Part shown: in pieces, positions 1 through 64,000 of the stretch
Position numbering within the stretch: position 1 is the first letter of the stretch
Layout: each line of letters starts with the position of its first letter
Assembly (NCBI GenBank): GCA_017303415.1
Contig: JAFLBJ010000001.1
Location: 1,798,001 to 1,862,000, forward strand
DNA from: Chitinophagales bacterium
GTDB taxonomy: Bacteria > Bacteroidota > Bacteroidia > Chitinophagales > Chitinophagaceae
Direction: 5' to 3'
Length of the DNA: 64,000 bases
The notes under the pieces: generated by a model
What the model saw: the letters and a program-made list of their open reading frames with translations, nothing else
What the model was told of the DNA's origin: nothing
Database searches by the model: none
Made by a program: the position numbers and the translations under genes

Positions 1-2086
1 CGTCTTTGACCTGGCTTTGATAACTGATGGCCATGGTCCTTGTTTCGGTCATGGCATTGCAGATTTTGCGCGCCTCGATCATTTTTTCTACGAGGTCGGA
101 TGTTTTATTGATGTGCTCGGATAATTTTTCCAGGATCTGTTTTTGATTGGCGTAGGCCGACTCCGGCATGCCCAGCGACTGCAGACTCTGGATATTCTGA
201 GCCAGTCTTGTTTGATAGCGAATGGCCGGGGGCAATATATGACTGGTGGCCAGTTCGCCCATGATACGTCCTTCGATCTGTACCCGCTTAATGTATTTTT
301 CCAGTTCGATCTCATGACGTGCTTCCAACTCTGCATGTGTATAGATGCCGTTGATTTCAAAAAGGTGTTTGGCTTTTTCGGTCAGCATGGCATCCAGTGC
401 CAGCGGAGTGGTCTTTACATTCGCGAGGCCACGACGCTCAGCTTCTTTTTCCCATTCCTGACTATATCCATCTCCTTCAAAAAGCACTTTCTCACTGGCC
501 ACGATATATTCCCGGATCACATGCATGATGGCGATCTCTTTCTTTTCCCCTTTCTCAATATGTGAATCCACATCTTCCTTGAACTGACGAAGGGTTTGGG
601 CCATGATCGTATTCAATACGGTCATCGGGTTGCCACAGTTGGCAGAAGATCCCACAGCTCTGAACTCAAATTTGTTTCCGGTAAAGGCAAAGGGTGAAGT
701 GCGGTTCCGGTCTGTATTGTCCATCAGCAACTCAGGAATGCTCTTGTGAATATCGATCTTGAGCATACTCTCATCGGTCTCGTCCATTTTATCAGTCACA
801 CGTTCTTTTACTTCCTGTAATACCTTGCTCAGGTAGTCACCAATAAAGACGGATATGATGGCAGGGGGTGCTTCGTTGGCACCGAGACGGTGATCATTTC
901 CCGCCGAAGCGATCGAGGCCCGCAGGATATCGGCATAATCATGTACGGCCTTGATGGTATTGACAAAAAAGGTAAGGAACATCAGGTTGGTCTTCGGTGT
1001 TTTACCCGGAGCCAGCAGGTTGATGCCTGTATCCGTACTCATGCTCCAGTTATTGTGTTTACCGGAGCCATTGATAGCCGCAAAGGGTTTTTCATGGAGC
1101 AACACACGCAACTTGTGGCGTTTGGCTACCCGGGCCATGATGTCCATCAACAATGTATTATGGTCTACGGCCAGATTACACTCTTCGTAGATAGGGGCAC
1201 ATTCAAACTGGGCAGGTGCCACTTCATTATGCCTTGTACGCAGGGGAATACCCAGTTTATAAGCCTCTTCCTCATAGTCGCGCATATAAGCATATACACG
1301 CTCGGGAATGGAACCAAAATAATGGTCTTCCAATTGCTGGCCCTTGGCGGAACTATGTCCATAAACAGCGCGGCCACAAAGTACCAGATCGGGACGTGCA
1401 TTGAACATCGCCTCATCGATCACAAAATATTCCTGTTCCCAACCCAGGGTAGCCTGAACATGGGTAACGTTTTTATCAAAATAATGGCATACGTCAAGAG
1501 CGGCTTTGTTCAGGGCATCCAGTGCTTTCAGCAATGGCGCTTTATAGTCCAGCGATTCGCCGGTATAGGAAACAAAGATGGTGGGGATACAAAGTGTGGC
1601 ACCCTGCCCGATCTCAATGATAAAAGCAGGGGAGGAGGGATCCCAGGCAGTATATCCGCGGGCCTCGAAGGTAGCTCTTAACCCACCCGACGGGAAGGAA
1701 GATGCATCAGGTTCCTGTTGGATCAGCGCGTCGCCGTCAAATTGTTCAATGGCTGTGCCGTCTCCTTTTAAGGTAAAAAAGGAATCATGTTTTTCGGCGG
1801 TGGTTCCGGTCAGCGGTTGAAACCAGTGGGTATAGTGTGTCACGCCTTTGCTCTCTGCCCAGGCCTTGATCCCATTGGCGATCTGATTGGCCATCGCCCG
1901 GTCGATCTTTTGACCGGCCTTTATGGAGGACATCAGGCTTTTGTAGGCTTCATCACTCAAATATTCGCGGGCTACTTTGGCGGTAAATACATTGGAGCCG
2001 AAAATGGCAGTTATCTTTTTCGACCCGGCCACCTTTACATCTACCTCTGTGGTGAGGTTATTGATGGCATTAAAACGAAGTGACAT
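1..2086 (-). CDS. glnN: Glutamine synthetase type III (GlnN), C-terminus beyond window edge
   Basis: ATP-dependent amidation of glutamate to glutamine in the cytoplasm. About 695 codons are present, of the roughly 730 usual for GSIII, so only the extreme C-terminus is missing. Reading down from the ATG at 2086 (MSLRFNAINN) I see GSIII hallmarks: GWEQEYFVID, the substrate-loop stretch RTRHNEVAPAQFE, KPFAAINGSGKHNNWS, and NRTSPFAFTGNKFEFR (the nucleotide and glutamate region). These differ from GSI and GSII and identify type III. The C-terminal part is helical (AMLTEKAKHLFEINGI onward), as in GSIII. A TATATTTA box at 2108-2115 on the minus strand could be a degenerate -7 element. It lies downstream of a type II synthetase on the same strand, separated by a hairpin repeat. 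Identification is firm. Confidence 0.95.
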   Translation of the reverse strand, partial: MSLRFNAINNLTTEVDVKVAGSKKITAIFGSNVFTAKVAREYLSDEAYKSLMSSIKAGQKIDRAMANQIANGIKAWAESKGVTHYTHWFQPLTGTTAEKHDSFFTLKGDGTAIEQFDGDALIQQEPDASSFPSGGLRATFEARGYTAWDPSSPAFIIEIGQGATLCIPTIFVSYTGESLDYKAPLLKALDALNKAALDVCHYFDKNVTHVQATLGWEQEYFVIDEAMFNARPDLVLCGRAVYGHSSAKGQQLEDHYFGSIPERVYAYMRDYEEEAYKLGIPLRTRHNEVAPAQFECAPIYEECNLAVDHNTLLMDIMARVAKRHKLRVLLHEKPFAAINGSGKHNNWSMSTDTGINLLAPGKTPKTNLMFLTFFVNTIKAVHDYADILRASIASAGNDHRLGANEAPPAIISVFIGDYLSKVLQEVKERVTDKMDETDESMLKIDIHKSIPELLMDNTDRNRTSPFAFTGNKFEFRAVGSSANCGNPMTVLNTIMAQTLRQFKEDVDSHIEKGEKKEIAIMHVIREYIVASEKVLFEGDGYSQEWEKEAERRGLANVKTTPLALDAMLTEKAKHLFEINGIYTHAELEARHEIELEKYIKRVQIEGRIMGELATSHILPPAIRYQTRLAQNIQSLQSLGMPESAYANQKQILEKLSEHINKTSDLVEKMIEARKICNAMTETRTMAISYQSQVKD

Positions 2087-2187
2087 AGACGCGTTTTTTA
2101 GTTTCGGTAAATATAGGATTCACAGGAAAATAAAAAGGGTAAGTTATGCACTTACCCTTTTCGAATCATATTGTATTAATCGTCAGA

Positions 2188-2244
2188 AGTCCGGAGTCCG
2201 AAGTCGGAAGTCGGAGGTTTGACTTCGGACTCCGGACCTCGGAC
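2188..2244. repeat. Word-structured inverted repeat R1 between glnII and glnN
   Basis: A perfect 17-bp stem: GTCCGGAGTCCGAAGTC at 2189-2205 pairs with 2221-2237 across a 15-nt loop. The arms themselves consist of near-tandem GTCCGAA/GTCGGAA words. It lies 3' of glnII (minus strand) and is probably a 3'-end or terminator element. It belongs to the set of intergenic inverted repeats found throughout the window. Confidence 0.85.
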
Positions 2245-2250
2245 CCAATA

Positions 2251-3291
2251 CTAAGCGACTTCCATCTTTTTCTGAATACTCACCTCGGCTTCCTTTACGG
2301 TTTTGATGATCCGGGCGGCTACTTTGTAAGGATCGGCGGCGCTGTTGGGACGGCGGTCTTCCAACCAGCCTTTCCAGCCTCTTTCTACCGTACCAATGGG
2401 GATCCGGATGGATGCTCCACGGTCGGAAATACCATACGAGAAATCATGGATGGAGGCAGTTTCATGCTTACCGGTCAAACGCAGGTGGTTGTCGGCACCG
2501 TATACTTCGATATGTTCTTTTACTACAGGGCGGAATGACTCACACACACGCTCATAGATTTCCTTGCTGCCACAGGTACGCAGGAGTTCATTGGAGAAGT
2601 TGGCGTGCATACCACTACCGTTCCAATCCAGGTCACCCAGCGGTTTGCAATGCCAGTTGATAGAAACACCATATTTTTCCCCGATACGCTCCAGCATATA
2701 ACGAGCCACCCAGATCTGGTCACCCGCTTCTTTGGCTCCTTTGGAGAAGATCTGGAATTCCCACTGACCAGTGGCTACTTCCGCATTGATACCTTCCACA
2801 TTCAATCCGGCATCAATACAAGCATCCAGGTGCTCTTCTACAATGTGACGGCCATACGCATTGTTGGCGCCAACGGAACAATAATAAGGGCCCTGGGGAC
2901 GGGGATAACCACCTTCGGGGAAGCCCAGGGGTTTATGTGTTTCCGGATTCCAGAGGAAATATTCCTGCTCAAATCCAAACCAGAAATCATTGTCATCATC
3001 CGCGATCGTAGCGCGACCATTCGACGCATGGGCGCTGCCATCCGGATTCAATACTTCACACATCACCAGGTAACCATCGCGACGCTGAGGGTCAGGTACC
3101 ATAAATACAGGTTTCAGCAGACAGTCGGAAGACCCGCCTGGAGCCTGTTCAGTAGAAGAACCATCAAAGGACCACATGGGGCAATCTTCCAGTTTGCCGC
3201 TAAAGTTCTTTTCGATCTTTGTTTTACTTCTCAGACTTTGGGTGGGCTTGTATCCATCCAGCCAGATGTACTCGAGTTTTGCAACTGCCAT
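2251..3291 (-). CDS. glnII: Glutamine synthetase type II (eukaryote-like)
   Basis: Cytoplasmic glutamine synthetase of the GSII class (also found in rhizobia, actinomycetes and eukaryotes), 346 aa, the usual size. Motifs in order: YIWLDG near residue 10, WSFDGSSTEQAPG near 40 (beta-grasp domain), WFGFEQEYF near 105 (metal-binding glutamates), CSVGANNAYGR, AEVATGQWEFQI, NWHCKPLGDLDWNGSGMH (catalytic loop), and RRPNSAADPY near the C-terminus (ATP and phosphate contacts). The start MAVAKLEYIW follows a good promoter (3334-3364). It is followed on the same strand by glnN, so two unrelated glutamine synthetases lie side by side. No glnB or ntr regulator is visible nearby. Confidence 0.95.
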   Translation of the reverse strand: MAVAKLEYIWLDGYKPTQSLRSKTKIEKNFSGKLEDCPMWSFDGSSTEQAPGGSSDCLLKPVFMVPDPQRRDGYLVMCEVLNPDGSAHASNGRATIADDDNDFWFGFEQEYFLWNPETHKPLGFPEGGYPRPQGPYYCSVGANNAYGRHIVEEHLDACIDAGLNVEGINAEVATGQWEFQIFSKGAKEAGDQIWVARYMLERIGEKYGVSINWHCKPLGDLDWNGSGMHANFSNELLRTCGSKEIYERVCESFRPVVKEHIEVYGADNHLRLTGKHETASIHDFSYGISDRGASIRIPIGTVERGWKGWLEDRRPNSAADPYKVAARIIKTVKEAEVSIQKKMEVA

Positions 3292-3333
3292 AACTATTTA
3301 CATTAAAATTTAAAAAATGTGTGCTTGTAACGA

Positions 3334-3364
3334 CAAATCTAAACAATAATGGCAATTTCATAAA
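3334..3364 (-). promoter_or_regulatory. Promoter of glnII (Bacteroidota -33/-7)
   Basis: On the minus strand: TTTA (3364-3361), 19 nt, then TAGATTTG (3341-3334), which ends 42 nt before the glnII ATG. The -7 box matches TAnnTTTG exactly; the -33 box has one mismatch from TTTG. Confidence 0.7.
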
Positions 3365-3467
3365 CCAGAGAACCTGAAAAATGAATTATTTGTGGATAAA
3401 TGAGAAAAACAAACGCTTGGAAGGCTAAAAATCGTCGTATTTCTACGAAAATATAAATATTGTAAAA

Positions 3468-4745
3468 TTATTTAATATTTATATTTATCGCCTTTTTTAG
3501 CCTTATCCAATCAATTCCGGCTAATAATGGAGTAATGGCCAGGGGAAGGAGGATGCTTCGGTAACGGACGATTGCGCCCTGGAAATTGACCGTGTACCCG
3601 ATGGTAAGGAGCAGGGTAAAGCCGAAGAAATAACAGAACCAGATAAATGGGCGGTTAAGGGAAGTGGTTTTATCGCGGCAAAACAAAAGCAATACTATAA
3701 GCGCAAGCACAAATATATTTTCGAGCATTACACCCATGGAGAGCATATGTTTTATATCCGCCGGAAACGGTCGCATCAGGCTGTTCACCAGGGCCTGGGG
3801 AGTATTGCGAATAAAGCCTTGCAGACTTGGGTCCAATTTTTCAACCTTTAATCCCGATCCACCTTCCAGTCGCATAAACGCTGCCTGTTTATTGGCAACG
3901 GCAGCGGGAAAATCCAGTGAATCACTCACCAGAGGGAGTGTAAAAAACAGGAAAATGGACAATCCATACACGATCAAAAACACCCGTCCGGTTTTCTTAT
4001 TCAATCGATGGGACAGATACCAGGCTGTTAGTCCGGGAATCAACAGCATGAGGATATAATTCCGCATGGCCAACAGTATCAGGAGCCCCAGCGATAAATA
4101 AAGGATGCGCCCAAAACTGAACCGGCCCTGTTTTAAGCCAAAATAAAAATGGTAGGCCACCAGGCCAATGGCAGTAAAGGTTAGCCCGTCCTTATGAATA
4201 CCGCTGCTCCAATACAGGAAGGAAGGGATCAGAAATACACCGATCAATACTGCCCATTTTTTCCCCGGAAAAACATCTGACATAACCCGGTACACCATGA
4301 CCGGTCCGATCATGGTTAAAAAAGAATAGAAAATGACATTGATATAATAGTTGCCAAAACTAAACAGGTTAAAAATGGAAAGGAGTTTGATAAATATATT
4401 TGCCTTCAGGTCATTCCAATACGAATCGCTGGAAGCAAAAAAGCCACCATACCCGCCTTCATATCCACTATAAAATAAGTTGGTGAGGTATTCCCGGGGA
4501 TTGTCATAGAGTAATTGCAGTTCATCCACACTGGTATTGTGCAGCCCCCAGGTATCATACATATAGGCAAAGTAGCCATAATAGATACCTACCCAGCCAT
4601 AGAAAATACCGGCAATGACCTTGAGCAGAAAAAGGATAATGAGTTGGGCATTGTTCAATCCCGAATGCCGGAACAACCCGATACGGGTCAGCAGCCAGGA
4701 AAAGAGAAAAAGGTAACCTATGAAGAGAAAATAATCCAAACCCAC
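3468..4745 (-). CDS. Polytopic inner-membrane protein, function unknown
   Basis: 425 aa with about ten strongly hydrophobic segments (for example residues 4-24, 33-60, then YYINVIFYSFLTMIG, WAVLIGVFLIPSFLYW, RILYLSLGLLILLAM, NIFVLALIVLLLF, FIWFCYFFGFTLLLTIGY) and few charged loops. A long extracytoplasmic loop with several Tyr and Asn lies near residues 60-125. The layout resembles polysaccharide polymerases (EpsG/Wzy) or GT-C-type glycosyltransferases, but I see no diagnostic motif, so the function is left open. GTG start at 4745: an in-frame stop lies two codons upstream, so no longer form exists. It diverges from purL and has no obvious operon partner. Confidence 0.75.
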   Translation of the reverse strand: MGLDYFLFIGYLFLFSWLLTRIGLFRHSGLNNAQLIILFLLKVIAGIFYGWVGIYYGYFAYMYDTWGLHNTSVDELQLLYDNPREYLTNLFYSGYEGGYGGFFASSDSYWNDLKANIFIKLLSIFNLFSFGNYYINVIFYSFLTMIGPVMVYRVMSDVFPGKKWAVLIGVFLIPSFLYWSSGIHKDGLTFTAIGLVAYHFYFGLKQGRFSFGRILYLSLGLLILLAMRNYILMLLIPGLTAWYLSHRLNKKTGRVFLIVYGLSIFLFFTLPLVSDSLDFPAAVANKQAAFMRLEGGSGLKVEKLDPSLQGFIRNTPQALVNSLMRPFPADIKHMLSMGVMLENIFVLALIVLLLFCRDKTTSLNRPFIWFCYFFGFTLLLTIGYTVNFQGAIVRYRSILLPLAITPLLAGIDWIRLKKAININIK

Positions 4746-4810
4746 TAGTTATTCTCGCAAAATAGCTTAAAAAGTTGAAAAGTTTCTCCCTTTTCCTCCC
4801 GCTCAGTTTG

Positions 4811-4818
4811 TAGTTTTG
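4811..4818 (+). promoter_or_regulatory. Candidate -7 box for purL
   Basis: TAGTTTTG matches TAnnTTTG and ends 17 nt before the purL ATG. No convincing TTTG lies at the -33 spacing. Confidence 0.5.
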
Positions 4819-4835
4819 CCCTTTCACAAAACACT

Positions 4836-7061
4836 ATGGAAGTAACTGTAAAGACCGCGGAGCAACTGCGGATCACCCCCGAAGAATTTGAACTCATTCA
4901 GCAAAAACTTGGACGCACCCCCAACTTCAATGAACTCTGTGCCTTCTCCGGCATGTGGAGTGAACATTGCAGCTACAAAAATTCGATTCGTTGGCTAAAG
5001 ACCCTTCCACGTGAAGGGGGAAGAATGCTGGTGAAAGCCGGTGAAGAGAATGCCGGCCTGATGGATATTGGTGATGGGTTGGGTGTGGTCTTCAAGATCG
5101 AATCACATAACCACCCTTCGGCCATTGAACCCTTTCAGGGAGCGGCCACCGGAGTAGGTGGTATACATCGGGATATTTTTACGATGGGTGCCCGTCCCAT
5201 TGCTTCGCTTAACTCCCTGCGCTTTGGTAACCTGGAAGCGGATAAGACCCAGCACCTGCTGGCCGGTGTTGTTCATGGCATCGGGCATTATGGAAACTGT
5301 TTTGGTGTACCAACTGTGGGTGGTGAAATTTATTTTGATCCCTGTTATCATACCAACCCACTCGTGAATGCGATGAGTGTGGGAATTGTAAAAGCCGGTG
5401 AAACTGTTTCCGCTACCGCGGAAGGGATCGGTAACCCGGTCATGTTTGTAGGCAGTGCAACCGGAAAAGATGGAATTGGCGGTGCTTCCTTTGCCTCAGC
5501 CGATATCACCGCGGAAAGTGCGGAAGAACTACCTGCTGTTCAGGTGGGTGACCCTTTCCAGGAAAAGAAATTACTCGAAGCCTGTCTGGAGGTAATTCAA
5601 ACCGGGGCCGTAGTGGGCATGCAGGATATGGGTGCCGCCGGGATCATTTGCTCCACCGCCGAAATGAGTGCAAAAGGCGAAGTAGGTATGCGGATCGATC
5701 TGGATAAAGTTCCTACCCGTCAAAAGAATATGAAGACCTGGGAATTGTTGCTGAGTGAAAGCCAGGAAAGGATGTTGCTGGTGGCCCAGAAAGGCCGTGA
5801 GCAGGAAGTGATGCGGGTTTTTGAAAAATGGGATCTCCCTTGTTCCGTAATAGGTGAAGTTACCAGTGATGGCATCCTGAATTTTTATATGCATGGAGAA
5901 TTGGAAGCTTCCATTCCCGCGCATGAACTCGTATTGGGTGGAGGTGCACCTCAATATGAACGCTCCTATAAAGAGCCTGCTTATCTGGAGAAAATTAAAG
6001 CCTTTGATCCCACCACCATTCCCGTTCCCGCGGAAATGGAACTGACCGCGGAAAAAATAATTCAACTCCCCAGTATTGCCTCCAAGCATTGGGTGTATGA
6101 TCAATATGACAGCATGGTGGGTACGGCCAATGCTTCTACCAACGCACCAACGGACGCGCCGATAGTATCGGTCAAGGGTACCCGAAAAGGTTTGGCTGTT
6201 ACGACGGATTGCAATAGCCGGTATGTATATGCTGATCCTTACAAAGGAGCCATGATCGCCGTGAGTGAAGCCGCCCGTAATATCGTTTGTAGCGGAGGTG
6301 AGCCTCTGGGTGTGACCAACTGCCTCAACTTTGGCAATCCATATGACCCCGAAGTTTATTACCAGTTTGTACAGGCCATCAAAGGCATGGGTGCAGCCTG
6401 TATCAAATTCAATACCCCTGTCACCGGAGGGAACGTGAGTTTTTACAATCAAAACCCCGATGGTCCTGTATTCCCCACACCAACAATTGGCATGGTGGGC
6501 CTGCTGGAAGATATGGAGCAAATGATGACCCTTGATTTCAAAAATGAAGGGGATATCATCTACCTGATCGGACGATCCACTGATGATATCAATTCGTCAC
6601 AATATCTTTCGCGTATCCGTGAGGTGGAATATTCTCCTGCACCGTATTTTGACCTGGAAGAAGAATTTGCCTTGCAGCAAAAACTCGCTGCGCTCATTCG
6701 CGATAAGCGTGTCCTCTCTGTACATGATGTCAGCGAAGGCGGATTATTCATAACTTTATGTGAAGCGGGTTTTAACCGGGAACTTGGCTTTTCCGTTCGC
6801 TCCAAACAAGGTATCCGCAAAGATGCCTGGCTGTTTGGCGAAGGACAGAGCAGAGTGGTAGTCACCGTTTCTCCGGATCAGGCAGCGAATCTGGAAAAAG
6901 AACTGGATGGATTGGTGTTTGAGAAATTAGGTGTGGTAACCTCTGGCGAAGTGATCATTGATCAGCAGGAATGGAAACCCATCACTCAATGGAAGCGGTG
7001 GTATGATACATCGATTGAAAATTACTTAATGAAAGAAGAAGCCAGTTCGGCTTTATCGTGA
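4836..7061 (+). CDS. purL: Phosphoribosylformylglycinamidine synthase subunit PurL
   Basis: ATP-dependent conversion of FGAR to FGAM in de novo purine synthesis. 741 aa is the small-type PurL, which works with separate PurS and PurQ subunits; neither is in this window. Visible motifs: FSGMWSEHCSYKNS at residues 37-50 (catalytic His44), ESHNHPSAIEPFQGAATGVGG at about 89-109, and DMGAAGI plus SESQERM in the first half. The second AIRS-like half begins near residue 400 and contains VTGGNVSFYNQ and VHDVSEGGL. The ATG at 4836 follows the candidate -7 box. The stop overlaps the hldD start (TGATG), so the two genes are probably translationally coupled. Confidence 0.97.
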   Translation: MEVTVKTAEQLRITPEEFELIQQKLGRTPNFNELCAFSGMWSEHCSYKNSIRWLKTLPREGGRMLVKAGEENAGLMDIGDGLGVVFKIESHNHPSAIEPFQGAATGVGGIHRDIFTMGARPIASLNSLRFGNLEADKTQHLLAGVVHGIGHYGNCFGVPTVGGEIYFDPCYHTNPLVNAMSVGIVKAGETVSATAEGIGNPVMFVGSATGKDGIGGASFASADITAESAEELPAVQVGDPFQEKKLLEACLEVIQTGAVVGMQDMGAAGIICSTAEMSAKGEVGMRIDLDKVPTRQKNMKTWELLLSESQERMLLVAQKGREQEVMRVFEKWDLPCSVIGEVTSDGILNFYMHGELEASIPAHELVLGGGAPQYERSYKEPAYLEKIKAFDPTTIPVPAEMELTAEKIIQLPSIASKHWVYDQYDSMVGTANASTNAPTDAPIVSVKGTRKGLAVTTDCNSRYVYADPYKGAMIAVSEAARNIVCSGGEPLGVTNCLNFGNPYDPEVYYQFVQAIKGMGAACIKFNTPVTGGNVSFYNQNPDGPVFPTPTIGMVGLLEDMEQMMTLDFKNEGDIIYLIGRSTDDINSSQYLSRIREVEYSPAPYFDLEEEFALQQKLAALIRDKRVLSVHDVSEGGLFITLCEAGFNRELGFSVRSKQGIRKDAWLFGEGQSRVVVTVSPDQAANLEKELDGLVFEKLGVVTSGEVIIDQQEWKPITQWKRWYDTSIENYLMKEEASSALS

Positions 7062-8041
7062 TGGACAGAAATTCAGTCATAATTGTTACAGGCGCTGCCG
7101 GGTTCATTGGCAGTTGCATGGTAGGCTACCTCAACCGGAAGGGCTACCAGAACATCATCATCGTGGATGAATTCAGCGATGGCGAAAAGCGGCCTAACTA
7201 CGAGGATAAGAAGATCTGTGCCCGGGTAGAGAGAAAGGAACTTTTCAACTGGCTGGATCATTACCAGATGCGCATTGATTTTGTTTTTCACCTGGGTGCC
7301 CGTACCGATACCACCGAATTTAATTATGCCATCCACCAGGAGCTCAATGTGGCCTATTCACAGGAGATCTGGCATTATTGTGTACGAAAAAATATTCCCC
7401 TGGTATATGCCTCTTCTGCCGCTACGTATGGCAATGGGGAATTGGGTTATAAAGATGACCATGGGATCGTGGAGAAATTACACCCGCTCAATCCATATGG
7501 TGTTTCCAAAAATGAGTTTGATAAATGGGTCCTGAAGCAAAAAGAAGAGCCGCCTTTTTGGGCCGGCCTGAAATTCTTTAATGTTTATGGTCCCAATGAA
7601 TACCATAAAGGCCGCATGGCATCCGTGATCTTTCATGCCTATAACCAGATACATCAAACCGGAAAAGTAAAGCTCTTCCGTTCTCATCACCCCGATTTCA
7701 AGGACGGTGAGCAACTACGCGATTTTGTATATGTAAAGGATGTCGTGGATATCTGCTACTGGTTGATGCAGGAAATGCCGCCATCGGGCATATACAACCT
7801 GGGTACAGGCCAGGCACGCACCTTCAAAGACCTTGTGACCGCGATCTTCACCGCCCTGGATAAAGAACCTGTCATCGAGTTCATCGATACCCCCGAAGAC
7901 ATCCGGGATAAATACCAGTACTTCACCGAAGCGGATATGAACAAATTGAGAAAAGTGGGATACCGCGATGAATTTTATTCATTGGAAGAAGGGGTGGAGA
8001 CGTATGTGAAGGGGTTTTTGGTTGAGCACAAGTATTATTGA
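7061..8041 (+). CDS. hldD: ADP-L-glycero-D-manno-heptose 6-epimerase
   Basis: Extended SDR epimerase for the heptose precursor of the LPS inner core, 326 aa. N-terminal Rossmann motif VTGAAGFIGS at residues 9-18, HLGARTDTTE (HldD signature) near 78-87, the catalytic pair Y146 and K150 in NPYGVSKNEFDKW, and KFFNVYGPNEYHKGRMAS, which is diagnostic for HldD. I chose the ATG at 7061, whose A is the last base of the purL stop; a GTG one codon earlier (7058) is also possible. Pairing with purL is a coupling of convenience rather than of pathway. The stop codon is followed within 4 nt by an inverted repeat. Confidence 0.95.
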   Translation: MDRNSVIIVTGAAGFIGSCMVGYLNRKGYQNIIIVDEFSDGEKRPNYEDKKICARVERKELFNWLDHYQMRIDFVFHLGARTDTTEFNYAIHQELNVAYSQEIWHYCVRKNIPLVYASSAATYGNGELGYKDDHGIVEKLHPLNPYGVSKNEFDKWVLKQKEEPPFWAGLKFFNVYGPNEYHKGRMASVIFHAYNQIHQTGKVKLFRSHHPDFKDGEQLRDFVYVKDVVDICYWLMQEMPPSGIYNLGTGQARTFKDLVTAIFTALDKEPVIEFIDTPEDIRDKYQYFTEADMNKLRKVGYRDEFYSLEEGVETYVKGFLVEHKYY

Positions 8042-8044
8042 GAG

Positions 8045-8103
8045 GTGAGGCGTGAGACGTGAAACGTGAGTCCTCACTCACGACTCACGATTCACGTCTC
8101 ACG
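8045..8103. repeat. Word-structured inverted repeat R2 between hldD and proC
   Basis: Arms 8051-8070 and 8084-8103 (20 bp, one mismatch, 13-nt loop) consist of GTGAGRC / CGTGAAA-type words on the left and CTCACG / TTCACG on the right. The right arm ends 14 nt before the proC ATG, so it would lie in the ribosome-binding region of a read-through transcript. Confidence 0.85.
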
Positions 8104-8117
8104 GTTAACACTTTTAA

Positions 8118-8933
8118 ATGCTAAACACCACCATGGCTTCAAAAAAAATAACCATCATCGGCGGCGGAAACCTCGGCGCATCCATCGCTGAAGGATTACT
8201 CCAAAGCGGTTTTAGCAAAGCCGGCGATATTACCATTACCCGCCGGACAACAGGCCTGCTAAAGCGGTTTGCCGATCAGGGATGCAAGGTGCATAGTGAT
8301 AATAAAAAAGCGGTGAAAGAAGGGGAGGTGATCATTCTGGCGGTCAAGCCCTATAATTATGCGGCGATCGTAAAGGAGATCAAAACAGTGCTTGATCCCA
8401 AGAAACATATTTTAGTTTCCGTCATCACCGGTGTATGGATCGAGCAACTGCAAAAGGAGATCGGTAAACCTGTGCCTGTTATCCGGGCCATGCCCAATAC
8501 CGCGATCGCCATTCAACAAAGCATGACCTGTTTGGCCCATGCGCATGCTACCGACAAACAAATTGAATATATCCAGGGATTGTTTGATGTATTGGGTCGT
8601 ACCACATTGATCGATGAAAAATTAATGGATGCGGCTACAGTACTCGGCGCCTGTGGTACCGCCTTTGCCATGCGATATATCCGCGCCAATATTCAGGGTG
8701 GTATCGAAATCGGTTTTGATGCCAAAACGGCTACGCTGATTGCCGCGCAAACCATCAAAGGAGCGGCCGACCTGCTTCTGACCAAAGGCTCACACCCCGA
8801 ACAGGAGATCGACAAGGTCACCACACCCAAAGGGTGTACCATTGCCGGACTGAACGAGATGGAACACCAGGGGTTCAGTTCTTCTTTGATCCGGGGGGTG
8901 TTGGCGAGTTATAATAAGATATTAAAGGATTGA
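8118..8933 (+). CDS. proC: Pyrroline-5-carboxylate reductase
   Basis: Last step of proline synthesis: NAD(P)H reduction of P5C. 271 aa, the usual length. N-terminal dinucleotide fold ITIIGGGNLGASIAEGLL; ILAVKPYNY; VIRAMPNTA; and the C-terminal helical domain with the proline-binding signature running from VTTPKGCTIAGLNEME into the conserved C-terminus. A second ATG five codons in (MASKKITIIGG) is an equally plausible start. Convergent with the following amidohydrolase across a strong hairpin. Confidence 0.95.
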   Translation: MLNTTMASKKITIIGGGNLGASIAEGLLQSGFSKAGDITITRRTTGLLKRFADQGCKVHSDNKKAVKEGEVIILAVKPYNYAAIVKEIKTVLDPKKHILVSVITGVWIEQLQKEIGKPVPVIRAMPNTAIAIQQSMTCLAHAHATDKQIEYIQGLFDVLGRTTLIDEKLMDAATVLGACGTAFAMRYIRANIQGGIEIGFDAKTATLIAAQTIKGAADLLLTKGSHPEQEIDKVTTPKGCTIAGLNEMEHQGFSSSLIRGVLASYNKILKD

Positions 8934-8946
8934 GGAGTTGAAAAAT

Positions 8947-9007
8947 AAATCAGGAACAGAGAAATAAGTGACCCTACTTAACTTTCTTATTTCTCTGTTC
9001 CTGATTT
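8947..9007. terminator. Inverted repeat / bidirectional terminator R3 (proC / amidohydrolase)
   Basis: A perfect 22-bp stem: 8947-8968 pairs with 8986-9007 across a 17-nt loop. The arms are A/T-rich around the core CAGGAACAGAGAAATAAG. It directly abuts the amidohydrolase stop codon at 9008. The word CTCTGTTCCT recurs in the repeat at 32020-32090. Confidence 0.85.
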
Positions 9008-10285
9008 CTAATTTTTATATACCACCCCATCCTTCATCACAAACACCACTTTCCCAAACGCACCGCTGTCTTTTAACGGATCGCCATCCATGGCCACGAT
9101 ATCGGCAAGTTTACCAGCTTCAATACTTCCCAATTTATCTTTTTCGCCCAGCAGATCGGCCGCATTGATCGTAGCTGATTTGATCGCATCCATCGGGCTC
9201 ATGCCTGCTTCGATCATGTAACCGAATTCCCGCCAGTTCTGGCCATGCTGATAAACCCCCGCGTCGGTACCAAAGGCGATCTTGACACCGGCTTTATAAG
9301 CCTTGGCAAAGGTCTTTTGAATTTGAGGACCGGTTTCCAGCGCCTTGGGGACAACAATAGCCGGATAATACCCTGGAATTTTAGCGGAATCACCCACCGC
9401 TTTACCAGCCGTGATGGTGGGGACATACCAGGTTCCATGTTTTAAAAACAATTGGATCGCTTCATCATCCATGAATGTACCGTGTTCGATGGAGTGAACT
9501 CCGGCGCGTATGGCCCTTTTCATGCCTTCTGCGCCGTGGGCGTGTACAGCTACTTTGAATCCATAATCGTTAGCTGTTTGGACAATGGCTTCCAGTTCAT
9601 CCTCAAAGAACTGGGGATTTTTCCCGCTCTTGGCCACGCTCAATACCCCACCGGTGGCGGTTATCTTGATCAGGTCGGAACCATCTTTGTATCGTTGGCG
9701 GACTGCTTTGCGGGCTTCTTCTGCGCCATTGATCACACCTTCCTTTGGTCCCGGGTCACCCTGAAGGTCTTTTCGGTACCCATTGGTCGGATCCGCATGC
9801 CCCCCGGTGGTGGCAATGGATTTTCCAGCCGTATATATCCTTGGGCCCTTGATCCAACCCTTGTTGATTGCATTACGCAGGGAAATATTGACCCCGGTTC
9901 CGCCCAGGTCACGTACAGTAGTAAATCCTGCCATTAAGGTGATCTCCGAATACCTGACCGATTGAAAGGCATAATCGGCCGGGTTGAAGGTATAGGTTTG
10001 AATATACCGGTCGGGATTGGTCTCATGCTCCATATGCACGTGCATGTCCAGCCAACCCGGTGTCACCGTCCTGTTCTTCAGGTCAATGCTCTTATCATTG
10101 GCACCGGGTTTGGAATATCCGCTCTCTACAGCCAGAATCTTATTCCCTTCTACAATAATCGTCATTGACTTTTTAGGTGCATCGGATACCCCATCGATCA
10201 GGGTTCCACACCAGATATAGGTTTTTTGGGAAAAACTAAGGATGGAAATGGCCAGTCCCAGTAAAAGAAGGGCAATCTTTCTCAT
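9008..10285 (-). CDS. Secreted amidohydrolase (imidazolonepropionase / Xaa-Pro dipeptidase-like)
   Basis: Metal-dependent hydrolase of the amidohydrolase superfamily, 425 aa, with an N-terminal signal peptide (MRKIALLLLGLAISILSFSQ, cleavage near residue 20), so periplasmic or exported. The metal-binding set is visible: the HxH of LDMHVHMEH (His82, His84), the metal-bridging lysine region DLIKITATGGV, VHAHG, SIEHGTFMDD and the final Asp in AFGTDAGV. The closest remembered relatives are the Xaa-Pro dipeptidase/prolidase-like amidohydrolases of Bacteroidota and Proteobacteria; the substrate cannot be read from the sequence. Divergent from pyrG. Confidence 0.85.
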   Translation of the reverse strand: MRKIALLLLGLAISILSFSQKTYIWCGTLIDGVSDAPKKSMTIIVEGNKILAVESGYSKPGANDKSIDLKNRTVTPGWLDMHVHMEHETNPDRYIQTYTFNPADYAFQSVRYSEITLMAGFTTVRDLGGTGVNISLRNAINKGWIKGPRIYTAGKSIATTGGHADPTNGYRKDLQGDPGPKEGVINGAEEARKAVRQRYKDGSDLIKITATGGVLSVAKSGKNPQFFEDELEAIVQTANDYGFKVAVHAHGAEGMKRAIRAGVHSIEHGTFMDDEAIQLFLKHGTWYVPTITAGKAVGDSAKIPGYYPAIVVPKALETGPQIQKTFAKAYKAGVKIAFGTDAGVYQHGQNWREFGYMIEAGMSPMDAIKSATINAADLLGEKDKLGSIEAGKLADIVAMDGDPLKDSGAFGKVVFVMKDGVVYKN

Positions 10286-10410
10286 GATTTTCAGTTTGTT
10301 CGAATATATTGATTTTTTGATTGCCCAAATTCTGTGAATTCAATGTCCCGAGTCTTTTGGACTGTGAGCATTTTTTTTCGCACATAATGCACGGAAGCCA
10401 CGGAAAATAA

Positions 10411-12138
<1,728 letters not shown>

Positions 12139-12140
12139 GG

Positions 12141-12298
12141 GACAGAGGACAGATGACAGATGACGGATGACGGATGACGGAATTTTGCTGTGCGAGACTT
12201 CCGGTCTCGCACAACACCACCCCCACCGTCATCTGTCATCCGTCATCCGTCATCTTTCCTCCGTCATCCGTCATCCGTCATCTTTCCTCCGTCATTCG
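12141..12298. repeat. Composite inverted repeat R4 between pyrG and yidC
   Basis: Outer arms are tandem GATGACG words at 12150-12180 and CCGTCAT words at 12226-12295; for example, 12159-12180 is the exact reverse complement of 12261-12282. Inside sits a compact hairpin, GTGCGAGAC (12190-12198) with GTCTCGCAC (12204-12212) and a 5-nt loop. The same nested hairpin occurs in R6 (30917-30945). The right arm carries about two extra copies of the word block, separated by TTTCCT. Confidence 0.85.
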
Positions 12299-12325
12299 CC
12301 CCCTCCAAAGTTCCCCCCAACACGT

Positions 12326-12333
12326 TATCTTTG
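12326..12333 (+). promoter_or_regulatory. Candidate -7 box for yidC
   Basis: TATCTTTG matches TAnnTTTG and ends 20 nt before the yidC ATG, after repeat R4. The -33 box is not recognisable. Confidence 0.5.
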
Positions 12334-12353
12334 CCCACTTTAACAGGAACCAC

Positions 12354-14195
12354 ATGAAATTTGACAGGAATACGGTGATTGGCTTTGTGTTATTGGCCGC
12401 CCTTTTGTTTGCCTATTTTTATTACACAAACAAGGAACAACATGCCATGCGCCGGGAAGCCGCCCGCAAGGATTCGATAGCCAAAGCAAATCAGCCTGCC
12501 CCTCAAAAGGATACCAATCAGGCAATTATTGATACTTTACGTCCGAGCACCTTACCCAAAGTGGTCAAAGCCGGCCAGTACCGCAAGGCTGCTACTGCCG
12601 GGGAGGAAATGGTTTTCATGGAGAACGAGGTGTACCGGGTGGCTTTTACCAGCCTGGGTGGCCAGCCAAAATGGGTTGACCTGAAACAATTCAAAGGCCA
12701 TGACAGCAGCCTGGTTCGCCTGGCCGGAACTGCCTTTAATAAAATAGATTATCCCATTAACACGGGCGAAGGCACTACTTCCATATCGGAATTGAATTTT
12801 CAATCCATCGAAAGGGCTGTAAACGCCACAGGCGATTCCATCCTCCGGTTCACCCTGCAGGCCGATAGTGCAGGTCCCTCCATCACCCATCAGTATGTGA
12901 TGAAAAAGAATGATTACATGATGGAGTTTGATATCCTTTTCAATGGAGCAGACAAATTACTCACGCAGGGTGTGCTAAACCTGAACTGGCAGTACGAAGC
13001 CTTACAGCAGGAAAGCGATATAAAATTTGAAAAACAAAATACCCAGATCGGTTATGTACTGGATGGGGAATTTGATTACCATACCATTGGCCGTCGCTCG
13101 GACAAGCAGTTTTCTGCCCCGGTGAAATGGATCGGTGTCAGGCAACGGTTCTTTAATACGATCCTGGTTGCCAAAGAAAATTTTAATTCCGGAAAGATCG
13201 AATGGAATATACCTGATGATACAGCGAAAACCATTGTTCGGTCAACCGCCAATCTGCGCATAGAAACCAAAGGTACCCCACAGGTGACCGTGCCGATGAA
13301 TGTGTACTACGGTCCTTCGGACTATGAATTGCTGAAAAAGTATGACCTGCAGATGGGAAAACTGGTCAACCTCGGCCAGGGACCCTATGCCTTTGTACGC
13401 CCCATCAATAAGTATGTGGTTATACCGGTGTTCAATTTCATTAAGAGTTTTGCCGGAAGCCTGGGTCTCGCTATTGCCTTACTTACCCTCTTCATCCGCC
13501 TCCTGATCTCTCCGCTGACCTATTCCAGCTACCTCAGTGGTGCCAAGATGAAAGTATTGCGTCCGGAGATCAGTAAGTTAAAAGAGAAATTTGGCAGCGA
13601 CCAACAGGCCATGAGCATGGAGCAAATGAAATTGTTCCGCGAGGCAGGCGTCAATCCCCTCGGAGGTTGTATCCCGGCGCTGTTACAGATCCCGATCTTC
13701 TTTGCCTTATATAGTTTCTTTAATGCAAGTGTTGACCTTCGGGGCCAGCCATTCTGGTGGGCCAATGACCTTTCCGCCTTTGACGATGTGATCAAGTTTG
13801 GGGTGAATATTCCCTTGCTGGGAAGCCACCTGAGTTTATTTACCATTACGGCGGTGATCACCAGTTTCCTGATCTCCTTGTACAGCATGAGCATGACGCC
13901 TGATCAGAGCAATCCCATGCTCAAGTACATGCCGTATATCTTCCCATTCTTCCTGTTGTTTATCTTTAACCAGTTGCCTTCGGCGCTTACCTGGTATTAT
14001 ACCGTGTCAAACCTGGTGACGCTGGCACTTCAGTTTGTGATCCAGAATTATATCATCAATCATGATAAGATCCTGGCCAAGATCGAGGAGACCCGAAAGA
14101 AACCCAAGGCGAAGAGCAAATGGCAGGAACGATTTGATCAGATGCAGGAATCGCAGAAAAAGTTAAAGGAAATGCAACAGAAAGGTAAAAAGTAG
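12354..14195 (+). CDS. yidC: Membrane protein insertase YidC
   Basis: Inserts and folds inner-membrane proteins, alone or with SecYEG. 613 aa from the ATG at 12354 (MKFDRNTVIGF). The open frame continues upstream, but only through repeat R4 and its candidate promoter, so I reject the longer start. TM1 at residues 8-24, a large periplasmic beta domain (about 75-345) typical of Gram-negative YidC, then the conserved insertase core: TM2 at SLGLAIALLTLFIRLLISPLTY, the cytoplasmic hairpin (MEQMKLFREAGVNPLGGC), and further TMs to about residue 575. The C-terminal tail is basic (KKLKEMQQKGKK), as expected for ribosome contact. Confidence 0.95.
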   Translation: MKFDRNTVIGFVLLAALLFAYFYYTNKEQHAMRREAARKDSIAKANQPAPQKDTNQAIIDTLRPSTLPKVVKAGQYRKAATAGEEMVFMENEVYRVAFTSLGGQPKWVDLKQFKGHDSSLVRLAGTAFNKIDYPINTGEGTTSISELNFQSIERAVNATGDSILRFTLQADSAGPSITHQYVMKKNDYMMEFDILFNGADKLLTQGVLNLNWQYEALQQESDIKFEKQNTQIGYVLDGEFDYHTIGRRSDKQFSAPVKWIGVRQRFFNTILVAKENFNSGKIEWNIPDDTAKTIVRSTANLRIETKGTPQVTVPMNVYYGPSDYELLKKYDLQMGKLVNLGQGPYAFVRPINKYVVIPVFNFIKSFAGSLGLAIALLTLFIRLLISPLTYSSYLSGAKMKVLRPEISKLKEKFGSDQQAMSMEQMKLFREAGVNPLGGCIPALLQIPIFFALYSFFNASVDLRGQPFWWANDLSAFDDVIKFGVNIPLLGSHLSLFTITAVITSFLISLYSMSMTPDQSNPMLKYMPYIFPFFLLFIFNQLPSALTWYYTVSNLVTLALQFVIQNYIINHDKILAKIEETRKKPKAKSKWQERFDQMQESQKKLKEMQQKGKK

Positions 14196-14255
14196 GAAAT
14201 ACAACCATTTTCCTATTTTAGACCGTCTCTTACTTAATTACCCAACCTGTATAAA

Positions 14256-14921
14256 ATGAAAAAGGTAGTTTCATTCGGTCTTTCCCTTCTGGCTGTACTT
14301 GTTACAGTCACCACTTTTGCCCAAAAAAGGATCACAGAGGGTACGATCTCGTATGATATCGTCATCAATACCGGTGAGGCAGATCCCAAGATCGCTGATA
14401 TGTTTGACGGGGCCTTGAGTGTGGTTTACCTGAAGGCCAATAAAAGCCGTTCTGAGCTGGTAAGCTCCCTGGGTACGCAGTCTACCATCGTGGATGGAAG
14501 AACAGGTAACGCCACTGTATTGAAAGAATACGGGGAAACCAAGTACATGATCACGATGACCGCGGCCAATTGGAAAGAATCCAATCAGAAATATGAAGGG
14601 GTGGAATTCACCTACCTCGATGAATACAAGGAGATATTGGGATATAAATGCCAGAAGGCAGTAGGTAAACTCAAAGATGGCTCCGAATTTACTGTCTTTT
14701 ATACACCCGATCTGATTCCCGAGAACAAAGATTTTCAGTATGCCAACAAAGGGCTCAATGGACTGGCTATGGAATATGAGTCAAGTCTGGGGAAGATCAA
14801 GGTAGTGTACACGGTGTCGAAGATCAGTTTCAATATTGTGCCTGCTTCCAAATTTGACCTGCCTAAAAGTGGCTACCGGGTCATGACCTACGAGGAAAGC
14901 ATGAAATTGGGCGCACAATAA
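14256..14921 (+). CDS. Exported GLPGLI-family-like protein
   Basis: 221 aa with signal peptide MKKVVSFGLSLLAVLVTVTTFAQ (cleavage near residue 23). The body is beta-rich (ITEGTISYDIVINTGEADP; YLDEYKEILGYKCQKAVGKL; FTVFYTPDLIPE) and resembles Bacteroidota GLPGLI/DUF4412-type periplasmic proteins, in which the 'ILGYKC.KA' segment recurs. The GLPGLI signature is degenerate here (KGLNGLAMEYES). No enzymatic motif. It lies downstream of yidC on the same strand with a 60-nt gap. Function unknown. Confidence 0.7.
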   Translation: MKKVVSFGLSLLAVLVTVTTFAQKRITEGTISYDIVINTGEADPKIADMFDGALSVVYLKANKSRSELVSSLGTQSTIVDGRTGNATVLKEYGETKYMITMTAANWKESNQKYEGVEFTYLDEYKEILGYKCQKAVGKLKDGSEFTVFYTPDLIPENKDFQYANKGLNGLAMEYESSLGKIKVVYTVSKISFNIVPASKFDLPKSGYRVMTYEESMKLGAQ

Positions 14922-14972
14922 GGGGGACGAAAAATCGCCGCTTACCATTCATCCAGCAAAACATTAAAAGGA

Positions 14973-15326
14973 TTACTTATTCAATGTGGGGACACCCAGG
15001 GAGAATTTAACTTTATCACCCGTATTCGTATTCGTCTTAAGCGGTACGATATAGGTGGTATTCCCTTTCTGATAGGTGATCACAGAGTTCAGGGAGATCA
15101 CGTTATTCTGGGTCTTTTGGGAAATAATCTGGCTACCACGGTATTGATAACCCGACTTTAAGGAGAATTTGCCCGGTGTTACCTGGGAATAATGATTGGC
15201 CAGTAAAGTGTTCTTTTTGGCTTTACCCCCTCCATCACCCAGTGTGGCGTAGGCGGCAGCAGCGGAAATGATAACGAGTACACCCGTTAACACTTTTCTG
15301 CGCAGTATGGAGGATTGCTTCATCAT
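14973..15326 (-). CDS. Small exported or membrane-anchored hypothetical protein
   Basis: 117 aa from the ATG at 15326 (MMKQSSILRRKVLTG). A basic N-terminus and hydrophobic stretch (VLTGVLVIISAAAAYATL) form a signal peptide or anchor, followed by GDGGGKAKKNT and a beta-strand-rich tail with two 'TYQKGNTTYIVPL'-like strands. Convergent with the GLPGLI gene, 51 nt apart. I do not recognise the family. A longer start at 15344 (MLILSAM) exists but would weaken the signal peptide. Confidence 0.55.
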   Translation of the reverse strand: MMKQSSILRRKVLTGVLVIISAAAAYATLGDGGGKAKKNTLLANHYSQVTPGKFSLKSGYQYRGSQIISQKTQNNVISLNSVITYQKGNTTYIVPLKTNTNTGDKVKFSLGVPTLNK

Positions 15327-15419
15327 TGCGGACAAAATTAACAATAAAAGAATTGATAAAAAAACCGTCTATCCAGAATATTAGTATTTATTTAACGCTG
15401 GAAATGGGGAAATGTTACT

Positions 15420-15439
15420 AAAAAAAGGCCTTTTTTTTT
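15420..15439. other. A7-GGCC-T9 palindrome upstream of TPR gene
   Basis: Seven A (15420-15426), GGCC, nine T (15431-15439): a perfectly self-complementary block in the divergent gap before the TPR gene. It could act as a weak bidirectional terminator or as a bent or cruciform DNA site. Confidence 0.4.
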
Positions 15440-15475
15440 CGGAAAAAGGGTATCTTGTATAAACCTTTGATATTC

Positions 15476-16894
15476 ATGAAAGAACATCCATACCAAGAAG
15501 ACAGGGAGCAGTTTAGGGAGTTGTTGAAACAGTATGAAAACCTGAGGAACGGCCGTTCGCATTCATTTTTGGATGAAGACTCATTTGAGCGCATCATCGA
15601 CTACTTTGATGAGCGGGAAGAGCTGACCAATGCCCTGGAGGCGGCAGAACTGGGCGCCGAGCAATACCCCTTTTCCTCCATTCTCCTGATCAAGAAAGCA
15701 GATATACTACTGGCCTCCCGACGCTACCGGGAGTCGCTCGATATTCTCGAGAAGGCCTCCCTGCTCGATAGCATGGATATCAACCTTTACATTCTTAAGA
15801 CGGATGCCTATCTCGCGCTTGACCAGCCTGAGCGGGCGGTCGAACTCCTGGAACAGGCATTATCCCTCTTTGACGGACAGGAAAGAATTGAACTGTTATT
15901 TGAACTCGCGGATGTATATGACGATTACGAAGAATTTGATAAGATTTTTGACTGTCTGAAACTGATCCTGGAACAGGATCCCAATAATGAAGAGGCCTTG
16001 TACAAGATCTGTTTCTGGACTGATTTCACAGGGCGCAATGAAGAGAGCATTCGCCTGCATCAGATCATCATTGATGAATACCCTTATAATGAATTGGCCT
16101 GGTTCAACCTGGCCGCTGCCTATCAGGGATTGAAGTTGTACGAGAAGGCCATTGATGCCTATCAATATGCTGTTACTATTGAAGAGAAATTTGATTATGC
16201 GTATCGCAATATGGGCGATGCCTATATCCGCTTGCGCAAATACAAGGAGGCCATTGAGGTATTGGAAAAAGTGATCGAATTATCTAAACCGGAAGACCTG
16301 ATCTATGAAGCGATCGGTCACTGTTATGATAAAATGCACAAATACGGACAGGCCAGGTTCTATTACCGGAAAGCCTCACACCTGAACCCGGACGAGAGCA
16401 AACTCTATTACAAACTGGCGTATACCTATTTCAACGAAGGCCAGTTTCAGCAGGCCGCGCGGCAACTGGAATCGGCCTTGCGTATCCATCCCAAACAACC
16501 CGATTACAATCTGCTGATGGGTGAATGTCGCTTACAACTGGGACAGTTTAAGGAATCCATTGCCAGTTTGACCCAGGTGGTGAGTGCCCGGCCCCGCAAT
16601 GTGGCCGGATGGGAAGCGATCCTGCGCTGCCTGTTTAAAGCCGAATTCTACAATGAAGCACTGGTTCAGGTAGAATCTGCCCTCGTGGCCACAGGCAAAA
16701 GGCCACTCTTTTTATTCTACAAAAGCGCCTTTTTACTGGCGGCAGGCAAAACCAAAGAAGGTTTACTGTGGCTGGAACAGGCTTTGTCATTGGACGCTAA
16801 AAAACTCAAGCGCTTTGTGGAGTTAAACCCGATGATCCTGCAAAACCAGCAAGTGGTTGACCTGATCGCCCGGTTCAAGAAAAAGAATGCGTAA
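15476..16894 (+). CDS. Large TPR-repeat protein
   Basis: 472 aa from the ATG at 15476 (MKEHPYQEDR); a TTG seven codons upstream is unlikely. No signal peptide, so probably cytoplasmic. The whole protein is tetratricopeptide-like: an acidic N-terminus (residues 1-60), then about ten helical hairpins with TPR consensus (PYNELAWFNLAAAYQGLKLY, YAYRNMGDAYIRLRKYKEAI, ESKLYYKLAYTYFNEGQFQQA). Such proteins are common in Bacteroidota as scaffolds. No catalytic domain. It stands alone between a divergent small gene and the phosphosulfolactate synthase operon, with a 101-nt gap before the latter. Confidence 0.8.
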   Translation: MKEHPYQEDREQFRELLKQYENLRNGRSHSFLDEDSFERIIDYFDEREELTNALEAAELGAEQYPFSSILLIKKADILLASRRYRESLDILEKASLLDSMDINLYILKTDAYLALDQPERAVELLEQALSLFDGQERIELLFELADVYDDYEEFDKIFDCLKLILEQDPNNEEALYKICFWTDFTGRNEESIRLHQIIIDEYPYNELAWFNLAAAYQGLKLYEKAIDAYQYAVTIEEKFDYAYRNMGDAYIRLRKYKEAIEVLEKVIELSKPEDLIYEAIGHCYDKMHKYGQARFYYRKASHLNPDESKLYYKLAYTYFNEGQFQQAARQLESALRIHPKQPDYNLLMGECRLQLGQFKESIASLTQVVSARPRNVAGWEAILRCLFKAEFYNEALVQVESALVATGKRPLFLFYKSAFLLAAGKTKEGLLWLEQALSLDAKKLKRFVELNPMILQNQQVVDLIARFKKKNA

Positions 16895-16949
16895 AGTCTG
16901 CCCATTCTGCTGATGATAAAAATCACCCGTACATAAGCCGGTACTTTCT

Positions 16950-16957
16950 TATTTTTG
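16950..16957 (+). promoter_or_regulatory. Candidate -7 box for the phosphosulfolactate synthase operon
   Basis: TATTTTTG, a TAnnTTTG match, ending 38 nt before the ATG at 16996. No recognisable -33 element. Confidence 0.45.
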
Positions 16958-16995
16958 CCGCTGTTTTGAAACCCTAGCAACCTTAATTTGGACGT

Positions 16996-17766
16996 ATGAA
17001 CTTTAAGCTGAAACAGATACCGGACAGAAACCTAAAGCCACGTATTTCAGGGATCACCATGGTGATGGATAAAGGATTGAGTGTACAGGAAGCCGAAAAC
17101 TTCATGAGTGCTTCAAGCCCGCATGTGGATGTCGTTAAGTTAGGCTTTGGAACTTCCTTTGTGACGCCCCACCTTGAAGAGAAATTGAAAGTGTACAAGA
17201 AGTATGATATCCCGGTTTATTTTGGAGGTACTCTTTTTGAAGCCTTTCTGGTCCGCAACCAGTTTGAAGATTATATCGCGGTGTGCAAAGAATTCGGGAT
17301 CGACTATATGGAGGTCAGCGATGGTTCCATCACCATTCCCCACGCTGAGAAATGTGGATATATTGAGAAACTCACCAAACATGGTACCGTCTTGAGCGAA
17401 GTGGGCAGTAAGGATGCAGCCCATATCATTCCTCCCTACAAATGGATCGAATTGATGCGGGCCGAACTCAATGCAGGTTCCAGCTATGTGATCGCCGAAG
17501 CACGTGAGGCCGGTAATGTCGGTATCTATCGCGGAAGTGGAGAAGTAAGAGAAGGACTGGTACAGGAGATCCTGACCCAGATCCCCGCTGAGAAGATCAT
17601 GTGGGAGGCACCCCAAAAAGCCCAACAACTTTATTTTATTGAATTGATCGGTTGCAATGTCAACCTGGGAAATATCGCGCCATCTGAAATGCTGCCGCTC
17701 GAAGCCATGCGGTTGGGATTGCGCGGAGATACTTTCCACCTTTACCTGAACAAAGAGGAAGCATGA
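16996..17766 (+). CDS. comA: Phosphosulfolactate synthase (ComA family)
   Basis: Adds sulfite to phosphoenolpyruvate to give (2R)-phosphosulfolactate (TIM-barrel enzyme; coenzyme M pathway in archaea, sulfolactate or sulfonate metabolism in bacteria). 256 aa, typical. Recognisable family blocks: DVVKLGFGTS near residue 45, PVYFGGTLFEAF near 75, FGIDYMEVSDGSI near 100, LSEVGSKD near 135, VIAEAREAGNVGIY near 165, and IMWEAPQKAQQ near 205. The last codons overlap the aroE start by 4 nt (ATGA), implying coupling. No comB or comC neighbour. Sulfonolipids (capnine, sulfobacins) are known from Chitinophaga-type bacteria, so a role in making their sulfonate head group is an attractive inference, not shown. 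Confidence 0.85.
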   Translation: MNFKLKQIPDRNLKPRISGITMVMDKGLSVQEAENFMSASSPHVDVVKLGFGTSFVTPHLEEKLKVYKKYDIPVYFGGTLFEAFLVRNQFEDYIAVCKEFGIDYMEVSDGSITIPHAEKCGYIEKLTKHGTVLSEVGSKDAAHIIPPYKWIELMRAELNAGSSYVIAEAREAGNVGIYRGSGEVREGLVQEILTQIPAEKIMWEAPQKAQQLYFIELIGCNVNLGNIAPSEMLPLEAMRLGLRGDTFHLYLNKEEA

Positions 17767-18503
17767 TGAAGGTCTATGGACTTATAGGCTATCCGCTCAC
17801 GCATTCATTCTCTCAACGTTATTTCTCCGAAAAGTTCAGCCAGGAAAACATCCAGGGCTGTACCTACCAGAATTTTTCCATCCCCTCCATGGATGAGTTT
17901 CCGTTTGTACTGGCAACACCGGGTCTGTCCGGGCTCAATGTGACCATACCTTACAAGGAAGCAGTCATCCCATTTCTTGATGAAACAGATGAGGTGGTCA
18001 AAGAGATCGGGGCCTGCAATTGTATCCGTATAGAGGACGGAAAAAAGACAGGATACAATACCGATGTCATAGGCTTTGAACGCTCCTTGCAGAGTGGGTT
18101 ACAGGCCCAGCATGACAAAGCCCTGGTTTTAGGGACAGGAGGCGCCGCCAAAGCCGTCAAATGGGTACTTAAAAAGAAAGGCATCCCCTTTCTGTCCGTG
18201 TCCCGACGACCAGAACCTCCTGAAACCCTTAGTTACGCTGAATTGACCCCAGATCTTATAGCCAGCCACCGCCTGATCATCAATACCACCCCCTTGGGTA
18301 TGTACCCCCTGGTGGAAGAATGCCCCCCAATCGATTTTAATGCAGTAGAAAGCAACCATTTCCTTTTCGATCTTATCTACAATCCTGAAACCACCCGTTT
18401 CCTTCAATACGGGATGGATAAAGGGGCCACTACCCAAAATGGGTTTGACATGCTGATCCACCAGGCGGAGGAAAGCTGGAAAATCTGGAATAATTTGATT
18501 TAA
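17763..18503 (+). CDS. aroE: Shikimate dehydrogenase
   Basis: NADPH-dependent reduction of 3-dehydroshikimate, 246 aa (slightly shorter than the roughly 270 typical, as in other Bacteroidota). Substrate-binding HSFSQRYF near residue 15, NVTIPYKEAVIPFLD near 60 (catalytic Lys), NCIRIEDGKKTGYNTD near 85-100 (catalytic Asp), the cofactor loop LVLGTGGAAKAVKWVL near 122, NTTPLGMYP near 175, and QNGFDMLIHQA at the C-terminus. Starts MMKVYGLIGY within the end of comA; the second ATG (17766) is equally possible. The pairing with a sulfite-fixing enzyme is not an obvious pathway. Confidence 0.93.
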   Translation: MMKVYGLIGYPLTHSFSQRYFSEKFSQENIQGCTYQNFSIPSMDEFPFVLATPGLSGLNVTIPYKEAVIPFLDETDEVVKEIGACNCIRIEDGKKTGYNTDVIGFERSLQSGLQAQHDKALVLGTGGAAKAVKWVLKKKGIPFLSVSRRPEPPETLSYAELTPDLIASHRLIINTTPLGMYPLVEECPPIDFNAVESNHFLFDLIYNPETTRFLQYGMDKGATTQNGFDMLIHQAEESWKIWNNLI

Positions 18504-18518
18504 TTTGTTGGCTTTAAA

Positions 18519-19346
18519 ATGAGGATCCTCTACTCGCTTGTAATCCTGTTAGTTGCGTGCCCTGTACTGTATGGGCAGGATTCCGCCCGTTTATACCTGG
18601 AAACAGGGAACAGGCTGAAAGGGGAAGGGAATTGCCAGGAAGCCCTGCCCTTGTACCAACGAGCGGTTCAATTGGATCCCAGACTGGCCGAAGGATTTGT
18701 GGAACTTGCCTGGTGCCACAACGAATTGGGACAATACGCACTGGCGCTGCAACATCTCCGCACCGCTGAAGGTCTCCTTCCCGATAACAAGAGGGTTCTT
18801 TACGAAACAGGTTTTGCTTATTATCATTTGGATAGTGCCGATAAAGCAATACGCTTATTTCGTCAGGCGCTTACCCAGGATTCAAATTATCTCCTGGCAC
18901 GCATCGGTATGGCCGATGTGTACCGCGACAAAAAGAATGATTCACGCACCGCGATCAACTGGTACCGGTCCGTTATAGCCCGTGACCCGAACAACAAGAA
19001 GGCCCATTACTGGGCGGGTTGGTGCCACAATGAACTGAAAGAATATACCCAGGCACAACCTTATCTGCAACGGGTGTTGTCCCTTGACCCGGATGACCGG
19101 CTGGCCTATTCCGAATTGGGCTATGCAGCCTATTCCCTAAAGAATTTCACCGACGCTATATCCTACCTGAAGAAAACTGAAACCCTGCCAGGACCCCGTA
19201 TTGAAACGGCCATGTACTATCTCGGGCTCTGTTATACCCAAACCGGGCAGAAACAGGAAGCCATCAAGAAGTACAATGAACTGGTCTTGATGGAAAGCGA
19301 ACTGGCCACCGGCCTGTTAGCTGAGATCCGTGCCATGAAACAATGA
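18519..19346 (+). CDS. Exported TPR protein
   Basis: 275 aa with a cleavable signal peptide (MRILYSLVILLVACPVLYGQ). The Cys at 14 does not sit in a good lipobox. Then five to six TPR units (ALPLYQRAVQLDPRLAEGFV, DNKRVLYETGFAYYHLDSAD, PNNKKAHYWAGWCHNELKEY, PDDRLAYSELGYAAYSLKNF). Probably a periplasmic scaffold. It lies 15 nt after aroE and 20 nt before an OmpA-like lipoprotein on the same strand, so probably co-transcribed; joint envelope function with the next gene is inferred. Confidence 0.8.
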   Translation: MRILYSLVILLVACPVLYGQDSARLYLETGNRLKGEGNCQEALPLYQRAVQLDPRLAEGFVELAWCHNELGQYALALQHLRTAEGLLPDNKRVLYETGFAYYHLDSADKAIRLFRQALTQDSNYLLARIGMADVYRDKKNDSRTAINWYRSVIARDPNNKKAHYWAGWCHNELKEYTQAQPYLQRVLSLDPDDRLAYSELGYAAYSLKNFTDAISYLKKTETLPGPRIETAMYYLGLCYTQTGQKQEAIKKYNELVLMESELATGLLAEIRAMKQ

Positions 19347-19366
19347 GTTAACGGCAAAAACATACT

Positions 19367-20254
19367 ATGAGAAAGATGATCTGTGCCACCGGTTGGATGA
19401 CCGGTCTGGCCGCGCTGCTTGTTCTGTCTTCCTGTGCGGGAGGTAAGAAAATGAGAAACCTGAAAGAGACGCTGATGGCAAAGGCCGCTGTGGATAAGGA
19501 AACACTGGGCAAACTGGAGGATGTGCGTAAAGTGGCGGTTGAGAAATCGGCCAGGCAACAGATCGATGCCAGCTCCGGGCAAAAGATCATCGTTTTCGTT
19601 GATTCCATGGATAAAGAGATCAGGCACCACCTGTCGGAGGATTCGATACTCCTGAATGCGCGTATCCGTCACCGTGACCTTCCAGCCCTTACACAAAAGA
19701 CCATGGACCTCCTGGCCCAGGCCCGCGTTAACCTGGAGAATGTTACCCTGATCAATGAGATACTCTCCACCAATACTTTTGTACAGTTCAATACCTCTTC
19801 GTTATTTGCCCCGGGACAATATCACCTGGCAGATAATTTAGATAACCGGTCCATCTTTCAACCCCTGGTAAACGAACTGACCAATTTCGCCGGTAAATTT
19901 TCAGGAAAAAAGTTAACAGCCTCTGTCATTATCCTTGGGTTTGCCGATGCGGATCCCATTGCTCCCGAAAGCGGGTTAGCACAGTTGTTGAAACAAGGCT
20001 CCGAAAAAACAGATTGGACAAGCGCCGATCTGAACCAGGAATTGTCGAGGCGCAGGGCAGAGTCGGTTGGAAAGATGATCAAACGCATGATCGCTGATCA
20101 AACCACCGGTAAACCTGCATACAGTCAGTTTAGTACCGAAGTGCTGCCACAAGGACGAGGAGAAGAATATCCCGATCCGGCAGTGACCGATTACCAGGCG
20201 AATGATGAAAGAAGAAGGATCGTTAAAGTGTTCTGGAATATCCTGCCCTTTTAG
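19367..20254 (+). CDS. OmpA-like lipoprotein
   Basis: 295 aa. Signal peptide with a clear lipobox, LLVLSSCAGGKK (lipidated Cys near residue 24). Residues 30-120 are helical and charged. The C-terminal half has the layout of an OmpA/MotB peptidoglycan-binding fold: VQFNTSSLFAPGQYHL, SVIILGFADADP (in place of the usual 'GHTD' strand), LNQELSRRRAESVGKMI and NDERRRIVKVFW, but the GHTD core is altered, so peptidoglycan binding is uncertain. Last gene of the comA-aroE-TPR run; convergent with a thioesterase 32 nt away and no obvious terminator in between. Confidence 0.7.
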   Translation: MRKMICATGWMTGLAALLVLSSCAGGKKMRNLKETLMAKAAVDKETLGKLEDVRKVAVEKSARQQIDASSGQKIIVFVDSMDKEIRHHLSEDSILLNARIRHRDLPALTQKTMDLLAQARVNLENVTLINEILSTNTFVQFNTSSLFAPGQYHLADNLDNRSIFQPLVNELTNFAGKFSGKKLTASVIILGFADADPIAPESGLAQLLKQGSEKTDWTSADLNQELSRRRAESVGKMIKRMIADQTTGKPAYSQFSTEVLPQGRGEEYPDPAVTDYQANDERRRIVKVFWNILPF

Positions 20255-20286
20255 ACCGGGATTATTGGATTAAAAGGATCAGGAGA

Positions 20287-20718
20287 TCAATCATGGGGTT
20301 GGAAAGCTGTTTTAACGATTTCGGGAACAGCCATTATTTTCTTTGCAGTATAATCAAAACAAACCATTCCTGTTTTGGCGAGTACGGCAGGAGCGGGTGT
20401 ATCGCCAATGCGAATCCGGTAGTAGAGATCAAAAGATACTTTGGACAGATCGGACGCCACTACATCGATCCGGAGGGATTGCCCGTAATGGATCTCTTTT
20501 TTGAATTCAATCACCACATCCCGCATGATCAATCCGGCTCCGCCGCAATTCAACTCAGTGAATCCATAGTGCCCGAGAAACTGCATCCTGGCTTCGTGCA
20601 GGAGCGATAGCACCGCATCATTACCCACATGGTTTCCATAATTCACATCGGTGATACGAACAGGGATCGTTGCCGTAAATGGAAAGGAGGGAGGAAATGC
20701 AGGAAGTAGGCCAGCCAT
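20287..20718 (-). CDS. Hotdog-fold acyl-CoA thioesterase
   Basis: 143 aa, 4-hydroxybenzoyl-CoA-thioesterase/YbgC-like. The motif VRITDVNYGNHVGNDAV near residues 20-36 has the DxxYxxHVxN arrangement, with the Asp that serves catalysis in the YbgC and FcoT groups. Strand pattern LRIDVVASDLSKVSFDLYYRI matches a single hotdog. Cytoplasmic. Last gene of a five-gene minus-strand group (hypothetical, rdgB, sigma, anti-sigma, thioesterase), 21 nt after the anti-sigma gene. Substrate unknown. Confidence 0.8.
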   Translation of the reverse strand: MAGLLPAFPPSFPFTATIPVRITDVNYGNHVGNDAVLSLLHEARMQFLGHYGFTELNCGGAGLIMRDVVIEFKKEIHYGQSLRIDVVASDLSKVSFDLYYRIRIGDTPAPAVLAKTGMVCFDYTAKKIMAVPEIVKTAFQPHD

Positions 20719-20739
20719 GACAGGGGGTTGTATGAAAAT

Positions 20740-21576
20740 TTATTTACCTGAACTCAGTACTTGTAAAAGATCCAAAGGAGAAGTGATCGCCGGGGCGGAA
20801 CTCATGATCTTATGCCATTCTTTTACCTTCTCGGTACAATCCTCATCTCCCGTTGCGGTCTTATCATCCAGCGGCACCACCATTCCATTTTTTATCACAC
20901 ATTCTAGAGAAGAGAGTTTTTTGGATACCCGGACCAGATTGCCATTTTCATCCAACAGATTGTAATAACGATCGCTGTTTGTACCCGCGGTGGAAGCGGA
21001 CATAACCCCCAGGTCATTATTCGCTGTTTGGTGATGTGCTTTTTCTGAAGTTTGTGAGCGCCTTGTATCTGCCTCCGGCATTTCATCGATCGCCATCATG
21101 GCGCGTCTGGCTTTTCTAACAAGGGAGGTTGACATACTGGCTAACAAAGAACTGGTGGAACGATTATCGAGGGTGGTCATTTCTGCTCCAGTATTTTCCT
21201 GTGTCGGTTGTACAGTAATGTTTTCAGGAGCGGGCTTCACCGGTGTTTGTACCACCGAACTTTCACTCGCTCCATTGTTTTTTGGGTTGAGCAGCAGATA
21301 GGCGGAAACAGCCAATACGCCTATGAGTGATGCGGCTACCAGCCATTTACGCAGGGGCATTGTCCTGACTAATCCTTTATCAGGCGTTGCTTCCTCTAAC
21401 CTGGCTAAGATATTATCCCAGGCAGGGGGAGGGGGATCAATGGCAATGGATTCCATTTTTGTGGCCATGAAGCGGTCATGCTGCCATTCATCGAGACGAT
21501 CAGACAGTTTTTCCCAGGTACCCGCCGGAGGAGGCACCTCGAAATCAAACATTTTATTTCTGATCTGACTATCCAT
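20740..21576 (-). CDS. Putative membrane anti-sigma factor
   Basis: 278 aa from the ATG at 21576 (MDSQIRNKMFDFEVPPPAGTW), which lies inside the 3' end of the sigma gene (8-nt overlap); longer upstream starts would run across it. Residues 1-85 are cytoplasmic and contain two repeats of a 'PPAGTWEKLSDRL / PPPAWDNILARLEE' helix, a pattern common in Bacteroidota proteins encoded beside ECF sigmas. One TM follows (KWLVAASLIGVLAVSAYLLL, about 93-112), then a low-complexity periplasmic tail with Ser/Thr-rich segments. No zinc ZAS motif is visible. Assignment rests on the overlap with sigma and on topology. Confidence 0.65.
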   Translation of the reverse strand: MDSQIRNKMFDFEVPPPAGTWEKLSDRLDEWQHDRFMATKMESIAIDPPPPAWDNILARLEEATPDKGLVRTMPLRKWLVAASLIGVLAVSAYLLLNPKNNGASESSVVQTPVKPAPENITVQPTQENTGAEMTTLDNRSTSSLLASMSTSLVRKARRAMMAIDEMPEADTRRSQTSEKAHHQTANNDLGVMSASTAGTNSDRYYNLLDENGNLVRVSKKLSSLECVIKNGMVVPLDDKTATGDEDCTEKVKEWHKIMSSAPAITSPLDLLQVLSSGK

Positions 21577-22132
21577 TTTTTTTATATAAATGTTCTTTGA
21601 CCATATTCTGCAGGATGACCCTGGCCCGGGCCAATTGCGATTTACTGGTTCCTTCGCTGATACCGAGTATCTCACCAATATCCTTGTGTGTGTATCCTTC
21701 TATCACATACATGTTGAAAACAGTGCGGTATCCGGGCGACAGTTGCTGGATCAGGGCCAGAATGTCTTTTTCGGCCAGGTTATCAAGCGCGTTCTTTTCC
21801 GGAAGCGGGATCGAGCGTTCTTCCTTTTCACCGATGGAGATCATCTGGGTCTTTCGGCGGAGGTGTTCGATAGCGGTATTGACAAAGATTCGTCGGATCC
21901 AACCTTCGAAGGAACCCTCCCCCCTGAATTTTTCCAGGTTCTTAAAGATCTTGACAAAGCCGTCTTGCAAAACATCCTGGGCATCGTCGCTGTTGGAGGC
22001 ATAACGCAGACAAACGGCATACATTTTTGAGGAAAAGCGTTTATAGAGTTCCTCCTGCATTCTGCGCTCTCCTGCGATACAACCCCTGATTAAGTCGCTT
22101 TCGGTCAAAATATGGTTGCCTGCATCCGCCAA
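21569..22132 (-). CDS. ECF-type RNA polymerase sigma factor
   Basis: 187 aa with only sigma regions 2 and 4: region 2 (MYAVCLRYASNSDDAQDVLQDGFVKIF, then FEGWIRRIFVNTAIEHLRRK) and region 4 (QLSPGYRTVFNMYVIEGYTHKDIGEILGIS...TSKSQLARARV helix-turn-helix). The sigma stop overlaps the start of the membrane protein gene, the usual ECF/anti-sigma arrangement. rdgB ends 4 nt upstream, so the sigma is probably in a longer transcript rather than having only its own promoter. Confidence 0.93.
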   Translation of the reverse strand: MADAGNHILTESDLIRGCIAGERRMQEELYKRFSSKMYAVCLRYASNSDDAQDVLQDGFVKIFKNLEKFRGEGSFEGWIRRIFVNTAIEHLRRKTQMISIGEKEERSIPLPEKNALDNLAEKDILALIQQLSPGYRTVFNMYVIEGYTHKDIGEILGISEGTSKSQLARARVILQNMVKEHLYKKNG

Positions 22133-22136
22133 ATTC

Positions 22137-22721
22137 TTAGGATTTCATTTTGGTTTGCAAAAATGCGACCAGTTTGGCGGTCGCTATTTTTCGGTGGCTG
22201 TATCGGTTCTTTTCTTCGAGGGTCATTTCGGCGAAACTACGGGTATCACCGTCCGGTACAAAGACAGGGTCATAACCAAAGCCACCTGAGCCCTGTGGGC
22301 TGTTTAATATCTGGCCTGGGCAAACCCCTTCAAACTCATACAACTGCCCCGCTAAAATAAGTGAAATAACCGTTCTGAACCTTGCCTTTCGGTTTGGGTG
22401 GGGGGCAAGGTTTTGAAGGAGTTTGGTGATATTGTCTTCGAAGGAGCGGCCATCACCTGCATAGCGGGCGCTTTTTACACCGGGTTCCCCATTCAGGGCT
22501 TCCACTTCCAGGCCGGTGTCCTCACTAAAACAATCCTTGCCGGTCATTGCATGGATCGTTTGCGCCTTGGTACGTGCGTTTTCCTCCAGTGTATCAAAAG
22601 GCTCGGGAATATCAATGTCAATACCCGCTTCCTTCAGGGGAAGTACCAGCATTTCATTGCCCAGTATCGACCGGATCTCCTGTACTTTGAACAGGTTATT
22701 GGTAGCAAAGATCAATTCCAT
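22137..22721 (-). CDS. rdgB: XTP/dITP pyrophosphatase (RdgB/HAM1)
   Basis: Housecleaning NTPase that removes non-canonical purine nucleotides, 194 aa. Family motifs: IFATNNLFKVQEIRSIL at the N-terminus (substrate Asn and Lys), FSEDTGLEVEALNGEPGVKS near 65-85 (Asp metal ligand), ARYAG, GFGYDPVFVPDG near 150, and the C-terminal SHRKIA. ATG at 22721. 4-nt gaps on both sides place it in the same transcript as the hypothetical gene upstream and the sigma factor downstream. Confidence 0.95.
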   Translation of the reverse strand: MELIFATNNLFKVQEIRSILGNEMLVLPLKEAGIDIDIPEPFDTLEENARTKAQTIHAMTGKDCFSEDTGLEVEALNGEPGVKSARYAGDGRSFEDNITKLLQNLAPHPNRKARFRTVISLILAGQLYEFEGVCPGQILNSPQGSGGFGYDPVFVPDGDTRSFAEMTLEEKNRYSHRKIATAKLVAFLQTKMKS

Positions 22722-22725
22722 GCCG

Positions 22726-23229
22726 TCAGATGTTGAATAGGATTTTTAATGAGGCCCAAAGCTTGCCTTTTTTCTCTTTGGTCTGACTGATCTCTTCCAG
22801 CATGGGGGCTGACAGGCAGGTTAACTGATTGACCACCTGTTTTTGGTAATGTGGAAACCGGACGGGCAGACCCGCACTTGTGGGCTCTACGCCAAATAAC
22901 AGAAGTTTCTCCGCCTTCATGGTGGTGATGAGCGAATGGGCTTCAGCAGGCTCCATGTCATGAAGGTTCAGAATGGCCACATCGGCCAGGGAAAGGTGAC
23001 AGGCAGCCAATATGGTGGTAAGGAATTCCAGGGACTCTTCGGGGATAAAAACGGCATTGGCGTACGCGGAGGCAATAACCACCCTTTGCTGGTTATCGCC
23101 CAGGTAATTTTTGCCGGCTTTTTTTGCCGGTTCCTTTACCTTTGTCCGTACCGAAGTCCCCTCTATCAGGGAATTGGCATACAGATCGGTGATCAGTCGG
23201 GGGGAAAGTGTGATATTATTCAAATTCAT
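22726..23229 (-). CDS. Hypothetical cytoplasmic protein upstream of rdgB
   Basis: 167 aa, no signal or TM. Layout: residues 1-48 polar and basic (VKEPAKKAGKNYLG), then an alpha/beta pattern (VVIASAYANAVFIPEESLEFLTTIL, DVAILNLHDMEP, EKLLLFGVEP) ending in a basic helix (KEKKGKLWASLKILFNI). The strand-helix order loosely recalls small Rossmann-like or HolD-like domains, but I cannot place it in a family. First gene of the rdgB-sigma-anti-sigma-thioesterase group; divergent from ilvE. Confidence 0.6.
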   Translation of the reverse strand: MNLNNITLSPRLITDLYANSLIEGTSVRTKVKEPAKKAGKNYLGDNQQRVVIASAYANAVFIPEESLEFLTTILAACHLSLADVAILNLHDMEPAEAHSLITTMKAEKLLLFGVEPTSAGLPVRFPHYQKQVVNQLTCLSAPMLEEISQTKEKKGKLWASLKILFNI

Positions 23230-23296
23230 TATACATCACAAACACTAACAATTGTTAGTATTTTTTGTTTCTTTGTGGTGCAAAATAACCCTAATT

Positions 23297-24361
23297 ATGA
23301 TAGCATCTATGGAGATTTTGATCAGTAAGACCTTGAAAAGCCGGTTGCCGGAAACCAATCTGGAGAACATTCCCTTTGGCCGGGTATTTACCGACCACAT
23401 GTTGGAAGCGGATTATGAGAATGGGGAATGGAAACGGGTGGAGATTAAGCCATATCAGCCTTTGATGTTGGATCCTTCTCTATCCGCCCTGCATTATGGG
23501 CAGGCCATTTTTGAGGGTATCAAAGCGTATAAGGACCAGGAAGGAAATCCGGCGATATTCAGGCCTTATGATAATTTTCAACGGTTCAATAAGTCGGCTG
23601 TTCGGATGAATATGCCTGAAGTGCCTGAGGAGATATTCCTCGAGGGTATGCGTCAGCTCATTGAGCTGGACAAAGGATGGATCCCTTCTCAACAGGAACA
23701 TTCCCTGTATATCCGTCCCGTGATGTTTTCCTCCGATCCCATGCTGGGGGTACGTCCGTCAGATTCGTATAAATTCCTGATCATTTTAAGTCCGACAGGA
23801 CCCTATTACGCTACACCCATGCGTATCCTGGTGGAGCAGCATTTTACCCGGGCCTGTAAGGGTGGGGTAGGTTATTCCAAGAATGCGGGCAATTATGGGG
23901 GAAGCATGCTGGCGGCAACGATCGCCCGCGAAAAAGGATTTGACCAGGTGTTGTGGACCGATGCCGAAGAACACAAGTGGTTGCAGGAAGTGGGGATGAT
24001 GAATGTATTCTTTGTGATCGATGGGGTAGCGGTAACTCCTTCTTTGGAGGAGGGAACGATCCTGGCCGGGGTGACCCGCGACAGTGTCATCACAGGGTTG
24101 AAAGAAATGGGGGTAAAAGTGGAAGAACGCATGATCCATATCGACGAAGTGGTTAAAGCCTACCAGGAAGGCAGGCTGACGGAAGTTTTTGGAACAGGTA
24201 CCGCGGCCGTGATCGCACCCATCCGTGAATTGAATTACAACGGCTTTGCGATGGAATTCAATACCGGGGAATTCAAACACTCACCCGCCGTAAAGAGTTG
24301 GTTGACAGGGATCCGTGAAGGAAAGATCGCGGATGTCCACGGATGGATGTTTCGGGTATAA
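23297..24361 (+). CDS. ilvE: Branched-chain amino acid aminotransferase
   Basis: PLP class IV transaminase for Leu/Ile/Val, large (BCAT2-like) form, 354 aa from the ATG at 23297 (a second ATG at 23309 is also reasonable; the frame extends upstream but with an unlikely hydrophobic leader). Motifs: [14 protein letters not shown] near residue 70, [21 protein letters not shown], the PLP-lysine segment [13 protein letters not shown] near 195-210, [12 protein letters not shown], and [14 protein letters not shown]. Likely monocistronic: a textbook promoter for rpsL begins 17 nt after the stop. Divergent from the rdgB operon. Confidence 0.95.
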
Positions 24362-24377
24362 ATAATAATAATGAATT

Positions 24378-24409
24378 TTTGGTATTTACCCGGCAGGGCT
24401 TTACCTTTG
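24378..24409 (+). promoter_or_regulatory. Promoter of rpsL (perfect -33/-7)
   Basis: TTTG (24378-24381), 20 nt, TACCTTTG (24402-24409): an exact Bacteroidota primary-sigma promoter starting 17 nt after the ilvE stop and giving about a 20-nt leader for rpsL. Confidence 0.85.
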
Positions 24410-24435
24410 CCGTCCCAAAATTTAAAAGGTCCAGA

Positions 24436-24816
24436 ATGCCTACAATACAGCAACTTGTAAGAAAAGGAAGAGAAATTATCAAGGCGAAAAGCAAATCCCG
24501 TGCATTGGACAGCTGTCCTCAACGCCGCGGTGTTTGTACCCGTGTTTACACTACTACGCCTAAGAAACCGAACTCGGCGCTTCGTAAAGTTGCCAAGGTA
24601 CGTTTGACCAATAAGGTGGAGGTGATCGCCTATATTCCCGGTGAAGGCCACAACCTGCAGGAGCACTCCATCGTGTTGATCCGCGGGGGTCGTGTGAAGG
24701 ATCTTCCAGGTGTACGTTATCACATTGTTCGTGGTTCACTGGATACTGCCGGTGTAAAAGACCGTAAACAAAGCCGTTCCAAATACGGTACGAAGAAAGA
24801 AAAAGCCAAGAAATAA
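24436..24816 (+). CDS. rpsL: 30S ribosomal protein S12
   Basis: 126 aa; decoding-centre protein. Start [13 protein letters not shown] at 24436: the frame is open further upstream, but that stretch is the promoter. Conserved loops [17 protein letters not shown] near residues 40-56 (the streptomycin-resistance position here is KPNSA with Lys, wild-type sensitive) and [14 protein letters not shown] near 84-97 (the second str loop, also wild-type). Followed after 27 nt by rpsG. Confidence 0.97.
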
Positions 24817-24843
24817 TTTTTTAAATAGTCTATATCATTAGTC

Positions 24844-25311
24844 ATGCGGAAAGCACAAGCAAAAAAACTTCCTTTAGCACCCGATCCCAAATTCAATGAC
24901 AAACTGGTTACCCGGTTTGTAAACAACCTGATGTGGGAAGGCAAGAAGAGTGTTTCTTACGAGATCTTTTACAATGCCCTGGAGCGTGTAAACAAAGTAA
25001 CCGGCGAAGAAGGATATGATGTGTGGAAAAGAGCCCTCGCCAATGTTACACCTTCTGTTGAAGTGCGCAGCCGTCGTATCGGGGGTGCTACTTTTCAGAT
25101 CCCTACCGAGGTAAGAACTGACCGCAAGATCTCTCTCAGCATGAAATGGTTGATCCGTTACAGCCGCGAGCGCAATGGTCGCAGCATGGCCGACAAACTG
25201 GCGAACGAGATCGTAGCCGCAGCAAAAGGCGAAGGCGCTGCTTTCAAGAAAAAAGAAGATACCCATCGTATGGCTGAAGCCAACAAGGCTTTTGCCCACT
25301 TCCGGGTATAA
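24844..25311 (+). CDS. rpsG: 30S ribosomal protein S7
   Basis: 155 aa, full length. Typical N-terminus [17 protein letters not shown] and core [32 protein letters not shown], and [10 protein letters not shown] at the C-terminus. Second gene of the rpsL-rpsG unit, which ends here: a terminator and repeat R5 follow, and fusA has its own promoter. Confidence 0.97.
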
Positions 25312-25332
25312 CCAATAGCTTTTCAATGAAGA

Positions 25333-25360
25333 AAGCCATTCCTGAGGGAGTGGCTTTTTT
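25333..25360 (+). terminator. Rho-independent terminator after rpsG
   Basis: AAGCCATTCC pairs with GGAGTGGCTT across TGAGG-type loop bases (one mismatch), followed by TTTTTT. It lies 22 nt after the rpsG stop. Confidence 0.8.
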
Positions 25361-25368
25361 CGTTAAAG

Positions 25369-25405
25369 GCTAAAAGCTAATAGCTAATAGCTATTAGCTT
25401 TTAGC
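25369..25405. repeat. Inverted repeat R5 between rpsG and histone-like gene
   Basis: GCTAAAAGCTAATAG (25369-25383) pairs perfectly with 25391-25405. It contains the 18-bp perfect palindrome AGCTAATAGCTATTAGCT (25382-25399), which occurs identically at 41175-41192. It ends 11 nt before the stop of the convergent histone-like gene. Confidence 0.85.
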
Positions 25406-25415
25406 TTCTCAATAG

Positions 25416-25862
25416 TTACAGTTCCGGCCCTGTCGGTTCGTCATTGAACAGGGTAGGCGCTTCTACCACCGGAGGCGTAGGTTCCTGCTCTGTCACTGGT
25501 GGTGGCGGGGGAGGAGGCGTTACCACAGGCACCGGTTTGGGCGACGGTTTGCGGGCAACCACTTTCTTTTTAGGGGTAGCTTTTTTCACCGCTTTTTTCA
25601 CGGCTTTCTTCGCTGCCTTTTTTGCCGGTTTTTTAGCGACTTTCTTTTTGGCCACTTTTTTCACCGCTTTCTTAGCGGCCTTTTTCGCCGCTTTTTTCTT
25701 TGGAGCCGCTTTTTTCTTTACGGCTTTTTTGGCGGGTTTCTTTTTGGCGACGGCCTTCTTTGCGGCTTTTTTCACTTTTTTCTTTGGGGCCGCTTTTTTG
25801 GCCTTTTTAGCGGCTGGTTTTTTTGCAGCCACTTTCTTTTTGGTTTTCTTCTTTGCTGCCAT
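25416..25862 (-). CDS. Histone H1-like Lys/Ala-rich DNA-binding protein
   Basis: 148 aa. Residues 1-110 are almost entirely K, A, V and P in degenerate repeats of the 'KKAAKKAVKK / AAPKKK' type seen in eukaryotic H1 tails and in bacterial H1-like proteins (Hc1/AlgP types). Residues 111-148 form a Pro-rich, then acidic tail (PPPPPPPVTEQEPTPPVVEA). It presumably binds or condenses DNA non-specifically. It sits in reverse orientation between rpsG and fusA, splitting the usual str operon. The repetitive codons make length variation between strains likely. Confidence 0.8.
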   Translation of the reverse strand: MAAKKKTKKKVAAKKPAAKKAKKAAPKKKVKKAAKKAVAKKKPAKKAVKKKAAPKKKAAKKAAKKAVKKVAKKKVAKKPAKKAAKKAVKKAVKKATPKKKVVARKPSPKPVPVVTPPPPPPPVTEQEPTPPVVEAPTLFNDEPTGPEL

Positions 25863-25986
25863 AATGGGGGGTTTACTGGGGTTAAATTTGATGTGGGAAT
25901 GAAATTACTATGATTCACCAAATTCCCCTTGATTTTCGGGCAATTTAGTCTTGTTTCCCCCATTCCTGAACAATATTTCCCCATCC

Positions 25987-26017
25987 TTTGCCGGGTGGGT
26001 TTTTCTCACTACATTTG
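25987..26017 (+). promoter_or_regulatory. Promoter of fusA (perfect -33/-7)
   Basis: TTTG (25987-25990), 19 nt, TACATTTG (26010-26017), leaving a 31-nt leader before the fusA ATG. Confidence 0.85.
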
Positions 26018-26048
26018 CGCCTCCAAATTATTACCATAACGAACTATC

Positions 26049-28193
26049 ATGGCAGACTTAAAATTTCAACGGAATTTCGGTATCGCGGCACACATTGATG
26101 CCGGTAAAACAACGACTACCGAGCGTATCCTTCGTTATACCGGGATGATCCACCGGATCGGAGAGGTGCACGACGGTGCGGCTACCACCGACTGGATGGA
26201 GCAGGAAAAGGAGCGTGGTATCACCATTACTTCCGCGGCCGTTAGCTGTATGTGGAATTTCCCTACCGTATTGGGTAAGGCTACTCCCGATACCAAAAAA
26301 TATTATTTCAACATCATCGATACTCCGGGTCACGTGGACTTTACCGTGGAGGTAGAGCGTTCCATGCGTGTACTCGATGGACTGATCGCTTTGTTCTCTG
26401 CGGTTGACGGGGTAGAACCTCAGTCAGAAACCGTATGGCGCCAGGCCAACCGCTACGGGGTTCCCCGTATCGGGTTTGTCAACAAAATGGACCGTGCCGG
26501 TGCCGACTTCCTGAATGTCGTGAAGCAGGTGAAGGAAATGCTGGGTTCCAAAGCGGTTCCCCTGCAGCTCCCCATCGGTGCAGAAGACAATTTCAAAGGC
26601 GTGGTTGACCTGATCAAAATGAAAGGGATCATCTGGCACATGGAAACAGAGGGAATGACCTTTGATGAAATTGATATCCCCAACGATATGCTGGAAGAAG
26701 CCAAAGAATGGCGTGCCAGCCTGGTGGAAGCCGTGGCTGAATACGATGACCAGTTGATGGAGAAATTCTTTGATAATCCGGATACCATCTCCGAAGATGA
26801 AATCCACGAGGCCATCCGGAAAGCCACCATCGACCTCAGCATCGTACCGATGATGTGTGGATCTTCCTTCAAGAACAAAGGGGTACAAACAGCCCTGGAT
26901 GCCGTTTGCCGCTACCTTCCTTCCCCGATCGATATTCCTGATACAAAAGGAACCAATCCTGATAATGGGGAAGAACTCGTGCGCAGAGCGGATCCCAAAG
27001 ACCCCTTTGCCGCCCTTGCATTTAAGATCATGACCGATCCCTTTGTGGGTCGTCTGGCCTTCTTCCGTGTGTATAGCGGACGCCTTGATGCCGGTTCTTA
27101 TGTACTGAACGTACGGAGCGGTAAGAAAGAGCGTATCAGCCGTATCATGAAGATGTTTGCCAATAAACAAAACCCGATCGATTTCATCGAAGCAGGTGAT
27201 ATCGGCGCGGCGGTTGGTTTCAAAGAGATCAAAACAGGGGATACCCTTTGTGATGAGAACCATCCGATCACCCTCGAGAACATGTTCATCCCTGAGCCTG
27301 TGATCGCAATCGCCGTGGAACCTAAAACACAAGCCGACGTAGATAAAATGGGTATGGCCATTGCCAAACTCGTGGAAGAAGATCCTACGCTGCGGGTAAA
27401 TACCGATGAAGATACCGGTCAAACCATTCTTCGCGGAATGGGTGAATTGCACCTGGAGATCATCATCGACCGGATGCGTCGTGAATTCAAAGTAGAAGTG
27501 AACCAGGGAGCACCCCAGGTGGCTTATAAAGAAGCATTCAATGCGACTGTGGAACACCGTGAGGTGCTGAAAAAGCAAACCGGTGGTCGTGGTAAATTCG
27601 CGGACATCATGTTCACCCTGGGTCCCGTGGATGCCGACTGGAAAGCAGAGAACCCCGACAAACACTTCCAATTCGTAAACAATATCGTAGGTGGTTCCAT
27701 TCCGCGTGAATTCATTACGCCGATCCAGAAAGGTTTCGAGCAGTCAATGACCACGGGTGTATTGGCCAACTATCCGGTTGACAATATGAAGATCCGCATC
27801 TTCGACGGTGGTTTCCACGCGGTTGACTCCGATGCGATGTCCTTTGAATTGTGTGCCAAGCAAGGTTTCCGCGAAGCGGCCCGTAAAGCCAAACCGATCC
27901 TGCTGGAACCCATCATGCGTGTGGAAGTAGTAACACCCGATCAGTACATGGGTGATGTGACCGGTGACCTTAACCGCCGTCGTGGTATGATGGAAGGAAT
28001 GGACAGCCGTAACAATGCCCAGGTGATCAAGGCCAAAGTGCCCCTGAGCGAAATGTTTGGCTATGTAACGCAATTGCGTTCCATGTCATCCGGACGTGCT
28101 TCCTCTACCATGGAATTCTCTCACTACGCACCTACACCGAATAATATTTCGGAGGAAGTGATCGCGAAAGTGAAAGGAAAAGTGAATGCATAA
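26049..28193 (+). CDS. fusA: Elongation factor G
   Basis: Translocation GTPase, 714 aa. G1 [15 protein letters not shown] near residue 14, G2/switch [17 protein letters not shown]3 DTPGHVDF near 95, G4 NKMDRAGAD near 147; then domain II ([20 protein letters not shown]), domain III ([25 protein letters not shown]), domain IV ([19 protein letters not shown]) and domain V ([27 protein letters not shown]). Complete and canonical. Monocistronic: its own promoter in front and a strong terminator behind, with no rpsJ following. Confidence 0.97.
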
Positions 28194-28213
28194 GACCTGT
28201 TGAACTTTTATAG

Positions 28214-28239
28214 AAACCCCGCCCTATGCGGGGTTTTTT
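28214..28239 (+). terminator. Rho-independent terminator after fusA
   Basis: AAACCCCGC (28214-28222) pairs with GCGGGGTTT (28228-28236) across a 5-nt loop, with the T-run continuing to 28239. The kdsA -7 box begins 3 nt later. Confidence 0.9.
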
Positions 28240-28241
28240 GT

Positions 28242-28249
28242 TAATTTTG
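28242..28249 (+). promoter_or_regulatory. Candidate -7 box for kdsA (near-leaderless)
   Basis: TAATTTTG ends only 6 nt before the kdsA ATG at 28256, so the transcript would start at or next to the start codon. No TTTG at -33; the region upstream is the fusA terminator. Confidence 0.45.
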
Positions 28250-28255
28250 CAAATC

Positions 28256-29095
28256 ATGAGTGAAAAAATTGTCAAAGTAGGTGGCATACCTTGTGGAGCG
28301 GATGAACTCTTTGTCATCTCCGGTCCCTGTGTGATCGAAGAAGAAAGCATCATGCTGAAAACAGCAGAGATGTTGAAAGAAGTGAGTGAACGATTGAAGG
28401 TCCCCATCATCTACAAGTCCTCTTTTTTGAAAGACAACCGGAGCAGCATCAAATACTATGATGGTCCCGGCATGGATAAAGGCCTCAAGATCCTGGCCCG
28501 TATCAAAGCAGAATTTGGTTTTCCTGTCCTTACCGATATTCATTACCCCGACCAGGCAGCGCCTGTAGCGGAAGTATGTGATGTACTCCAGATTCCGGCC
28601 TATCTGTGTATGCAGACAGGTTTATTGACCGCTGCAGCCAAGACCGGCAAAGTGATCAATATCAAACATGGTCAGTTCCTGGCACCGGAGAACATGAAAC
28701 ACCCGGTCCAGAAATGTATCGATTCGGGAAACGACCAGGTGATCCTCACCGAACGGGGATATACCTTCGGGTACAATGACCTGGTGGTGGACCCCCGCAG
28801 TTTTTACCATATGCAAAAGACCGGTTACCCGGTTGTATTCGATATCACCCACTCCATCCGTAAGTATGGAATCCCCAGCGCCGATGCCAAAGGCGGTGCG
28901 CGTGAATTCCTGCCCGTCCTGAGCCGTTCGGGTGTGGCTGCAGGTGTAGATGGCATCTTTGTGGAAACCCATCCTGAGCCGGAAAAAGCCCTCTGTGACG
29001 CGGCCAGCCAGCTTTGTGTGTATGACCTGGAAGAATTCCTCAAGCCCTTACTGGAACTTCATGCCGTGGAAGTGAAATACCGTGCCCGGTCATAA
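28256..29095 (+). CDS. kdsA: 3-deoxy-8-phosphooctulonate synthase
   Basis: Condenses PEP with arabinose-5-phosphate to KDO-8-phosphate for LPS. 279 aa. Start MSEKIVKVGG at 28256; the frame extends upstream only into promoter and terminator DNA. Motifs: SGPCVIEEES near residue 25, YKSSFLKDNRSS near 55 (PEP and A5P binding), GPGMDKGLKIL, FPVLTDIHYPDQA, IPAYLCMQTGLL, NIKHGQFLAPENM, RGYTFGYNDLVVDPRSF, FDITHSIRKYG, and FVETHPEP near 245. First gene of a kdsA / transaldolase-CBS / kdsC-like cluster. Confidence 0.96.
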   Translation: MSEKIVKVGGIPCGADELFVISGPCVIEEESIMLKTAEMLKEVSERLKVPIIYKSSFLKDNRSSIKYYDGPGMDKGLKILARIKAEFGFPVLTDIHYPDQAAPVAEVCDVLQIPAYLCMQTGLLTAAAKTGKVINIKHGQFLAPENMKHPVQKCIDSGNDQVILTERGYTFGYNDLVVDPRSFYHMQKTGYPVVFDITHSIRKYGIPSADAKGGAREFLPVLSRSGVAAGVDGIFVETHPEPEKALCDAASQLCVYDLEEFLKPLLELHAVEVKYRARS

Positions 29096-29112
29096 TCCGA
29101 AGAATATTTCAT

Positions 29113-29120
29113 TAGTTTTG
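29113..29120 (+). promoter_or_regulatory. Candidate -7 box before the transaldolase-CBS gene
   Basis: TAGTTTTG, a TAnnTTTG match, 30 nt before the ATG at 29151 in the 55-nt gap after kdsA. It may provide an internal start within the KDO cluster. No clear -33 box. Confidence 0.4.
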
Positions 29121-29150
29121 TCAATTATCCAATCATAAGAAGATCATACT

Positions 29151-30155
29151 ATGGAACTATACCTTGATTCCGCCAATTTGAAAGAGATCAGGCAAGCCTT
29201 TAAACTTGGTTTCCTGAACGGACTGACCACTACGCCCACCTTTATGCAAAGGGAAGGGATCGCCGATATCGATGCCACCATTGTGGAACTGTCTAAGATC
29301 GTTCCGGTGCTGCAGATCGAAGCACTGGGAAATTCCGCAGAAGAGATTTTGGCGGAAGCCCAACGTCAGCTTGACCTCGGGCTGGATATCAATAAAACCG
29401 TATTTAAGATCCCAGTTTCTCTGGAAGGTGTAAGGGCTTGTAAAATGCTTCGCGATAAAGGGATGTTGGTGAATGTACACCTGGTGTACACGGTTCAACA
29501 GGCCTATATGGCGATGCAGGCCGGCGCTACCTATGTATGCCCGCTTGTAGGTCGTCTCCAGGACCAGGGTCATGATGCCCTCGCCCTCGTTGAACAATGT
29601 GTAAATGCCGTTAACCGATATAAATACCCAACCAAGGTTATGTTCAGCTCTGTTCGTCACAGTGAACATGTAAGAAACGCGATCAATATCGGGGTACACA
29701 CCATTACCGTTCCCTATAAAGTGATGGCCGCGCTTACGGAAAATAACCTGACCAGTGTTGGTACGGATCAGTTTATACGTGATACTCGTCTGATGACAGT
29801 ACGCGTAAAAGATGCGATCAAAGACATCAATCCCGTTGTAGATGGAGGAGTGGCCGTAAAAGATGCCATTGTGAAGATGACCGAATTTGGTTTTGGCTCC
29901 GTGGCCGTGTTGAATGGCGATGGTAGTCTGAAAGGGATATTTACCGATAGCGACCTTCGCCGCTTACTCCAATCCAGCGGACAAGGCGTATTGGATAAAA
30001 AACTGGGGGATGTTTGCCATGCCAATCCATTGACGATCGATGGCCAGGCCCTGTTGAATGAAGCCGCCCAGGTCTTCAAGCAAACGGCAGTGGATACCTT
30101 GTTGGTGGTGGAGAATGGCAAACCGGTCGGGATGCTGGATATCCAGGACCTCTAA
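29151..30155 (+). CDS. TalC/FSA-like aldolase domain fused to a KdsD-like CBS pair
   Basis: 334 aa. Residues 1-212 follow the small transaldolase/fructose-6-phosphate aldolase fold: MELYLDSANLKEI, GLTTTPTFM, the Schiff-base lysine K86 in TVFKIPVSLEG, YVCPLVGRLQDQGHD, VMFSSVRHSEHVRNA and TITVPYKV. The normally conserved Asn of TTNPS is Thr28 here (TTTPT). Residues 215-334 are two CBS motifs, including GIFTDSDLRRLL and PVGMLDIQDL, very like the C-terminal CBS pair of KdsD (arabinose-5-phosphate isomerase). It lies between kdsA and a kdsC-like gene, exactly where KdsD activity is needed. Inferred role: production of arabinose-5-phosphate, or its regulation, for KDO. An unrelated transaldolase function remains possible. 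Confidence 0.8.
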   Translation: MELYLDSANLKEIRQAFKLGFLNGLTTTPTFMQREGIADIDATIVELSKIVPVLQIEALGNSAEEILAEAQRQLDLGLDINKTVFKIPVSLEGVRACKMLRDKGMLVNVHLVYTVQQAYMAMQAGATYVCPLVGRLQDQGHDALALVEQCVNAVNRYKYPTKVMFSSVRHSEHVRNAINIGVHTITVPYKVMAALTENNLTSVGTDQFIRDTRLMTVRVKDAIKDINPVVDGGVAVKDAIVKMTEFGFGSVAVLNGDGSLKGIFTDSDLRRLLQSSGQGVLDKKLGDVCHANPLTIDGQALLNEAAQVFKQTAVDTLLVVENGKPVGMLDIQDL

Positions 30156-30169
30156 CTGAAACCGCGAAA

Positions 30170-30841
30170 ATGCAGGACATTCCATTTGCAGGCACTTTTG
30201 TTACCTCCCGGGAACAGCTGACGCAAAAACTGTCTGGCATAAAAGCCTTTGTTTTTGACTGGGACGGGGTGTTCAATGATGGACAAAAAGATATCAGTGG
30301 TTCCAGCACCTTTAGCGAAGTCGATGCCATGGGTACCAACCTGCTCCGGTTCAACCATTTTCTTACGCATCAGCAATTACCGGTGACCGCCGTTATTTCC
30401 GGTGAAAAGAACGAGATATCTTTTTCCTTTGCCCGAAGGGAACATTTTCATGCCGTTTATTTCGGGATTAAGCACAAGATTCAGGCACTTGAGCATTTTT
30501 GTGCCCAACATAAATTACAAGCATCCGAAATTGCTTTTATTTTCGATGATGTATTGGATTTCTCTATAGCAGAAGTGGCGGGGTTACGGATCATGATCGG
30601 AAGATCCTCCACTTTGTTATTACAGGAATTTGCCAAAAAGAATAATCTGGTAGACTATATCACCGGCTCCGATGGTGGGGCACATGGCCTGCGGGAAAGC
30701 GCTGAATTATTGATGGGATTGTCCGGCAATTATAGCGATACCATCGAACATCGGATGCGGAGCAGCGAATTATACAAAACCTATCTTTCATCCAGAAATG
30801 AAGCCGAGACGGTGTTGTTTGGGCCGGGTGAGATAGGGTAG
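30170..30841 (+). CDS. KdsC-like HAD phosphatase
   Basis: Probable KDO-8-phosphate phosphatase of the HAD superfamily (C0, capless), 223 aa. HAD motif I FVFDWDGVFNDG at about residues 27-38 (KdsC usually has DVDGV.TDG; here Val is replaced by Trp), motif II VISGEKN near 79, motif III FDDVLDFSIAEVAG near 125, and GGAHGLRESAELLM, equivalent to the KdsC C-terminal GGRGAVRE segment. About 40 extra residues follow the usual KdsC end (GNYSDTIEHRMRSSELYKTY...). 14 nt after the transaldolase-CBS gene. The stop is followed at once by repeat R6. Confidence 0.85.
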   Translation: MQDIPFAGTFVTSREQLTQKLSGIKAFVFDWDGVFNDGQKDISGSSTFSEVDAMGTNLLRFNHFLTHQQLPVTAVISGEKNEISFSFARREHFHAVYFGIKHKIQALEHFCAQHKLQASEIAFIFDDVLDFSIAEVAGLRIMIGRSSTLLLQEFAKKNNLVDYITGSDGGAHGLRESAELLMGLSGNYSDTIEHRMRSSELYKTYLSSRNEAETVLFGPGEIG

Positions 30842-30848
30842 GTGGGGG

Positions 30849-31050
30849 TGGATGACGGATGTTGGAGGTTGGATGTTGTAAGTTGGATGACTGATGACAG
30901 ATGACAGATGACAGAGGCAGTGCGAGACCTCTGGTCTCGCACTGCAAACCTCCGCCATCTGTCATCTGTCATCAGTCATCCAACATCCAACATCCGTCAT
31001 CTGTCATCCGTCATCAGTCATCAGTCATCTGTCATCCAACATCCATCATC
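30849..31050. repeat. Large composite inverted repeat R6 between kdsC-like gene and threonine dehydrogenase gene
   Basis: About 200 bp of words. The left arm has GGATGTTGG-type then GATGACAG-type words; the right arm has the complements in mirrored order (CTGTCAT, then CCAACAT), followed by a further set of mixed words. At the centre is a 12-bp hairpin, GCAGTGCGAGAC (30917-30928) with 30934-30945 and a 5-nt loop. Its inner 9 bp are identical to the core of R4. The whole upstream region of the next gene consists of this element. Confidence 0.85.
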
Positions 31051-31062
31051 AAACAACCAACA

Positions 31063-32019
31063 ATGATCAAAGATAAAATACTTGTCATCGGCGCCTCCGG
31101 GCAAATCGGGGTGGAACTGACGCTTGCCTTACGAAAGATCTATGGAAATGCCAACGTGGTGGCTTCTGATCTGCGCGAACAGAACCCGCTGCTGGAGGGC
31201 ACAGGCCCCTATGTGAGCCTGGATGTGATGAACAAAGAGATGTTGCATGTCCAGGTGATCAGGCAAAATATTACCCAGATCTATTTATTGGCCGCCATTC
31301 TTTCAGCCACAGGCGAAAAGAATCCGAGCCTGGCCTGGAACCTGAATATGCAAGGCCTGCTGAATGTTCTTGATATTGCCCGCGAAGAGAATATCAAGAA
31401 AGTATATTGGCCTTCTTCCATTGCTGTATTTGGCCCCACTTCACCAAAACAAAACTGTCCGCAGCAAACCATCATTGAACCCACCACGGTGTATGGGATC
31501 AGCAAATATGCCGGAGAATTCTGGTGTAATTATTTTCATCAGCGGTTTGGCGTGGATGTCCGCAGCTTGCGTTATCCCGGATTGATCTCCTATAAATCAG
31601 CACCCGGTGGAGGTACCACGGATTATGCGGTGGAGATATTTCACGAAGCATTGGAAGAGGGGAAATATGAATGTTTCCTGCGGGAGGATACCTATCTCCC
31701 CATGATGTATATGCCGGATGCCATCAAGGCTACGATCGAATTGATGGAAGCACCGGCCAGCAAAATATCCGTCCGTACATCGTATAATATTTCAGCAATG
31801 AGCTTTTCACCGAAAGAAATTGCTGCAGCGATTAAAAAACATATCCCCGATTTTTCCATCACCTATAAACCGGATTACCGTCAGGCGATTGCTGATAGCT
31901 GGCCACAAAGTATCGATGATTCTGTGGCGCGTGCGGATTGGGGATGGAAACAAGAGTATGATCTGGAGAGAATGGTGGGGGATATGGTGGAGAATTTGAA
32001 AATAGAAAAGACGAATTAA
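31063..32019 (+). CDS. SDR-type L-threonine 3-dehydrogenase
   Basis: NAD-dependent oxidation of threonine to 2-amino-3-ketobutyrate by the epimerase-like SDR form. 318 aa from the ATG at 31063; the open frame upstream is only repeat DNA. Motifs: ILVIGASGQIGVELTLAL at the N-terminus, YLLAAILSATGE near 82, VYWPSSIAVFGP near 120 (active-site Ser), the catalytic Tyr/Lys in TTVYGISKYAGE near 143-150, and the signature RYPGLISYKSAPGGGTTDYA near 175, which separates this family from UDP-sugar epimerases. Flanked by R6 and R7; the promoter is not visible and may lie inside R6 or be shared with the kds cluster. Confidence 0.88.
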   Translation: MIKDKILVIGASGQIGVELTLALRKIYGNANVVASDLREQNPLLEGTGPYVSLDVMNKEMLHVQVIRQNITQIYLLAAILSATGEKNPSLAWNLNMQGLLNVLDIAREENIKKVYWPSSIAVFGPTSPKQNCPQQTIIEPTTVYGISKYAGEFWCNYFHQRFGVDVRSLRYPGLISYKSAPGGGTTDYAVEIFHEALEEGKYECFLREDTYLPMMYMPDAIKATIELMEAPASKISVRTSYNISAMSFSPKEIAAAIKKHIPDFSITYKPDYRQAIADSWPQSIDDSVARADWGWKQEYDLERMVGDMVENLKIEKTN

Positions 32020-32072
32020 GTAATAAAAAATAAGGAAGTAAGAATCAATCCTACTTCCTTATTTTTTATTAC
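32020..32072. terminator. Inverted repeat / bidirectional terminator R7
   Basis: A perfect 21-bp stem: 32020-32040 with 32052-32072, 11-nt loop, A/T-rich ends, starting at the base after the dehydrogenase stop. It is followed by CTCTGTTCCTTATT, the word also present in R3. It separates convergent genes. Confidence 0.85.
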
Positions 32073-32083
32073 TCTGTTCCTTA

Positions 32084-34516
32084 TTAATTATTTCCCTCTC
32101 CGTTCTTCTTTCCAAACAACTTCTGCAACACCCCTTTCTTCTTTTTTTCTTCCTTTGGCGCTGCATCGCCGATCTTGGGGTCATCGGTGCGTTTAGGCAT
32201 CACAGCTTTAGGCATGGTGTCACGGATCGGTTTGGAATCATCTTCTACGGGTTTGGAATCGGGGAAGATATTTTCACTGTTCTCCAATATCTCAAATCCG
32301 GAGGCGGGCCCTGAACCGATATTGCTGCCTTCAGCGCCTGGTTCTGCTACATATTCTCCATTGATCAGGTCAGCGCTGTTGATCTCCAGGTCAAGGTTGC
32401 TGGGTTTGGAGAAACGGGCATTTTTATCATACCCGAGTTTACGGTCATTCATCACCTTTTTAAAGAAGTATTCCCAGATCGGTCGGGCGGCATAGCCACC
32501 ATAACCACGGGCATCGTTCTTATTCAACCGTACAAAGCGGTCATCGCAACCTACCCAAACACCACCCAGCAATTGCGGTGTATATCCCATGAACCAGGCA
32601 TCGCTATTGTCATTGGTGGTACCTGTTTTGCCACCCAGTTCGGCCACCCCAATGCGGTTACGCAATCCGGCGGCGGTACCAAAATCAACTGTTCCCTGCA
32701 TCATACGGGCCATGCGATAGGCCGTTCCTTCGCTGATGGCTTCTTTTCTGTTGACCGAATAGTCAAACCGTTTGATCACATTGCCATTCCGGTCTTCGAT
32801 ACGAGAAATATAATAGGGGCGTGTGGAGAAACCTCGTCCGGCGAAAATGGTATAGGACCACATCATTTCATACATGGACAGATCGCAAGCCCCAAGTGCA
32901 TTGGAAGGGTGAGGGCCAATATTGGTCGGGATATTCAACCGCGAAACAAAATCGGCAAAAGGGCCCGGTTCTACGGCCTTCATCACAAAGGCAGAGGCAT
33001 AGTTGTCGGAAAAGGCCAGGGCGCCTGCAAAACTGATCGTGCCGCCTTTTCCCCCTTTTCCGGCAGGCACCCAACCCTGACCGGGGAAGAACTGGGCCAC
33101 GCGTTCACATTCGGTGGATTCAGTAAATCCTCTTTCTTCCATTGCCATTGTATAGAGCAATGGTTTTATAGAGGATCCAACCTGTCGTTTGGTATTGAGA
33201 TTGACGTGATCGTATTTGAAGGTCTTAAAATTGATCCCACCCACCCAGGCCTTTACTTCACCCGTTACAGGGTCCATGGCCATGAACGATGATTGCATGA
33301 TCGTGTGATGGTATTTGATGGAATCGATCGGGGTCATGGTCGTATCCTTCTCCCGGTTCTTATTCCAGGCAAAGACCTTCATGGGTGTTTTTTGGGTAAA
33401 GGCACGACGGATCTCTTTTTCGGTGAATCCTTCCGCGCTCATCGTGGCCCAACGGTCACTTTGTTTCATCGCCGATTCGATCACATTTTCAAAACCTTTC
33501 CATACAGAACCATCTTTGATCTTTCCTGTGGAGGAGAGTATCTTTTGCATGGTGGGCAAATGCGAGGTCACAGCTTCCTCGGCATATTCCTGCATGCGTG
33601 GGTTGATGGTGGTATAGATCTTCAGGGCGTCGTTGTAGATATTGTAACTCTCTCCATTGGGTTTCTTGATATCTTTCAGGAGTTTCTTTAATTCATCCCG
33701 CAAAACCTCACGGAAATAAGGGGCATACCCGGTATTCTCATCGAGTTTCCGGTAATTCAGTTTGATCGGTTCGGCCTTGAGTTTGGCGGCAGTGGCAGCA
33801 TCGAGTTTTTTATTCCGCACCATTTGGTTGATCACGACATTTCTTCTTTCACGCGCGGCCTTGGGATTTCGCCGGGGATTAAACAGGCTTGGGGCATTCA
33901 CCATGCCGATCAGCAAAGCGGATTCCTGTACATTGAGTTGATCGGGTTCTTTTTGGAAAAAAGTACGGGAAGCACTGCGGATGCCAAAGGTGTTTTCACT
34001 AAACGACACCGCATTGAGGTATAAAGCAATGATCTCTTCTTTGGTAAAATTTCGTTCGAGCTTGATGGCAATGATCCATTCCTGCAATTTCTGAATGATC
34101 CGCATGAATGGATTGGAAGACCGGCTATTGAAAAGGTTCAGCGCCAATTGCTGGGTAATGGTACTGGCACCTCCTTTTTGTCCCAGGTGGGCCACCGCGC
34201 TGATCGTACGACGGTAATCAATCCCGGAGTGTTGGTAAAAACGCTCATCCTCTGTGGACACCAGTGCATTGACCACATTGGGAGAAAGGTCCTTGTACCG
34301 GACATTGGTCCTGTTTCCTTTATCAAGGTAATACTTGCCCATGAGTGTTCCGTCATCCGCATACACTTCAGAGGCTTGCAGGATGGTGGGGTTCTCCAGT
34401 TCAGTGATGGAGGGCATATTTCCCCAGAGTCCCCAATTGATGGTTAATATAAGGAGGATAAAGGCAAGAAATCCGTATAGGACGATTCGCCAGAAGATCC
34501 GGACAGATCGGGTCAT
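32084..34516 (-). CDS. mrcA: Bifunctional penicillin-binding protein 1A
   Basis: Glycosyltransferase and transpeptidase of peptidoglycan, 810 aa, one N-terminal TM (IVLYGFLAFILLILTINWGLW). GT51 domain: EDERFYQHSGIDYRRT (catalytic Glu) near residue 93, GGASTITQQLALNLF near 115, ERNFTKEEIIALYLN near 155. Transpeptidase: RQVGSSIKPLLYTM near residue 440 (SxxK nucleophile), the SDN motif in FSDNYASAF, and KTGTTNDNSDAWF near 620. The C-terminal tail is disordered and rich in Lys, Pro and Asp (EEKKKKGVLQKLFGKKNGEG). Co-directional and downstream of the PorW-like gene, 69 nt apart, with its own candidate -7 box. Confidence 0.95.
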   Translation of the reverse strand: MTRSVRIFWRIVLYGFLAFILLILTINWGLWGNMPSITELENPTILQASEVYADDGTLMGKYYLDKGNRTNVRYKDLSPNVVNALVSTEDERFYQHSGIDYRRTISAVAHLGQKGGASTITQQLALNLFNSRSSNPFMRIIQKLQEWIIAIKLERNFTKEEIIALYLNAVSFSENTFGIRSASRTFFQKEPDQLNVQESALLIGMVNAPSLFNPRRNPKAARERRNVVINQMVRNKKLDAATAAKLKAEPIKLNYRKLDENTGYAPYFREVLRDELKKLLKDIKKPNGESYNIYNDALKIYTTINPRMQEYAEEAVTSHLPTMQKILSSTGKIKDGSVWKGFENVIESAMKQSDRWATMSAEGFTEKEIRRAFTQKTPMKVFAWNKNREKDTTMTPIDSIKYHHTIMQSSFMAMDPVTGEVKAWVGGINFKTFKYDHVNLNTKRQVGSSIKPLLYTMAMEERGFTESTECERVAQFFPGQGWVPAGKGGKGGTISFAGALAFSDNYASAFVMKAVEPGPFADFVSRLNIPTNIGPHPSNALGACDLSMYEMMWSYTIFAGRGFSTRPYYISRIEDRNGNVIKRFDYSVNRKEAISEGTAYRMARMMQGTVDFGTAAGLRNRIGVAELGGKTGTTNDNSDAWFMGYTPQLLGGVWVGCDDRFVRLNKNDARGYGGYAARPIWEYFFKKVMNDRKLGYDKNARFSKPSNLDLEINSADLINGEYVAEPGAEGSNIGSGPASGFEILENSENIFPDSKPVEDDSKPIRDTMPKAVMPKRTDDPKIGDAAPKEEKKKKGVLQKLFGKKNGEGNN

Positions 34517-34543
34517 GGTGTTCTCAGGTTTAGTTCGCTATCT

Positions 34544-34551
34544 CAAAACTA
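34544..34551 (-). promoter_or_regulatory. Candidate -7 box for PBP1A
   Basis: TAGTTTTG on the minus strand (34551-34544), ending 27 nt before the ATG at 34516. No clear -33 box. Confidence 0.45.
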
Positions 34552-34585
34552 ACAAAACGCGGGGGGATATATTGAAAAGAAATGT

Positions 34586-37540
34586 TTAAAATTTCCCCTG
34601 GTAAATTCCTTGGATATACATCTGATATTCCCCTACGGCTTTCTTCTGTTTTAACAATTCCAGGTTGGAGTTGCTGATCAGGGAGAAAGTATATTTCGAG
34701 GGGGTCAGCCAGGGCACGATCCGGGACGGGGTGAGCGGCCGGGTTTCGGTCAGGTATTGTATGGCCAGAGAGGCATTCTCAAAGGTGCCGATCAGGAGCA
34801 ATTTTGTATCCGCATCCAATTCTACCAACGTATTGGCCAGGTTGCGGTTAGCCGGTTTTTCCCGGTTATAACGGGTAAACGCACTGTTGGTTTCATTGCC
34901 CCATACCTTATCCACCTTATACAGGATCAGCATCACGTAATGAGGCTGGTCTTCTCTGTGTGAATAGGTGGCATTGGCGGGCACATTCAAGGCGGGTGCT
35001 TTTTTAACAGTATCCAGAACCGGTCTTTTGGCCATCAGACTGTCCTGCCCCTGTTTAGGTGGGTTAGGCTGATTCACTACCGGGGCCTGGGTGGTAACCA
35101 CCGGAGGTGTTACCTGCGACGGTGCCGGTGTTTGTGCGACCATGACTGAATCATCGGGGTTGGGTAGTTTACCCAGCTCTTCTTCGATTTCTTTACGGCG
35201 ACCCAATACCGCGATCAATTGTCTTGACCTTTCAGAAAGGACATGATCGGGATATTTGTTGATGATGGAATGAAGCGCATTCATCGCGATGCCATCTTCA
35301 CGCTGGCGTATATGATAGATAGCCTCGATGTATAAAAGTTGTGGGGTCCAGTAATTGGAGCCATAGAGACTATCTGCTTTTTTCTTACGGGCAACAGCCT
35401 GCTCAAAATCACCTTCAATAAAAAGTTCATAGACCTTTTCATATTCAGCACTCACCGGATTTGATTTGGTCGCGTTATCCAGTTCGGGTTTTTTCCCGGG
35501 TACCAATTGACTGGCATACTTGCTGTTGGGATAATTCTTTTGTAATTGTTGAAAGAGTGTCTGAGCCTGTTCGTCATTTCCGGAACGCTTGAGGCAATAA
35601 TGCAACAGGAAGAGAACCTCATCCATGGGCTCAAAGGAGGGGAATTCGGTGCGGAGCCTGTCGAGTGTTTGAACAGAGAAACGGCAATCCTCGATTTTTT
35701 CTGCGTAGGCTTTACCTAATTCAAACAAGGCTTTTTGCAGGGAATCCTGGGCTATTTTTTTCTTTTCATCTGTAAGGGGCACCTGGGCAAGAAGACCCTC
35801 AAAGGTGAGGGGAATTTCAACGGAAGGAGGGCCATCGGGGCTTACCTGGCCACGATCGCCCATTTCGGGAAGGCGGCTTGCCAGGTTAACCGCAGAAATC
35901 CTTCGCCAGTTGTCTGCATTGGGACGGTTTCCCCACCGGGTGCGGAAATCAGCTTCCCCTTTGGTGCGGAGAGCGGCATTGTAAAAGTACCATTCGCCTT
36001 TTGCGGGTCCGGCGCCAAAAAGGTCATTGGAGGCAGGTGTTTCATTGCCGGGCAGAGACACGCTTCCCCTTTCATCTTCTTTCAGTCCTTGCTGCCGCCG
36101 CAATTGCCTGACCATTTTCCGAATGAATTCATTTCTATCTTCCTCCGGCAAATCGGCCAATCGCAGCAGACTGTCCTGCCGGTAAATAATATCAATTTGT
36201 TTGGCCACGATACCCAGCATTGTTTTTCTTTCCATGAATTGCTGGCCATCCTGCATACTCAGACTGGTAATGGCGATGCTGTCGTAATAAGAGGAAGACC
36301 GACGGTATTGTTGTTGACGAAACGCCAGGTCGCCCAGCAGCAAAAAGGCGCGTGTCCGTTGTGCCGGGTTATTGCTGCTATAGCGGGTACTTTCTTCGAT
36401 ATAGGCCATTGCCTCATTGGTACGTCCTCTTTCAAGTTCCATTTGCCCGATGGTAAAAAATATGATATCGCGGTAGTCCACAAACTTATCCTTTCGGGCC
36501 ATCTTCAACAGTTCACTGATATTTCTGTCGGTATAGTCCTGTTCATTGTCTTTATTGGTGCGGATCGCATTCAGCCGGGCATAGATCTCCATAACGGGAT
36601 CTGTGGTATGGCTGATCACTTTTTCATAAAACTCTCTCGATTTATCGAATTGTTTTCCCCCTTCAAACAATTGGGCGGCCAGGAATTCCCAGCGGGCCCT
36701 TTCTTTTTTAGTGGGGGCATTGTCCAATGCTTTTACCAGGTACACCGCGGCGCTATCCCATTGTTGTTGTTCATAGTACCAGAGTGCCTGAACTTCATTC
36801 AGGTCATTCTGCAATCGTTTGGGGAAGGAAGGATCATTGCGCAGGGTAACAATCAGACTGGCAGCTTCGGCAAAGGCTTTGCGCGCCATAAAGGTGCGGA
36901 TCTGCCAGATAAAGGCATCGTTACGGCTGGGTGGTTCGGCAAATATTTTTTTAGGGAGGTTTGTCTTTTCTTTGGTGGCGATGGACATGGCGTTGTTGCC
37001 ATCAAACCGGCTTCCGATCACCTGGTAATATCCGTCCTTTTCTTTGGGTGCAAAGGCATAGTTGATAAACTGAAAGGTCAGGGCGGCGGAATCAAAGTCT
37101 TTGCGCAGGTAATAGGCGGCACCAATGAGAAGGTACAGGTTGTCGGCCCAATCGTTGCGAAGATCGTGCAGCACCAGTCCGGTGGAAGACCGGCTGATGA
37201 TCGAATCCAACTGAAGGCGATTGGCAGAGGTGTTTTCCAGGCTGTAGTTGTAAAAGGGCAGGAGGGACGTAAAATCGTCCTGATGCTGTGATTTGGCCTG
37301 GGCGATCACTTCATTCAGGGTGTTATTTGCATTAAAAAAGAAGTTGTACCGGGTGGCGGTATTCTGCATGAAACGCCGGGGGAGGGTGAATTTCTTTTCT
37401 TCCGACCTTTCGGAGCGGAGTACCCTTTCCTCGTATTCGCGTGGTTTTTTGATATCAAAGGAAATGCCTAACTGGGCCAGTGCGGACTGGCAAAGCCAAA
37501 GTAGAACCACGGTCAGGAGAAAATAACGGGATGCGCGCAT
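34586..37540 (-). CDS. PorW/SprE-like TPR protein (type IX secretion / gliding associated)
   Basis: 984 aa exported protein: signal peptide MRASRYFLLTVVLLWLCQSALAQ. A Cys at 17 is present but the lipobox is poor, whereas PorW and SprE are lipoproteins. Next comes a conserved N-terminal block (SFDIKKPREYEERVLRSE, then TRYNFFFNANNTLNEVI) that I associate with PorW/SprE, then many TPR-like helices through about residue 790, a Pro/Gln-rich linker (TPAPSQVTPPVVTTQAPV), and a C-terminal alpha/beta repeat domain (HYVMLILYKVD...). PorW links the T9SS outer-membrane ring to the motor. Perfect promoter just in front of the ATG. Family call by memory only. Confidence 0.75.
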   Translation of the reverse strand: MRASRYFLLTVVLLWLCQSALAQLGISFDIKKPREYEERVLRSERSEEKKFTLPRRFMQNTATRYNFFFNANNTLNEVIAQAKSQHQDDFTSLLPFYNYSLENTSANRLQLDSIISRSSTGLVLHDLRNDWADNLYLLIGAAYYLRKDFDSAALTFQFINYAFAPKEKDGYYQVIGSRFDGNNAMSIATKEKTNLPKKIFAEPPSRNDAFIWQIRTFMARKAFAEAASLIVTLRNDPSFPKRLQNDLNEVQALWYYEQQQWDSAAVYLVKALDNAPTKKERARWEFLAAQLFEGGKQFDKSREFYEKVISHTTDPVMEIYARLNAIRTNKDNEQDYTDRNISELLKMARKDKFVDYRDIIFFTIGQMELERGRTNEAMAYIEESTRYSSNNPAQRTRAFLLLGDLAFRQQQYRRSSSYYDSIAITSLSMQDGQQFMERKTMLGIVAKQIDIIYRQDSLLRLADLPEEDRNEFIRKMVRQLRRQQGLKEDERGSVSLPGNETPASNDLFGAGPAKGEWYFYNAALRTKGEADFRTRWGNRPNADNWRRISAVNLASRLPEMGDRGQVSPDGPPSVEIPLTFEGLLAQVPLTDEKKKIAQDSLQKALFELGKAYAEKIEDCRFSVQTLDRLRTEFPSFEPMDEVLFLLHYCLKRSGNDEQAQTLFQQLQKNYPNSKYASQLVPGKKPELDNATKSNPVSAEYEKVYELFIEGDFEQAVARKKKADSLYGSNYWTPQLLYIEAIYHIRQREDGIAMNALHSIINKYPDHVLSERSRQLIAVLGRRKEIEEELGKLPNPDDSVMVAQTPAPSQVTPPVVTTQAPVVNQPNPPKQGQDSLMAKRPVLDTVKKAPALNVPANATYSHREDQPHYVMLILYKVDKVWGNETNSAFTRYNREKPANRNLANTLVELDADTKLLLIGTFENASLAIQYLTETRPLTPSRIVPWLTPSKYTFSLISNSNLELLKQKKAVGEYQMYIQGIYQGKF

Positions 37541-37547
37541 TTCCGGC

Positions 37548-37579
37548 CAAATCTAAATTCTTAATAACTGAAAATCAAA
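37548..37579 (-). promoter_or_regulatory. Promoter of the PorW/SprE-like gene (perfect -33/-7, near-leaderless)
   Basis: On the minus strand: TTTG (37579-37576), 20 nt, TAGATTTG (37555-37548). The box ends only 7 nt before the ATG at 37540, so transcription would begin at or within a few bases of the start codon. Confidence 0.75.
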
Positions 37580-37682
37580 TATTTTATTATGTCAAACCCC
37601 CGTTTTTTTTCATTATAAATTTTTGATTAACAAGGGAATAAAAGGTTCGATTTTTGTTAACTTTAACCGCTAATCAAACTAC

Positions 37683-38072
37683 GTGAAACCAGAGAAAGTG
37701 TCCACGCTCAAAAGGCTCCGCAACCGCTACCGGCTGGTCATCATGAATGATGACACTTACGAGGAAGTGGTCACCTTTAAATTATCGCGATTAAGTGTCT
37801 ATGTCACGCTTAGCACCATTTTTGTAGTGTTGGTGGGGCTGACGGTGGCTTTGATCGTTTTTACGCCGTTGAAATACTATATCCCTGGTTACGAAGACTT
37901 TGGCCAGCAGCGACAGAACCGGGAAATGAAGTACACGGTAGATTCTTTGAATAATGTGGTGAAGAATCAGACCCAGTTCATTGAGGGGTTGCAAAAAGTG
38001 TTGCGGGGGGATATGAACCAGGTATTGGATACCACCCTGATCGAAGTACCGAAGGATGAATTCGACAATTGA
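37683..38072 (+). CDS. Membrane-anchor fragment of an M23-peptidase family, lacking the peptidase domain
   Basis: 129 aa, GTG start. N-terminal LRNRYRLVIMNDDTYEEVVTF, then one TM (VYVTLSTIFVVLVGLTVALIVF, about 39-60), then YYIPGYEDF and a short coiled coil (KYTVDSLNNVVKNQTQFIEGLQKVL). This N-terminus is the one I know from Bacteroidota cell-wall proteins that continue to about 290 residues with an LytM/M23 domain (HxxxD ... HxH). Here the protein ends near residue 129 and bactofilin starts 13 nt later, so there is no room for a peptidase or a simple frameshift. It could be a deliberate anchor-only protein for bactofilin, or a relic. Confidence 0.65.
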   Translation: MKPEKVSTLKRLRNRYRLVIMNDDTYEEVVTFKLSRLSVYVTLSTIFVVLVGLTVALIVFTPLKYYIPGYEDFGQQRQNREMKYTVDSLNNVVKNQTQFIEGLQKVLRGDMNQVLDTTLIEVPKDEFDN

Positions 38073-38084
38073 AACCAAATATCT

Positions 38085-38519
38085 ATGTTTAACGCCAAAT
38101 CCAGGGAAACCATGAGCACAGAAAAAACAAATGGCACCGGCAGTGGCACGACCCTTATCGGTTCGGGCACTACCCTAAAAGGGGACATCAGCAGCAACAG
38201 CGATCTTCGGATCGATGGCATGATTATCGGCAATATCCGTAGCAGTGCCAAGATCGTAATCGGGGCAAGCGGAGTTGTAGAAGGGGATATTGAAGGAAAC
38301 CAGGCCGATATTGTTGGCAAGGTATCCGGGAATATCAAAGTAAAGGACATCCTCCAGTTAAGGGGCGATTGCGTGGTATCAGGAAACCTCTATGCCACCA
38401 AATTGCAGGTAGAACCCACCGCCACATTTAACGGACAGTGCCATATGGGCAATGCAACCAATCAATCCACTCATTCATTGATAAAAGAAGAAGAACCTGA
38501 GTCGGAATTGGCCAAGTAA
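38085..38519 (+). CDS. Bactofilin
   Basis: Polymerising cytoskeletal protein, 144 aa. Central beta-helix (DUF583/bactofilin) from about residue 22 to 122 with the recurrent short strands GTTLKGDISSNSDLRIDG, GNIRSSAKIVIGASGVVEG and GNLYATKLQVEPTATFNG. Polar N- and C-terminal tails. Bactofilins scaffold cell-wall enzymes, often an M23 endopeptidase encoded next door; here the neighbour has only the anchor part. Starts MFNAKSRETM; a second Met at codon 10 is possible. An AtpI-like gene follows after 17 nt. Confidence 0.92.
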   Translation: MFNAKSRETMSTEKTNGTGSGTTLIGSGTTLKGDISSNSDLRIDGMIIGNIRSSAKIVIGASGVVEGDIEGNQADIVGKVSGNIKVKDILQLRGDCVVSGNLYATKLQVEPTATFNGQCHMGNATNQSTHSLIKEEEPESELAK

Positions 38520-38536
38520 ACAGACCACCCGTAATC

Positions 38537-38950
38537 ATGTCAACCTCCACCATCCGGCCGGTGATCCGGCCCTTTTTGCCGGCAATCATCCTGTTCTTTG
38601 TATTGAACACGGCTTTCCTCCTTTTTGGTTCCCGCTGGAAAGAGGCAGGCTTTGACACCGATGTACTTATCATCGGCAACCTGCTATTGTTTGCAGTTAC
38701 TTTCCTGACCTATTGGCTGGGAAGTAAGGGACTTTCCACAAAGAATAACCATGCTTTTTTCAGATCGGTATATGGCAGTTTTATGATCAAGCTGATCGTG
38801 TTAGCCGGTGCTGCCCTTGTGTATGTTACCCAATTCAAAGAACAGTTGAACAAGCCCGCGCTTTTCTTCTGTATGGGCCTCTATCTGGTATATACTTTTC
38901 TTGAAGTGGCGGGTTTGATGAAATTGTCGAAGCTTAAGAAGCATGGCTAA
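38537..38950 (+). CDS. Small four-TM membrane protein (AtpI-like)
   Basis: 137 aa with four hydrophobic segments (FLPAIILFFVLNTAFLLFG, VLIIGNLLLFAVTFLTYWLG, SFMIKLIVLAGAALVYV, LFFCMGLYLVYTFLEVAGLM). Size and topology resemble the AtpI-type proteins usually found between bactofilin/AtpZ and atpB in Bacteroidota, but no F1Fo genes follow. Its stop overlaps the SprT-like start by 8 nt, so they are probably translated together. Function not established from sequence. Confidence 0.65.
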   Translation: MSTSTIRPVIRPFLPAIILFFVLNTAFLLFGSRWKEAGFDTDVLIIGNLLLFAVTFLTYWLGSKGLSTKNNHAFFRSVYGSFMIKLIVLAGAALVYVTQFKEQLNKPALFFCMGLYLVYTFLEVAGLMKLSKLKKHG

Positions 38951-39560
38951 AAAAGAAGTACCGCTCGATAGTTTACGCTCCTTTCTCCCGCCGGGTACCT
39001 ATGAAGAGGTATCTGCCTTTCTGCATCAGTATAAAGTACACCTCACCATTGCCCGGGAAAGAAAAACCGTATTGGGTGACTACCGGCATAAGACCGATAT
39101 GCAAAATCACCGGATCAGTGTCAATGGCAATCTCAATCCCTATGCCTTCCTGATCACCACCCTGCATGAGATCGCTCACCTCGTGGTGTTTGAAAAATAC
39201 CAGCACCGGGTACAGGCCCATGGTAAAGAATGGCAACAAATATTCTCGCATTTGTTAGCGCGTTTTCTCCAGCGAAAATTATTTCCTCCGGATATTGAGG
39301 CGGAACTCCACCGCATATTGGGAAGCCCTGCTGCCAGCAGTTGTGCGGAAGATGGGTTGATCCGTATACTGAGAAGATATGATACGCAAACCAATGGCCG
39401 GAAGCTGGTGGAGGAGCTGGAGGATAAAGCCCTCTTTAAACTGGAAGACGGCCGTGTTTTTCAACGAGGCGCTAAACAACGAAAACGCTATATGTGTGTG
39501 GAAGTGAAAACCGGGCGCGCTTATTTGTTCAGTCCGGTATATGAGGTTTCTCCGGTATAG
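38943..39560 (+). CDS. SprT-like zinc metalloprotein
   Basis: 205 aa, cytoplasmic. Zincin-type motif TTLHEIAHLVVFE with His75, Glu76 and His79, and a third probable ligand at His93 in AHGKEW; this is the SprT/Spartan-like layout. A C-terminal part of about 65 residues carries beta strands (KLEDGRVFQRGAKQRKRYMCVEV), equivalent to the SprT tail but with only one Cys visible, so no obvious zinc ribbon. Substrate unknown; Spartan relatives cleave DNA-protein crosslinks. Overlaps the AtpI-like gene. Confidence 0.8.
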   Translation: MAKKEVPLDSLRSFLPPGTYEEVSAFLHQYKVHLTIARERKTVLGDYRHKTDMQNHRISVNGNLNPYAFLITTLHEIAHLVVFEKYQHRVQAHGKEWQQIFSHLLARFLQRKLFPPDIEAELHRILGSPAASSCAEDGLIRILRRYDTQTNGRKLVEELEDKALFKLEDGRVFQRGAKQRKRYMCVEVKTGRAYLFSPVYEVSPV

Positions 39561-39584
39561 GTTTCATGCAAGCTTTACGGGCAA

Positions 39585-40076
39585 TTAAACGATCGCTTTC
39601 AACATCCATTTCCCGCAACCAAAGTGTCCGCTGTTCCCCAGGGGCCCTGGTAAATATTCAAATCCTAATTTCTCATATACCTTCACCGCTTTTTCCAACT
39701 CAGGCATGGTTTCGAGATAGATATTTTTATATCCCATTTCACGGGCGGTAGCAAAGCAGGTTTCGATCATTTTTTTACCCAAACCTCTGCCACGGGCTTC
39801 AGGCACCAGGTACATTTTTACCAGCTCACAGGTATCGCCAGGAAGGCCGGGTGTGGGGAAAATGCCGGCACCACCCAGGATCCCTTTCGCTGATTCTGCC
39901 ACCCAATAAGCCGATCTTTCCTGTTGAAAAAGCTCAAAGAGGGCATCCGTCGTAGGGTCATAGTAAACCGTGCCTGGCCGGTTGGCACCAAACTCGGTAA
40001 GACTATCGCGAATGATACGCGCCATAGCCAGATTATCATTGGGGTGTATCGGTCTTATCAAAATGTCGGATAACAT
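39585..40076 (-). CDS. GNAT-family N-acetyltransferase
   Basis: 163 aa from the ATG at 40076 (MLSDILIRPIHPND); an upstream ATG at 40100 would overlap the desaturase gene. GNAT core: motif A with LVKMYLVPEARGRGLGKKMIE (acetyl-CoA pyrophosphate loop RGRGLG) near residue 88-108, then IYLETMPELEKAVKVYEKLGFEYL (motif B). Acceptor unknown. Probably follows the desaturase in one transcript; convergent with the SprT-like gene, 24 nt apart and no visible terminator. Confidence 0.85.
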   Translation of the reverse strand: MLSDILIRPIHPNDNLAMARIIRDSLTEFGANRPGTVYYDPTTDALFELFQQERSAYWVAESAKGILGGAGIFPTPGLPGDTCELVKMYLVPEARGRGLGKKMIETCFATAREMGYKNIYLETMPELEKAVKVYEKLGFEYLPGPLGNSGHFGCGKWMLKAIV

Positions 40077-40089
40077 GGGGAAAGGTTGG

Positions 40090-41142
40090 TCAGGCGGCAT
40101 TCAGACGAAACTTACTTGTTCTTTCTTTCAGCACTTTTATGGCTTCTTCCTCAGAGGAGAAACTGTTTTCAATATTGACGAGATGGCGGGCCATTTTATC
40201 GTACCGCCTGGTCATCAGGTAAAGAAAGAGATGGAGATAATGTACACCATCGAATACCAGTGATTTTTCCCGAACAATGTTTTCTTTTTCTTTCAGGAAT
40301 AATACCGGCATATCGGTATAGTGAATACCTGGTTTCAGGTGATGGATAAGATGATACCCATCATTCCAGCATTTGGTATTGTAATTTGTGTTGATGCAAT
40401 TGAAGCAATTCTTGTACATGTTTTCGGGTTCATGGGGATCCACAAAAGCATGTTGTGTCCAGTTGCCCAGCATCATAATGAGGCGGGAAACCAGAAAGGG
40501 GATGATCAATACCCAAAGCGCCGCTTTCAGGTTGACAAAGCAAAGCCCGATGCTAACAGCATAGAAGGTCATTTCTCCCAGGGTCAGGTTGACGTAATAT
40601 TTCTTTTTCTTCCGTGTAAAGAGGTAGACAAACGTGTCGCGAAAACCGAGGAACAGGAAATTGATATAATATTTTAAAAAATCTTTCAGGGAATCGCGTT
40701 GATAGGGAAGGGTGCTGCTCGCATCATCCGGCATATTGTTTTCTTCATGATGCATACCCACGTGGTGGGCAAAATAGGTTTCAGGGGTATGTCCAAAAAA
40801 GGGGCATACAAACCAGATCACATATTTATTGAGCCAATTGAATTTCTTTTTAAATAACCGACGGTGCGAAATATTATGCAACATAAGTCCAAAGGGTCCC
40901 CGTAACCGGATCTGGGCCAAAAAGAACCAGACAACATAGGCGATCCACCACCAATAACCCTGGAAGAGGGGTGTGAAAAGAACCAGTCCCAGTGGTATAA
41001 CGGTGAGGTGAATCAGGGTGAGCAAATGCAGAAAAGAGAGGTCTCTTTTATCGTTCATGAAATTGAGCCAGAACCGTTCATATGCCGAGAAGGATTCGGG
41101 TTGGTGGTAAACAGGGTCCTGTATGGGGTTCAGTTGTTTCAT
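40090..41142 (-). CDS. Membrane fatty acid desaturase / hydroxylase
   Basis: 350 aa integral-membrane di-iron enzyme. Histidine boxes in order: HNISHRR near residue 99, HHVGMHHEEN near 136, and HLIHHLKPGIHYTDMP near 275. TM segments around 45-65, 70-90, 185-205 and 210-230. The box spacing fits the fatty-acid desaturase superfamily; substrate (phospholipid, sphingolipid or carotenoid) cannot be read. Preceded by R8, which separates it from the fRMsr gene. Confidence 0.85.
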   Translation of the reverse strand: MKQLNPIQDPVYHQPESFSAYERFWLNFMNDKRDLSFLHLLTLIHLTVIPLGLVLFTPLFQGYWWWIAYVVWFFLAQIRLRGPFGLMLHNISHRRLFKKKFNWLNKYVIWFVCPFFGHTPETYFAHHVGMHHEENNMPDDASSTLPYQRDSLKDFLKYYINFLFLGFRDTFVYLFTRKKKKYYVNLTLGEMTFYAVSIGLCFVNLKAALWVLIIPFLVSRLIMMLGNWTQHAFVDPHEPENMYKNCFNCINTNYNTKCWNDGYHLIHHLKPGIHYTDMPVLFLKEKENIVREKSLVFDGVHYLHLFLYLMTRRYDKMARHLVNIENSFSSEEEAIKVLKERTSKFRLNAA

Positions 41143-41174
41143 AAATGTGACTTAACTTAAAGCCAATAGCTGTT

Positions 41175-41192
41175 AGCTAATAGCTATTAGCT
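41175..41192. repeat. 18-bp palindrome repeat R8
   Basis: AGCTAATAGCTATTAGCT, a perfect palindrome identical to 25382-25399 in R5, extended by imperfect AGCTGTTAGCT / AGCTTTTGG flanks. It lies between co-directional fRMsr and desaturase genes. Confidence 0.85.
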
Positions 41193-41225
41193 TTTGGTAA
41201 GTGGCCTCTTTTCAAAATTAATCAT

Positions 41226-41699
41226 TTAAAAAATAATCCCTGCAACGATTTGCTCGAGGTATAGCTGGTCTGTGGAGTCAAAATGGGCCAGGAGTTCGCT
41301 GTCTACATCCAGTACGCCGATCACGTTCCCATCCTTCCACAAAGGTACTACGATCTCTGACCGCGACAGGCTGCTGCAGGCGATATGACCCGGGAATTTT
41401 TCTACGTCGTCAACGATAAGTGTTTGGCCTTTTTCCCAACTTGTACCGCAAACACCTCTTCCTTTCCGGATACGGGTACAGGCGATGGGTCCCTGAAAAG
41501 GGCCTAAAACGAGTTCATTATCTTTTACAAGGTAAAATCCGGTCCATAACCACCCAAACTGCTCTTTGAGTGCGGCTGTGATATTGGCCAGGTTGGCCAC
41601 CAGATCGGGCTCACCTTCGATCAGGGCGGCGATCTGTGGAAGAAGGGCTTTGTATTGTTCTTCCTTGGTTCCTTTCGCTACAATGAGGTCTTCTGCCAT
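41226..41699 (-). CDS. msrC: Free methionine-(R)-sulfoxide reductase (GAF domain)
   Basis: 157 aa from the ATG at 41699 (a TTG three codons earlier is unlikely). Single GAF domain of the fRMsr type: WLWTGFYLVKDNELVLGPFQGPI near residue 50, then the conserved cysteines in ACTRIRKGRGVCGTSW (about 73-86) and the catalytic one in HIACSSLSRSEIVVP near 108, and GVLDVDSELLAHFD. Reduces free Met-R-sulfoxide with thioredoxin. 12 nt after the GCS2 ligase gene, so likely co-transcribed. Confidence 0.9.
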   Translation of the reverse strand: MAEDLIVAKGTKEEQYKALLPQIAALIEGEPDLVANLANITAALKEQFGWLWTGFYLVKDNELVLGPFQGPIACTRIRKGRGVCGTSWEKGQTLIVDDVEKFPGHIACSSLSRSEIVVPLWKDGNVIGVLDVDSELLAHFDSTDQLYLEQIVAGIIF

Positions 41700-41711
41700 G
41701 TGTTTCAAAAA

Positions 41712-42821
41712 TTAAAGACCTGCAAGGTATTGATCTTTGATATAATCGACGACACTGATGAGGTTTTTTGTTTCATTGAACACCGCGATCTGTCTGTCGG
41801 CACCCGTACCATTTTCAAGTATCTTATGTACATAGGCGAGCCGGTGACGGCTACCCAAATGGTCTACCACATCATCTACAAAGTCAAGTAATTCGTAAAT
41901 GAGTACGCGGGTGTTCACCTCTTCCTCTTTACCAAAATCGATCAGGCGGCCATCAATACCATACCGGCTGGCGCGCCACTTATTTTCGTTGATGAGGTGT
42001 CTTGAATATTGAATGAAATTGATGTTCTGGGTTCTTAGTTTGTAGATCTTCGCGCATATGGCCTGGAAAAGAGCGGCGAGGGCAATGGTCTCATTCACCG
42101 TCATGGGTACATCACAAATGCGAAATTCAACAGTATTGAAGAAGGGGTGCACACGGATATCCCACCAGATCTTTTTGGCATTATCAATGCAATTGGTCTT
42201 GACCAGCAGTTTGATATAATTGTCATAGGCTTCGATGCTTTCAAAGACCTCCGGGATCCCGGTACGGGGAAATTTATCAAACACTTTGGTACGATAAGAA
42301 CGGTATCCGGTTTGACGCCCTTCCCAGAACGGACTGTTGGCGCTAAGCGCATAGATATGTGGCAGAAAGTACCGGGTAGAGTTGGCAATATGCATGGCCA
42401 TTTCCCGCGTTTCCATTCCCACATGTACGTGCAGACCAAAGATCAGGTTACTCCGGGCGGCTTCCTGAAGTTCATTTACGATCTCATTATACCGGATATG
42501 GTCGGTGATCAACTGTCTTTCCCAATGACTAAAGGGATGGGTACCTGCGGCTCCCACGGCCAACCCGATCTTGTCGGCGATACCGTGAATGGTTTTACGC
42601 AAGGTGGCCACATCCTCAAAGGCTTCATCCACATCCCGGCAGATATCCGTTCCTACTTCCACCACGGCCTGGTGCATCTCTGCCTTGACCTTGTCCTTGA
42701 TCACTTTTTGTCCCTCCTGGACGATCTTTTGCTCATGGCTCTTCAGTTCCCTCGATTCGGGATCAATGACCATGTATTCTTCTTCTACTCCGAGAGTGAA
42801 GGATTTGTAGTTGATGTTCAT
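41712..42821 (-). CDS. GCS2-family carboxylate-amine ligase (YbdK-like)
   Basis: ATP-dependent ligase of the glutamate-cysteine ligase 2 family, 369 aa. Motifs: FTLGVEEEYMVID near residue 8 (metal-binding glutamates), EMHQAVVEVGTDIC near 48, GTHPFSHW near 95, FGLHVHVGM near 130, TVEFRICDVP near 232, and WRASRYGIDG near 283. Joins an amino group to the gamma or alpha carboxylate of a Glu-like substrate; true substrates of YbdK-type proteins are mostly unknown. Downstream of a RimK-like ATP-grasp gene, across repeat R9. It may act in glutathione-like thiol or small peptide synthesis. Confidence 0.85.
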   Translation of the reverse strand: MNINYKSFTLGVEEEYMVIDPESRELKSHEQKIVQEGQKVIKDKVKAEMHQAVVEVGTDICRDVDEAFEDVATLRKTIHGIADKIGLAVGAAGTHPFSHWERQLITDHIRYNEIVNELQEAARSNLIFGLHVHVGMETREMAMHIANSTRYFLPHIYALSANSPFWEGRQTGYRSYRTKVFDKFPRTGIPEVFESIEAYDNYIKLLVKTNCIDNAKKIWWDIRVHPFFNTVEFRICDVPMTVNETIALAALFQAICAKIYKLRTQNINFIQYSRHLINENKWRASRYGIDGRLIDFGKEEEVNTRVLIYELLDFVDDVVDHLGSRHRLAYVHKILENGTGADRQIAVFNETKNLISVVDYIKDQYLAGL

Positions 42822-42841
42822 TTTTGGGGATGATGGTTATT

Positions 42842-42919
42842 AGATGTTGGATGTTGGATGATGGATGTTGGACGAAAGATGACCGTCATCAGTCATTTAT
42901 CGTCCAACATCCAACATCT
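42842..42919. repeat. Word-structured inverted repeat R9
   Basis: AGATGTTGGATGTTGG (42842-42857) is the exact reverse complement of 42904-42919. Words GGATGTT and GATGATGG on the left, CCAACAT and CATCATC on the right, with an inner GATGACCGTCATC hairpin. It lies between the ATP-grasp and GCS2 genes (both minus). The GGATGTTGG word is shared with R6. Confidence 0.85.
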
Positions 42920-42931
42920 AACAACCATCAT

Positions 42932-43885
42932 CTATATTAATGGTTGATGATTCGCTCCTCTCCTTACATACTCTCCCCAGGACAAATTATCTTTTCCCGG
43001 TTCGGCGCTCAATGCTTTTTCGATGGCGTAATTGGCAGCGGTTTCTACCACCCACTCAAAATTTTCTTCTCCGACACTAGTTCTTTCGGCATCGGGTGCG
43101 GGATTGCAGAAATCGATCGCGTAAGGAACCCCATCGCGGAGCGCAAGTTCTACCGTATTGAAATCATATCCGAGGTACTCATTGATCCGCAGTACGATCT
43201 CTTCCATCTGGCGGTATCTTTCTTCTGAAGGAGAGAAGGAGGCCACATAGCGGAGATGGTGCGGGTTACGGGGTTCATACGGCATGATGCGCACATGTTT
43301 TCTGCCGATGCAATAACAGCGGTAATATTCTTCAAAAATGATCTCTTCCTGTAACAGCATCACCAGTTGACCGGTCTCTGCATGCTTTTCAAAGAATTCA
43401 TCTTTATTGGCGAGGCGGTAAACGTTTTTCCATCCGCCTCCGGCAAAGGGTTTCATATAAGCAGGGAAACCGACATACTGGAAAATGTTTTCCCAATCAA
43501 GCGGATAGGCCAGGTTGCTAAAGGATTCACCGGTGGTATCATCCGGATGATCACGTGAGGGAAGAATAACGGTCTTGGGCACCGGAACGCCAACTTTTGT
43601 CATCAGACAGTTATTAAAGTACTTGTCATCTGCACTCCACCAAAAGGGGTTATTGATGACAGCGGTGCCGGTAACAGCCGCATTTTTCAGGAAGGTGCGG
43701 TAGAATGGGACATCCTGCGATATCCTGTCAATGATCACATCATACCCGCAATGTTCACCTTGCATGGCCTTGTCGATGCGGACAGGCTCCGCCATCACAC
43801 CCGGAACCCCTTTGCTGTTGACGCGTTCCACAAAGGCCATAGGGAAGGACCTTTCTTTTCCAAACAGGATACCAATTTTTTTCAT
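42932..43885 (-). CDS. RimK-like ATP-grasp ligase
   Basis: 317 aa. Rossmann-like pre-ATP-grasp domain (MKKIGILFGKERSFPMAFVER; DVIIDRISQDVPFY), then the ATP-grasp core: TKVGVPVPKTVILPS, the nucleotide lysine region VGFPAYMKPFAGGGWKNVY near residue 140, the QEEIIFEEYYRCYCIG strand, and the metal-binding end NTVELALRDGVPYAIDFCNPAPD near 245-265. Forms amide or ester bonds via acyl phosphate; substrate unknown. Transcribed toward the GCS2 gene and divergently from an esterase: a possible small amidoligase locus. Confidence 0.8.
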   Translation of the reverse strand: MKKIGILFGKERSFPMAFVERVNSKGVPGVMAEPVRIDKAMQGEHCGYDVIIDRISQDVPFYRTFLKNAAVTGTAVINNPFWWSADDKYFNNCLMTKVGVPVPKTVILPSRDHPDDTTGESFSNLAYPLDWENIFQYVGFPAYMKPFAGGGWKNVYRLANKDEFFEKHAETGQLVMLLQEEIIFEEYYRCYCIGRKHVRIMPYEPRNPHHLRYVASFSPSEERYRQMEEIVLRINEYLGYDFNTVELALRDGVPYAIDFCNPAPDAERTSVGEENFEWVVETAANYAIEKALSAEPGKDNLSWGEYVRRGANHQPLI

Positions 43886-43992
43886 GATCTATATGGTTTT
43901 GGTGGCAAATAATAGAGCTATTAAGATAATTGATTAAGTTGCAGCCACAAAAAAATACTCCTTTCAAATCTACTGAAATTGGGGCTGAAACC

Positions 43993-44000
43993 TATATTTG
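43993..44000 (+). promoter_or_regulatory. Candidate -7 box for the esterase gene (near-leaderless)
   Basis: TATATTTG, a TAnnTTTG match, ending 4 nt before the GTG at 44005. If used, the mRNA would be leaderless, or translation would start at the in-frame GTG at 44041. Confidence 0.45.
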
Positions 44001-44004
44001 AAGC

Positions 44005-44826
44005 GTGCAATCCAAGACAAAAAAACATCCGGGCCTTCGTGTGAATTTGGCGTCTGAATTTCTGGACCGGACGGTGCTTATTGATATCTACCTTCCCCGG
44101 AACCACCAGCCAGAAACCCAGTATTCCCTTCTGTTGATCAATGACGGCCAGGACCTTCCCAAATTCGATCTGGGAGCCCTACTGGCCGATATGGAAGGGA
44201 AAGGGGAGATCGAGCCCCTGATCGTAGTGGGTATCCATTGCAGTGAGGACCGGAAAATGGAATATGGAACCGTTGCCTATACGGATTATATGGGCCGGGG
44301 AGCCAGGGCAGGCAAACACCAGCAATTCGTTTTTGATGAACTTTTACCCTATCTGCGGGCTCAATATGCTCCACAGGGATTTAAAGAAAAATCCTATGCC
44401 GGATTCTCCCTGGGAGGATTGACCGCCATCGATGTGGTCTGGAACAATCCCCATGAATTTCGCCGGGCAGGTGTTTTCTCAGGTTCACTCTGGTGGCGAC
44501 TCAACGATATTGGGAAAGGGTACATTGAAAAAACCGATCGGATCATGCACAAGCAAATCCGGGAAGGGAAATACCACCCCTGGCTGAAATTTTATTTTAC
44601 CACCGGCTCCCTTGATGAAACCATGGACCGGAATAACAACGGGATCATTGACTCCATTGACGACACCCTCGGTCTTATCGAGGAATTGGAGAAAATTGGT
44701 TACTCTGTCACCGAAGATATTTTTTACATCAACTACAAAGACGGTCGTCATGATGTGGAAACCTGGGGACGGGCGATGCCGGAATTTTTGAGGTGGGGGT
44801 GGGGGAGCGAGAGGCGTGAGGCGTGA
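44005..44826 (+). CDS. Alpha/beta-hydrolase esterase (enterochelin-esterase-like)
   Basis: 273 aa, no signal peptide. Fes/esterase-D type: strands TVLIDIYLPRNH and SLLLINDGQDLPKFD, the nucleophile elbow YAGFSLGGLTAI (Ser135), VFSGSLWW, an acid in TGSLDETMDRN, and the base His in KDGRHDVETW near residue 253. GTG start at 44005; an alternative GTG lies at 44041. An EF-hand-like DRNNNGIID stretch is present. The last codons (RREA and stop) are encoded by the GAGGCGTGAGGCGTGA words of repeat R10. Divergent from the ATP-grasp gene, so it may act on that pathway's product; inferred only. Confidence 0.8.
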   Translation: MQSKTKKHPGLRVNLASEFLDRTVLIDIYLPRNHQPETQYSLLLINDGQDLPKFDLGALLADMEGKGEIEPLIVVGIHCSEDRKMEYGTVAYTDYMGRGARAGKHQQFVFDELLPYLRAQYAPQGFKEKSYAGFSLGGLTAIDVVWNNPHEFRRAGVFSGSLWWRLNDIGKGYIEKTDRIMHKQIREGKYHPWLKFYFTTGSLDETMDRNNNGIIDSIDDTLGLIEELEKIGYSVTEDIFYINYKDGRHDVETWGRAMPEFLRWGWGSERREA

Positions 44827-45080
44827 GGCGTGAGTTTCGTGAGGCGTGAGGGGTGAGGCGTGAGAGGTGAATAGTGAATGGTGAATAGTGAATGGTGAAT
44901 AGTGAATGGTGAATAGTGAAATAACTTCTGATAATAAAAAAAGGCCTCAAATGAGGCCTTTTTCTTTATTATTTAAAAAAAACAATCGACGCTATATTCA
45001 CTATTCACTATTCACTATTCACTATTCACCCCTCACGCCTCACGTCTCACGAAACTCACGCCTCACGTCTCACGCCTCTC
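44811..45080. repeat. Giant composite inverted repeat R10 around a terminator
   Basis: About 270 bp between convergent genes. The left arm has tandem GAGGCGTGAG words (44811-44868) followed by seven AGTGAATGGTGAAT-type words (44868-44920); centre, a bidirectional terminator; the right arm has TATTCAC words (44995-45026), then CTCACGC/CTCACGT words (45028-45080). The two word families are mirrored in order. It begins inside the esterase coding sequence and ends 11 nt before the stop of the receptor gene. Confidence 0.9.
44938..44963. terminator. Bidirectional terminator at the centre of R10
   Basis: AAAAAGGCCTCA (44938-44949) pairs with TGAGGCCTTTTT (44952-44963). A-run and T-run on either side serve the esterase (+) and the Oar-like gene (-). 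Confidence 0.85.
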
Positions 45081-45090
45081 CCTTCCCTCA

Positions 45091-48000
45091 TCAAAACGAC
45101 AACCTCACACCGATCTGGCTCAGCCATCTTGCACTCAAACCAGGAGCGGTGCTGGTGCTCAGGCTCCAGGGGGTTCCGGTTTGTGGGCGGAACGTATAGC
45201 GCGGAGTCAGGTTGGTAGCGCTGGTATAGCTGTTGAATTGCAACAGGCCGTATTGGTCGTTGGCAAGGAAGTAGGTCTTACCCCAGTTGCGGTTCAGCAG
45301 ATTGGTAAAGTTGTAGATATCATAGGTGATCTGCAGGGTATGAATCTTCTTACCCAGTTTCACACTAAAGTCTTGTTTGATGCTCAGATCAAGCAAATGG
45401 CTCCAGGGCAGACGTGAACCATTGCGCTCGGCAAACTGGCCACGACGGTTGCGGAGATATTTGTTCGCCTGAATATAATTCTCGAACAGTTGACGTTGAG
45501 CGGCTTCGCTGTATGTTACGCCGTTTACGGTTACACTCAGGAAAGTAGTGGTTTGCAATTCTGCGGCTGTAGGCACATAGATCAGGTCATTGGTCTCTGA
45601 TCTGGCGCGGTCACCCACCATACTACCTGTGTACACATAGCTAAAGGGTTGTCCTTGCTGACCATTATACACCAGGGTAAAGGTAGTGGCAGCCATTTTT
45701 TTCGCACCATAGGTGAACTTCTTGGACAGGTATCCAAAGAAGCGGTGACCCAGGTTGAAGTCGGAAATGGAAAGCCCCAGTCCGTTACGGCCATTTACGG
45801 CTTCCATAAAGCGCCACTGGCTATTGTTCTGCGAGCTGGTACCCTCGTTGGTTACAATTGAATTACCGTAGGCATAACTCATGGTAGCGGCCCATCCATT
45901 CTGGAAGGCTTTATCCAATACCATGGTGAAGTTGTACGAGTACCCTTTAGTACCTGCATTATTACTCAGGACAAAGATATCATTGGCACCATAGGGGTTA
46001 GATCCATTGGAGAGCAGCGGGATCCTGTTGGGAGTGCCACCAAATGTATACACTGTACGTGCACCGGCTCCAACACTTTTCAGTGTAGGAGGCAGGATGT
46101 TTACGTTCTGATAATAGATCTCGTGGATATTCTTGCTAAACAATCCTTCCACGGTAAGTGTCCAACCTTTGCTGAGCCGTTTTTCAACAGTCAGTGAAGT
46201 ACGGAACAGTTTGGGGAGTTTGAATTTAGCAGCGATCAGGTCCACCTGGCCTTTGGCCGTGCTGGCGGATGTATTCAGGTCAGCCGGTGTGTATTGATTG
46301 AATGGATCGGGACGGAAACCGGAATAGAAAGTGGCAAACCCCGGTGTGGTCTGGGTTACAGAACCCAGGTTGATACCGGTGTTGTTATAAACACCACCAG
46401 GCCATACAAGCGGCATACGACCGGTAAAGAGACCGATACCTCCACGAACAGTGGTATTTTCATCCGGAACACGCAGGGTAAAACCTACGCGGGGAGAAAG
46501 TGACCAGGGAACTTGTGCCATTTGGCCGGAACGCGCACCGTTGAGATCATAATATTGTGAAATGATCGCCAAAGCCGTATCGTTCAGGAAAGGATCGGCG
46601 TTGGGGCGGTTCAGGAAAACGGTCTTATCTGCACGCAGACCGAGATTGATCGTCAGGTTTTGATTGGCTTTGATCTCATCATTGATGAAGAAGGCCCAGT
46701 TGATATAATTGAAACGGGCAGCCGATTTGGAATTCTTTTCATCCGTTGTCTCTTCCAGGTTCGAATAGGTGTACGAATACTGGTTAGGCGTTACGTCATT
46801 CAGAAAATCATTCAGGTTGTTGTAGGTATAGTTACCATACAGGTCACGAATGAAGAGGTTGTTTGCTTTGCTGATCAGGTTGTCGGTACCGACAGAGATC
46901 AGGTTATTGCCCAGATAGAATTTGAACACATCATTGATGGTCCAGTTCTTTTGGGCCAGGTAGTTACCCGTGGAGAAGTTCTCTGTACCAAAGATAAAGC
47001 GGCCAGCTCCGTCATTGATCGTTACCCGTGGGAAGGGTTGTCCGATCGGATCACGGTTATCGGTTACATCGGTATAGGTAATCAGCAAGCGGTTAGAGGC
47101 GCCTCCTTTCAGGCTATTACGTAACTCAAAAGTACCTGTGTGCGATTTGCTGGGGAACAGGATACCGTTGTTAAAGAAGTTGATGGTGGTGCTGCTGCTG
47201 GCGCTGGTATTATAACGTTCGCCCTGGTTGTAGCGATAGCTCATGGACAATTTGGTCCGGTTGTTTTTACCCAGGTTCCAGTCGAGTTTGGCAGTAACAC
47301 GATTTGCTTTCACCTGCTCAGGATTATCAAGGTAGGATCCGGCATCATAATTATAAGTTGTTTTCAGGTATGACACCAGGTTATCAATGGTGGCCTGATT
47401 GGAGTTACCTCTGTAATCAGCGATGTTGAAAGGCTGAGGGCGTTCATCACGCTGGATCTCACCCAGCAGGAAGAAGAACAGTTTATTCTTGATCAATGGT
47501 CCGCTAAAACGTGCACCATAGGTTTGGTTGCGGAAATTAGCCAGACGCACACGTTGATCAACTGCAACACCACCGGGTGTTTTACCAGCGAGTTTCTCAT
47601 CGCGGTAATAATACCAGGCTGCGCCATGCAGTTCATTTGAACCGGAACGGGTAGTGGCGTTGATACCACCACCGGTAAATCCACCTAGTGAGGCATCGTA
47701 GGGAGAAAGTACCACCTGGAACTGGTCGATGGCATCAATGGAGATGGGGTTGATATTGGCTTGACCTCCGTTTGTTCCGGAAGCGGCCAAACCAAATACA
47801 TCATTATTGATGGCGCCATCAATGAAGAAAGAGTTATAGCGGTTATTCTGACCAGCCAGGGAAACACCACCGTCACCGGTGATCTTTGCCTGAGGTGTTG
47901 CACGCAGATAATCATTTAAGCTACGCGATACGGTAGGGATATTGGCCACTTTATCCCGACCAATGCTGGTTTCAGAACCTGTCTTGGCTGTACCAGCGGC

Positions 48001-48378
48001 ACGACGGGAGGTCAATACCAACTCGGTGAGGTTGCCGGCTTTATCCACCAACACAAAATCGTAAGAGGCTTTATCACCCAGGCTGAGGAATATATTTTCT
48101 CTTACCTCATCATTGAATCCGACAAAGGAAACAGTTACGGTGTAAGGTCCTCCGGGGGTCATGTTATTGATATCGAAGCGGCCATTGCTTCGGGCGAGAA
48201 CGACATACTTGGTACCTGTGGGAACATGGACAGCGGTGATGGTAGCGCCAACCAACGGTTGATTATTGGCTCCTTTGATCAAACCGCCAATGCTACTGTT
48301 GGTCTCTTGTGCCTGTACGGACAGGGACATAACGAACAATACGGAGAGTAGTCGTACAATTCTCTTAAGCATAAGCAT
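45091..48378 (-). CDS. Oar-like TonB-dependent outer-membrane receptor (copy 1)
   Basis: 1095 aa. Signal peptide within MLMLKRIVRLLSVLFVMSLSVQAQ; carboxypeptidase-regulatory-like beta sandwich at about residues 28-112 (GANNQPLVGATITAVHV, GGPYTVTVSFVGF); plug domain about 130-235 (LRATPQAKITGDGGVSLAGQ, FIDGAINNDVFGL); then a long beta-barrel with a C-terminal aromatic strand (ARWLSQIGVRLSF). Oar proteins are large outer-membrane TonB-dependent proteins; no SusD-like partner is encoded here, so the ligand is unknown. A tandem paralogue lies immediately upstream. A second in-frame ATG two codons in is shared by both copies. Confidence 0.88.
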   Translation of the reverse strand: MLMLKRIVRLLSVLFVMSLSVQAQETNSSIGGLIKGANNQPLVGATITAVHVPTGTKYVVLARSNGRFDINNMTPGGPYTVTVSFVGFNDEVRENIFLSLGDKASYDFVLVDKAGNLTELVLTSRRAAGTAKTGSETSIGRDKVANIPTVSRSLNDYLRATPQAKITGDGGVSLAGQNNRYNSFFIDGAINNDVFGLAASGTNGGQANINPISIDAIDQFQVVLSPYDASLGGFTGGGINATTRSGSNELHGAAWYYYRDEKLAGKTPGGVAVDQRVRLANFRNQTYGARFSGPLIKNKLFFFLLGEIQRDERPQPFNIADYRGNSNQATIDNLVSYLKTTYNYDAGSYLDNPEQVKANRVTAKLDWNLGKNNRTKLSMSYRYNQGERYNTSASSSTTINFFNNGILFPSKSHTGTFELRNSLKGGASNRLLITYTDVTDNRDPIGQPFPRVTINDGAGRFIFGTENFSTGNYLAQKNWTINDVFKFYLGNNLISVGTDNLISKANNLFIRDLYGNYTYNNLNDFLNDVTPNQYSYTYSNLEETTDEKNSKSAARFNYINWAFFINDEIKANQNLTINLGLRADKTVFLNRPNADPFLNDTALAIISQYYDLNGARSGQMAQVPWSLSPRVGFTLRVPDENTTVRGGIGLFTGRMPLVWPGGVYNNTGINLGSVTQTTPGFATFYSGFRPDPFNQYTPADLNTSASTAKGQVDLIAAKFKLPKLFRTSLTVEKRLSKGWTLTVEGLFSKNIHEIYYQNVNILPPTLKSVGAGARTVYTFGGTPNRIPLLSNGSNPYGANDIFVLSNNAGTKGYSYNFTMVLDKAFQNGWAATMSYAYGNSIVTNEGTSSQNNSQWRFMEAVNGRNGLGLSISDFNLGHRFFGYLSKKFTYGAKKMAATTFTLVYNGQQGQPFSYVYTGSMVGDRARSETNDLIYVPTAAELQTTTFLSVTVNGVTYSEAAQRQLFENYIQANKYLRNRRGQFAERNGSRLPWSHLLDLSIKQDFSVKLGKKIHTLQITYDIYNFTNLLNRNWGKTYFLANDQYGLLQFNSYTSATNLTPRYTFRPQTGTPWSLSTSTAPGLSARWLSQIGVRLSF

Positions 48379-48455
48379 ATTATTAGTTTTCGGTTGCGAA
48401 TTTGAGCAAATCCGCTTTAATGCGGCAAATTAAATCTTTTGGCCCCAAAAAACAA

Positions 48456-48481
48456 AAAACCCCGCGAAATCGCGGGGTTTT
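48456..48481 (-). terminator. Rho-independent terminator of Oar-like copy 2
   Basis: AAAACCCCGCG (48456-48466) pairs with CGCGGGGTTTT (48471-48481) with a 4-nt loop. On the minus strand the T-run continues past 48456. It separates the two receptor genes, so they are not simply one transcript. Confidence 0.85.
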
Positions 48482-48501
48482 CGTTATCCGGTGAGAATCA
48501 A

Positions 48502-51500
48502 TTAGAAATTGAGGCGGACACCCAGCTGGCTGGTCCAACGGGCGCTGTTGAAAACACCATCCGAAATTGTCCAGTAATTTCCGGTGGTGGGGGCTGTAAA
48601 GCGGTACAGGGGAGTCAGGTCGGTTGCGCTGACATAGCCCTGGAAATCGAGCAGAATAGCCTGGTCATTGGACATGAAATAGGCCTTACCCCACTTATTG
48701 TTGATCATGTTGGTAAAGTTGAACACATCGTAGGTCACCTGTACCTGATAGGTCCGGGCACCCAGCTTGATGTTGAAATCCTGCTGGAGTTTCAGGTCCA
48801 CGATATTGGTAAAGGGCAGACGGGCACCATTACGCTCTGCATATTGTCCACGGCGGGATTTGAGGTATTTGTCACCTTCAACAAAGGCATTAAAGGCATT
48901 CCACTGGTCAGCAGGGCTGGCCGCACCGTTCTGAATAAAGTTGATCTCCGAAATGTCGGCCGGAATATAGGCCAGGTCATTGGTTTCGAAGTTATCCAGG
49001 TCACGGATCATACCGCGGTTGATAACATAGCTAAAGGGACTTCCGCTCTGGCCATTATACACCAGTGAAATGGTGGTAGCCAGTTTCTTGTTGGCCCAGG
49101 TGATTTTCTTGGCCACGTAAACGTTGATCCGGCTTCCCAGGTCGTAGTCGCTGGTAGACAGGCTCAGGAAATTACGTCCGTAAACGGTTTCCATAAAGCG
49201 CCACTGGCTGTTGTTCTGGGAGCTGGTACCTTCATTGCGTACAATCGAGCGACCATAGGTATAGTTGGCATTAAAGGCGAAACCATTGCTCCAGCCTTTA
49301 TCGATGGTAAAGGAGATATTGTAAGAATGGCCTTTGGCGCCATCTTCATTGTTGCTAAGCAGGTAAACACCGGTATACGGGTTGGTGCCATTGCCACGGA
49401 AGGGGATCTGGGCAGCGAAATTACCAGACAGGGGATATACATTCCGTACATCTGCTCCAACTGATTGCAGTGTGGGAGGCAGGATGTCTACACGCTTGTA
49501 GTCGATCTCATTGATATTGCTGGTATAGATACCTTCTACGATGAACTTCCAGTTCTTTCCGGCTGTTTTTTCAACGGCCAGTGAAGTACGGGCCACTTTG
49601 TTCATTTTGAATTCCTTGGAGATCAGGTCCACCTGTCCGGAAGGAACAGGAACATTGATACCAAAGTCGCTGGCCACATATTGTCCAAAGGGATCTTCAC
49701 GGAAAGCCACATTGGAGCGGGCGATACCAGCCAGGCTGATACCATTGTTGTTGTACACACCACCAGGCCATACCAGAGGTACACGTCCGGTAAACAAACC
49801 GGCACCACCACGGATGGTCATATTATGTTTGGCCATTTTATAAACAAAACCAAAGCGGGGGTTGAGGGACCACTTGGGACTGGAAATCTGACCCGAGCGG
49901 GCACCTTGCATATCATAATACTGTTCGATTTTGCTCAGGGCGCTGTCGTTAAAGAAGTTGTCTGTACGTGGTGTGGTCAGGAACTTGGTGTTATCCAAAC
50001 GCAATCCCACATTGATGGTCAGGGCATCATCTACCCGGATCTCATCATTTACAAAGAAACCTAAACGGAGGGTGTTGAATTTAGCCGCTGCATTCACTGA
50101 CTCATCCCCTGATTTTCCGGGATCCAACAGTGAGTAAGAGCGGTTGTAGGTAGCTGCCGTTCCACCGCTGGTAAAGGCGGCGAGGCTGTTGTAAACATAG
50201 GAACCATAGTTCTGGCGGATAAAGATATTGGTTGAATTGCTCAACTCATTGTCTGTACCGATCGACCAGGTTTGGTTGCCTTTATAGAATTTGAATACAT
50301 CAAAGATGGCGTAGTTATTCTGCTTCAGCAGGTTTCCGGTAGAGAATTCCTCTGTACCAAATACAATGGAACCTGATCCGTCACGAATGGTTACACGCGG
50401 GAATGGATCGCCGATCGCACCACGGTCATCCGTTACATTGGTAAAGGTCAGTAACAAGCGATTGTTAGATCCTTTCTTGAAACGGGAGTTCAATTCTATA
50501 GAACCTGAATGGGTGGTGGTTGGGAAAATATATCCGTTGTTATAAAAGTTGATCGTGCTGTTGCTGCTGCGGCTTACGTTGAAGCGTTCACCGGCATTGT
50601 ACCGATAGCTGGCGCTGAGTTTGTTCTTGCTGTTAAGCGCCCAGTCAATTTTGGCAACGATACGGTCGGCATTGATCTTTTCCGGATTGTCCAGATAAGT
50701 GCCGGGTTCATACCCGTAAGTGGTACGCAGGTAAGCGGCCAGATTTTCAATATCTGTTTGCGATGAATTGCCCAGGTATCCACTAATATCATAAGGTTGT
50801 GGACGTGTATCTCTTTGCATTTCTCCATTGATGAACATGAAAATCTTGTTCTTTACAATGGGGAAACCAACGCGGAAACCATAGGTCTGGTTTTTGAAAT
50901 CGGCCAATTTGGTGGCCACGCTTTTGTCAACACCAGGTGTTTTACCAGACAAAGATTGGTTCCGGAAGAAATAGTACACCGAACCATCGATCTCGTTGGT
51001 ACCACTCCGTGTAATGGCATTGATACCACCACCGGTAAAGTTACCCAGGGCCGCATCATAAGGAGAGATAACAACCTGGAATTGGTCGATGGCATCGATG
51101 GAGACCGGGGCAATACCTGCCTGGCCACCATTGGTACCTGAAGCGGAAAGCCCGAATACATCATTATTCACGGCTCCGTCAATATAGAATGAGTTGTAGC
51201 GGTTGTTTTGACCAGCCAGGGAGATACCACCGTCACCGGTGATCTTGGCCTGGGGTACATAACGCAGGTAGTCCGAGAGGTTACGGCCAACGGTAGGCAG
51301 GTTTTGCATTTTATCACGACCTACAGCGGTTTCGGTACCACCCTTGGCGCCTTCACGGGCGCGACGGGAGGAAGCCAGTACCACTTCCGACAATGTTTTC
51401 ACATCCTGGCCCATGGCAAGATCCTGACGGGATGTTTCCCCAAGGGAAACAAAAATGTCTGATTTTACCAGCTTGTCAAATCCGGTAAAGGATATTTCAA

Positions 51501-51741
51501 GTGTGTAGGGTCCACCAGGGTTGATATTGGCTACATCAAAGCGGCCGTCTCTCCGGGTGATCGTGGTGTACACGGTCTTGGTGGGAACATGGGTGAGTGT
51601 AACAGATGCGCCAACAAGGGGCTCATTTTTGTCGGTCTTTACCGTACCGGTCATACTACTGGTAGTGACCTGCGCCATTGAACACAATGACGTAATAATC
51701 AATACGATAAAGTAAGGGATACTTCTCTTAAACATAAGCAT
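48502..51741 (-). CDS. Oar-like TonB-dependent outer-membrane receptor (copy 2)
   Basis: 1079 aa, same architecture as copy 1: signal peptide (MLMFKRSIPYFIVLIITSLCSMAQ), carboxypeptidase-regulatory-like domain (KNEPLVGASVTLTHVPTKT), plug (PQAKITGDGGISLAGQNNRY; YIDGAVNNDVFGLSAS), barrel, and last strand ARWTSQLGVRLNF. Plug segments and several barrel blocks (EGTSSQNNSQWRFME; LVYNGQ.G.PFSYV) are nearly identical to copy 1 while the extracellular-loop regions differ, as expected of a duplication followed by loop divergence. Ends at the terminator 48456-48481. Divergent from ribBA. Confidence 0.88.
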   Translation of the reverse strand: MLMFKRSIPYFIVLIITSLCSMAQVTTSSMTGTVKTDKNEPLVGASVTLTHVPTKTVYTTITRRDGRFDVANINPGGPYTLEISFTGFDKLVKSDIFVSLGETSRQDLAMGQDVKTLSEVVLASSRRAREGAKGGTETAVGRDKMQNLPTVGRNLSDYLRYVPQAKITGDGGISLAGQNNRYNSFYIDGAVNNDVFGLSASGTNGGQAGIAPVSIDAIDQFQVVISPYDAALGNFTGGGINAITRSGTNEIDGSVYYFFRNQSLSGKTPGVDKSVATKLADFKNQTYGFRVGFPIVKNKIFMFINGEMQRDTRPQPYDISGYLGNSSQTDIENLAAYLRTTYGYEPGTYLDNPEKINADRIVAKIDWALNSKNKLSASYRYNAGERFNVSRSSNSTINFYNNGYIFPTTTHSGSIELNSRFKKGSNNRLLLTFTNVTDDRGAIGDPFPRVTIRDGSGSIVFGTEEFSTGNLLKQNNYAIFDVFKFYKGNQTWSIGTDNELSNSTNIFIRQNYGSYVYNSLAAFTSGGTAATYNRSYSLLDPGKSGDESVNAAAKFNTLRLGFFVNDEIRVDDALTINVGLRLDNTKFLTTPRTDNFFNDSALSKIEQYYDMQGARSGQISSPKWSLNPRFGFVYKMAKHNMTIRGGAGLFTGRVPLVWPGGVYNNNGISLAGIARSNVAFREDPFGQYVASDFGINVPVPSGQVDLISKEFKMNKVARTSLAVEKTAGKNWKFIVEGIYTSNINEIDYKRVDILPPTLQSVGADVRNVYPLSGNFAAQIPFRGNGTNPYTGVYLLSNNEDGAKGHSYNISFTIDKGWSNGFAFNANYTYGRSIVRNEGTSSQNNSQWRFMETVYGRNFLSLSTSDYDLGSRINVYVAKKITWANKKLATTISLVYNGQSGSPFSYVINRGMIRDLDNFETNDLAYIPADISEINFIQNGAASPADQWNAFNAFVEGDKYLKSRRGQYAERNGARLPFTNIVDLKLQQDFNIKLGARTYQVQVTYDVFNFTNMINNKWGKAYFMSNDQAILLDFQGYVSATDLTPLYRFTAPTTGNYWTISDGVFNSARWTSQLGVRLNF

Positions 51742-51899
51742 TATGTTAATTTTGGTGCAAAGAAAGCAATTTCCCGGCTACCGGACAGAGTTGGATTATT
51801 AACAATTTATTACCTACCAAACCACTGCCAGCGGAGCCTGCGGGTCATTGCATAGCGGGTCAAAGATAGGGGTATAAAGACAAGCTGGAAAATTGTGGC

Positions 51900-51907
51900 T
51901 AATTTTG
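51900..51907 (+). promoter_or_regulatory. Candidate -7 box for ribBA
   Basis: TAATTTTG ends 14 nt before the ATG at 51922 and lies inside the upstream open frame, arguing against a start at the GTG at 51895. No FMN-riboswitch-like structure can be recognised in the short leader. Confidence 0.5.
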
Positions 51908-51921
51908 CTAAAAATTGGAAT

Positions 51922-53124
51922 ATGCTGGATTCGATTGAGAAAGCTATTGCGGATATACGTGCCGGAAAACTGGTGATCGTGGTCGATGATGAAGACCGTG
52001 AAAATGAGGGAGATTTCATTTGTGCCGCCGAAGCAGCCACCCCGGAAGTGATCAATTTCATGACCAAGCACGGCCGGGGATTGATCTGTGTCCCCCTGCT
52101 GGAACAACGCTGCGAAGAGCTCAAACTGGAGCTGATGGTCAATAATAATACCGCCTTGCATGAAACGGCATTTACGGTGTCGGTCGACCTGCTGGGACAT
52201 GGCTGTACAACCGGTATTTCAGCACAAGACAGATCACTGACCATCAAAGCCCTGATCGATCCGGAAACCAGGCCGGAAGACCTCGGCCGGCCAGGACATA
52301 TCTTCCCCCTGCGTGCAAAGACCGGCGGCGTGCTTCGCCGGGCCGGACATACCGAAGCCGCGATCGATCTTTCGCGCCTGGCTGGTTATCAACCTGCCGG
52401 GGTATTGGTCGAGATCATGAATGATGACGGCACAATGGCCCGCCTCCCTCAATTAATGGAGATCGCCAAAAAATTTGATTTCAGTATCATTTCCATCAAA
52501 GACCTGATTGAATACCGCATCACCCGCGATTCCCTGATCGAGGAGGTGGTGGAAGTAGATATGCCCACCCAGTTTGGTATGTTCAAACTCAAAGCCTTTC
52601 GCGAAAAGAATTCAAGCAACGAACACCTGGCCCTGATCAAAGGGAAATGGGAAGCAGATGAACCGGTGATGGTGCGTGTTCACTCCTCCTGTTTCACCGG
52701 GGATATCCTGGGATCGCTTCGCTGTGATTGTGGCGAACAACTTCACTGCGCTATGCAAATGGTGGAGAAAGAAGGGAAAGGGGTCATTCTTTATATGAAC
52801 CAGGAAGGCCGTGGTATCGGTCTGTTGAATAAACTCAAGGCCTACCGCCTGCAAGAGCAGGGAATGGACACCGTGGATGCCAACCTTCATTTGGGTTTTC
52901 AAATGGACCAACGGGATTATGGAGTAGGCGCTCAGATACTTCGCTATCTGGGTATATCCAAATTGAAACTGATCAGCAATAACCCCAAGAAGAGAGTAGG
53001 GCTTATTGGCTATGGATTGGAAGTGGTGGATAATATTCCCATTCGCATACACGCCAACCCGCATAATGAAAAGTATTTAGCTACAAAGCGGGATAGGATG
53101 GGGCATGATTTGGGGGAGAGGTGA
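51922..53124 (+). CDS. ribBA: Bifunctional DHBP synthase / GTP cyclohydrolase II
   Basis: Two entry steps of riboflavin synthesis, 400 aa from the ATG at 51922 ([15 protein letters not shown]). N-terminal Rib[19 protein letters not shown] near residues 20-37 (metal-binding acidic loop), GHTEAAIDL and [12 protein letters not shown]-terminal RibA from about 205: [21 protein letters not shown] with the three zinc cysteines, [20 protein letters not shown] and SNNPKK. Both halves look complete. The last residues (GER, stop) run into the GTGAGG words of repeat R11. Divergent from the Oar pair, convergent with the response regulator. Confidence 0.96.
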
Positions 53125-53160
53125 GAATCGTGAGGCGCCTCACGTCTCTCGCCTCACACC
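53120..53160. repeat. Inverted repeat R11 between ribBA and response regulator
   Basis: Perfect 14-bp palindrome GTGAGGCGCCTCAC at 53130-53143, flanked by further GGTGAGA and TCTCGCCTCACACC words. It contains the stop codons of both convergent genes (53122-53124 and 53154-53156). Confidence 0.8.
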
Positions 53161-53795
53161 AGCCGATGTTCATACGCAAACTTCACCAACCCGATCACAC
53201 TATTCGTATTTGTTTTTCGGAAAATATTCTTGCGGTGGGTTTCTACTGTTCTTTCTGAAATAAAAAGTGCATCGGCGATTTGACGGTTATTGTATTCCTT
53301 TTCTATCAGGCGGATGATCTCGATCTCTCTTTCAGTAAGGTGGGCCTCTTCTGCCTGCTTTTTGCGACGGTCAGAGTTTTTCAGTTCCCTGATCACTTCT
53401 TCACTAAAATATATACCACCGGCCGCGATCTTTTCGAGGGCGGTTACAAGTTCCTGTTTACCGATATTCTTCAATACATAACCGGATATATCGGACTCGG
53501 TGATCATTTCATTGACCAATTCACCCTGCCCGCTCATGGAAAGCGCGAGGATACGAAGGAGGGGAAATTCCTTTCGCACTTTTTTGGCCAATTCATTGCC
53601 GGGAATGACAGGCATCATGATATCCGTCAGCAGGATATCCACCGGATGCAGTTGAAGAAGACCGATTACTTCTTCGGGCTTCGTGGTAGAAAATACCAAC
53701 TCCACCGAATCGGTCCCCTTTAATAAAGACAATAACCCATCGATCACGATCTGGTGATCGTCCACCAAGGCCACTTTGATCTTTCTCTTCCCCAT
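53154..53795 (-). CDS. NarL/FixJ-type response regulator
   Basis: 213 aa. Receiver domain residues 5-125 (VALVDDHQIVIDGLL; phospho-acceptor Asp58 in DILLTDIMMPV; ALSMSGQ; YVLKNIGKQEL) and a LuxR-type helix-turn-helix about 148-205 (LTEREIEIIRLIEKEYNNRQIADALFIS, TVETHRKNIF). Encoded directly downstream of a TPR histidine kinase on the same strand; probable cognate pair. A 15-bp hairpin (R13) lies between the two genes. The stop codon lies within repeat R11. Confidence 0.93.
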   Translation of the reverse strand: MGKRKIKVALVDDHQIVIDGLLSLLKGTDSVELVFSTTKPEEVIGLLQLHPVDILLTDIMMPVIPGNELAKKVRKEFPLLRILALSMSGQGELVNEMITESDISGYVLKNIGKQELVTALEKIAAGGIYFSEEVIRELKNSDRRKKQAEEAHLTEREIEIIRLIEKEYNNRQIADALFISERTVETHRKNIFRKTNTNSVIGLVKFAYEHRLV

Positions 53796-53820
53796 TTGTC
53801 GAAAATAACTATTTATTATT

Positions 53821-53867
53821 GTTTCTCGCAGCGAAGGCAGCGCTTCCTGGCGTTCGCTGCGAGAAAC
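53821..53867. repeat. Hairpin R13 between kinase and regulator genes
   Basis: GTTTCTCGCAGCGAA (53821-53835) pairs perfectly with 53853-53867 across a 17-nt loop. No T-run follows on the minus strand except ATAATAAATAG, so partial termination or mRNA processing between the kinase and regulator is possible. Confidence 0.75.
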
Positions 53868-53901
53868 CTAAGAACGAATTTTCAGCTATATCCTCTTTGG
53901 A

Positions 53902-55806
53902 TTACGAAAGAGGTACATGCACCGCTACCAGGGTTCCTTTTCCCGGGGCAGAATCAAAATCCACCGTGCCTTTCAGAAATTCCACCCGCGTACGGATATT
54001 TTTTAACCCCATCCCATCCCCATTCGCTTCATCCAAAACGGCAAACCCTTTTCCATTGTCTTCAATGGTGGCACTAATGCCGTCTTTATCACGGATGATC
54101 GAAATATCGAGGTGGGTGGCCCCGGCATGTTTGATCACATTGTTGACACATTCCTGTATCACACGATACAATACAATTTCCACATTGCTGTCGATCCGGT
54201 CCTGCAGCCCTTCGGTGTGCAGGTGCACCTTTAATACTTTGCTTTCGATCTTTTCCAGAAAATCGCCAATGGCAGAGGCTAACCCTTTTTTCAACAGCAC
54301 ATTGGGCATCATGTTATGACTTACTGTACGTACTTCCTTACAACTTTCATCCACCAGGCCGATGATCTTATCGAGTGAGGCCCGCTGACCCGGGTCGGCA
54401 ATGGTTAGTTCCGATTCCAGGGCAGAAAGGTTCATTTTGGCCGCGCTCATCATTTGTCCCACTCCGTCGTGCAGGTCCTTCGCGATCCGCTGCCGCTCAC
54501 TTTCTTCGGCTTCCATCACCGCACGGGTGGCAATTTCCTGTTGATGCATGATCTCCTGCTGCAACTGATGCTTTTGCCGCAGGCGGTATCGCCGGTAAAT
54601 CAGGTAGCCGGAAAAGGCAGTCAGGAGCAAAATAAGTACGGTACCTCCAATGATATAATTTTTCTTACTCAGTTGTGTTTGCTGTAACTCGATCTGTTTT
54701 TGTTTCTTCTCGGTCTCGTAGATCGTTTGCAATTCAGCGATCTTGGTCTCGCTCTCAATATTCAGCAGACTGTCCTTCAATGATTCTGATTTTTTCAGCG
54801 CCTCAAATGCCAACTCGACCTGCCCGGCTTTCTTATAAGATTCAGACATGTACTGATAGGCCAATTGACGACCCTGCGCGTAACCGGCCGAATCGGCCAG
54901 CGCTACCGATCGCAAAAAATAGGGAATGGCCTCATTGTATTTTTTTTGAAAGGAAAACAAATGACCCAGATTGAGATAGCTGTCACTCATTTGTTTTTTA
55001 TTATCAAAAGCAGAATCGATCAGGATAGTGCGGCGAAAATAGGCAAAGGCCTTTGCAAAATCAGGCGGGGATCCATACATGTAACAATTCCCCATGTTGT
55101 CGTAAAACATGGCCTTGGAGAATGCGTTATTGGTTTCTTCCGCAATTTGAATCCCGAGGCTATCCAATTGCAGGGCCTCATTTATTTTTCCCTGCATGCC
55201 ATAAATGTTGGCGAGGGTGTGGAGTGCTGTTAAACGAAGGCGAGGGGCCTGTGGCGTTTGCAGGTCATTCAGCATATCCAGCGCTTCCCGGATATAAACC
55301 TCAGCTTGGGGGAGTTTATCCTGGGATTGGTACACCATCCCGATATTAAGCCGCGAGGCGATCATACCATTCTGATCATTGATCTTTTCGCGGATGCTGA
55401 GGGCACGGAACTGCACTTCAAGAGCTTCCGCATGTTTTCCCAATTGCCAAAGTACGGTACCCTGTGCGCCATAGGTGTTCCCCATCATTGAATCGTTGCG
55501 GGTCTTCTCACTTAAGAGCCGGCATTCTTCAAAATAATTCATGGCGGTTCGGTACCGGGCCTTTACAGCCTGGGCCTGTCCCATGGCATAGTTGGCAAGT
55601 AAGAGGGAATAGTCCGAGCCTTTTTCTTTGGCCAGGGTATAGGCCTTATCCGCAAGAAGAAAACAGCTATCGGCATTGGTATTGCGCATTTCCACCGACT
55701 GACGGGCATACCGTTCAATCAGGGTATTCACTTCTTCCTTCTGGGCATCCGCGGAAAGGACGAGGAATAAGCAGGCCAATATGAGGGCATAACGGGTGGC
55801 AGGCAT
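53902..55806 (-). CDS. TPR sensor histidine kinase (HisKA_3 type)
   Basis: 634 aa from the ATG at 55806 (MPATRYALILACLFLVLSADAQ signal peptide); a longer start 11 codons upstream would spoil the signal. Periplasmic TPR domain about residues 25-335, one TM (YIIGGTVLILLLTAFSGYLIY, about 378-400), coiled coil, HisKA_3 dimerisation with phospho-His in KDLHDGVGQMMSAAKMNL near 450, then HATPase (QECVNNVIKHA, DNGKGF, GMGLKNIRTRVEFL) to the C-terminus. NarX/LytS-like partner of the adjacent response regulator. Signal unknown. 16 nt after dapB. Confidence 0.9.
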   Translation of the reverse strand: MPATRYALILACLFLVLSADAQKEEVNTLIERYARQSVEMRNTNADSCFLLADKAYTLAKEKGSDYSLLLANYAMGQAQAVKARYRTAMNYFEECRLLSEKTRNDSMMGNTYGAQGTVLWQLGKHAEALEVQFRALSIREKINDQNGMIASRLNIGMVYQSQDKLPQAEVYIREALDMLNDLQTPQAPRLRLTALHTLANIYGMQGKINEALQLDSLGIQIAEETNNAFSKAMFYDNMGNCYMYGSPPDFAKAFAYFRRTILIDSAFDNKKQMSDSYLNLGHLFSFQKKYNEAIPYFLRSVALADSAGYAQGRQLAYQYMSESYKKAGQVELAFEALKKSESLKDSLLNIESETKIAELQTIYETEKKQKQIELQQTQLSKKNYIIGGTVLILLLTAFSGYLIYRRYRLRQKHQLQQEIMHQQEIATRAVMEAEESERQRIAKDLHDGVGQMMSAAKMNLSALESELTIADPGQRASLDKIIGLVDESCKEVRTVSHNMMPNVLLKKGLASAIGDFLEKIESKVLKVHLHTEGLQDRIDSNVEIVLYRVIQECVNNVIKHAGATHLDISIIRDKDGISATIEDNGKGFAVLDEANGDGMGLKNIRTRVEFLKGTVDFDSAPGKGTLVAVHVPLS

Positions 55807-55822
55807 AGTGTGTTGTAAAATA

Positions 55823-56539
55823 CTATAATCCCAACACATCCTTCATGGTGAACAAACCTTTTTTCCCCTGCAGGAATTCGGCGGCCAATACCGCACCCAG
55901 GGCAAAACCGGTGCGGTTATGCGCCGTGTGGATGATCTCAATATCATCAATGGCCGAGCTGTAGCGCACTTTATGGGTACCTGGCGCGGGGTCTATGCGC
56001 GCACTCACGATCTCAAGGTCTTTGGGATTGTCACTGTTCTGGTTGACCCAGGTATTCTTTCTTTTTATTTTTTCGAGTACCTGTTCTGCCAGGGTAATGG
56101 CGGTTCCGCTCGGGGCATCTCTTTTCTGGGTATGATGGATCTCTTCCAATTGTACATCATAATCATCATGGGGAGCCATCAGTTCGGCCAATCGTTTATT
56201 CAGTTCAAAAAAGATATTGACACCCACGCTAAAATTACTGGCATATATAAACGATCCTTTTGTCTCTGCCCGGAGTGATTCGATCTCTTTCCACCTATCA
56301 AGCCAGCCGGTGGAGCCGCATACCAACGGAATGCCCCATGTCAATACCTGCTTTACATTCTCAAAGGCACTATGCGGGCCCGTGAACTCAATGGCCACAT
56401 CGGCTTTTTTCAGATTGGCTTCACTGAAATCGGCCAGGTTCTCATCATTGACCTTTAATACAATTTCATGTCCGCGCTGCAAAGCGATCTCTTCAATGGC
56501 TTTGCCCATTTTGCCGTATCCAATTAAAGCAATCTTCAT
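55823..56539 (-). CDS. dapB: 4-hydroxy-tetrahydrodipicolinate reductase
   Basis: Lysine and meso-DAP synthesis, 238 aa from the ATG at 56539 (MKIALIGYGKMGKAIEE); an upstream start four codons earlier is possible. Nucleotide-binding GYGKMG near residue 9, IEFTGPHSAFENVK near 55, CGSTGW near 80, ASNFSVGVNIFF near 103, the catalytic EEIHHTQKRDAPSGTA near 133-148 (His/Lys), and GFALGAVLAAEFL at the C-terminus. In the parA-parB-DUF5683-dapB run commonly seen in Bacteroidota. Confidence 0.95.
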   Translation of the reverse strand: MKIALIGYGKMGKAIEEIALQRGHEIVLKVNDENLADFSEANLKKADVAIEFTGPHSAFENVKQVLTWGIPLVCGSTGWLDRWKEIESLRAETKGSFIYASNFSVGVNIFFELNKRLAELMAPHDDYDVQLEEIHHTQKRDAPSGTAITLAEQVLEKIKRKNTWVNQNSDNPKDLEIVSARIDPAPGTHKVRYSSAIDDIEIIHTAHNRTGFALGAVLAAEFLQGKKGLFTMKDVLGL

Positions 56540-56569
56540 ATATATTATCAAGAGTTAAAATTCGTGCTA

Positions 56570-57184
56570 TTATTTCTTCCCGATAGTAAACACCAACCCC
56601 ACACCTGCCGTTCTCAAATAAGGATTGACCACCGGTTTGATCTTCATGCTGAGGTCGGGTGAAATATCAAAACTCTTCAGGTGTCCGTCTACAGCGGCGT
56701 CAACTACATTCAGTCCCCAAAACAGGACAAATACCAGAACGGAATAATCAATGTATTTTCTGAATTCATCTCTTCCGGCGCGGATGGATTCAGGGCTGAT
56801 GATCTTGTAAAGTTGGTCGAGTGTATTGTAGTCAGTGGAATCGTAGGCAGGGGCTTGTGCTTTGATACGTGCGGCATAGGCAAAACGGTATTCCCGGTAA
56901 ACACCGATGTTATCAAAGAACACATAGGAAGTGATTCCGAGTGCGGCATAAACGATCGGGATCTTCCAGTATTTTTTATTGGTGGCCTGTCCCCAACCCG
57001 GAATAATGGCCGAGCGCAAAGCTACTTTGCGGGGATAGGTATTCTTTCTTGCGGTATCGGGTTTGATGATTGGTGGGGTGGCAGGAATGGAATCGTTTAG
57101 CCCCATGATGGTTTCCTGTGCCTGAACCTGCTGGCCGGCCATGAATAAAAACAGGGATAAAAAAATGAATTGGATCGTCTTCAT
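56570..57184 (-). CDS. DUF5683-type envelope protein
   Basis: 204 aa from the ATG at 57184 (MKTIQFIFLSLFLFMAGQQVQAQ signal peptide). Conserved block PRKVALRSAIIPGWGQATNKKYWKIPIVYAALG near residues 50-85, a TM-like stretch YAALGITSYVFF, then KYIDYSVLVFVLFWGLNVVDAAVDGHL and a beta-strand end (YLRTAGVGLVFTIGKK). This is the DUF5683 family, almost always beside parB and dapB in Bacteroidota; role unknown. Starts 2 nt after parB. Confidence 0.85.
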   Translation of the reverse strand: MKTIQFIFLSLFLFMAGQQVQAQETIMGLNDSIPATPPIIKPDTARKNTYPRKVALRSAIIPGWGQATNKKYWKIPIVYAALGITSYVFFDNIGVYREYRFAYAARIKAQAPAYDSTDYNTLDQLYKIISPESIRAGRDEFRKYIDYSVLVFVLFWGLNVVDAAVDGHLKSFDISPDLSMKIKPVVNPYLRTAGVGLVFTIGKK

Positions 57185-57186
57185 GG

Positions 57187-58104
57187 TCAATCTACGGTAA
57201 CATTCCATTGACCGAGCAGTTTATTGAATTCTTCCAATGAATAATAATCAAACGTAAGTTGCCCGCTTCCATCGGATTGGTGTTTCAATTTTACCCGGGT
57301 ACTGAAATGCGATGCTAATTTATCTTCAATTTTCTGGAAGGCCGGAGGCAGCGAGGTTTTTACCTGTTTTTTAACAGGGCCATCCTGTTTGTACAGGTTA
57401 CGAACCATGGCTTCGGTTTGTCGCACCGACAATCCTTTTTCTTTTATTTCTGAAAAAATATAAAGTTGCTTGTCAATGGTGTCCACATTGATAAGGGCCC
57501 GTGCATGTCCCATGCTCATTTCTCCCTTTCGCAGGGCGATCTGGATATCGGGGGGTAGTTTCAGTAACCGGATATAATTAGTAACGGTACTCCGGTCAAA
57601 GCCCATACGGTCGGCCACCTGTTCCTGCGTATAGCTCAGTTCTTCCATCATCCGCTTATAGCTAAGCGAAATTTCAATGGCATTGAGGTCTTCCCGCTGC
57701 AGGTTTTCCAGCAGGGCCAGTTCCAATAATTGCTGATCGTTGGCCTGGCGTACATAGGCCGGTATATCTTTTAGCCCGGCGATCTTTGATGCCCTCCATC
57801 TCCGTTCCCCGGAAATAAGCCGGTATTTACCCGAAGGAAGTTTGGATACGGTGACGGGTTGAATGATATCGTGTATGCGAATGGAATTTGCGAGTTCCTG
57901 TAAGGCGGTCTCGTCAAAATCGCGACGTGGTTGTTTGGGGTTGGTTTCGATCGTATCGATCGGGATACGGGTAACACCGGTAACGGTATCCACTACGGTA
58001 CTTTTCAGGGTATTCGCACTGCTTTTCAGGTCGGCATCAATGCCCTGTAACAGGGATCGTATTCCTTTACCTAATGCTTCTTTGTTCTGTTTGGGGCTGG
58101 TCAT
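57187..58104 (-). CDS. parB: Chromosome-partitioning protein ParB
   Basis: 305 aa from the ATG at 58104 (MTSPKQNKEALGKGIRSLLQG, the ParA-interacting N-terminus). CTPase/ParB domain: IPIDTIETNPKQPRRDFDE near 50, GKYRLISGERRWRASKIAG near 105 (GERR and nucleotide motif), central helix-turn-helix with YTQEQVADRMGFDRSTVTNYIRLL near 160, and a C-terminal dimerisation region. parA lies 24 nt upstream on the same strand. I found no convincing parS site in this window. Confidence 0.95.
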   Translation of the reverse strand: MTSPKQNKEALGKGIRSLLQGIDADLKSSANTLKSTVVDTVTGVTRIPIDTIETNPKQPRRDFDETALQELANSIRIHDIIQPVTVSKLPSGKYRLISGERRWRASKIAGLKDIPAYVRQANDQQLLELALLENLQREDLNAIEISLSYKRMMEELSYTQEQVADRMGFDRSTVTNYIRLLKLPPDIQIALRKGEMSMGHARALINVDTIDKQLYIFSEIKEKGLSVRQTEAMVRNLYKQDGPVKKQVKTSLPPAFQKIEDKLASHFSTRVKLKHQSDGSGQLTFDYYSLEEFNKLLGQWNVTVD

Positions 58105-58128
58105 GGGCAATGGTTGTTAGGTTCCGGC

Positions 58129-58932
58129 TTAGAGTTCCATGATTCGTTCTTCCTGCCGGATCTTGGTCATGTCGTTCTTTTGAAGGATCTCTTTGGCCAG
58201 GTTGAGGTAGTTCACCGAACCCTTGCTTTTGGCATCATACAGGATCACGGGTTTACCTACACTGGGGGCTTCGCTGAGCTTGGCGTTACGGTGGATGATG
58301 GTGTCAAAGACCAGGTCTTCAAAGTGGCGACGTACTTCGCTTACCACCTGGTTGCAGAGGCGGAGACGTCCATCGTACATGGTCATCAGGATGCCTTCGA
58401 TCAGCAGAGAGGTATTTAGCCGGCTTTGCACGATCTTGATCGTATTGAGCAGTTTGCCCAAACCTTCCAGGGCAAAGAATTCGCATTGTACAGGAACGAT
58501 CACCGAGTCAGATGCGGTCAATGCATTAACAGTGATCAGGCCAAGCGAAGGGGAACAGTCAATAATGATGAAATCATAATCGCCCTTCACCGGGTCGAGG
58601 ATATTTTTCAAAACCATTTCCCGGTTGGGGTAATTGATCATTTCGATCTCAGCACCTACCAGGTCAATATGTGAGGGGATCAGGTCGAGATAGGGTATTT
58701 CCGTTTTGAGGATTACATCCCTGGCTACCGATTCATTCACCATGCAGTCATACAGGCTATGGGTAATGTTGTGCAGGTCAAAACCTACCCCGGTCGTGCT
58801 ATTGGCCTGCGGATCGGCATCCACCAGCAGGGTTTTGTATTCAAGTACAGCCAGACTCGCCGCAACATTGATCGCGGAAGTGGTCTTACCTACACCCCCT
58901 TTTTGATTGGCCACACCAATAACTCTTGCCAT
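58129..58932 (-). CDS. parA: Chromosome-partitioning ATPase ParA (Soj)
   Basis: 267 aa deviant-Walker ATPase. [22 protein letters not shown] at residues 6-27 (signature Lys in KGGVGKT), [10 protein letters not shown] near 39, [19 protein letters not shown] near 118-136, and [17 protein letters not shown]. Short N-terminus, as in chromosomal Soj-type ParA. With ParB it organises origin segregation. 24 nt after the MBL hydrolase gene, so possibly in one long transcript down to the response regulator. Confidence 0.95.
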
Positions 58933-58956
58933 AATCGGAACCCCTCGTATTTTTTA

Positions 58957-59637
58957 TTATAAACTCAATTGTTGACCAATACCGGGAAGATGCAATGTGT
59001 ACCCTTCATCCGCAAAACACTTTTTCGCGGCGGCATGGTCGATCCTAATAAAGCCAAATGTATCAAAATGAACGCCAACAACCGTCTCGCAGCGGATCAT
59101 TTTTGCAGCTTTGACCGCATCTTCCGGACCCATGGTGAAATTATCCCCAACGGGCATGACCGCAAACTTCAAGGTTGCCCAGTCTGCAATTAGTTGCATA
59201 TCAAGGGTCAGGGCAGTATCACCGGAATAATAAAAATTACCTTCCTGACCGTACACGATAAAACCCATGGGGTTTCCGCCATAGCTGCCATCGGGTAATC
59301 CGGAGGAATGTTGGGCGACTACGCATTTAACCACAAAATCACCGAAATCCCACCGACCTCCCGTATTCATCGGATGGGTATTTGACACACCTTTTTTATT
59401 GAGCCATTCATGGATCTCCCAGCTGCAAACTACTTTGGCGCCTGTTCTGGTGGCTATGGCTATACAGTCGGCAATATGATCTGCATGCCCGTGGGAAAGC
59501 AGGATATAATCCGCCTCAATGGTTTCAATATCGATCGCCTTTGCCAACTCATTGTAGGTAATAAAAGGATCAAACAATATTTTTTTGCCGTTCACGTCTA
59601 CGGAAAAACAGGAATGGCCGTAGTAGTTCAACGTCAT
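58957..59637 (-). CDS. Metallo-beta-lactamase-fold hydrolase (UPF0173-like)
   Basis: 226 aa, cytoplasmic. MBL-fold start MTLNYYGHSCFSVDVNGKKILFDPF, metal motif LLSHGHADHIADC near residue 47 (HxHxDH), VAQHSSG near 113, YSGDTALTLDMQLI near 135 (Asp ligand), and VGVHFDTF near 195. Matches the UPF0173 metal-dependent hydrolases of unknown substrate. First gene of the minus-strand parAB transcript. Confidence 0.88.
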   Translation of the reverse strand: MTLNYYGHSCFSVDVNGKKILFDPFITYNELAKAIDIETIEADYILLSHGHADHIADCIAIATRTGAKVVCSWEIHEWLNKKGVSNTHPMNTGGRWDFGDFVVKCVVAQHSSGLPDGSYGGNPMGFIVYGQEGNFYYSGDTALTLDMQLIADWATLKFAVMPVGDNFTMGPEDAVKAAKMIRCETVVGVHFDTFGFIRIDHAAAKKCFADEGYTLHLPGIGQQLSL

Positions 59638-59659
59638 ATTATTAATTTTTGAAGGAAAG

Positions 59660-59667
59660 CAAAAATA
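59660..59667 (-). promoter_or_regulatory. Candidate -7 box for the MBL hydrolase / parAB transcript
   Basis: TATTTTTG on the minus strand (59667-59660), a TAnnTTTG match ending 22 nt before the ATG at 59637. No clear -33 box. Confidence 0.45.
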
Positions 59668-59769
59668 AGCCTTGTGGTTAATTTATGGGAACTAAATGAC
59701 CGATTCTGTTGTTAAAGTAGTTTTTTTGGGTATAAATATTTTCGACAGTAGCAATCAATCCCTTTTTTC

Positions 59770-61020
59770 ATGCGTAGTTCTCCTTTTTGGTGGATTTTCA
59801 TCCTTTTCATGGTCTTGCTTGACCTATATGTTTTTCAGGCCCTGAAGGTGCTGACGGCTTCCACCGGTATCCGTACCCGGACCATCATTCATGTAGTGTA
59901 CTGGGTGCTTTCTGTGTCGGCAGTAGGAACCCTCCTGCTTCTGCCTTATCTGCATTTTGACCAGGCTTCCAAAGTGATCCGGTCCACCATCTTTGCGCTG
60001 ATCATCGGATTGTTTTTTGCCAAATTGATCGGGGCAGTTTTTTTCCTGGTGGATGATATTCGTCGCGGCGCCCAGTGGGTGGCTTTTAAAACCTTTCTTT
60101 CCGGTAACAGCGCGAAGGATGGGAGTGGGGGAGATGCCATTCCGCGATCGGCTTTCCTCAGTTGGATGGGGATGATCGCCGGAGGAGGTTTGTATGGTTC
60201 GCTGGTTTATGGTTTTGGAAACAAATACCGCTATGACCTGAAAAAAATACCTCTGGCCTTTTCCAATTTACCGGCCGCTTTCAAAGGACTTCGTATCGTG
60301 CATATCTCCGATATCCATTCGGGAAGCTTTACCGATAAAGAAGCCGTAAACCGCGGGGTACAAAAAATACTGGAACAGAAACCCGACCTGATCCTGTTCA
60401 CGGGTGACCTCGTGAATGACCGGGCCGATGAAATGGAACATTATAAAGAAGTCTTTTCTCAGCTTCGCGCTCCACTTGGTGTGTTTTCTACCCTGGGTAA
60501 CCACGATTATGGTGACTATGCCCGCTGGGAAAGCCCCGAAGCCAAAGCAGCCAACCTGGAACGGTTAAAGAATGTGCATGCCGAAATGGGTTGGAAGCTC
60601 CTGATGGATGAGCACCACGTCATCGAAAAAGATGGTCATTCCCTTTCTTTGTTAGGGGTACAAAACATCAGTGGCCGGGGTAATTTTCACAGTTATGGCG
60701 ACCTGGGCAAGGCCTATGAAGGCGCCCAACCACATCCTTTTAAGATCCTGATGAGTCACGACCCCTCGCATTGGGATGCAGAAGTGGTAAAAAGCTATCC
60801 CGATATTGACCTGATGCTTTCCGGGCATACCCACGGTATGCAATTCGGGGTGGAAATACCCGGATGGCGCTGGAGCCCCGTACAATATTTCTATAAACAA
60901 TGGGCCGGTCTTTACGAAACAGGTTCCCAAAAACTCTATGTCAACCGGGGTTTTGGCTTTATCGGCTACCCGGGTCGTGTAGGTATTTTACCCGAAATCA
61001 CCCTTATTGAATTGATTTAA
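59770..61020 (+). CDS. Membrane-anchored metallophosphoesterase
   Basis: 416 aa. Three to four N-terminal TM segments (WWIFILFMVLLDLYVF, IHVVYWVLSVSAVGTLLLL, STIFALIIGLFFAKLIGAVFF, and a short one near 142-160), then a calcineurin-like phosphoesterase domain about 175-405: IVHISDIHSG, LILFTGDLVND, LGNHDYGDY, ILMSHDPSHWD, and LSGHTHGMQFG supply the metal ligands. Architecture resembles YkuE/YaeI-type enzymes implicated in lipid phosphate metabolism; the substrate is not determined. Divergent from the parAB transcript. Confidence 0.88.
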   Translation: MRSSPFWWIFILFMVLLDLYVFQALKVLTASTGIRTRTIIHVVYWVLSVSAVGTLLLLPYLHFDQASKVIRSTIFALIIGLFFAKLIGAVFFLVDDIRRGAQWVAFKTFLSGNSAKDGSGGDAIPRSAFLSWMGMIAGGGLYGSLVYGFGNKYRYDLKKIPLAFSNLPAAFKGLRIVHISDIHSGSFTDKEAVNRGVQKILEQKPDLILFTGDLVNDRADEMEHYKEVFSQLRAPLGVFSTLGNHDYGDYARWESPEAKAANLERLKNVHAEMGWKLLMDEHHVIEKDGHSLSLLGVQNISGRGNFHSYGDLGKAYEGAQPHPFKILMSHDPSHWDAEVVKSYPDIDLMLSGHTHGMQFGVEIPGWRWSPVQYFYKQWAGLYETGSQKLYVNRGFGFIGYPGRVGILPEITLIELI

Positions 61021-61124
61021 AACGGTTTCCTCAATATTTTTGACCCCGGTTCGTTTGATTATTTTCCAGGGCATATTAAACCCATGCCTGCATACTGGGT
61101 CATAAACGCCGGAATACAAGCCTT

Positions 61125-62174
61125 TTGAATCAAAAAGCAATACAACTGCCCCGAATATTCAAACGGGCGGGGATGATTGGGATCATCCTCGTACAGGCTT
61201 TTTTTGCACAGGCCCAGACCGATACCACCCAAAAAACAGAGGATATCCTTTTTTCGGATACGACGGATATGGACTATGATTTCCTCTTTGATGAATTCGC
61301 TTCCTTTTTAGATTCCATTTCCAAACCACATAGCTACCTGATGACCGGGCTTTCGCTGGGGAGGGGATTTTATAATTATACCAATAAATCCTCCGTTCTG
61401 CTCGATCCCCAACAACAGTTCACCTATTCCCCCACGCTGGCCTATTACCATAAGTCAGGTTTCAATCTGACCACTACGGGCAATATCGTTCACGACGGAG
61501 AGAACCTGAACCTCTACCAATTCTTTATCAGCCCGGGTTATGATTATTTAAAAAATAAAAACCTGGCCACCGGGTTTGCCTATACGCGGTACTTTACCCG
61601 TGACAGCCTGCCTTTTTATACTACGCCCCTGCAAAACGAACTCTATGCCTATTTCAGTTACCGAAAATGGTGGTTGCGGCCATCCGTGTCGGTAAGTTAT
61701 GGATGGGGCAGCCGGTCCGATTATGATGAGCGGGAATCTTTGATCAATGACCTGCGCCTGCGGGCAAGAGGTTATATAAGAGTCAATACCGAAGAATCAG
61801 TGAGCGATCTGTCGGTGGTGGCATCGCTGCGGCATGACTTCTATTTCCTCGATATCCTGTCCCTGAATGACCATATCCGCGTATCGCCCCAGATCAACTT
61901 CACCAGTGGTACCCAGAAATTCGGGTTTAACCAATCCACCAATACCTATGCGACCCTGTTGCGTACCGGGACCAATGTCTTATTCAACTCCGAGAATACC
62001 TATCTCAATGACCAACTGAAATTTCAGCCCCTGGCACTGACCTTCCTGTTACGGACCGAATACTCCATCGGGAAGTTCTATATCCAGCCCCAGCTTATCC
62101 TTGACTATTATTTCCCGGCGGAGGAAAAGAATTTCAGTTCCCTGGTTTCCTTAAACCTTGGGCTTCTTTTCTGA
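61125..62174 (+). CDS. Outer-membrane beta-barrel protein, unknown function
   Basis: 349 aa. TTG start at 61125, chosen because it keeps basic residues (PRIFKRAG) before the hydrophobic MIGIILVQAFFAQAQ signal; the only upstream ATG in the gap runs into a stop. Acidic linker (LFSDTTDMDYDFLFDEFASFL), then about twelve alternating amphipathic strands rich in Tyr (YLMTGLSLGRGFYNYTN, LATGFAYTRYFTRDSLPFY, KWWLRPSVSVSYGWGSR) ending in LVSLNLGLLF with a terminal Phe. Typical outer-membrane barrel. No family recognised. Confidence 0.7.
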   Translation: MNQKAIQLPRIFKRAGMIGIILVQAFFAQAQTDTTQKTEDILFSDTTDMDYDFLFDEFASFLDSISKPHSYLMTGLSLGRGFYNYTNKSSVLLDPQQQFTYSPTLAYYHKSGFNLTTTGNIVHDGENLNLYQFFISPGYDYLKNKNLATGFAYTRYFTRDSLPFYTTPLQNELYAYFSYRKWWLRPSVSVSYGWGSRSDYDERESLINDLRLRARGYIRVNTEESVSDLSVVASLRHDFYFLDILSLNDHIRVSPQINFTSGTQKFGFNQSTNTYATLLRTGTNVLFNSENTYLNDQLKFQPLALTFLLRTEYSIGKFYIQPQLILDYYFPAEEKNFSSLVSLNLGLLF

Positions 62175-62337
62175 TCTATTCATGCGGGTACCTGCTTCTT
62201 TTACTTTTTTTTAAGAAACAAAAAGCAATTAAGCATTTACTTAACGGTTATATATCCTTTCGTTAAGGACAATTAACAGGGGGAATCAAAGCATGGCATC
62301 AATGTTGAATTTTCCCATCTAACTTAAAACTCTAGTT

Positions 62338-62922
62338 ATGAAAGCAAAATTAGCTACCGTTCTCGTCGCCCTTTTCCTTTCTTCGGCTGCTTTTTCCCAG
62401 TTTCATTTGGGTATCAAAGGCGGAGCCAATGTGAACAAAGTGGATGGAAAATCCTTCTCCCAACAGTTTACCTATGGCTACCACATTGGTGGGTTTGCGG
62501 AGATCGGGATCAGTCCCAAACTACGGATCGTTCCCGAGGTTTTATTCAACCAGTATTCTTCCACCCTCGACAGCAGTTACAAGGAGATCTACGAGAATGT
62601 GATCAATTCCTCGCAGAGCAAGGTAAAATTGAATTACCTCACCATCCCCATTTTGCTTGACTACAAATTGCTCGGCCCCATCCACCTGCAGGCAGGTCCG
62701 CAAGTAGGTATCCTGATGGACCAGAGCCGTACCTTCCTGCAAAATGGCGGAGATGCCTTTAAAGAAGGTGAATTCTCCATGGTAGGCGGTGTACAGGTCA
62801 ACCTGGCCAAATTCCGCTTTACCGGCCGCTATGTCATCGGTTTGAACAACATCAATGACATCGACGACCAGGATAAATGGAAGAACCAGGCCCTGCAATT
62901 ATCGGTTGGTATCGCATTCTAA
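62338..62922 (+). CDS. PorT-like outer-membrane beta-barrel protein
   Basis: 194 aa; signal peptide MKAKLATVLVALFLSSAAFSQ; then an eight-strand-like barrel of the outer-membrane-protein-beta-barrel (OMP_b-brl_2/PorT) type: FHLGIKGGANVNKVDG, YGYHIGGFAEIGISPKLRIVPEVLF, LNYLTIPILLDYKLLGPIHLQAGPQVG, and last strand LQLSVGIAF. The GIKGG.N and YLTIPILL..K motifs are common in this Bacteroidota family. Probably structural or of unknown role. The stop is followed after 16 nt by a perfect 35-bp hairpin. Confidence 0.85.
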   Translation: MKAKLATVLVALFLSSAAFSQFHLGIKGGANVNKVDGKSFSQQFTYGYHIGGFAEIGISPKLRIVPEVLFNQYSSTLDSSYKEIYENVINSSQSKVKLNYLTIPILLDYKLLGPIHLQAGPQVGILMDQSRTFLQNGGDAFKEGEFSMVGGVQVNLAKFRFTGRYVIGLNNINDIDDQDKWKNQALQLSVGIAF

Positions 62923-62938
62923 GAGCGAAATTTGAATC

Positions 62939-63015
62939 ACACGAATTACGCGAATGACACGAATGGCACGAATGCTAACAATTCGTGCCATTCGTGTCAT
63001 TCGCGTAATTCGTGT
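62939..63015. repeat. Perfect 35-bp word-structured hairpin R12
   Basis: 62939-62973 is the exact reverse complement of 62981-63015, with a 7-nt loop (GCTAACA). Each arm is made of ACGAATG / ACGAATT / ACACGAAT words. It separates the PorT-like gene from lon. Confidence 0.95.
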
Positions 63016-63034
63016 CCCAAAGACGGCACTTTTC

Positions 63035-63096
63035 TTGACAAGTATATATTCCCGGTGTATTTTTAACCCGGCCTGAAAATGACTGACAGGCTGTCA
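63035..63096 (+). promoter_or_regulatory. Possible lon promoter and operator
   Basis: TTGACA (63035-63040), 17 nt, TATTTT (63058-63063) resembles a classical sigma-70 promoter rather than the TTTG/TAnnTTTG type. Downstream lies a perfect inverted repeat TGACAG-G-CTGTCA (63084-63096), 17 nt before the lon ATG, at a position suited to repression. Confidence 0.5.
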
Positions 63097-63113
63097 AACC
63101 ACCGATATATACG

Positions 63114-64000
63114 ATGAAGAGCATAGATTTACTAGTGCGATCCGAAGAAGAGGCCGACTTTATCCCCATTATTCCCCTCAACGAGAATGAAGGTGAAACC
63201 TCCGATGGGCTTGAGATTCCCTCGCATTTACCCCTGCTTCCCCTGCGAAATACCGTACTTTTTCCCGGCGTGGTTATCCCGATAACCGTAGGCCGCGATA
63301 AGAGTATCAAAGCGGTACAAGAGGCCTATAAGGCTGACAAATTGATAGGCGTAGTAGCGCAAAAAGACAGTAATGTTGAAGACCCCAATATTTCCGACCT
63401 GGAAAATATTGGTACGGTGGCCCGTATTGTGAAACTGATCACGATGCCAGATGGGGGAACCACGATCATTATCCAGGGCCGGAGCCGGTTCAGGATCATC
63501 GCGATCACCACCGAAGACCCGTTTTTCAAAGCCGATATTGAAGTGCTGCAAGAGGCGGAAGTGCCTGTGAATGATGAGTTTGCAGCGGGAGTATCGAATA
63601 TCAAGGATATGGCGGCCCAGATCGTCAGCCTCTCCTCCAATATCCCCTCCGAAGCGGCGATCATCCTTAAGAATATCGAAAACCCCGGTTTCCTGATCAA
63701 TTTTGTGTGCAGCAACCTGAGCGCCGACCTGAAAGAGAAACAACGCCTGCTGGAACTGGATGATATCCGTGACCGGGCGAGTCAACTCACCCAGATGCTC
63801 CATAAAGAGCTGCAGTTTGCCGAGCTGAAAAATAAGGTGACCACCAAGACCAAGGTGGAGCTGGACAAACAACAACGTGATTACTTTCTCCAGCAACAAC
63901 TCAAAAGCATCAAGGAAGAATTGGGTGGCGATACCAATGAACGGGAGTTAAAGGAAATGCAGAAAAAGGCCGAGACCAAAAAATGGCCTGCCAGCGCGAA
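63114..64000 (+). CDS. lon: ATP-dependent protease Lon, N-terminal part
   Basis: First 295 codons only; the gene runs off the window. Start MKSIDLLVRSEEEADF at 63114. The N-terminal substrate-recognition (LAN) domain begins LPLLPLRNTVLFPGVVIPITVGR near residues 40-62, then GTVARIVKLITMPDG, IIIQGRSRFRI, and the helical DKQQRDYFLQQQLKSIKEELG near 255-275, a Lon signature just before the AAA+ domain. The AAA+ and Ser-Lys protease parts lie beyond the edge. Possible operator in the leader (63084-63096). Confidence 0.95.
   Translation, partial: MKSIDLLVRSEEEADFIPIIPLNENEGETSDGLEIPSHLPLLPLRNTVLFPGVVIPITVGRDKSIKAVQEAYKADKLIGVVAQKDSNVEDPNISDLENIGTVARIVKLITMPDGGTTIIIQGRSRFRIIAITTEDPFFKADIEVLQEAEVPVNDEFAAGVSNIKDMAAQIVSLSSNIPSEAAIILKNIENPGFLINFVCSNLSADLKEKQRLLELDDIRDRASQLTQMLHKELQFAELKNKVTTKTKVELDKQQRDYFLQQQLKSIKEELGGDTNERELKEMQKKAETKKWPASA

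Follow-up and report, generated by a model that had tools for sequence, protein, structure and literature searches.

Kdo is nearly universal in the outer membrane of Gram-negative bacteria, and the only established source of D-arabinose 5-phosphate (A5P) known to us is isomerisation of the KdsD type. The enzymes in question (KdsD/GutQ/KpsF, TIGR00393) act on ribulose 5-phosphate and combine an N-terminal SIS domain with a C-terminal CBS pair. The native role of the FSA-type aldolases, which belong to the class I enzymes with a Schiff-base lysine, is unclear. E. coli FsaA and FsaB, which have no CBS pair, have been reported to form A5P from glycolaldehyde as the donor and glyceraldehyde-3-phosphate as the acceptor (PMC6298115), and this reaction has been used in vivo (PMC9947464). 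In addition, PDB entry 3upb is, by its title, a transaldolase with arabinose-5-phosphate covalently attached, so the TAL_FSA family is capable of forming the product of KdsD. Here we analyse a stretch of 64,000 nt from a Chitinophagales bacterium (the window, to which all coordinates refer), in which a domain of this family is fused to a CBS pair within a Kdo gene cluster. The open literature that we searched contains no account of a fusion of this kind, which does not exclude one elsewhere, and to our knowledge the replacement of KdsD by such a protein has not been described before.

The fusion gene (29151..30155, +) encodes 334 amino acids and lies between kdsA (28256..29095, +), whose product meets the KDO-8-phosphate synthase model TIGR01362 (339.7 bits against a cut-off of 314), and a gene for a kdsC-like HAD phosphatase that begins 14 bp 3' of the fusion (30170..30841, +) and matches the KdsC model NF007019 with an E-value of 1.5e-15, below the cut-off. 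The open reading frame of kdsA is listed from 28226, within a terminator-like hairpin that separates it from fusA (28212..28238, +); its likely start is the ATG at 28256. The cassette is directly preceded, beyond the hairpin, by rpsL, rpsG and fusA (24343-28193), and a lysine/alanine-rich, histone H1-like protein of 148 residues is encoded on the opposite strand between rpsG and fusA (25416-25862, -). On the other side, a repetitive stretch (CATCCATCAGTCATC-like, 30841-31060) stands ahead of a gene for a NAD-dependent epimerase, whose listed start at 30901 reads through the repeats and is probably too early.

The N-terminal part of the fusion protein (residues 1-214; 29151..29792, +) is a TIM barrel of the transaldolase/FSA superfamily: the Pfam family TAL_FSA (PF00923) spans residues 3-202 with an E-value of 4e-36 and a score of 125.1 bits against a gathering score of 27, and both the barrel and the Schiff-base lysine are present. 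The AlphaFold model of the whole protein has a mean pLDDT of 88, and its residues 1-197 align to the transaldolases of T. maritima and T. acidophilum with Z 28 and an rmsd of 1.4. The TalC-type transaldolases (B. subtilis, T. maritima, T. acidophilum) are the closest in fold (Z about 28, 33-35% identity), but they differ from the fusion in lacking the CBS pair, the Kdo gene linkage and four invariant substitutions discussed below. Full-length relatives with 72-88% identity are encoded at 80 loci, which rules out a chance reading frame or an artefact of assembly. The arrangement given in the original prediction, an aldolase-CBS fusion between kdsA and a kdsC-like gene, is confirmed by the position of the reading frame and by its Pfam domains.

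The C-terminal part (residues 226-334; 29826..30152, +) is a CBS pair, which in Pfam reaches residue 334 with an E-value of 5e-16. It is of the KdsD type, nearest to the CBS pairs of A5P isomerases in sequence, predicted fold and phylogeny. Residues 215-329 match positions 153-267 only of TIGR00393 (E 7e-16), and the fusion, having no N-terminal SIS domain, fails membership of that family (58.7 bits against a cut-off of 203.7). Among PDB sequences, the CBS part is matched best by that of the A5P isomerase structure 4o9k (E 1.4e-17), which contains CMP-Kdo; when the pair was modelled alone, the first structural matches were again CBS pairs of A5P isomerases, with 4o9k at the top and 3k2v behind it. 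In a phylogenetic tree, the CBS pairs of the fusion and of KdsD form one group (support 99/93), outside which fall both the stand-alone CBS proteins and IMPDH. A generic CBS origin is thus less likely, with the caution that the branches are long and the outgroups few. The resemblance to the CBS pair of KdsD that had been noted in the original prediction is borne out by all these comparisons.

The active site of the aldolase domain was compared between 88 fusion proteins and 27 ordinary TalC/FSA proteins. Asp6, Glu57, Lys86, Asn108, Arg135, Ser167 and Arg169 are invariant in the former and the same in the latter; they include the Schiff-base lysine (Lys86, equivalent to Lys85 of E. coli FSA; 29406..29408, +), which the original prediction had named correctly. 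Four positions, on the other hand, are fixed differences (N28T, T110H, S130C and F132L in 88/88 fusions and in 0/27 ordinary proteins). The first of them, noted earlier as the change of the TTNPS motif to TTTPT, places Thr28 (29232..29234, +) at the site of an Asn of the donor pocket that all 27 ordinary TalC proteins retain. The second places His110 (29478..29480, +) at the site of the Thr that corresponds to Thr109 of FSA, a ligand of the catalytic water. In FSA, the donor is contacted by Asp6 and Asn28, the latter being a determinant of donor choice, the donor pocket is lined by Ala129, and the catalytic water is held by Gln59, Thr109 and Tyr131 (PMC13259622). The fusion has Thr28, Glu57, His110 and Leu132 in place of Asn28, Gln59, Thr109 and Tyr131, and hence does not meet the FSA set; nor does it qualify as a TalC transaldolase, all four defining residues (Asn28, Thr110, Ser130, Phe132) being replaced. 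With the phosphate-binding residues retained and the donor pocket changed, the acceptor is likely to be phosphorylated and the donor to be something else than dihydroxyacetone.

The genome that contains the window (3.7 Mb, 99.99% complete) encodes KdsA, KdsB and WaaA, the latter two over the cut-offs, and should therefore need A5P. A search for SIS domains returned four matches, two of them in a GlmS of 617 residues and one each in MurQ and GmhA (names assigned from sequence and neighbours), and no KdsD, which rules out a copy hidden elsewhere in the genome. In a sample of 149 genomes from the order, KdsD was found over the cut-off in 90, KdsA in 111 and the fusion in four. Among the genomes with kdsA, KdsD is present in 0/4 of those with the fusion and in 87/107 of the others (Fisher p 0.0018). 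In the window's own family, KdsD is present in 29 of the 32 sampled genomes and the remaining three are exactly those with the fusion (0/3 against 29/29, Fisher p 2e-4); neither test was corrected for relatedness. Both states occur even within one genus, where G091 has the fusion without KdsD and G386 and G398 have KdsD without the fusion. Of 56 genomes that bear the fusion, 53 lack KdsD; the other three, which carry both, are all MAGs, and one of them (G476) additionally has a second, canonical kdsA. We also considered an isomerase without CBS domains in the fusion genomes, but none was found; where enzymes of this kind do occur, outside the fusion set, their E-values against TIGR00393 are about 1e-40 to 1e-55.

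Several observations concern genomes outside the fusion set. Nine near-complete genomes of one family (f64) and G418, from the same order as the window genome, have a canonical kdsA and neither KdsD nor the fusion. In the kdsA neighbourhoods read from this group (L129, L130, L133 and L135, out of L129-L135), no gene for a sugar isomerase lies beside kdsA; these genomes have another, unexplained source of A5P. Ten further genomes encode a SIS isomerase of about 200 residues without CBS domains, which in all ten matches TIGR00393 at positions 1-156 only and which, at the two loci that were read (L138 and L139), lies directly upstream of kdsA.

Apart from excluding KdsD, the fusion goes with one subtype of KdsA. 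Measured against the KdsA of the window, the fusion-linked proteins score 463-651 bits and the other KdsA of the order 214-250 bits, and the two form separate clades with 100% SH-aLRT support. The linked KdsA have Asp70, Met129, His148, Arg212 and Tyr214 where Ala, Arg, Lys, Gln and Pro are found elsewhere (59/59 against 0/13), and Met129 aligns to Arg106 of the A. aeolicus enzyme. Since these positions are constant in ordinary KdsA, a substrate other than A5P is possible. Around the fusion, the kdsC-like gene, with invariant HAD motifs, is found downstream in 66/80 loci, kdsA in 28/80 and kdsB in 23/80, and no other isomerase is conserved in these neighbourhoods. The original prediction that the fusion may replace KdsD is upheld: the search for a SIS-domain KdsD and the survey of the fusion against kdsA and kdsD, by which it was to be checked, came out in its favour through the absence of KdsD, the mutual exclusion and the tie to one kdsA subtype, and the grouping of the CBS pairs supports it too. 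Its proposal that A5P is formed by aldol chemistry remains an inference. It overlooked the remodelling of KdsA and the link to the 8-amino-Kdo genes kdnA and kdnB.

The kdnA-kdnB genes are known from the Kdo8N system of Shewanella, in the described form of which we know of no aldolase-CBS gene. KdnA-like (PDB match 5k8b, E 3e-131) and KdnB-like (5k8c, E 2e-122) genes lie upstream of the fusion in 25/80 loci each, and KdnB is encoded in 49/55 fusion genomes with 71-100% identity to the query, compared to 44-50% for the KdnB of 23 genomes of the order that lack the fusion. Two KdnB clades thus occur in Chitinophagaceae (G091, G386/G398 and others), one with the fusion set and one with KdsD, and Kdo8N could be widespread there. 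KdnB is absent from three fusion-bearing genomes (the window genome, G383 and G364), indicating that it is KdsA, and not the amino step, with which the fusion is associated.

We consider the replacement of KdsD by the fusion well supported: the two proteins share a homologous C-terminal CBS pair and the same place in the pathway beside kdsA and kdsC, and their occurrence is mutually exclusive, while the SIS domain of one corresponds to a class I aldolase domain in the other. With less assurance, and without an assay, we favour the interpretation that the fusion does the work of KdsD by making the aldose phosphate used by KdsA, most likely A5P, under feedback through the CBS pair. In the inferred reaction, the two-carbon donor glycolaldehyde would be bound to Lys86 as a Schiff base, the resulting enamine would attack glyceraldehyde-3-phosphate bound by Arg135, Ser167 and Arg169, and A5P would be released and supplied to the neighbouring KdsA. 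The enzyme would thus use C3 and C2 compounds instead of ribulose 5-phosphate. The CBS pair, whose ligand is likewise inferred, would respond to a product of the pathway, such as CMP-Kdo, or to a nucleotide, and tune the aldolase in the way presumed for KdsD. Other chemistries of the barrel were considered on the grounds of reasoning alone: ketose-aldose isomerisation is unlikely, as a Schiff base at C2 gives no 1,2-carbonyl shift, and a classical transaldolase transfer of C3 units could not yield A5P from common donors. Against the proposal, we identified no gene for the production of glycolaldehyde, and known minor sources of it, e.g. folate synthesis, might not cover what Kdo synthesis requires. 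The alterations of the linked KdsA, the three MAGs that carry both proteins and the kdsA-bearing genomes that have neither also speak against it. It is only tentatively that we suggest the complete scenario: a second natural entry into Kdo synthesis, in which a class I aldolase with a donor pocket rebuilt for C2 units makes A5P or a close analogue from glyceraldehyde-3-phosphate, is subject to feedback through a CBS pair derived from KdsD, and is accompanied by its own lineage of KdsA and KdsC.

The remodelling of KdsA and of the aldolase pocket together raises the question of whether the two enzymes form a matched pair for a different aldose phosphate, one made from another donor or with other stereochemistry, the octulosonate then being a Kdo variant or arising by way of another intermediate. 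The presence of kdnB in most fusion genomes, with kdnA next to it in many loci, would agree with this. However, Kdo8N derives from Kdo itself, the second KdnB clade is found in KdsD-bearing relatives, and the window genome, without KdnB and with KdsB and WaaA over the cut-offs, appears to make ordinary Kdo, so we regard a different sugar as unlikely.

We find it slightly harder still to accept that the fusion is merely a regulator or a metabolite sensor of the Kdo operon, with A5P supplied by an isomerase of an unrecognised family. CBS pairs are regulatory by nature, and the f64 genomes and G418 demonstrate that some unknown source of A5P exists in the order; yet all 88 proteins have kept the Schiff-base lysine, Asp6, Glu57 and the residues that bind phosphate, as an active enzyme should, no other isomerase is conserved beside the fusion, and the one-for-one swap with KdsD points to the same job. 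That the protein is an ordinary transaldolase or fructose-6-phosphate aldolase, with its CBS pair and operon position incidental, has little in its favour beyond the TAL_FSA fold and the Pfam match, and appears very improbable: the score against the fructose-6-phosphate aldolase equivalog of NCBIfam (TIGR00875) is 168.8 bits, below the cut-off of 245.95, every relative departs from the ordinary proteins at four positions of the pocket, and the exclusion of KdsD would remain unexplained. Moreover, the genome encodes a separate, ordinary TalC, so that the fusion is not required for the pentose-phosphate pathway.

If the fusion indeed substitutes for KdsD, a replacement enzyme of unrelated fold would alter how genomes are interpreted with regard to Kdo synthesis, would show where inhibitors of KdsD cannot work, and would give the FSA-type aldolases, and aldol chemistry, a physiological role. 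The exact swap between KdsD and the fusion inside one family and one genus makes the proposal directly testable. Some Bacteroidota without the usual A5P-making enzyme carry instead a rebuilt aldolase joined to its sensor domain, which suggests that the essential Kdo pathway has a second natural start.
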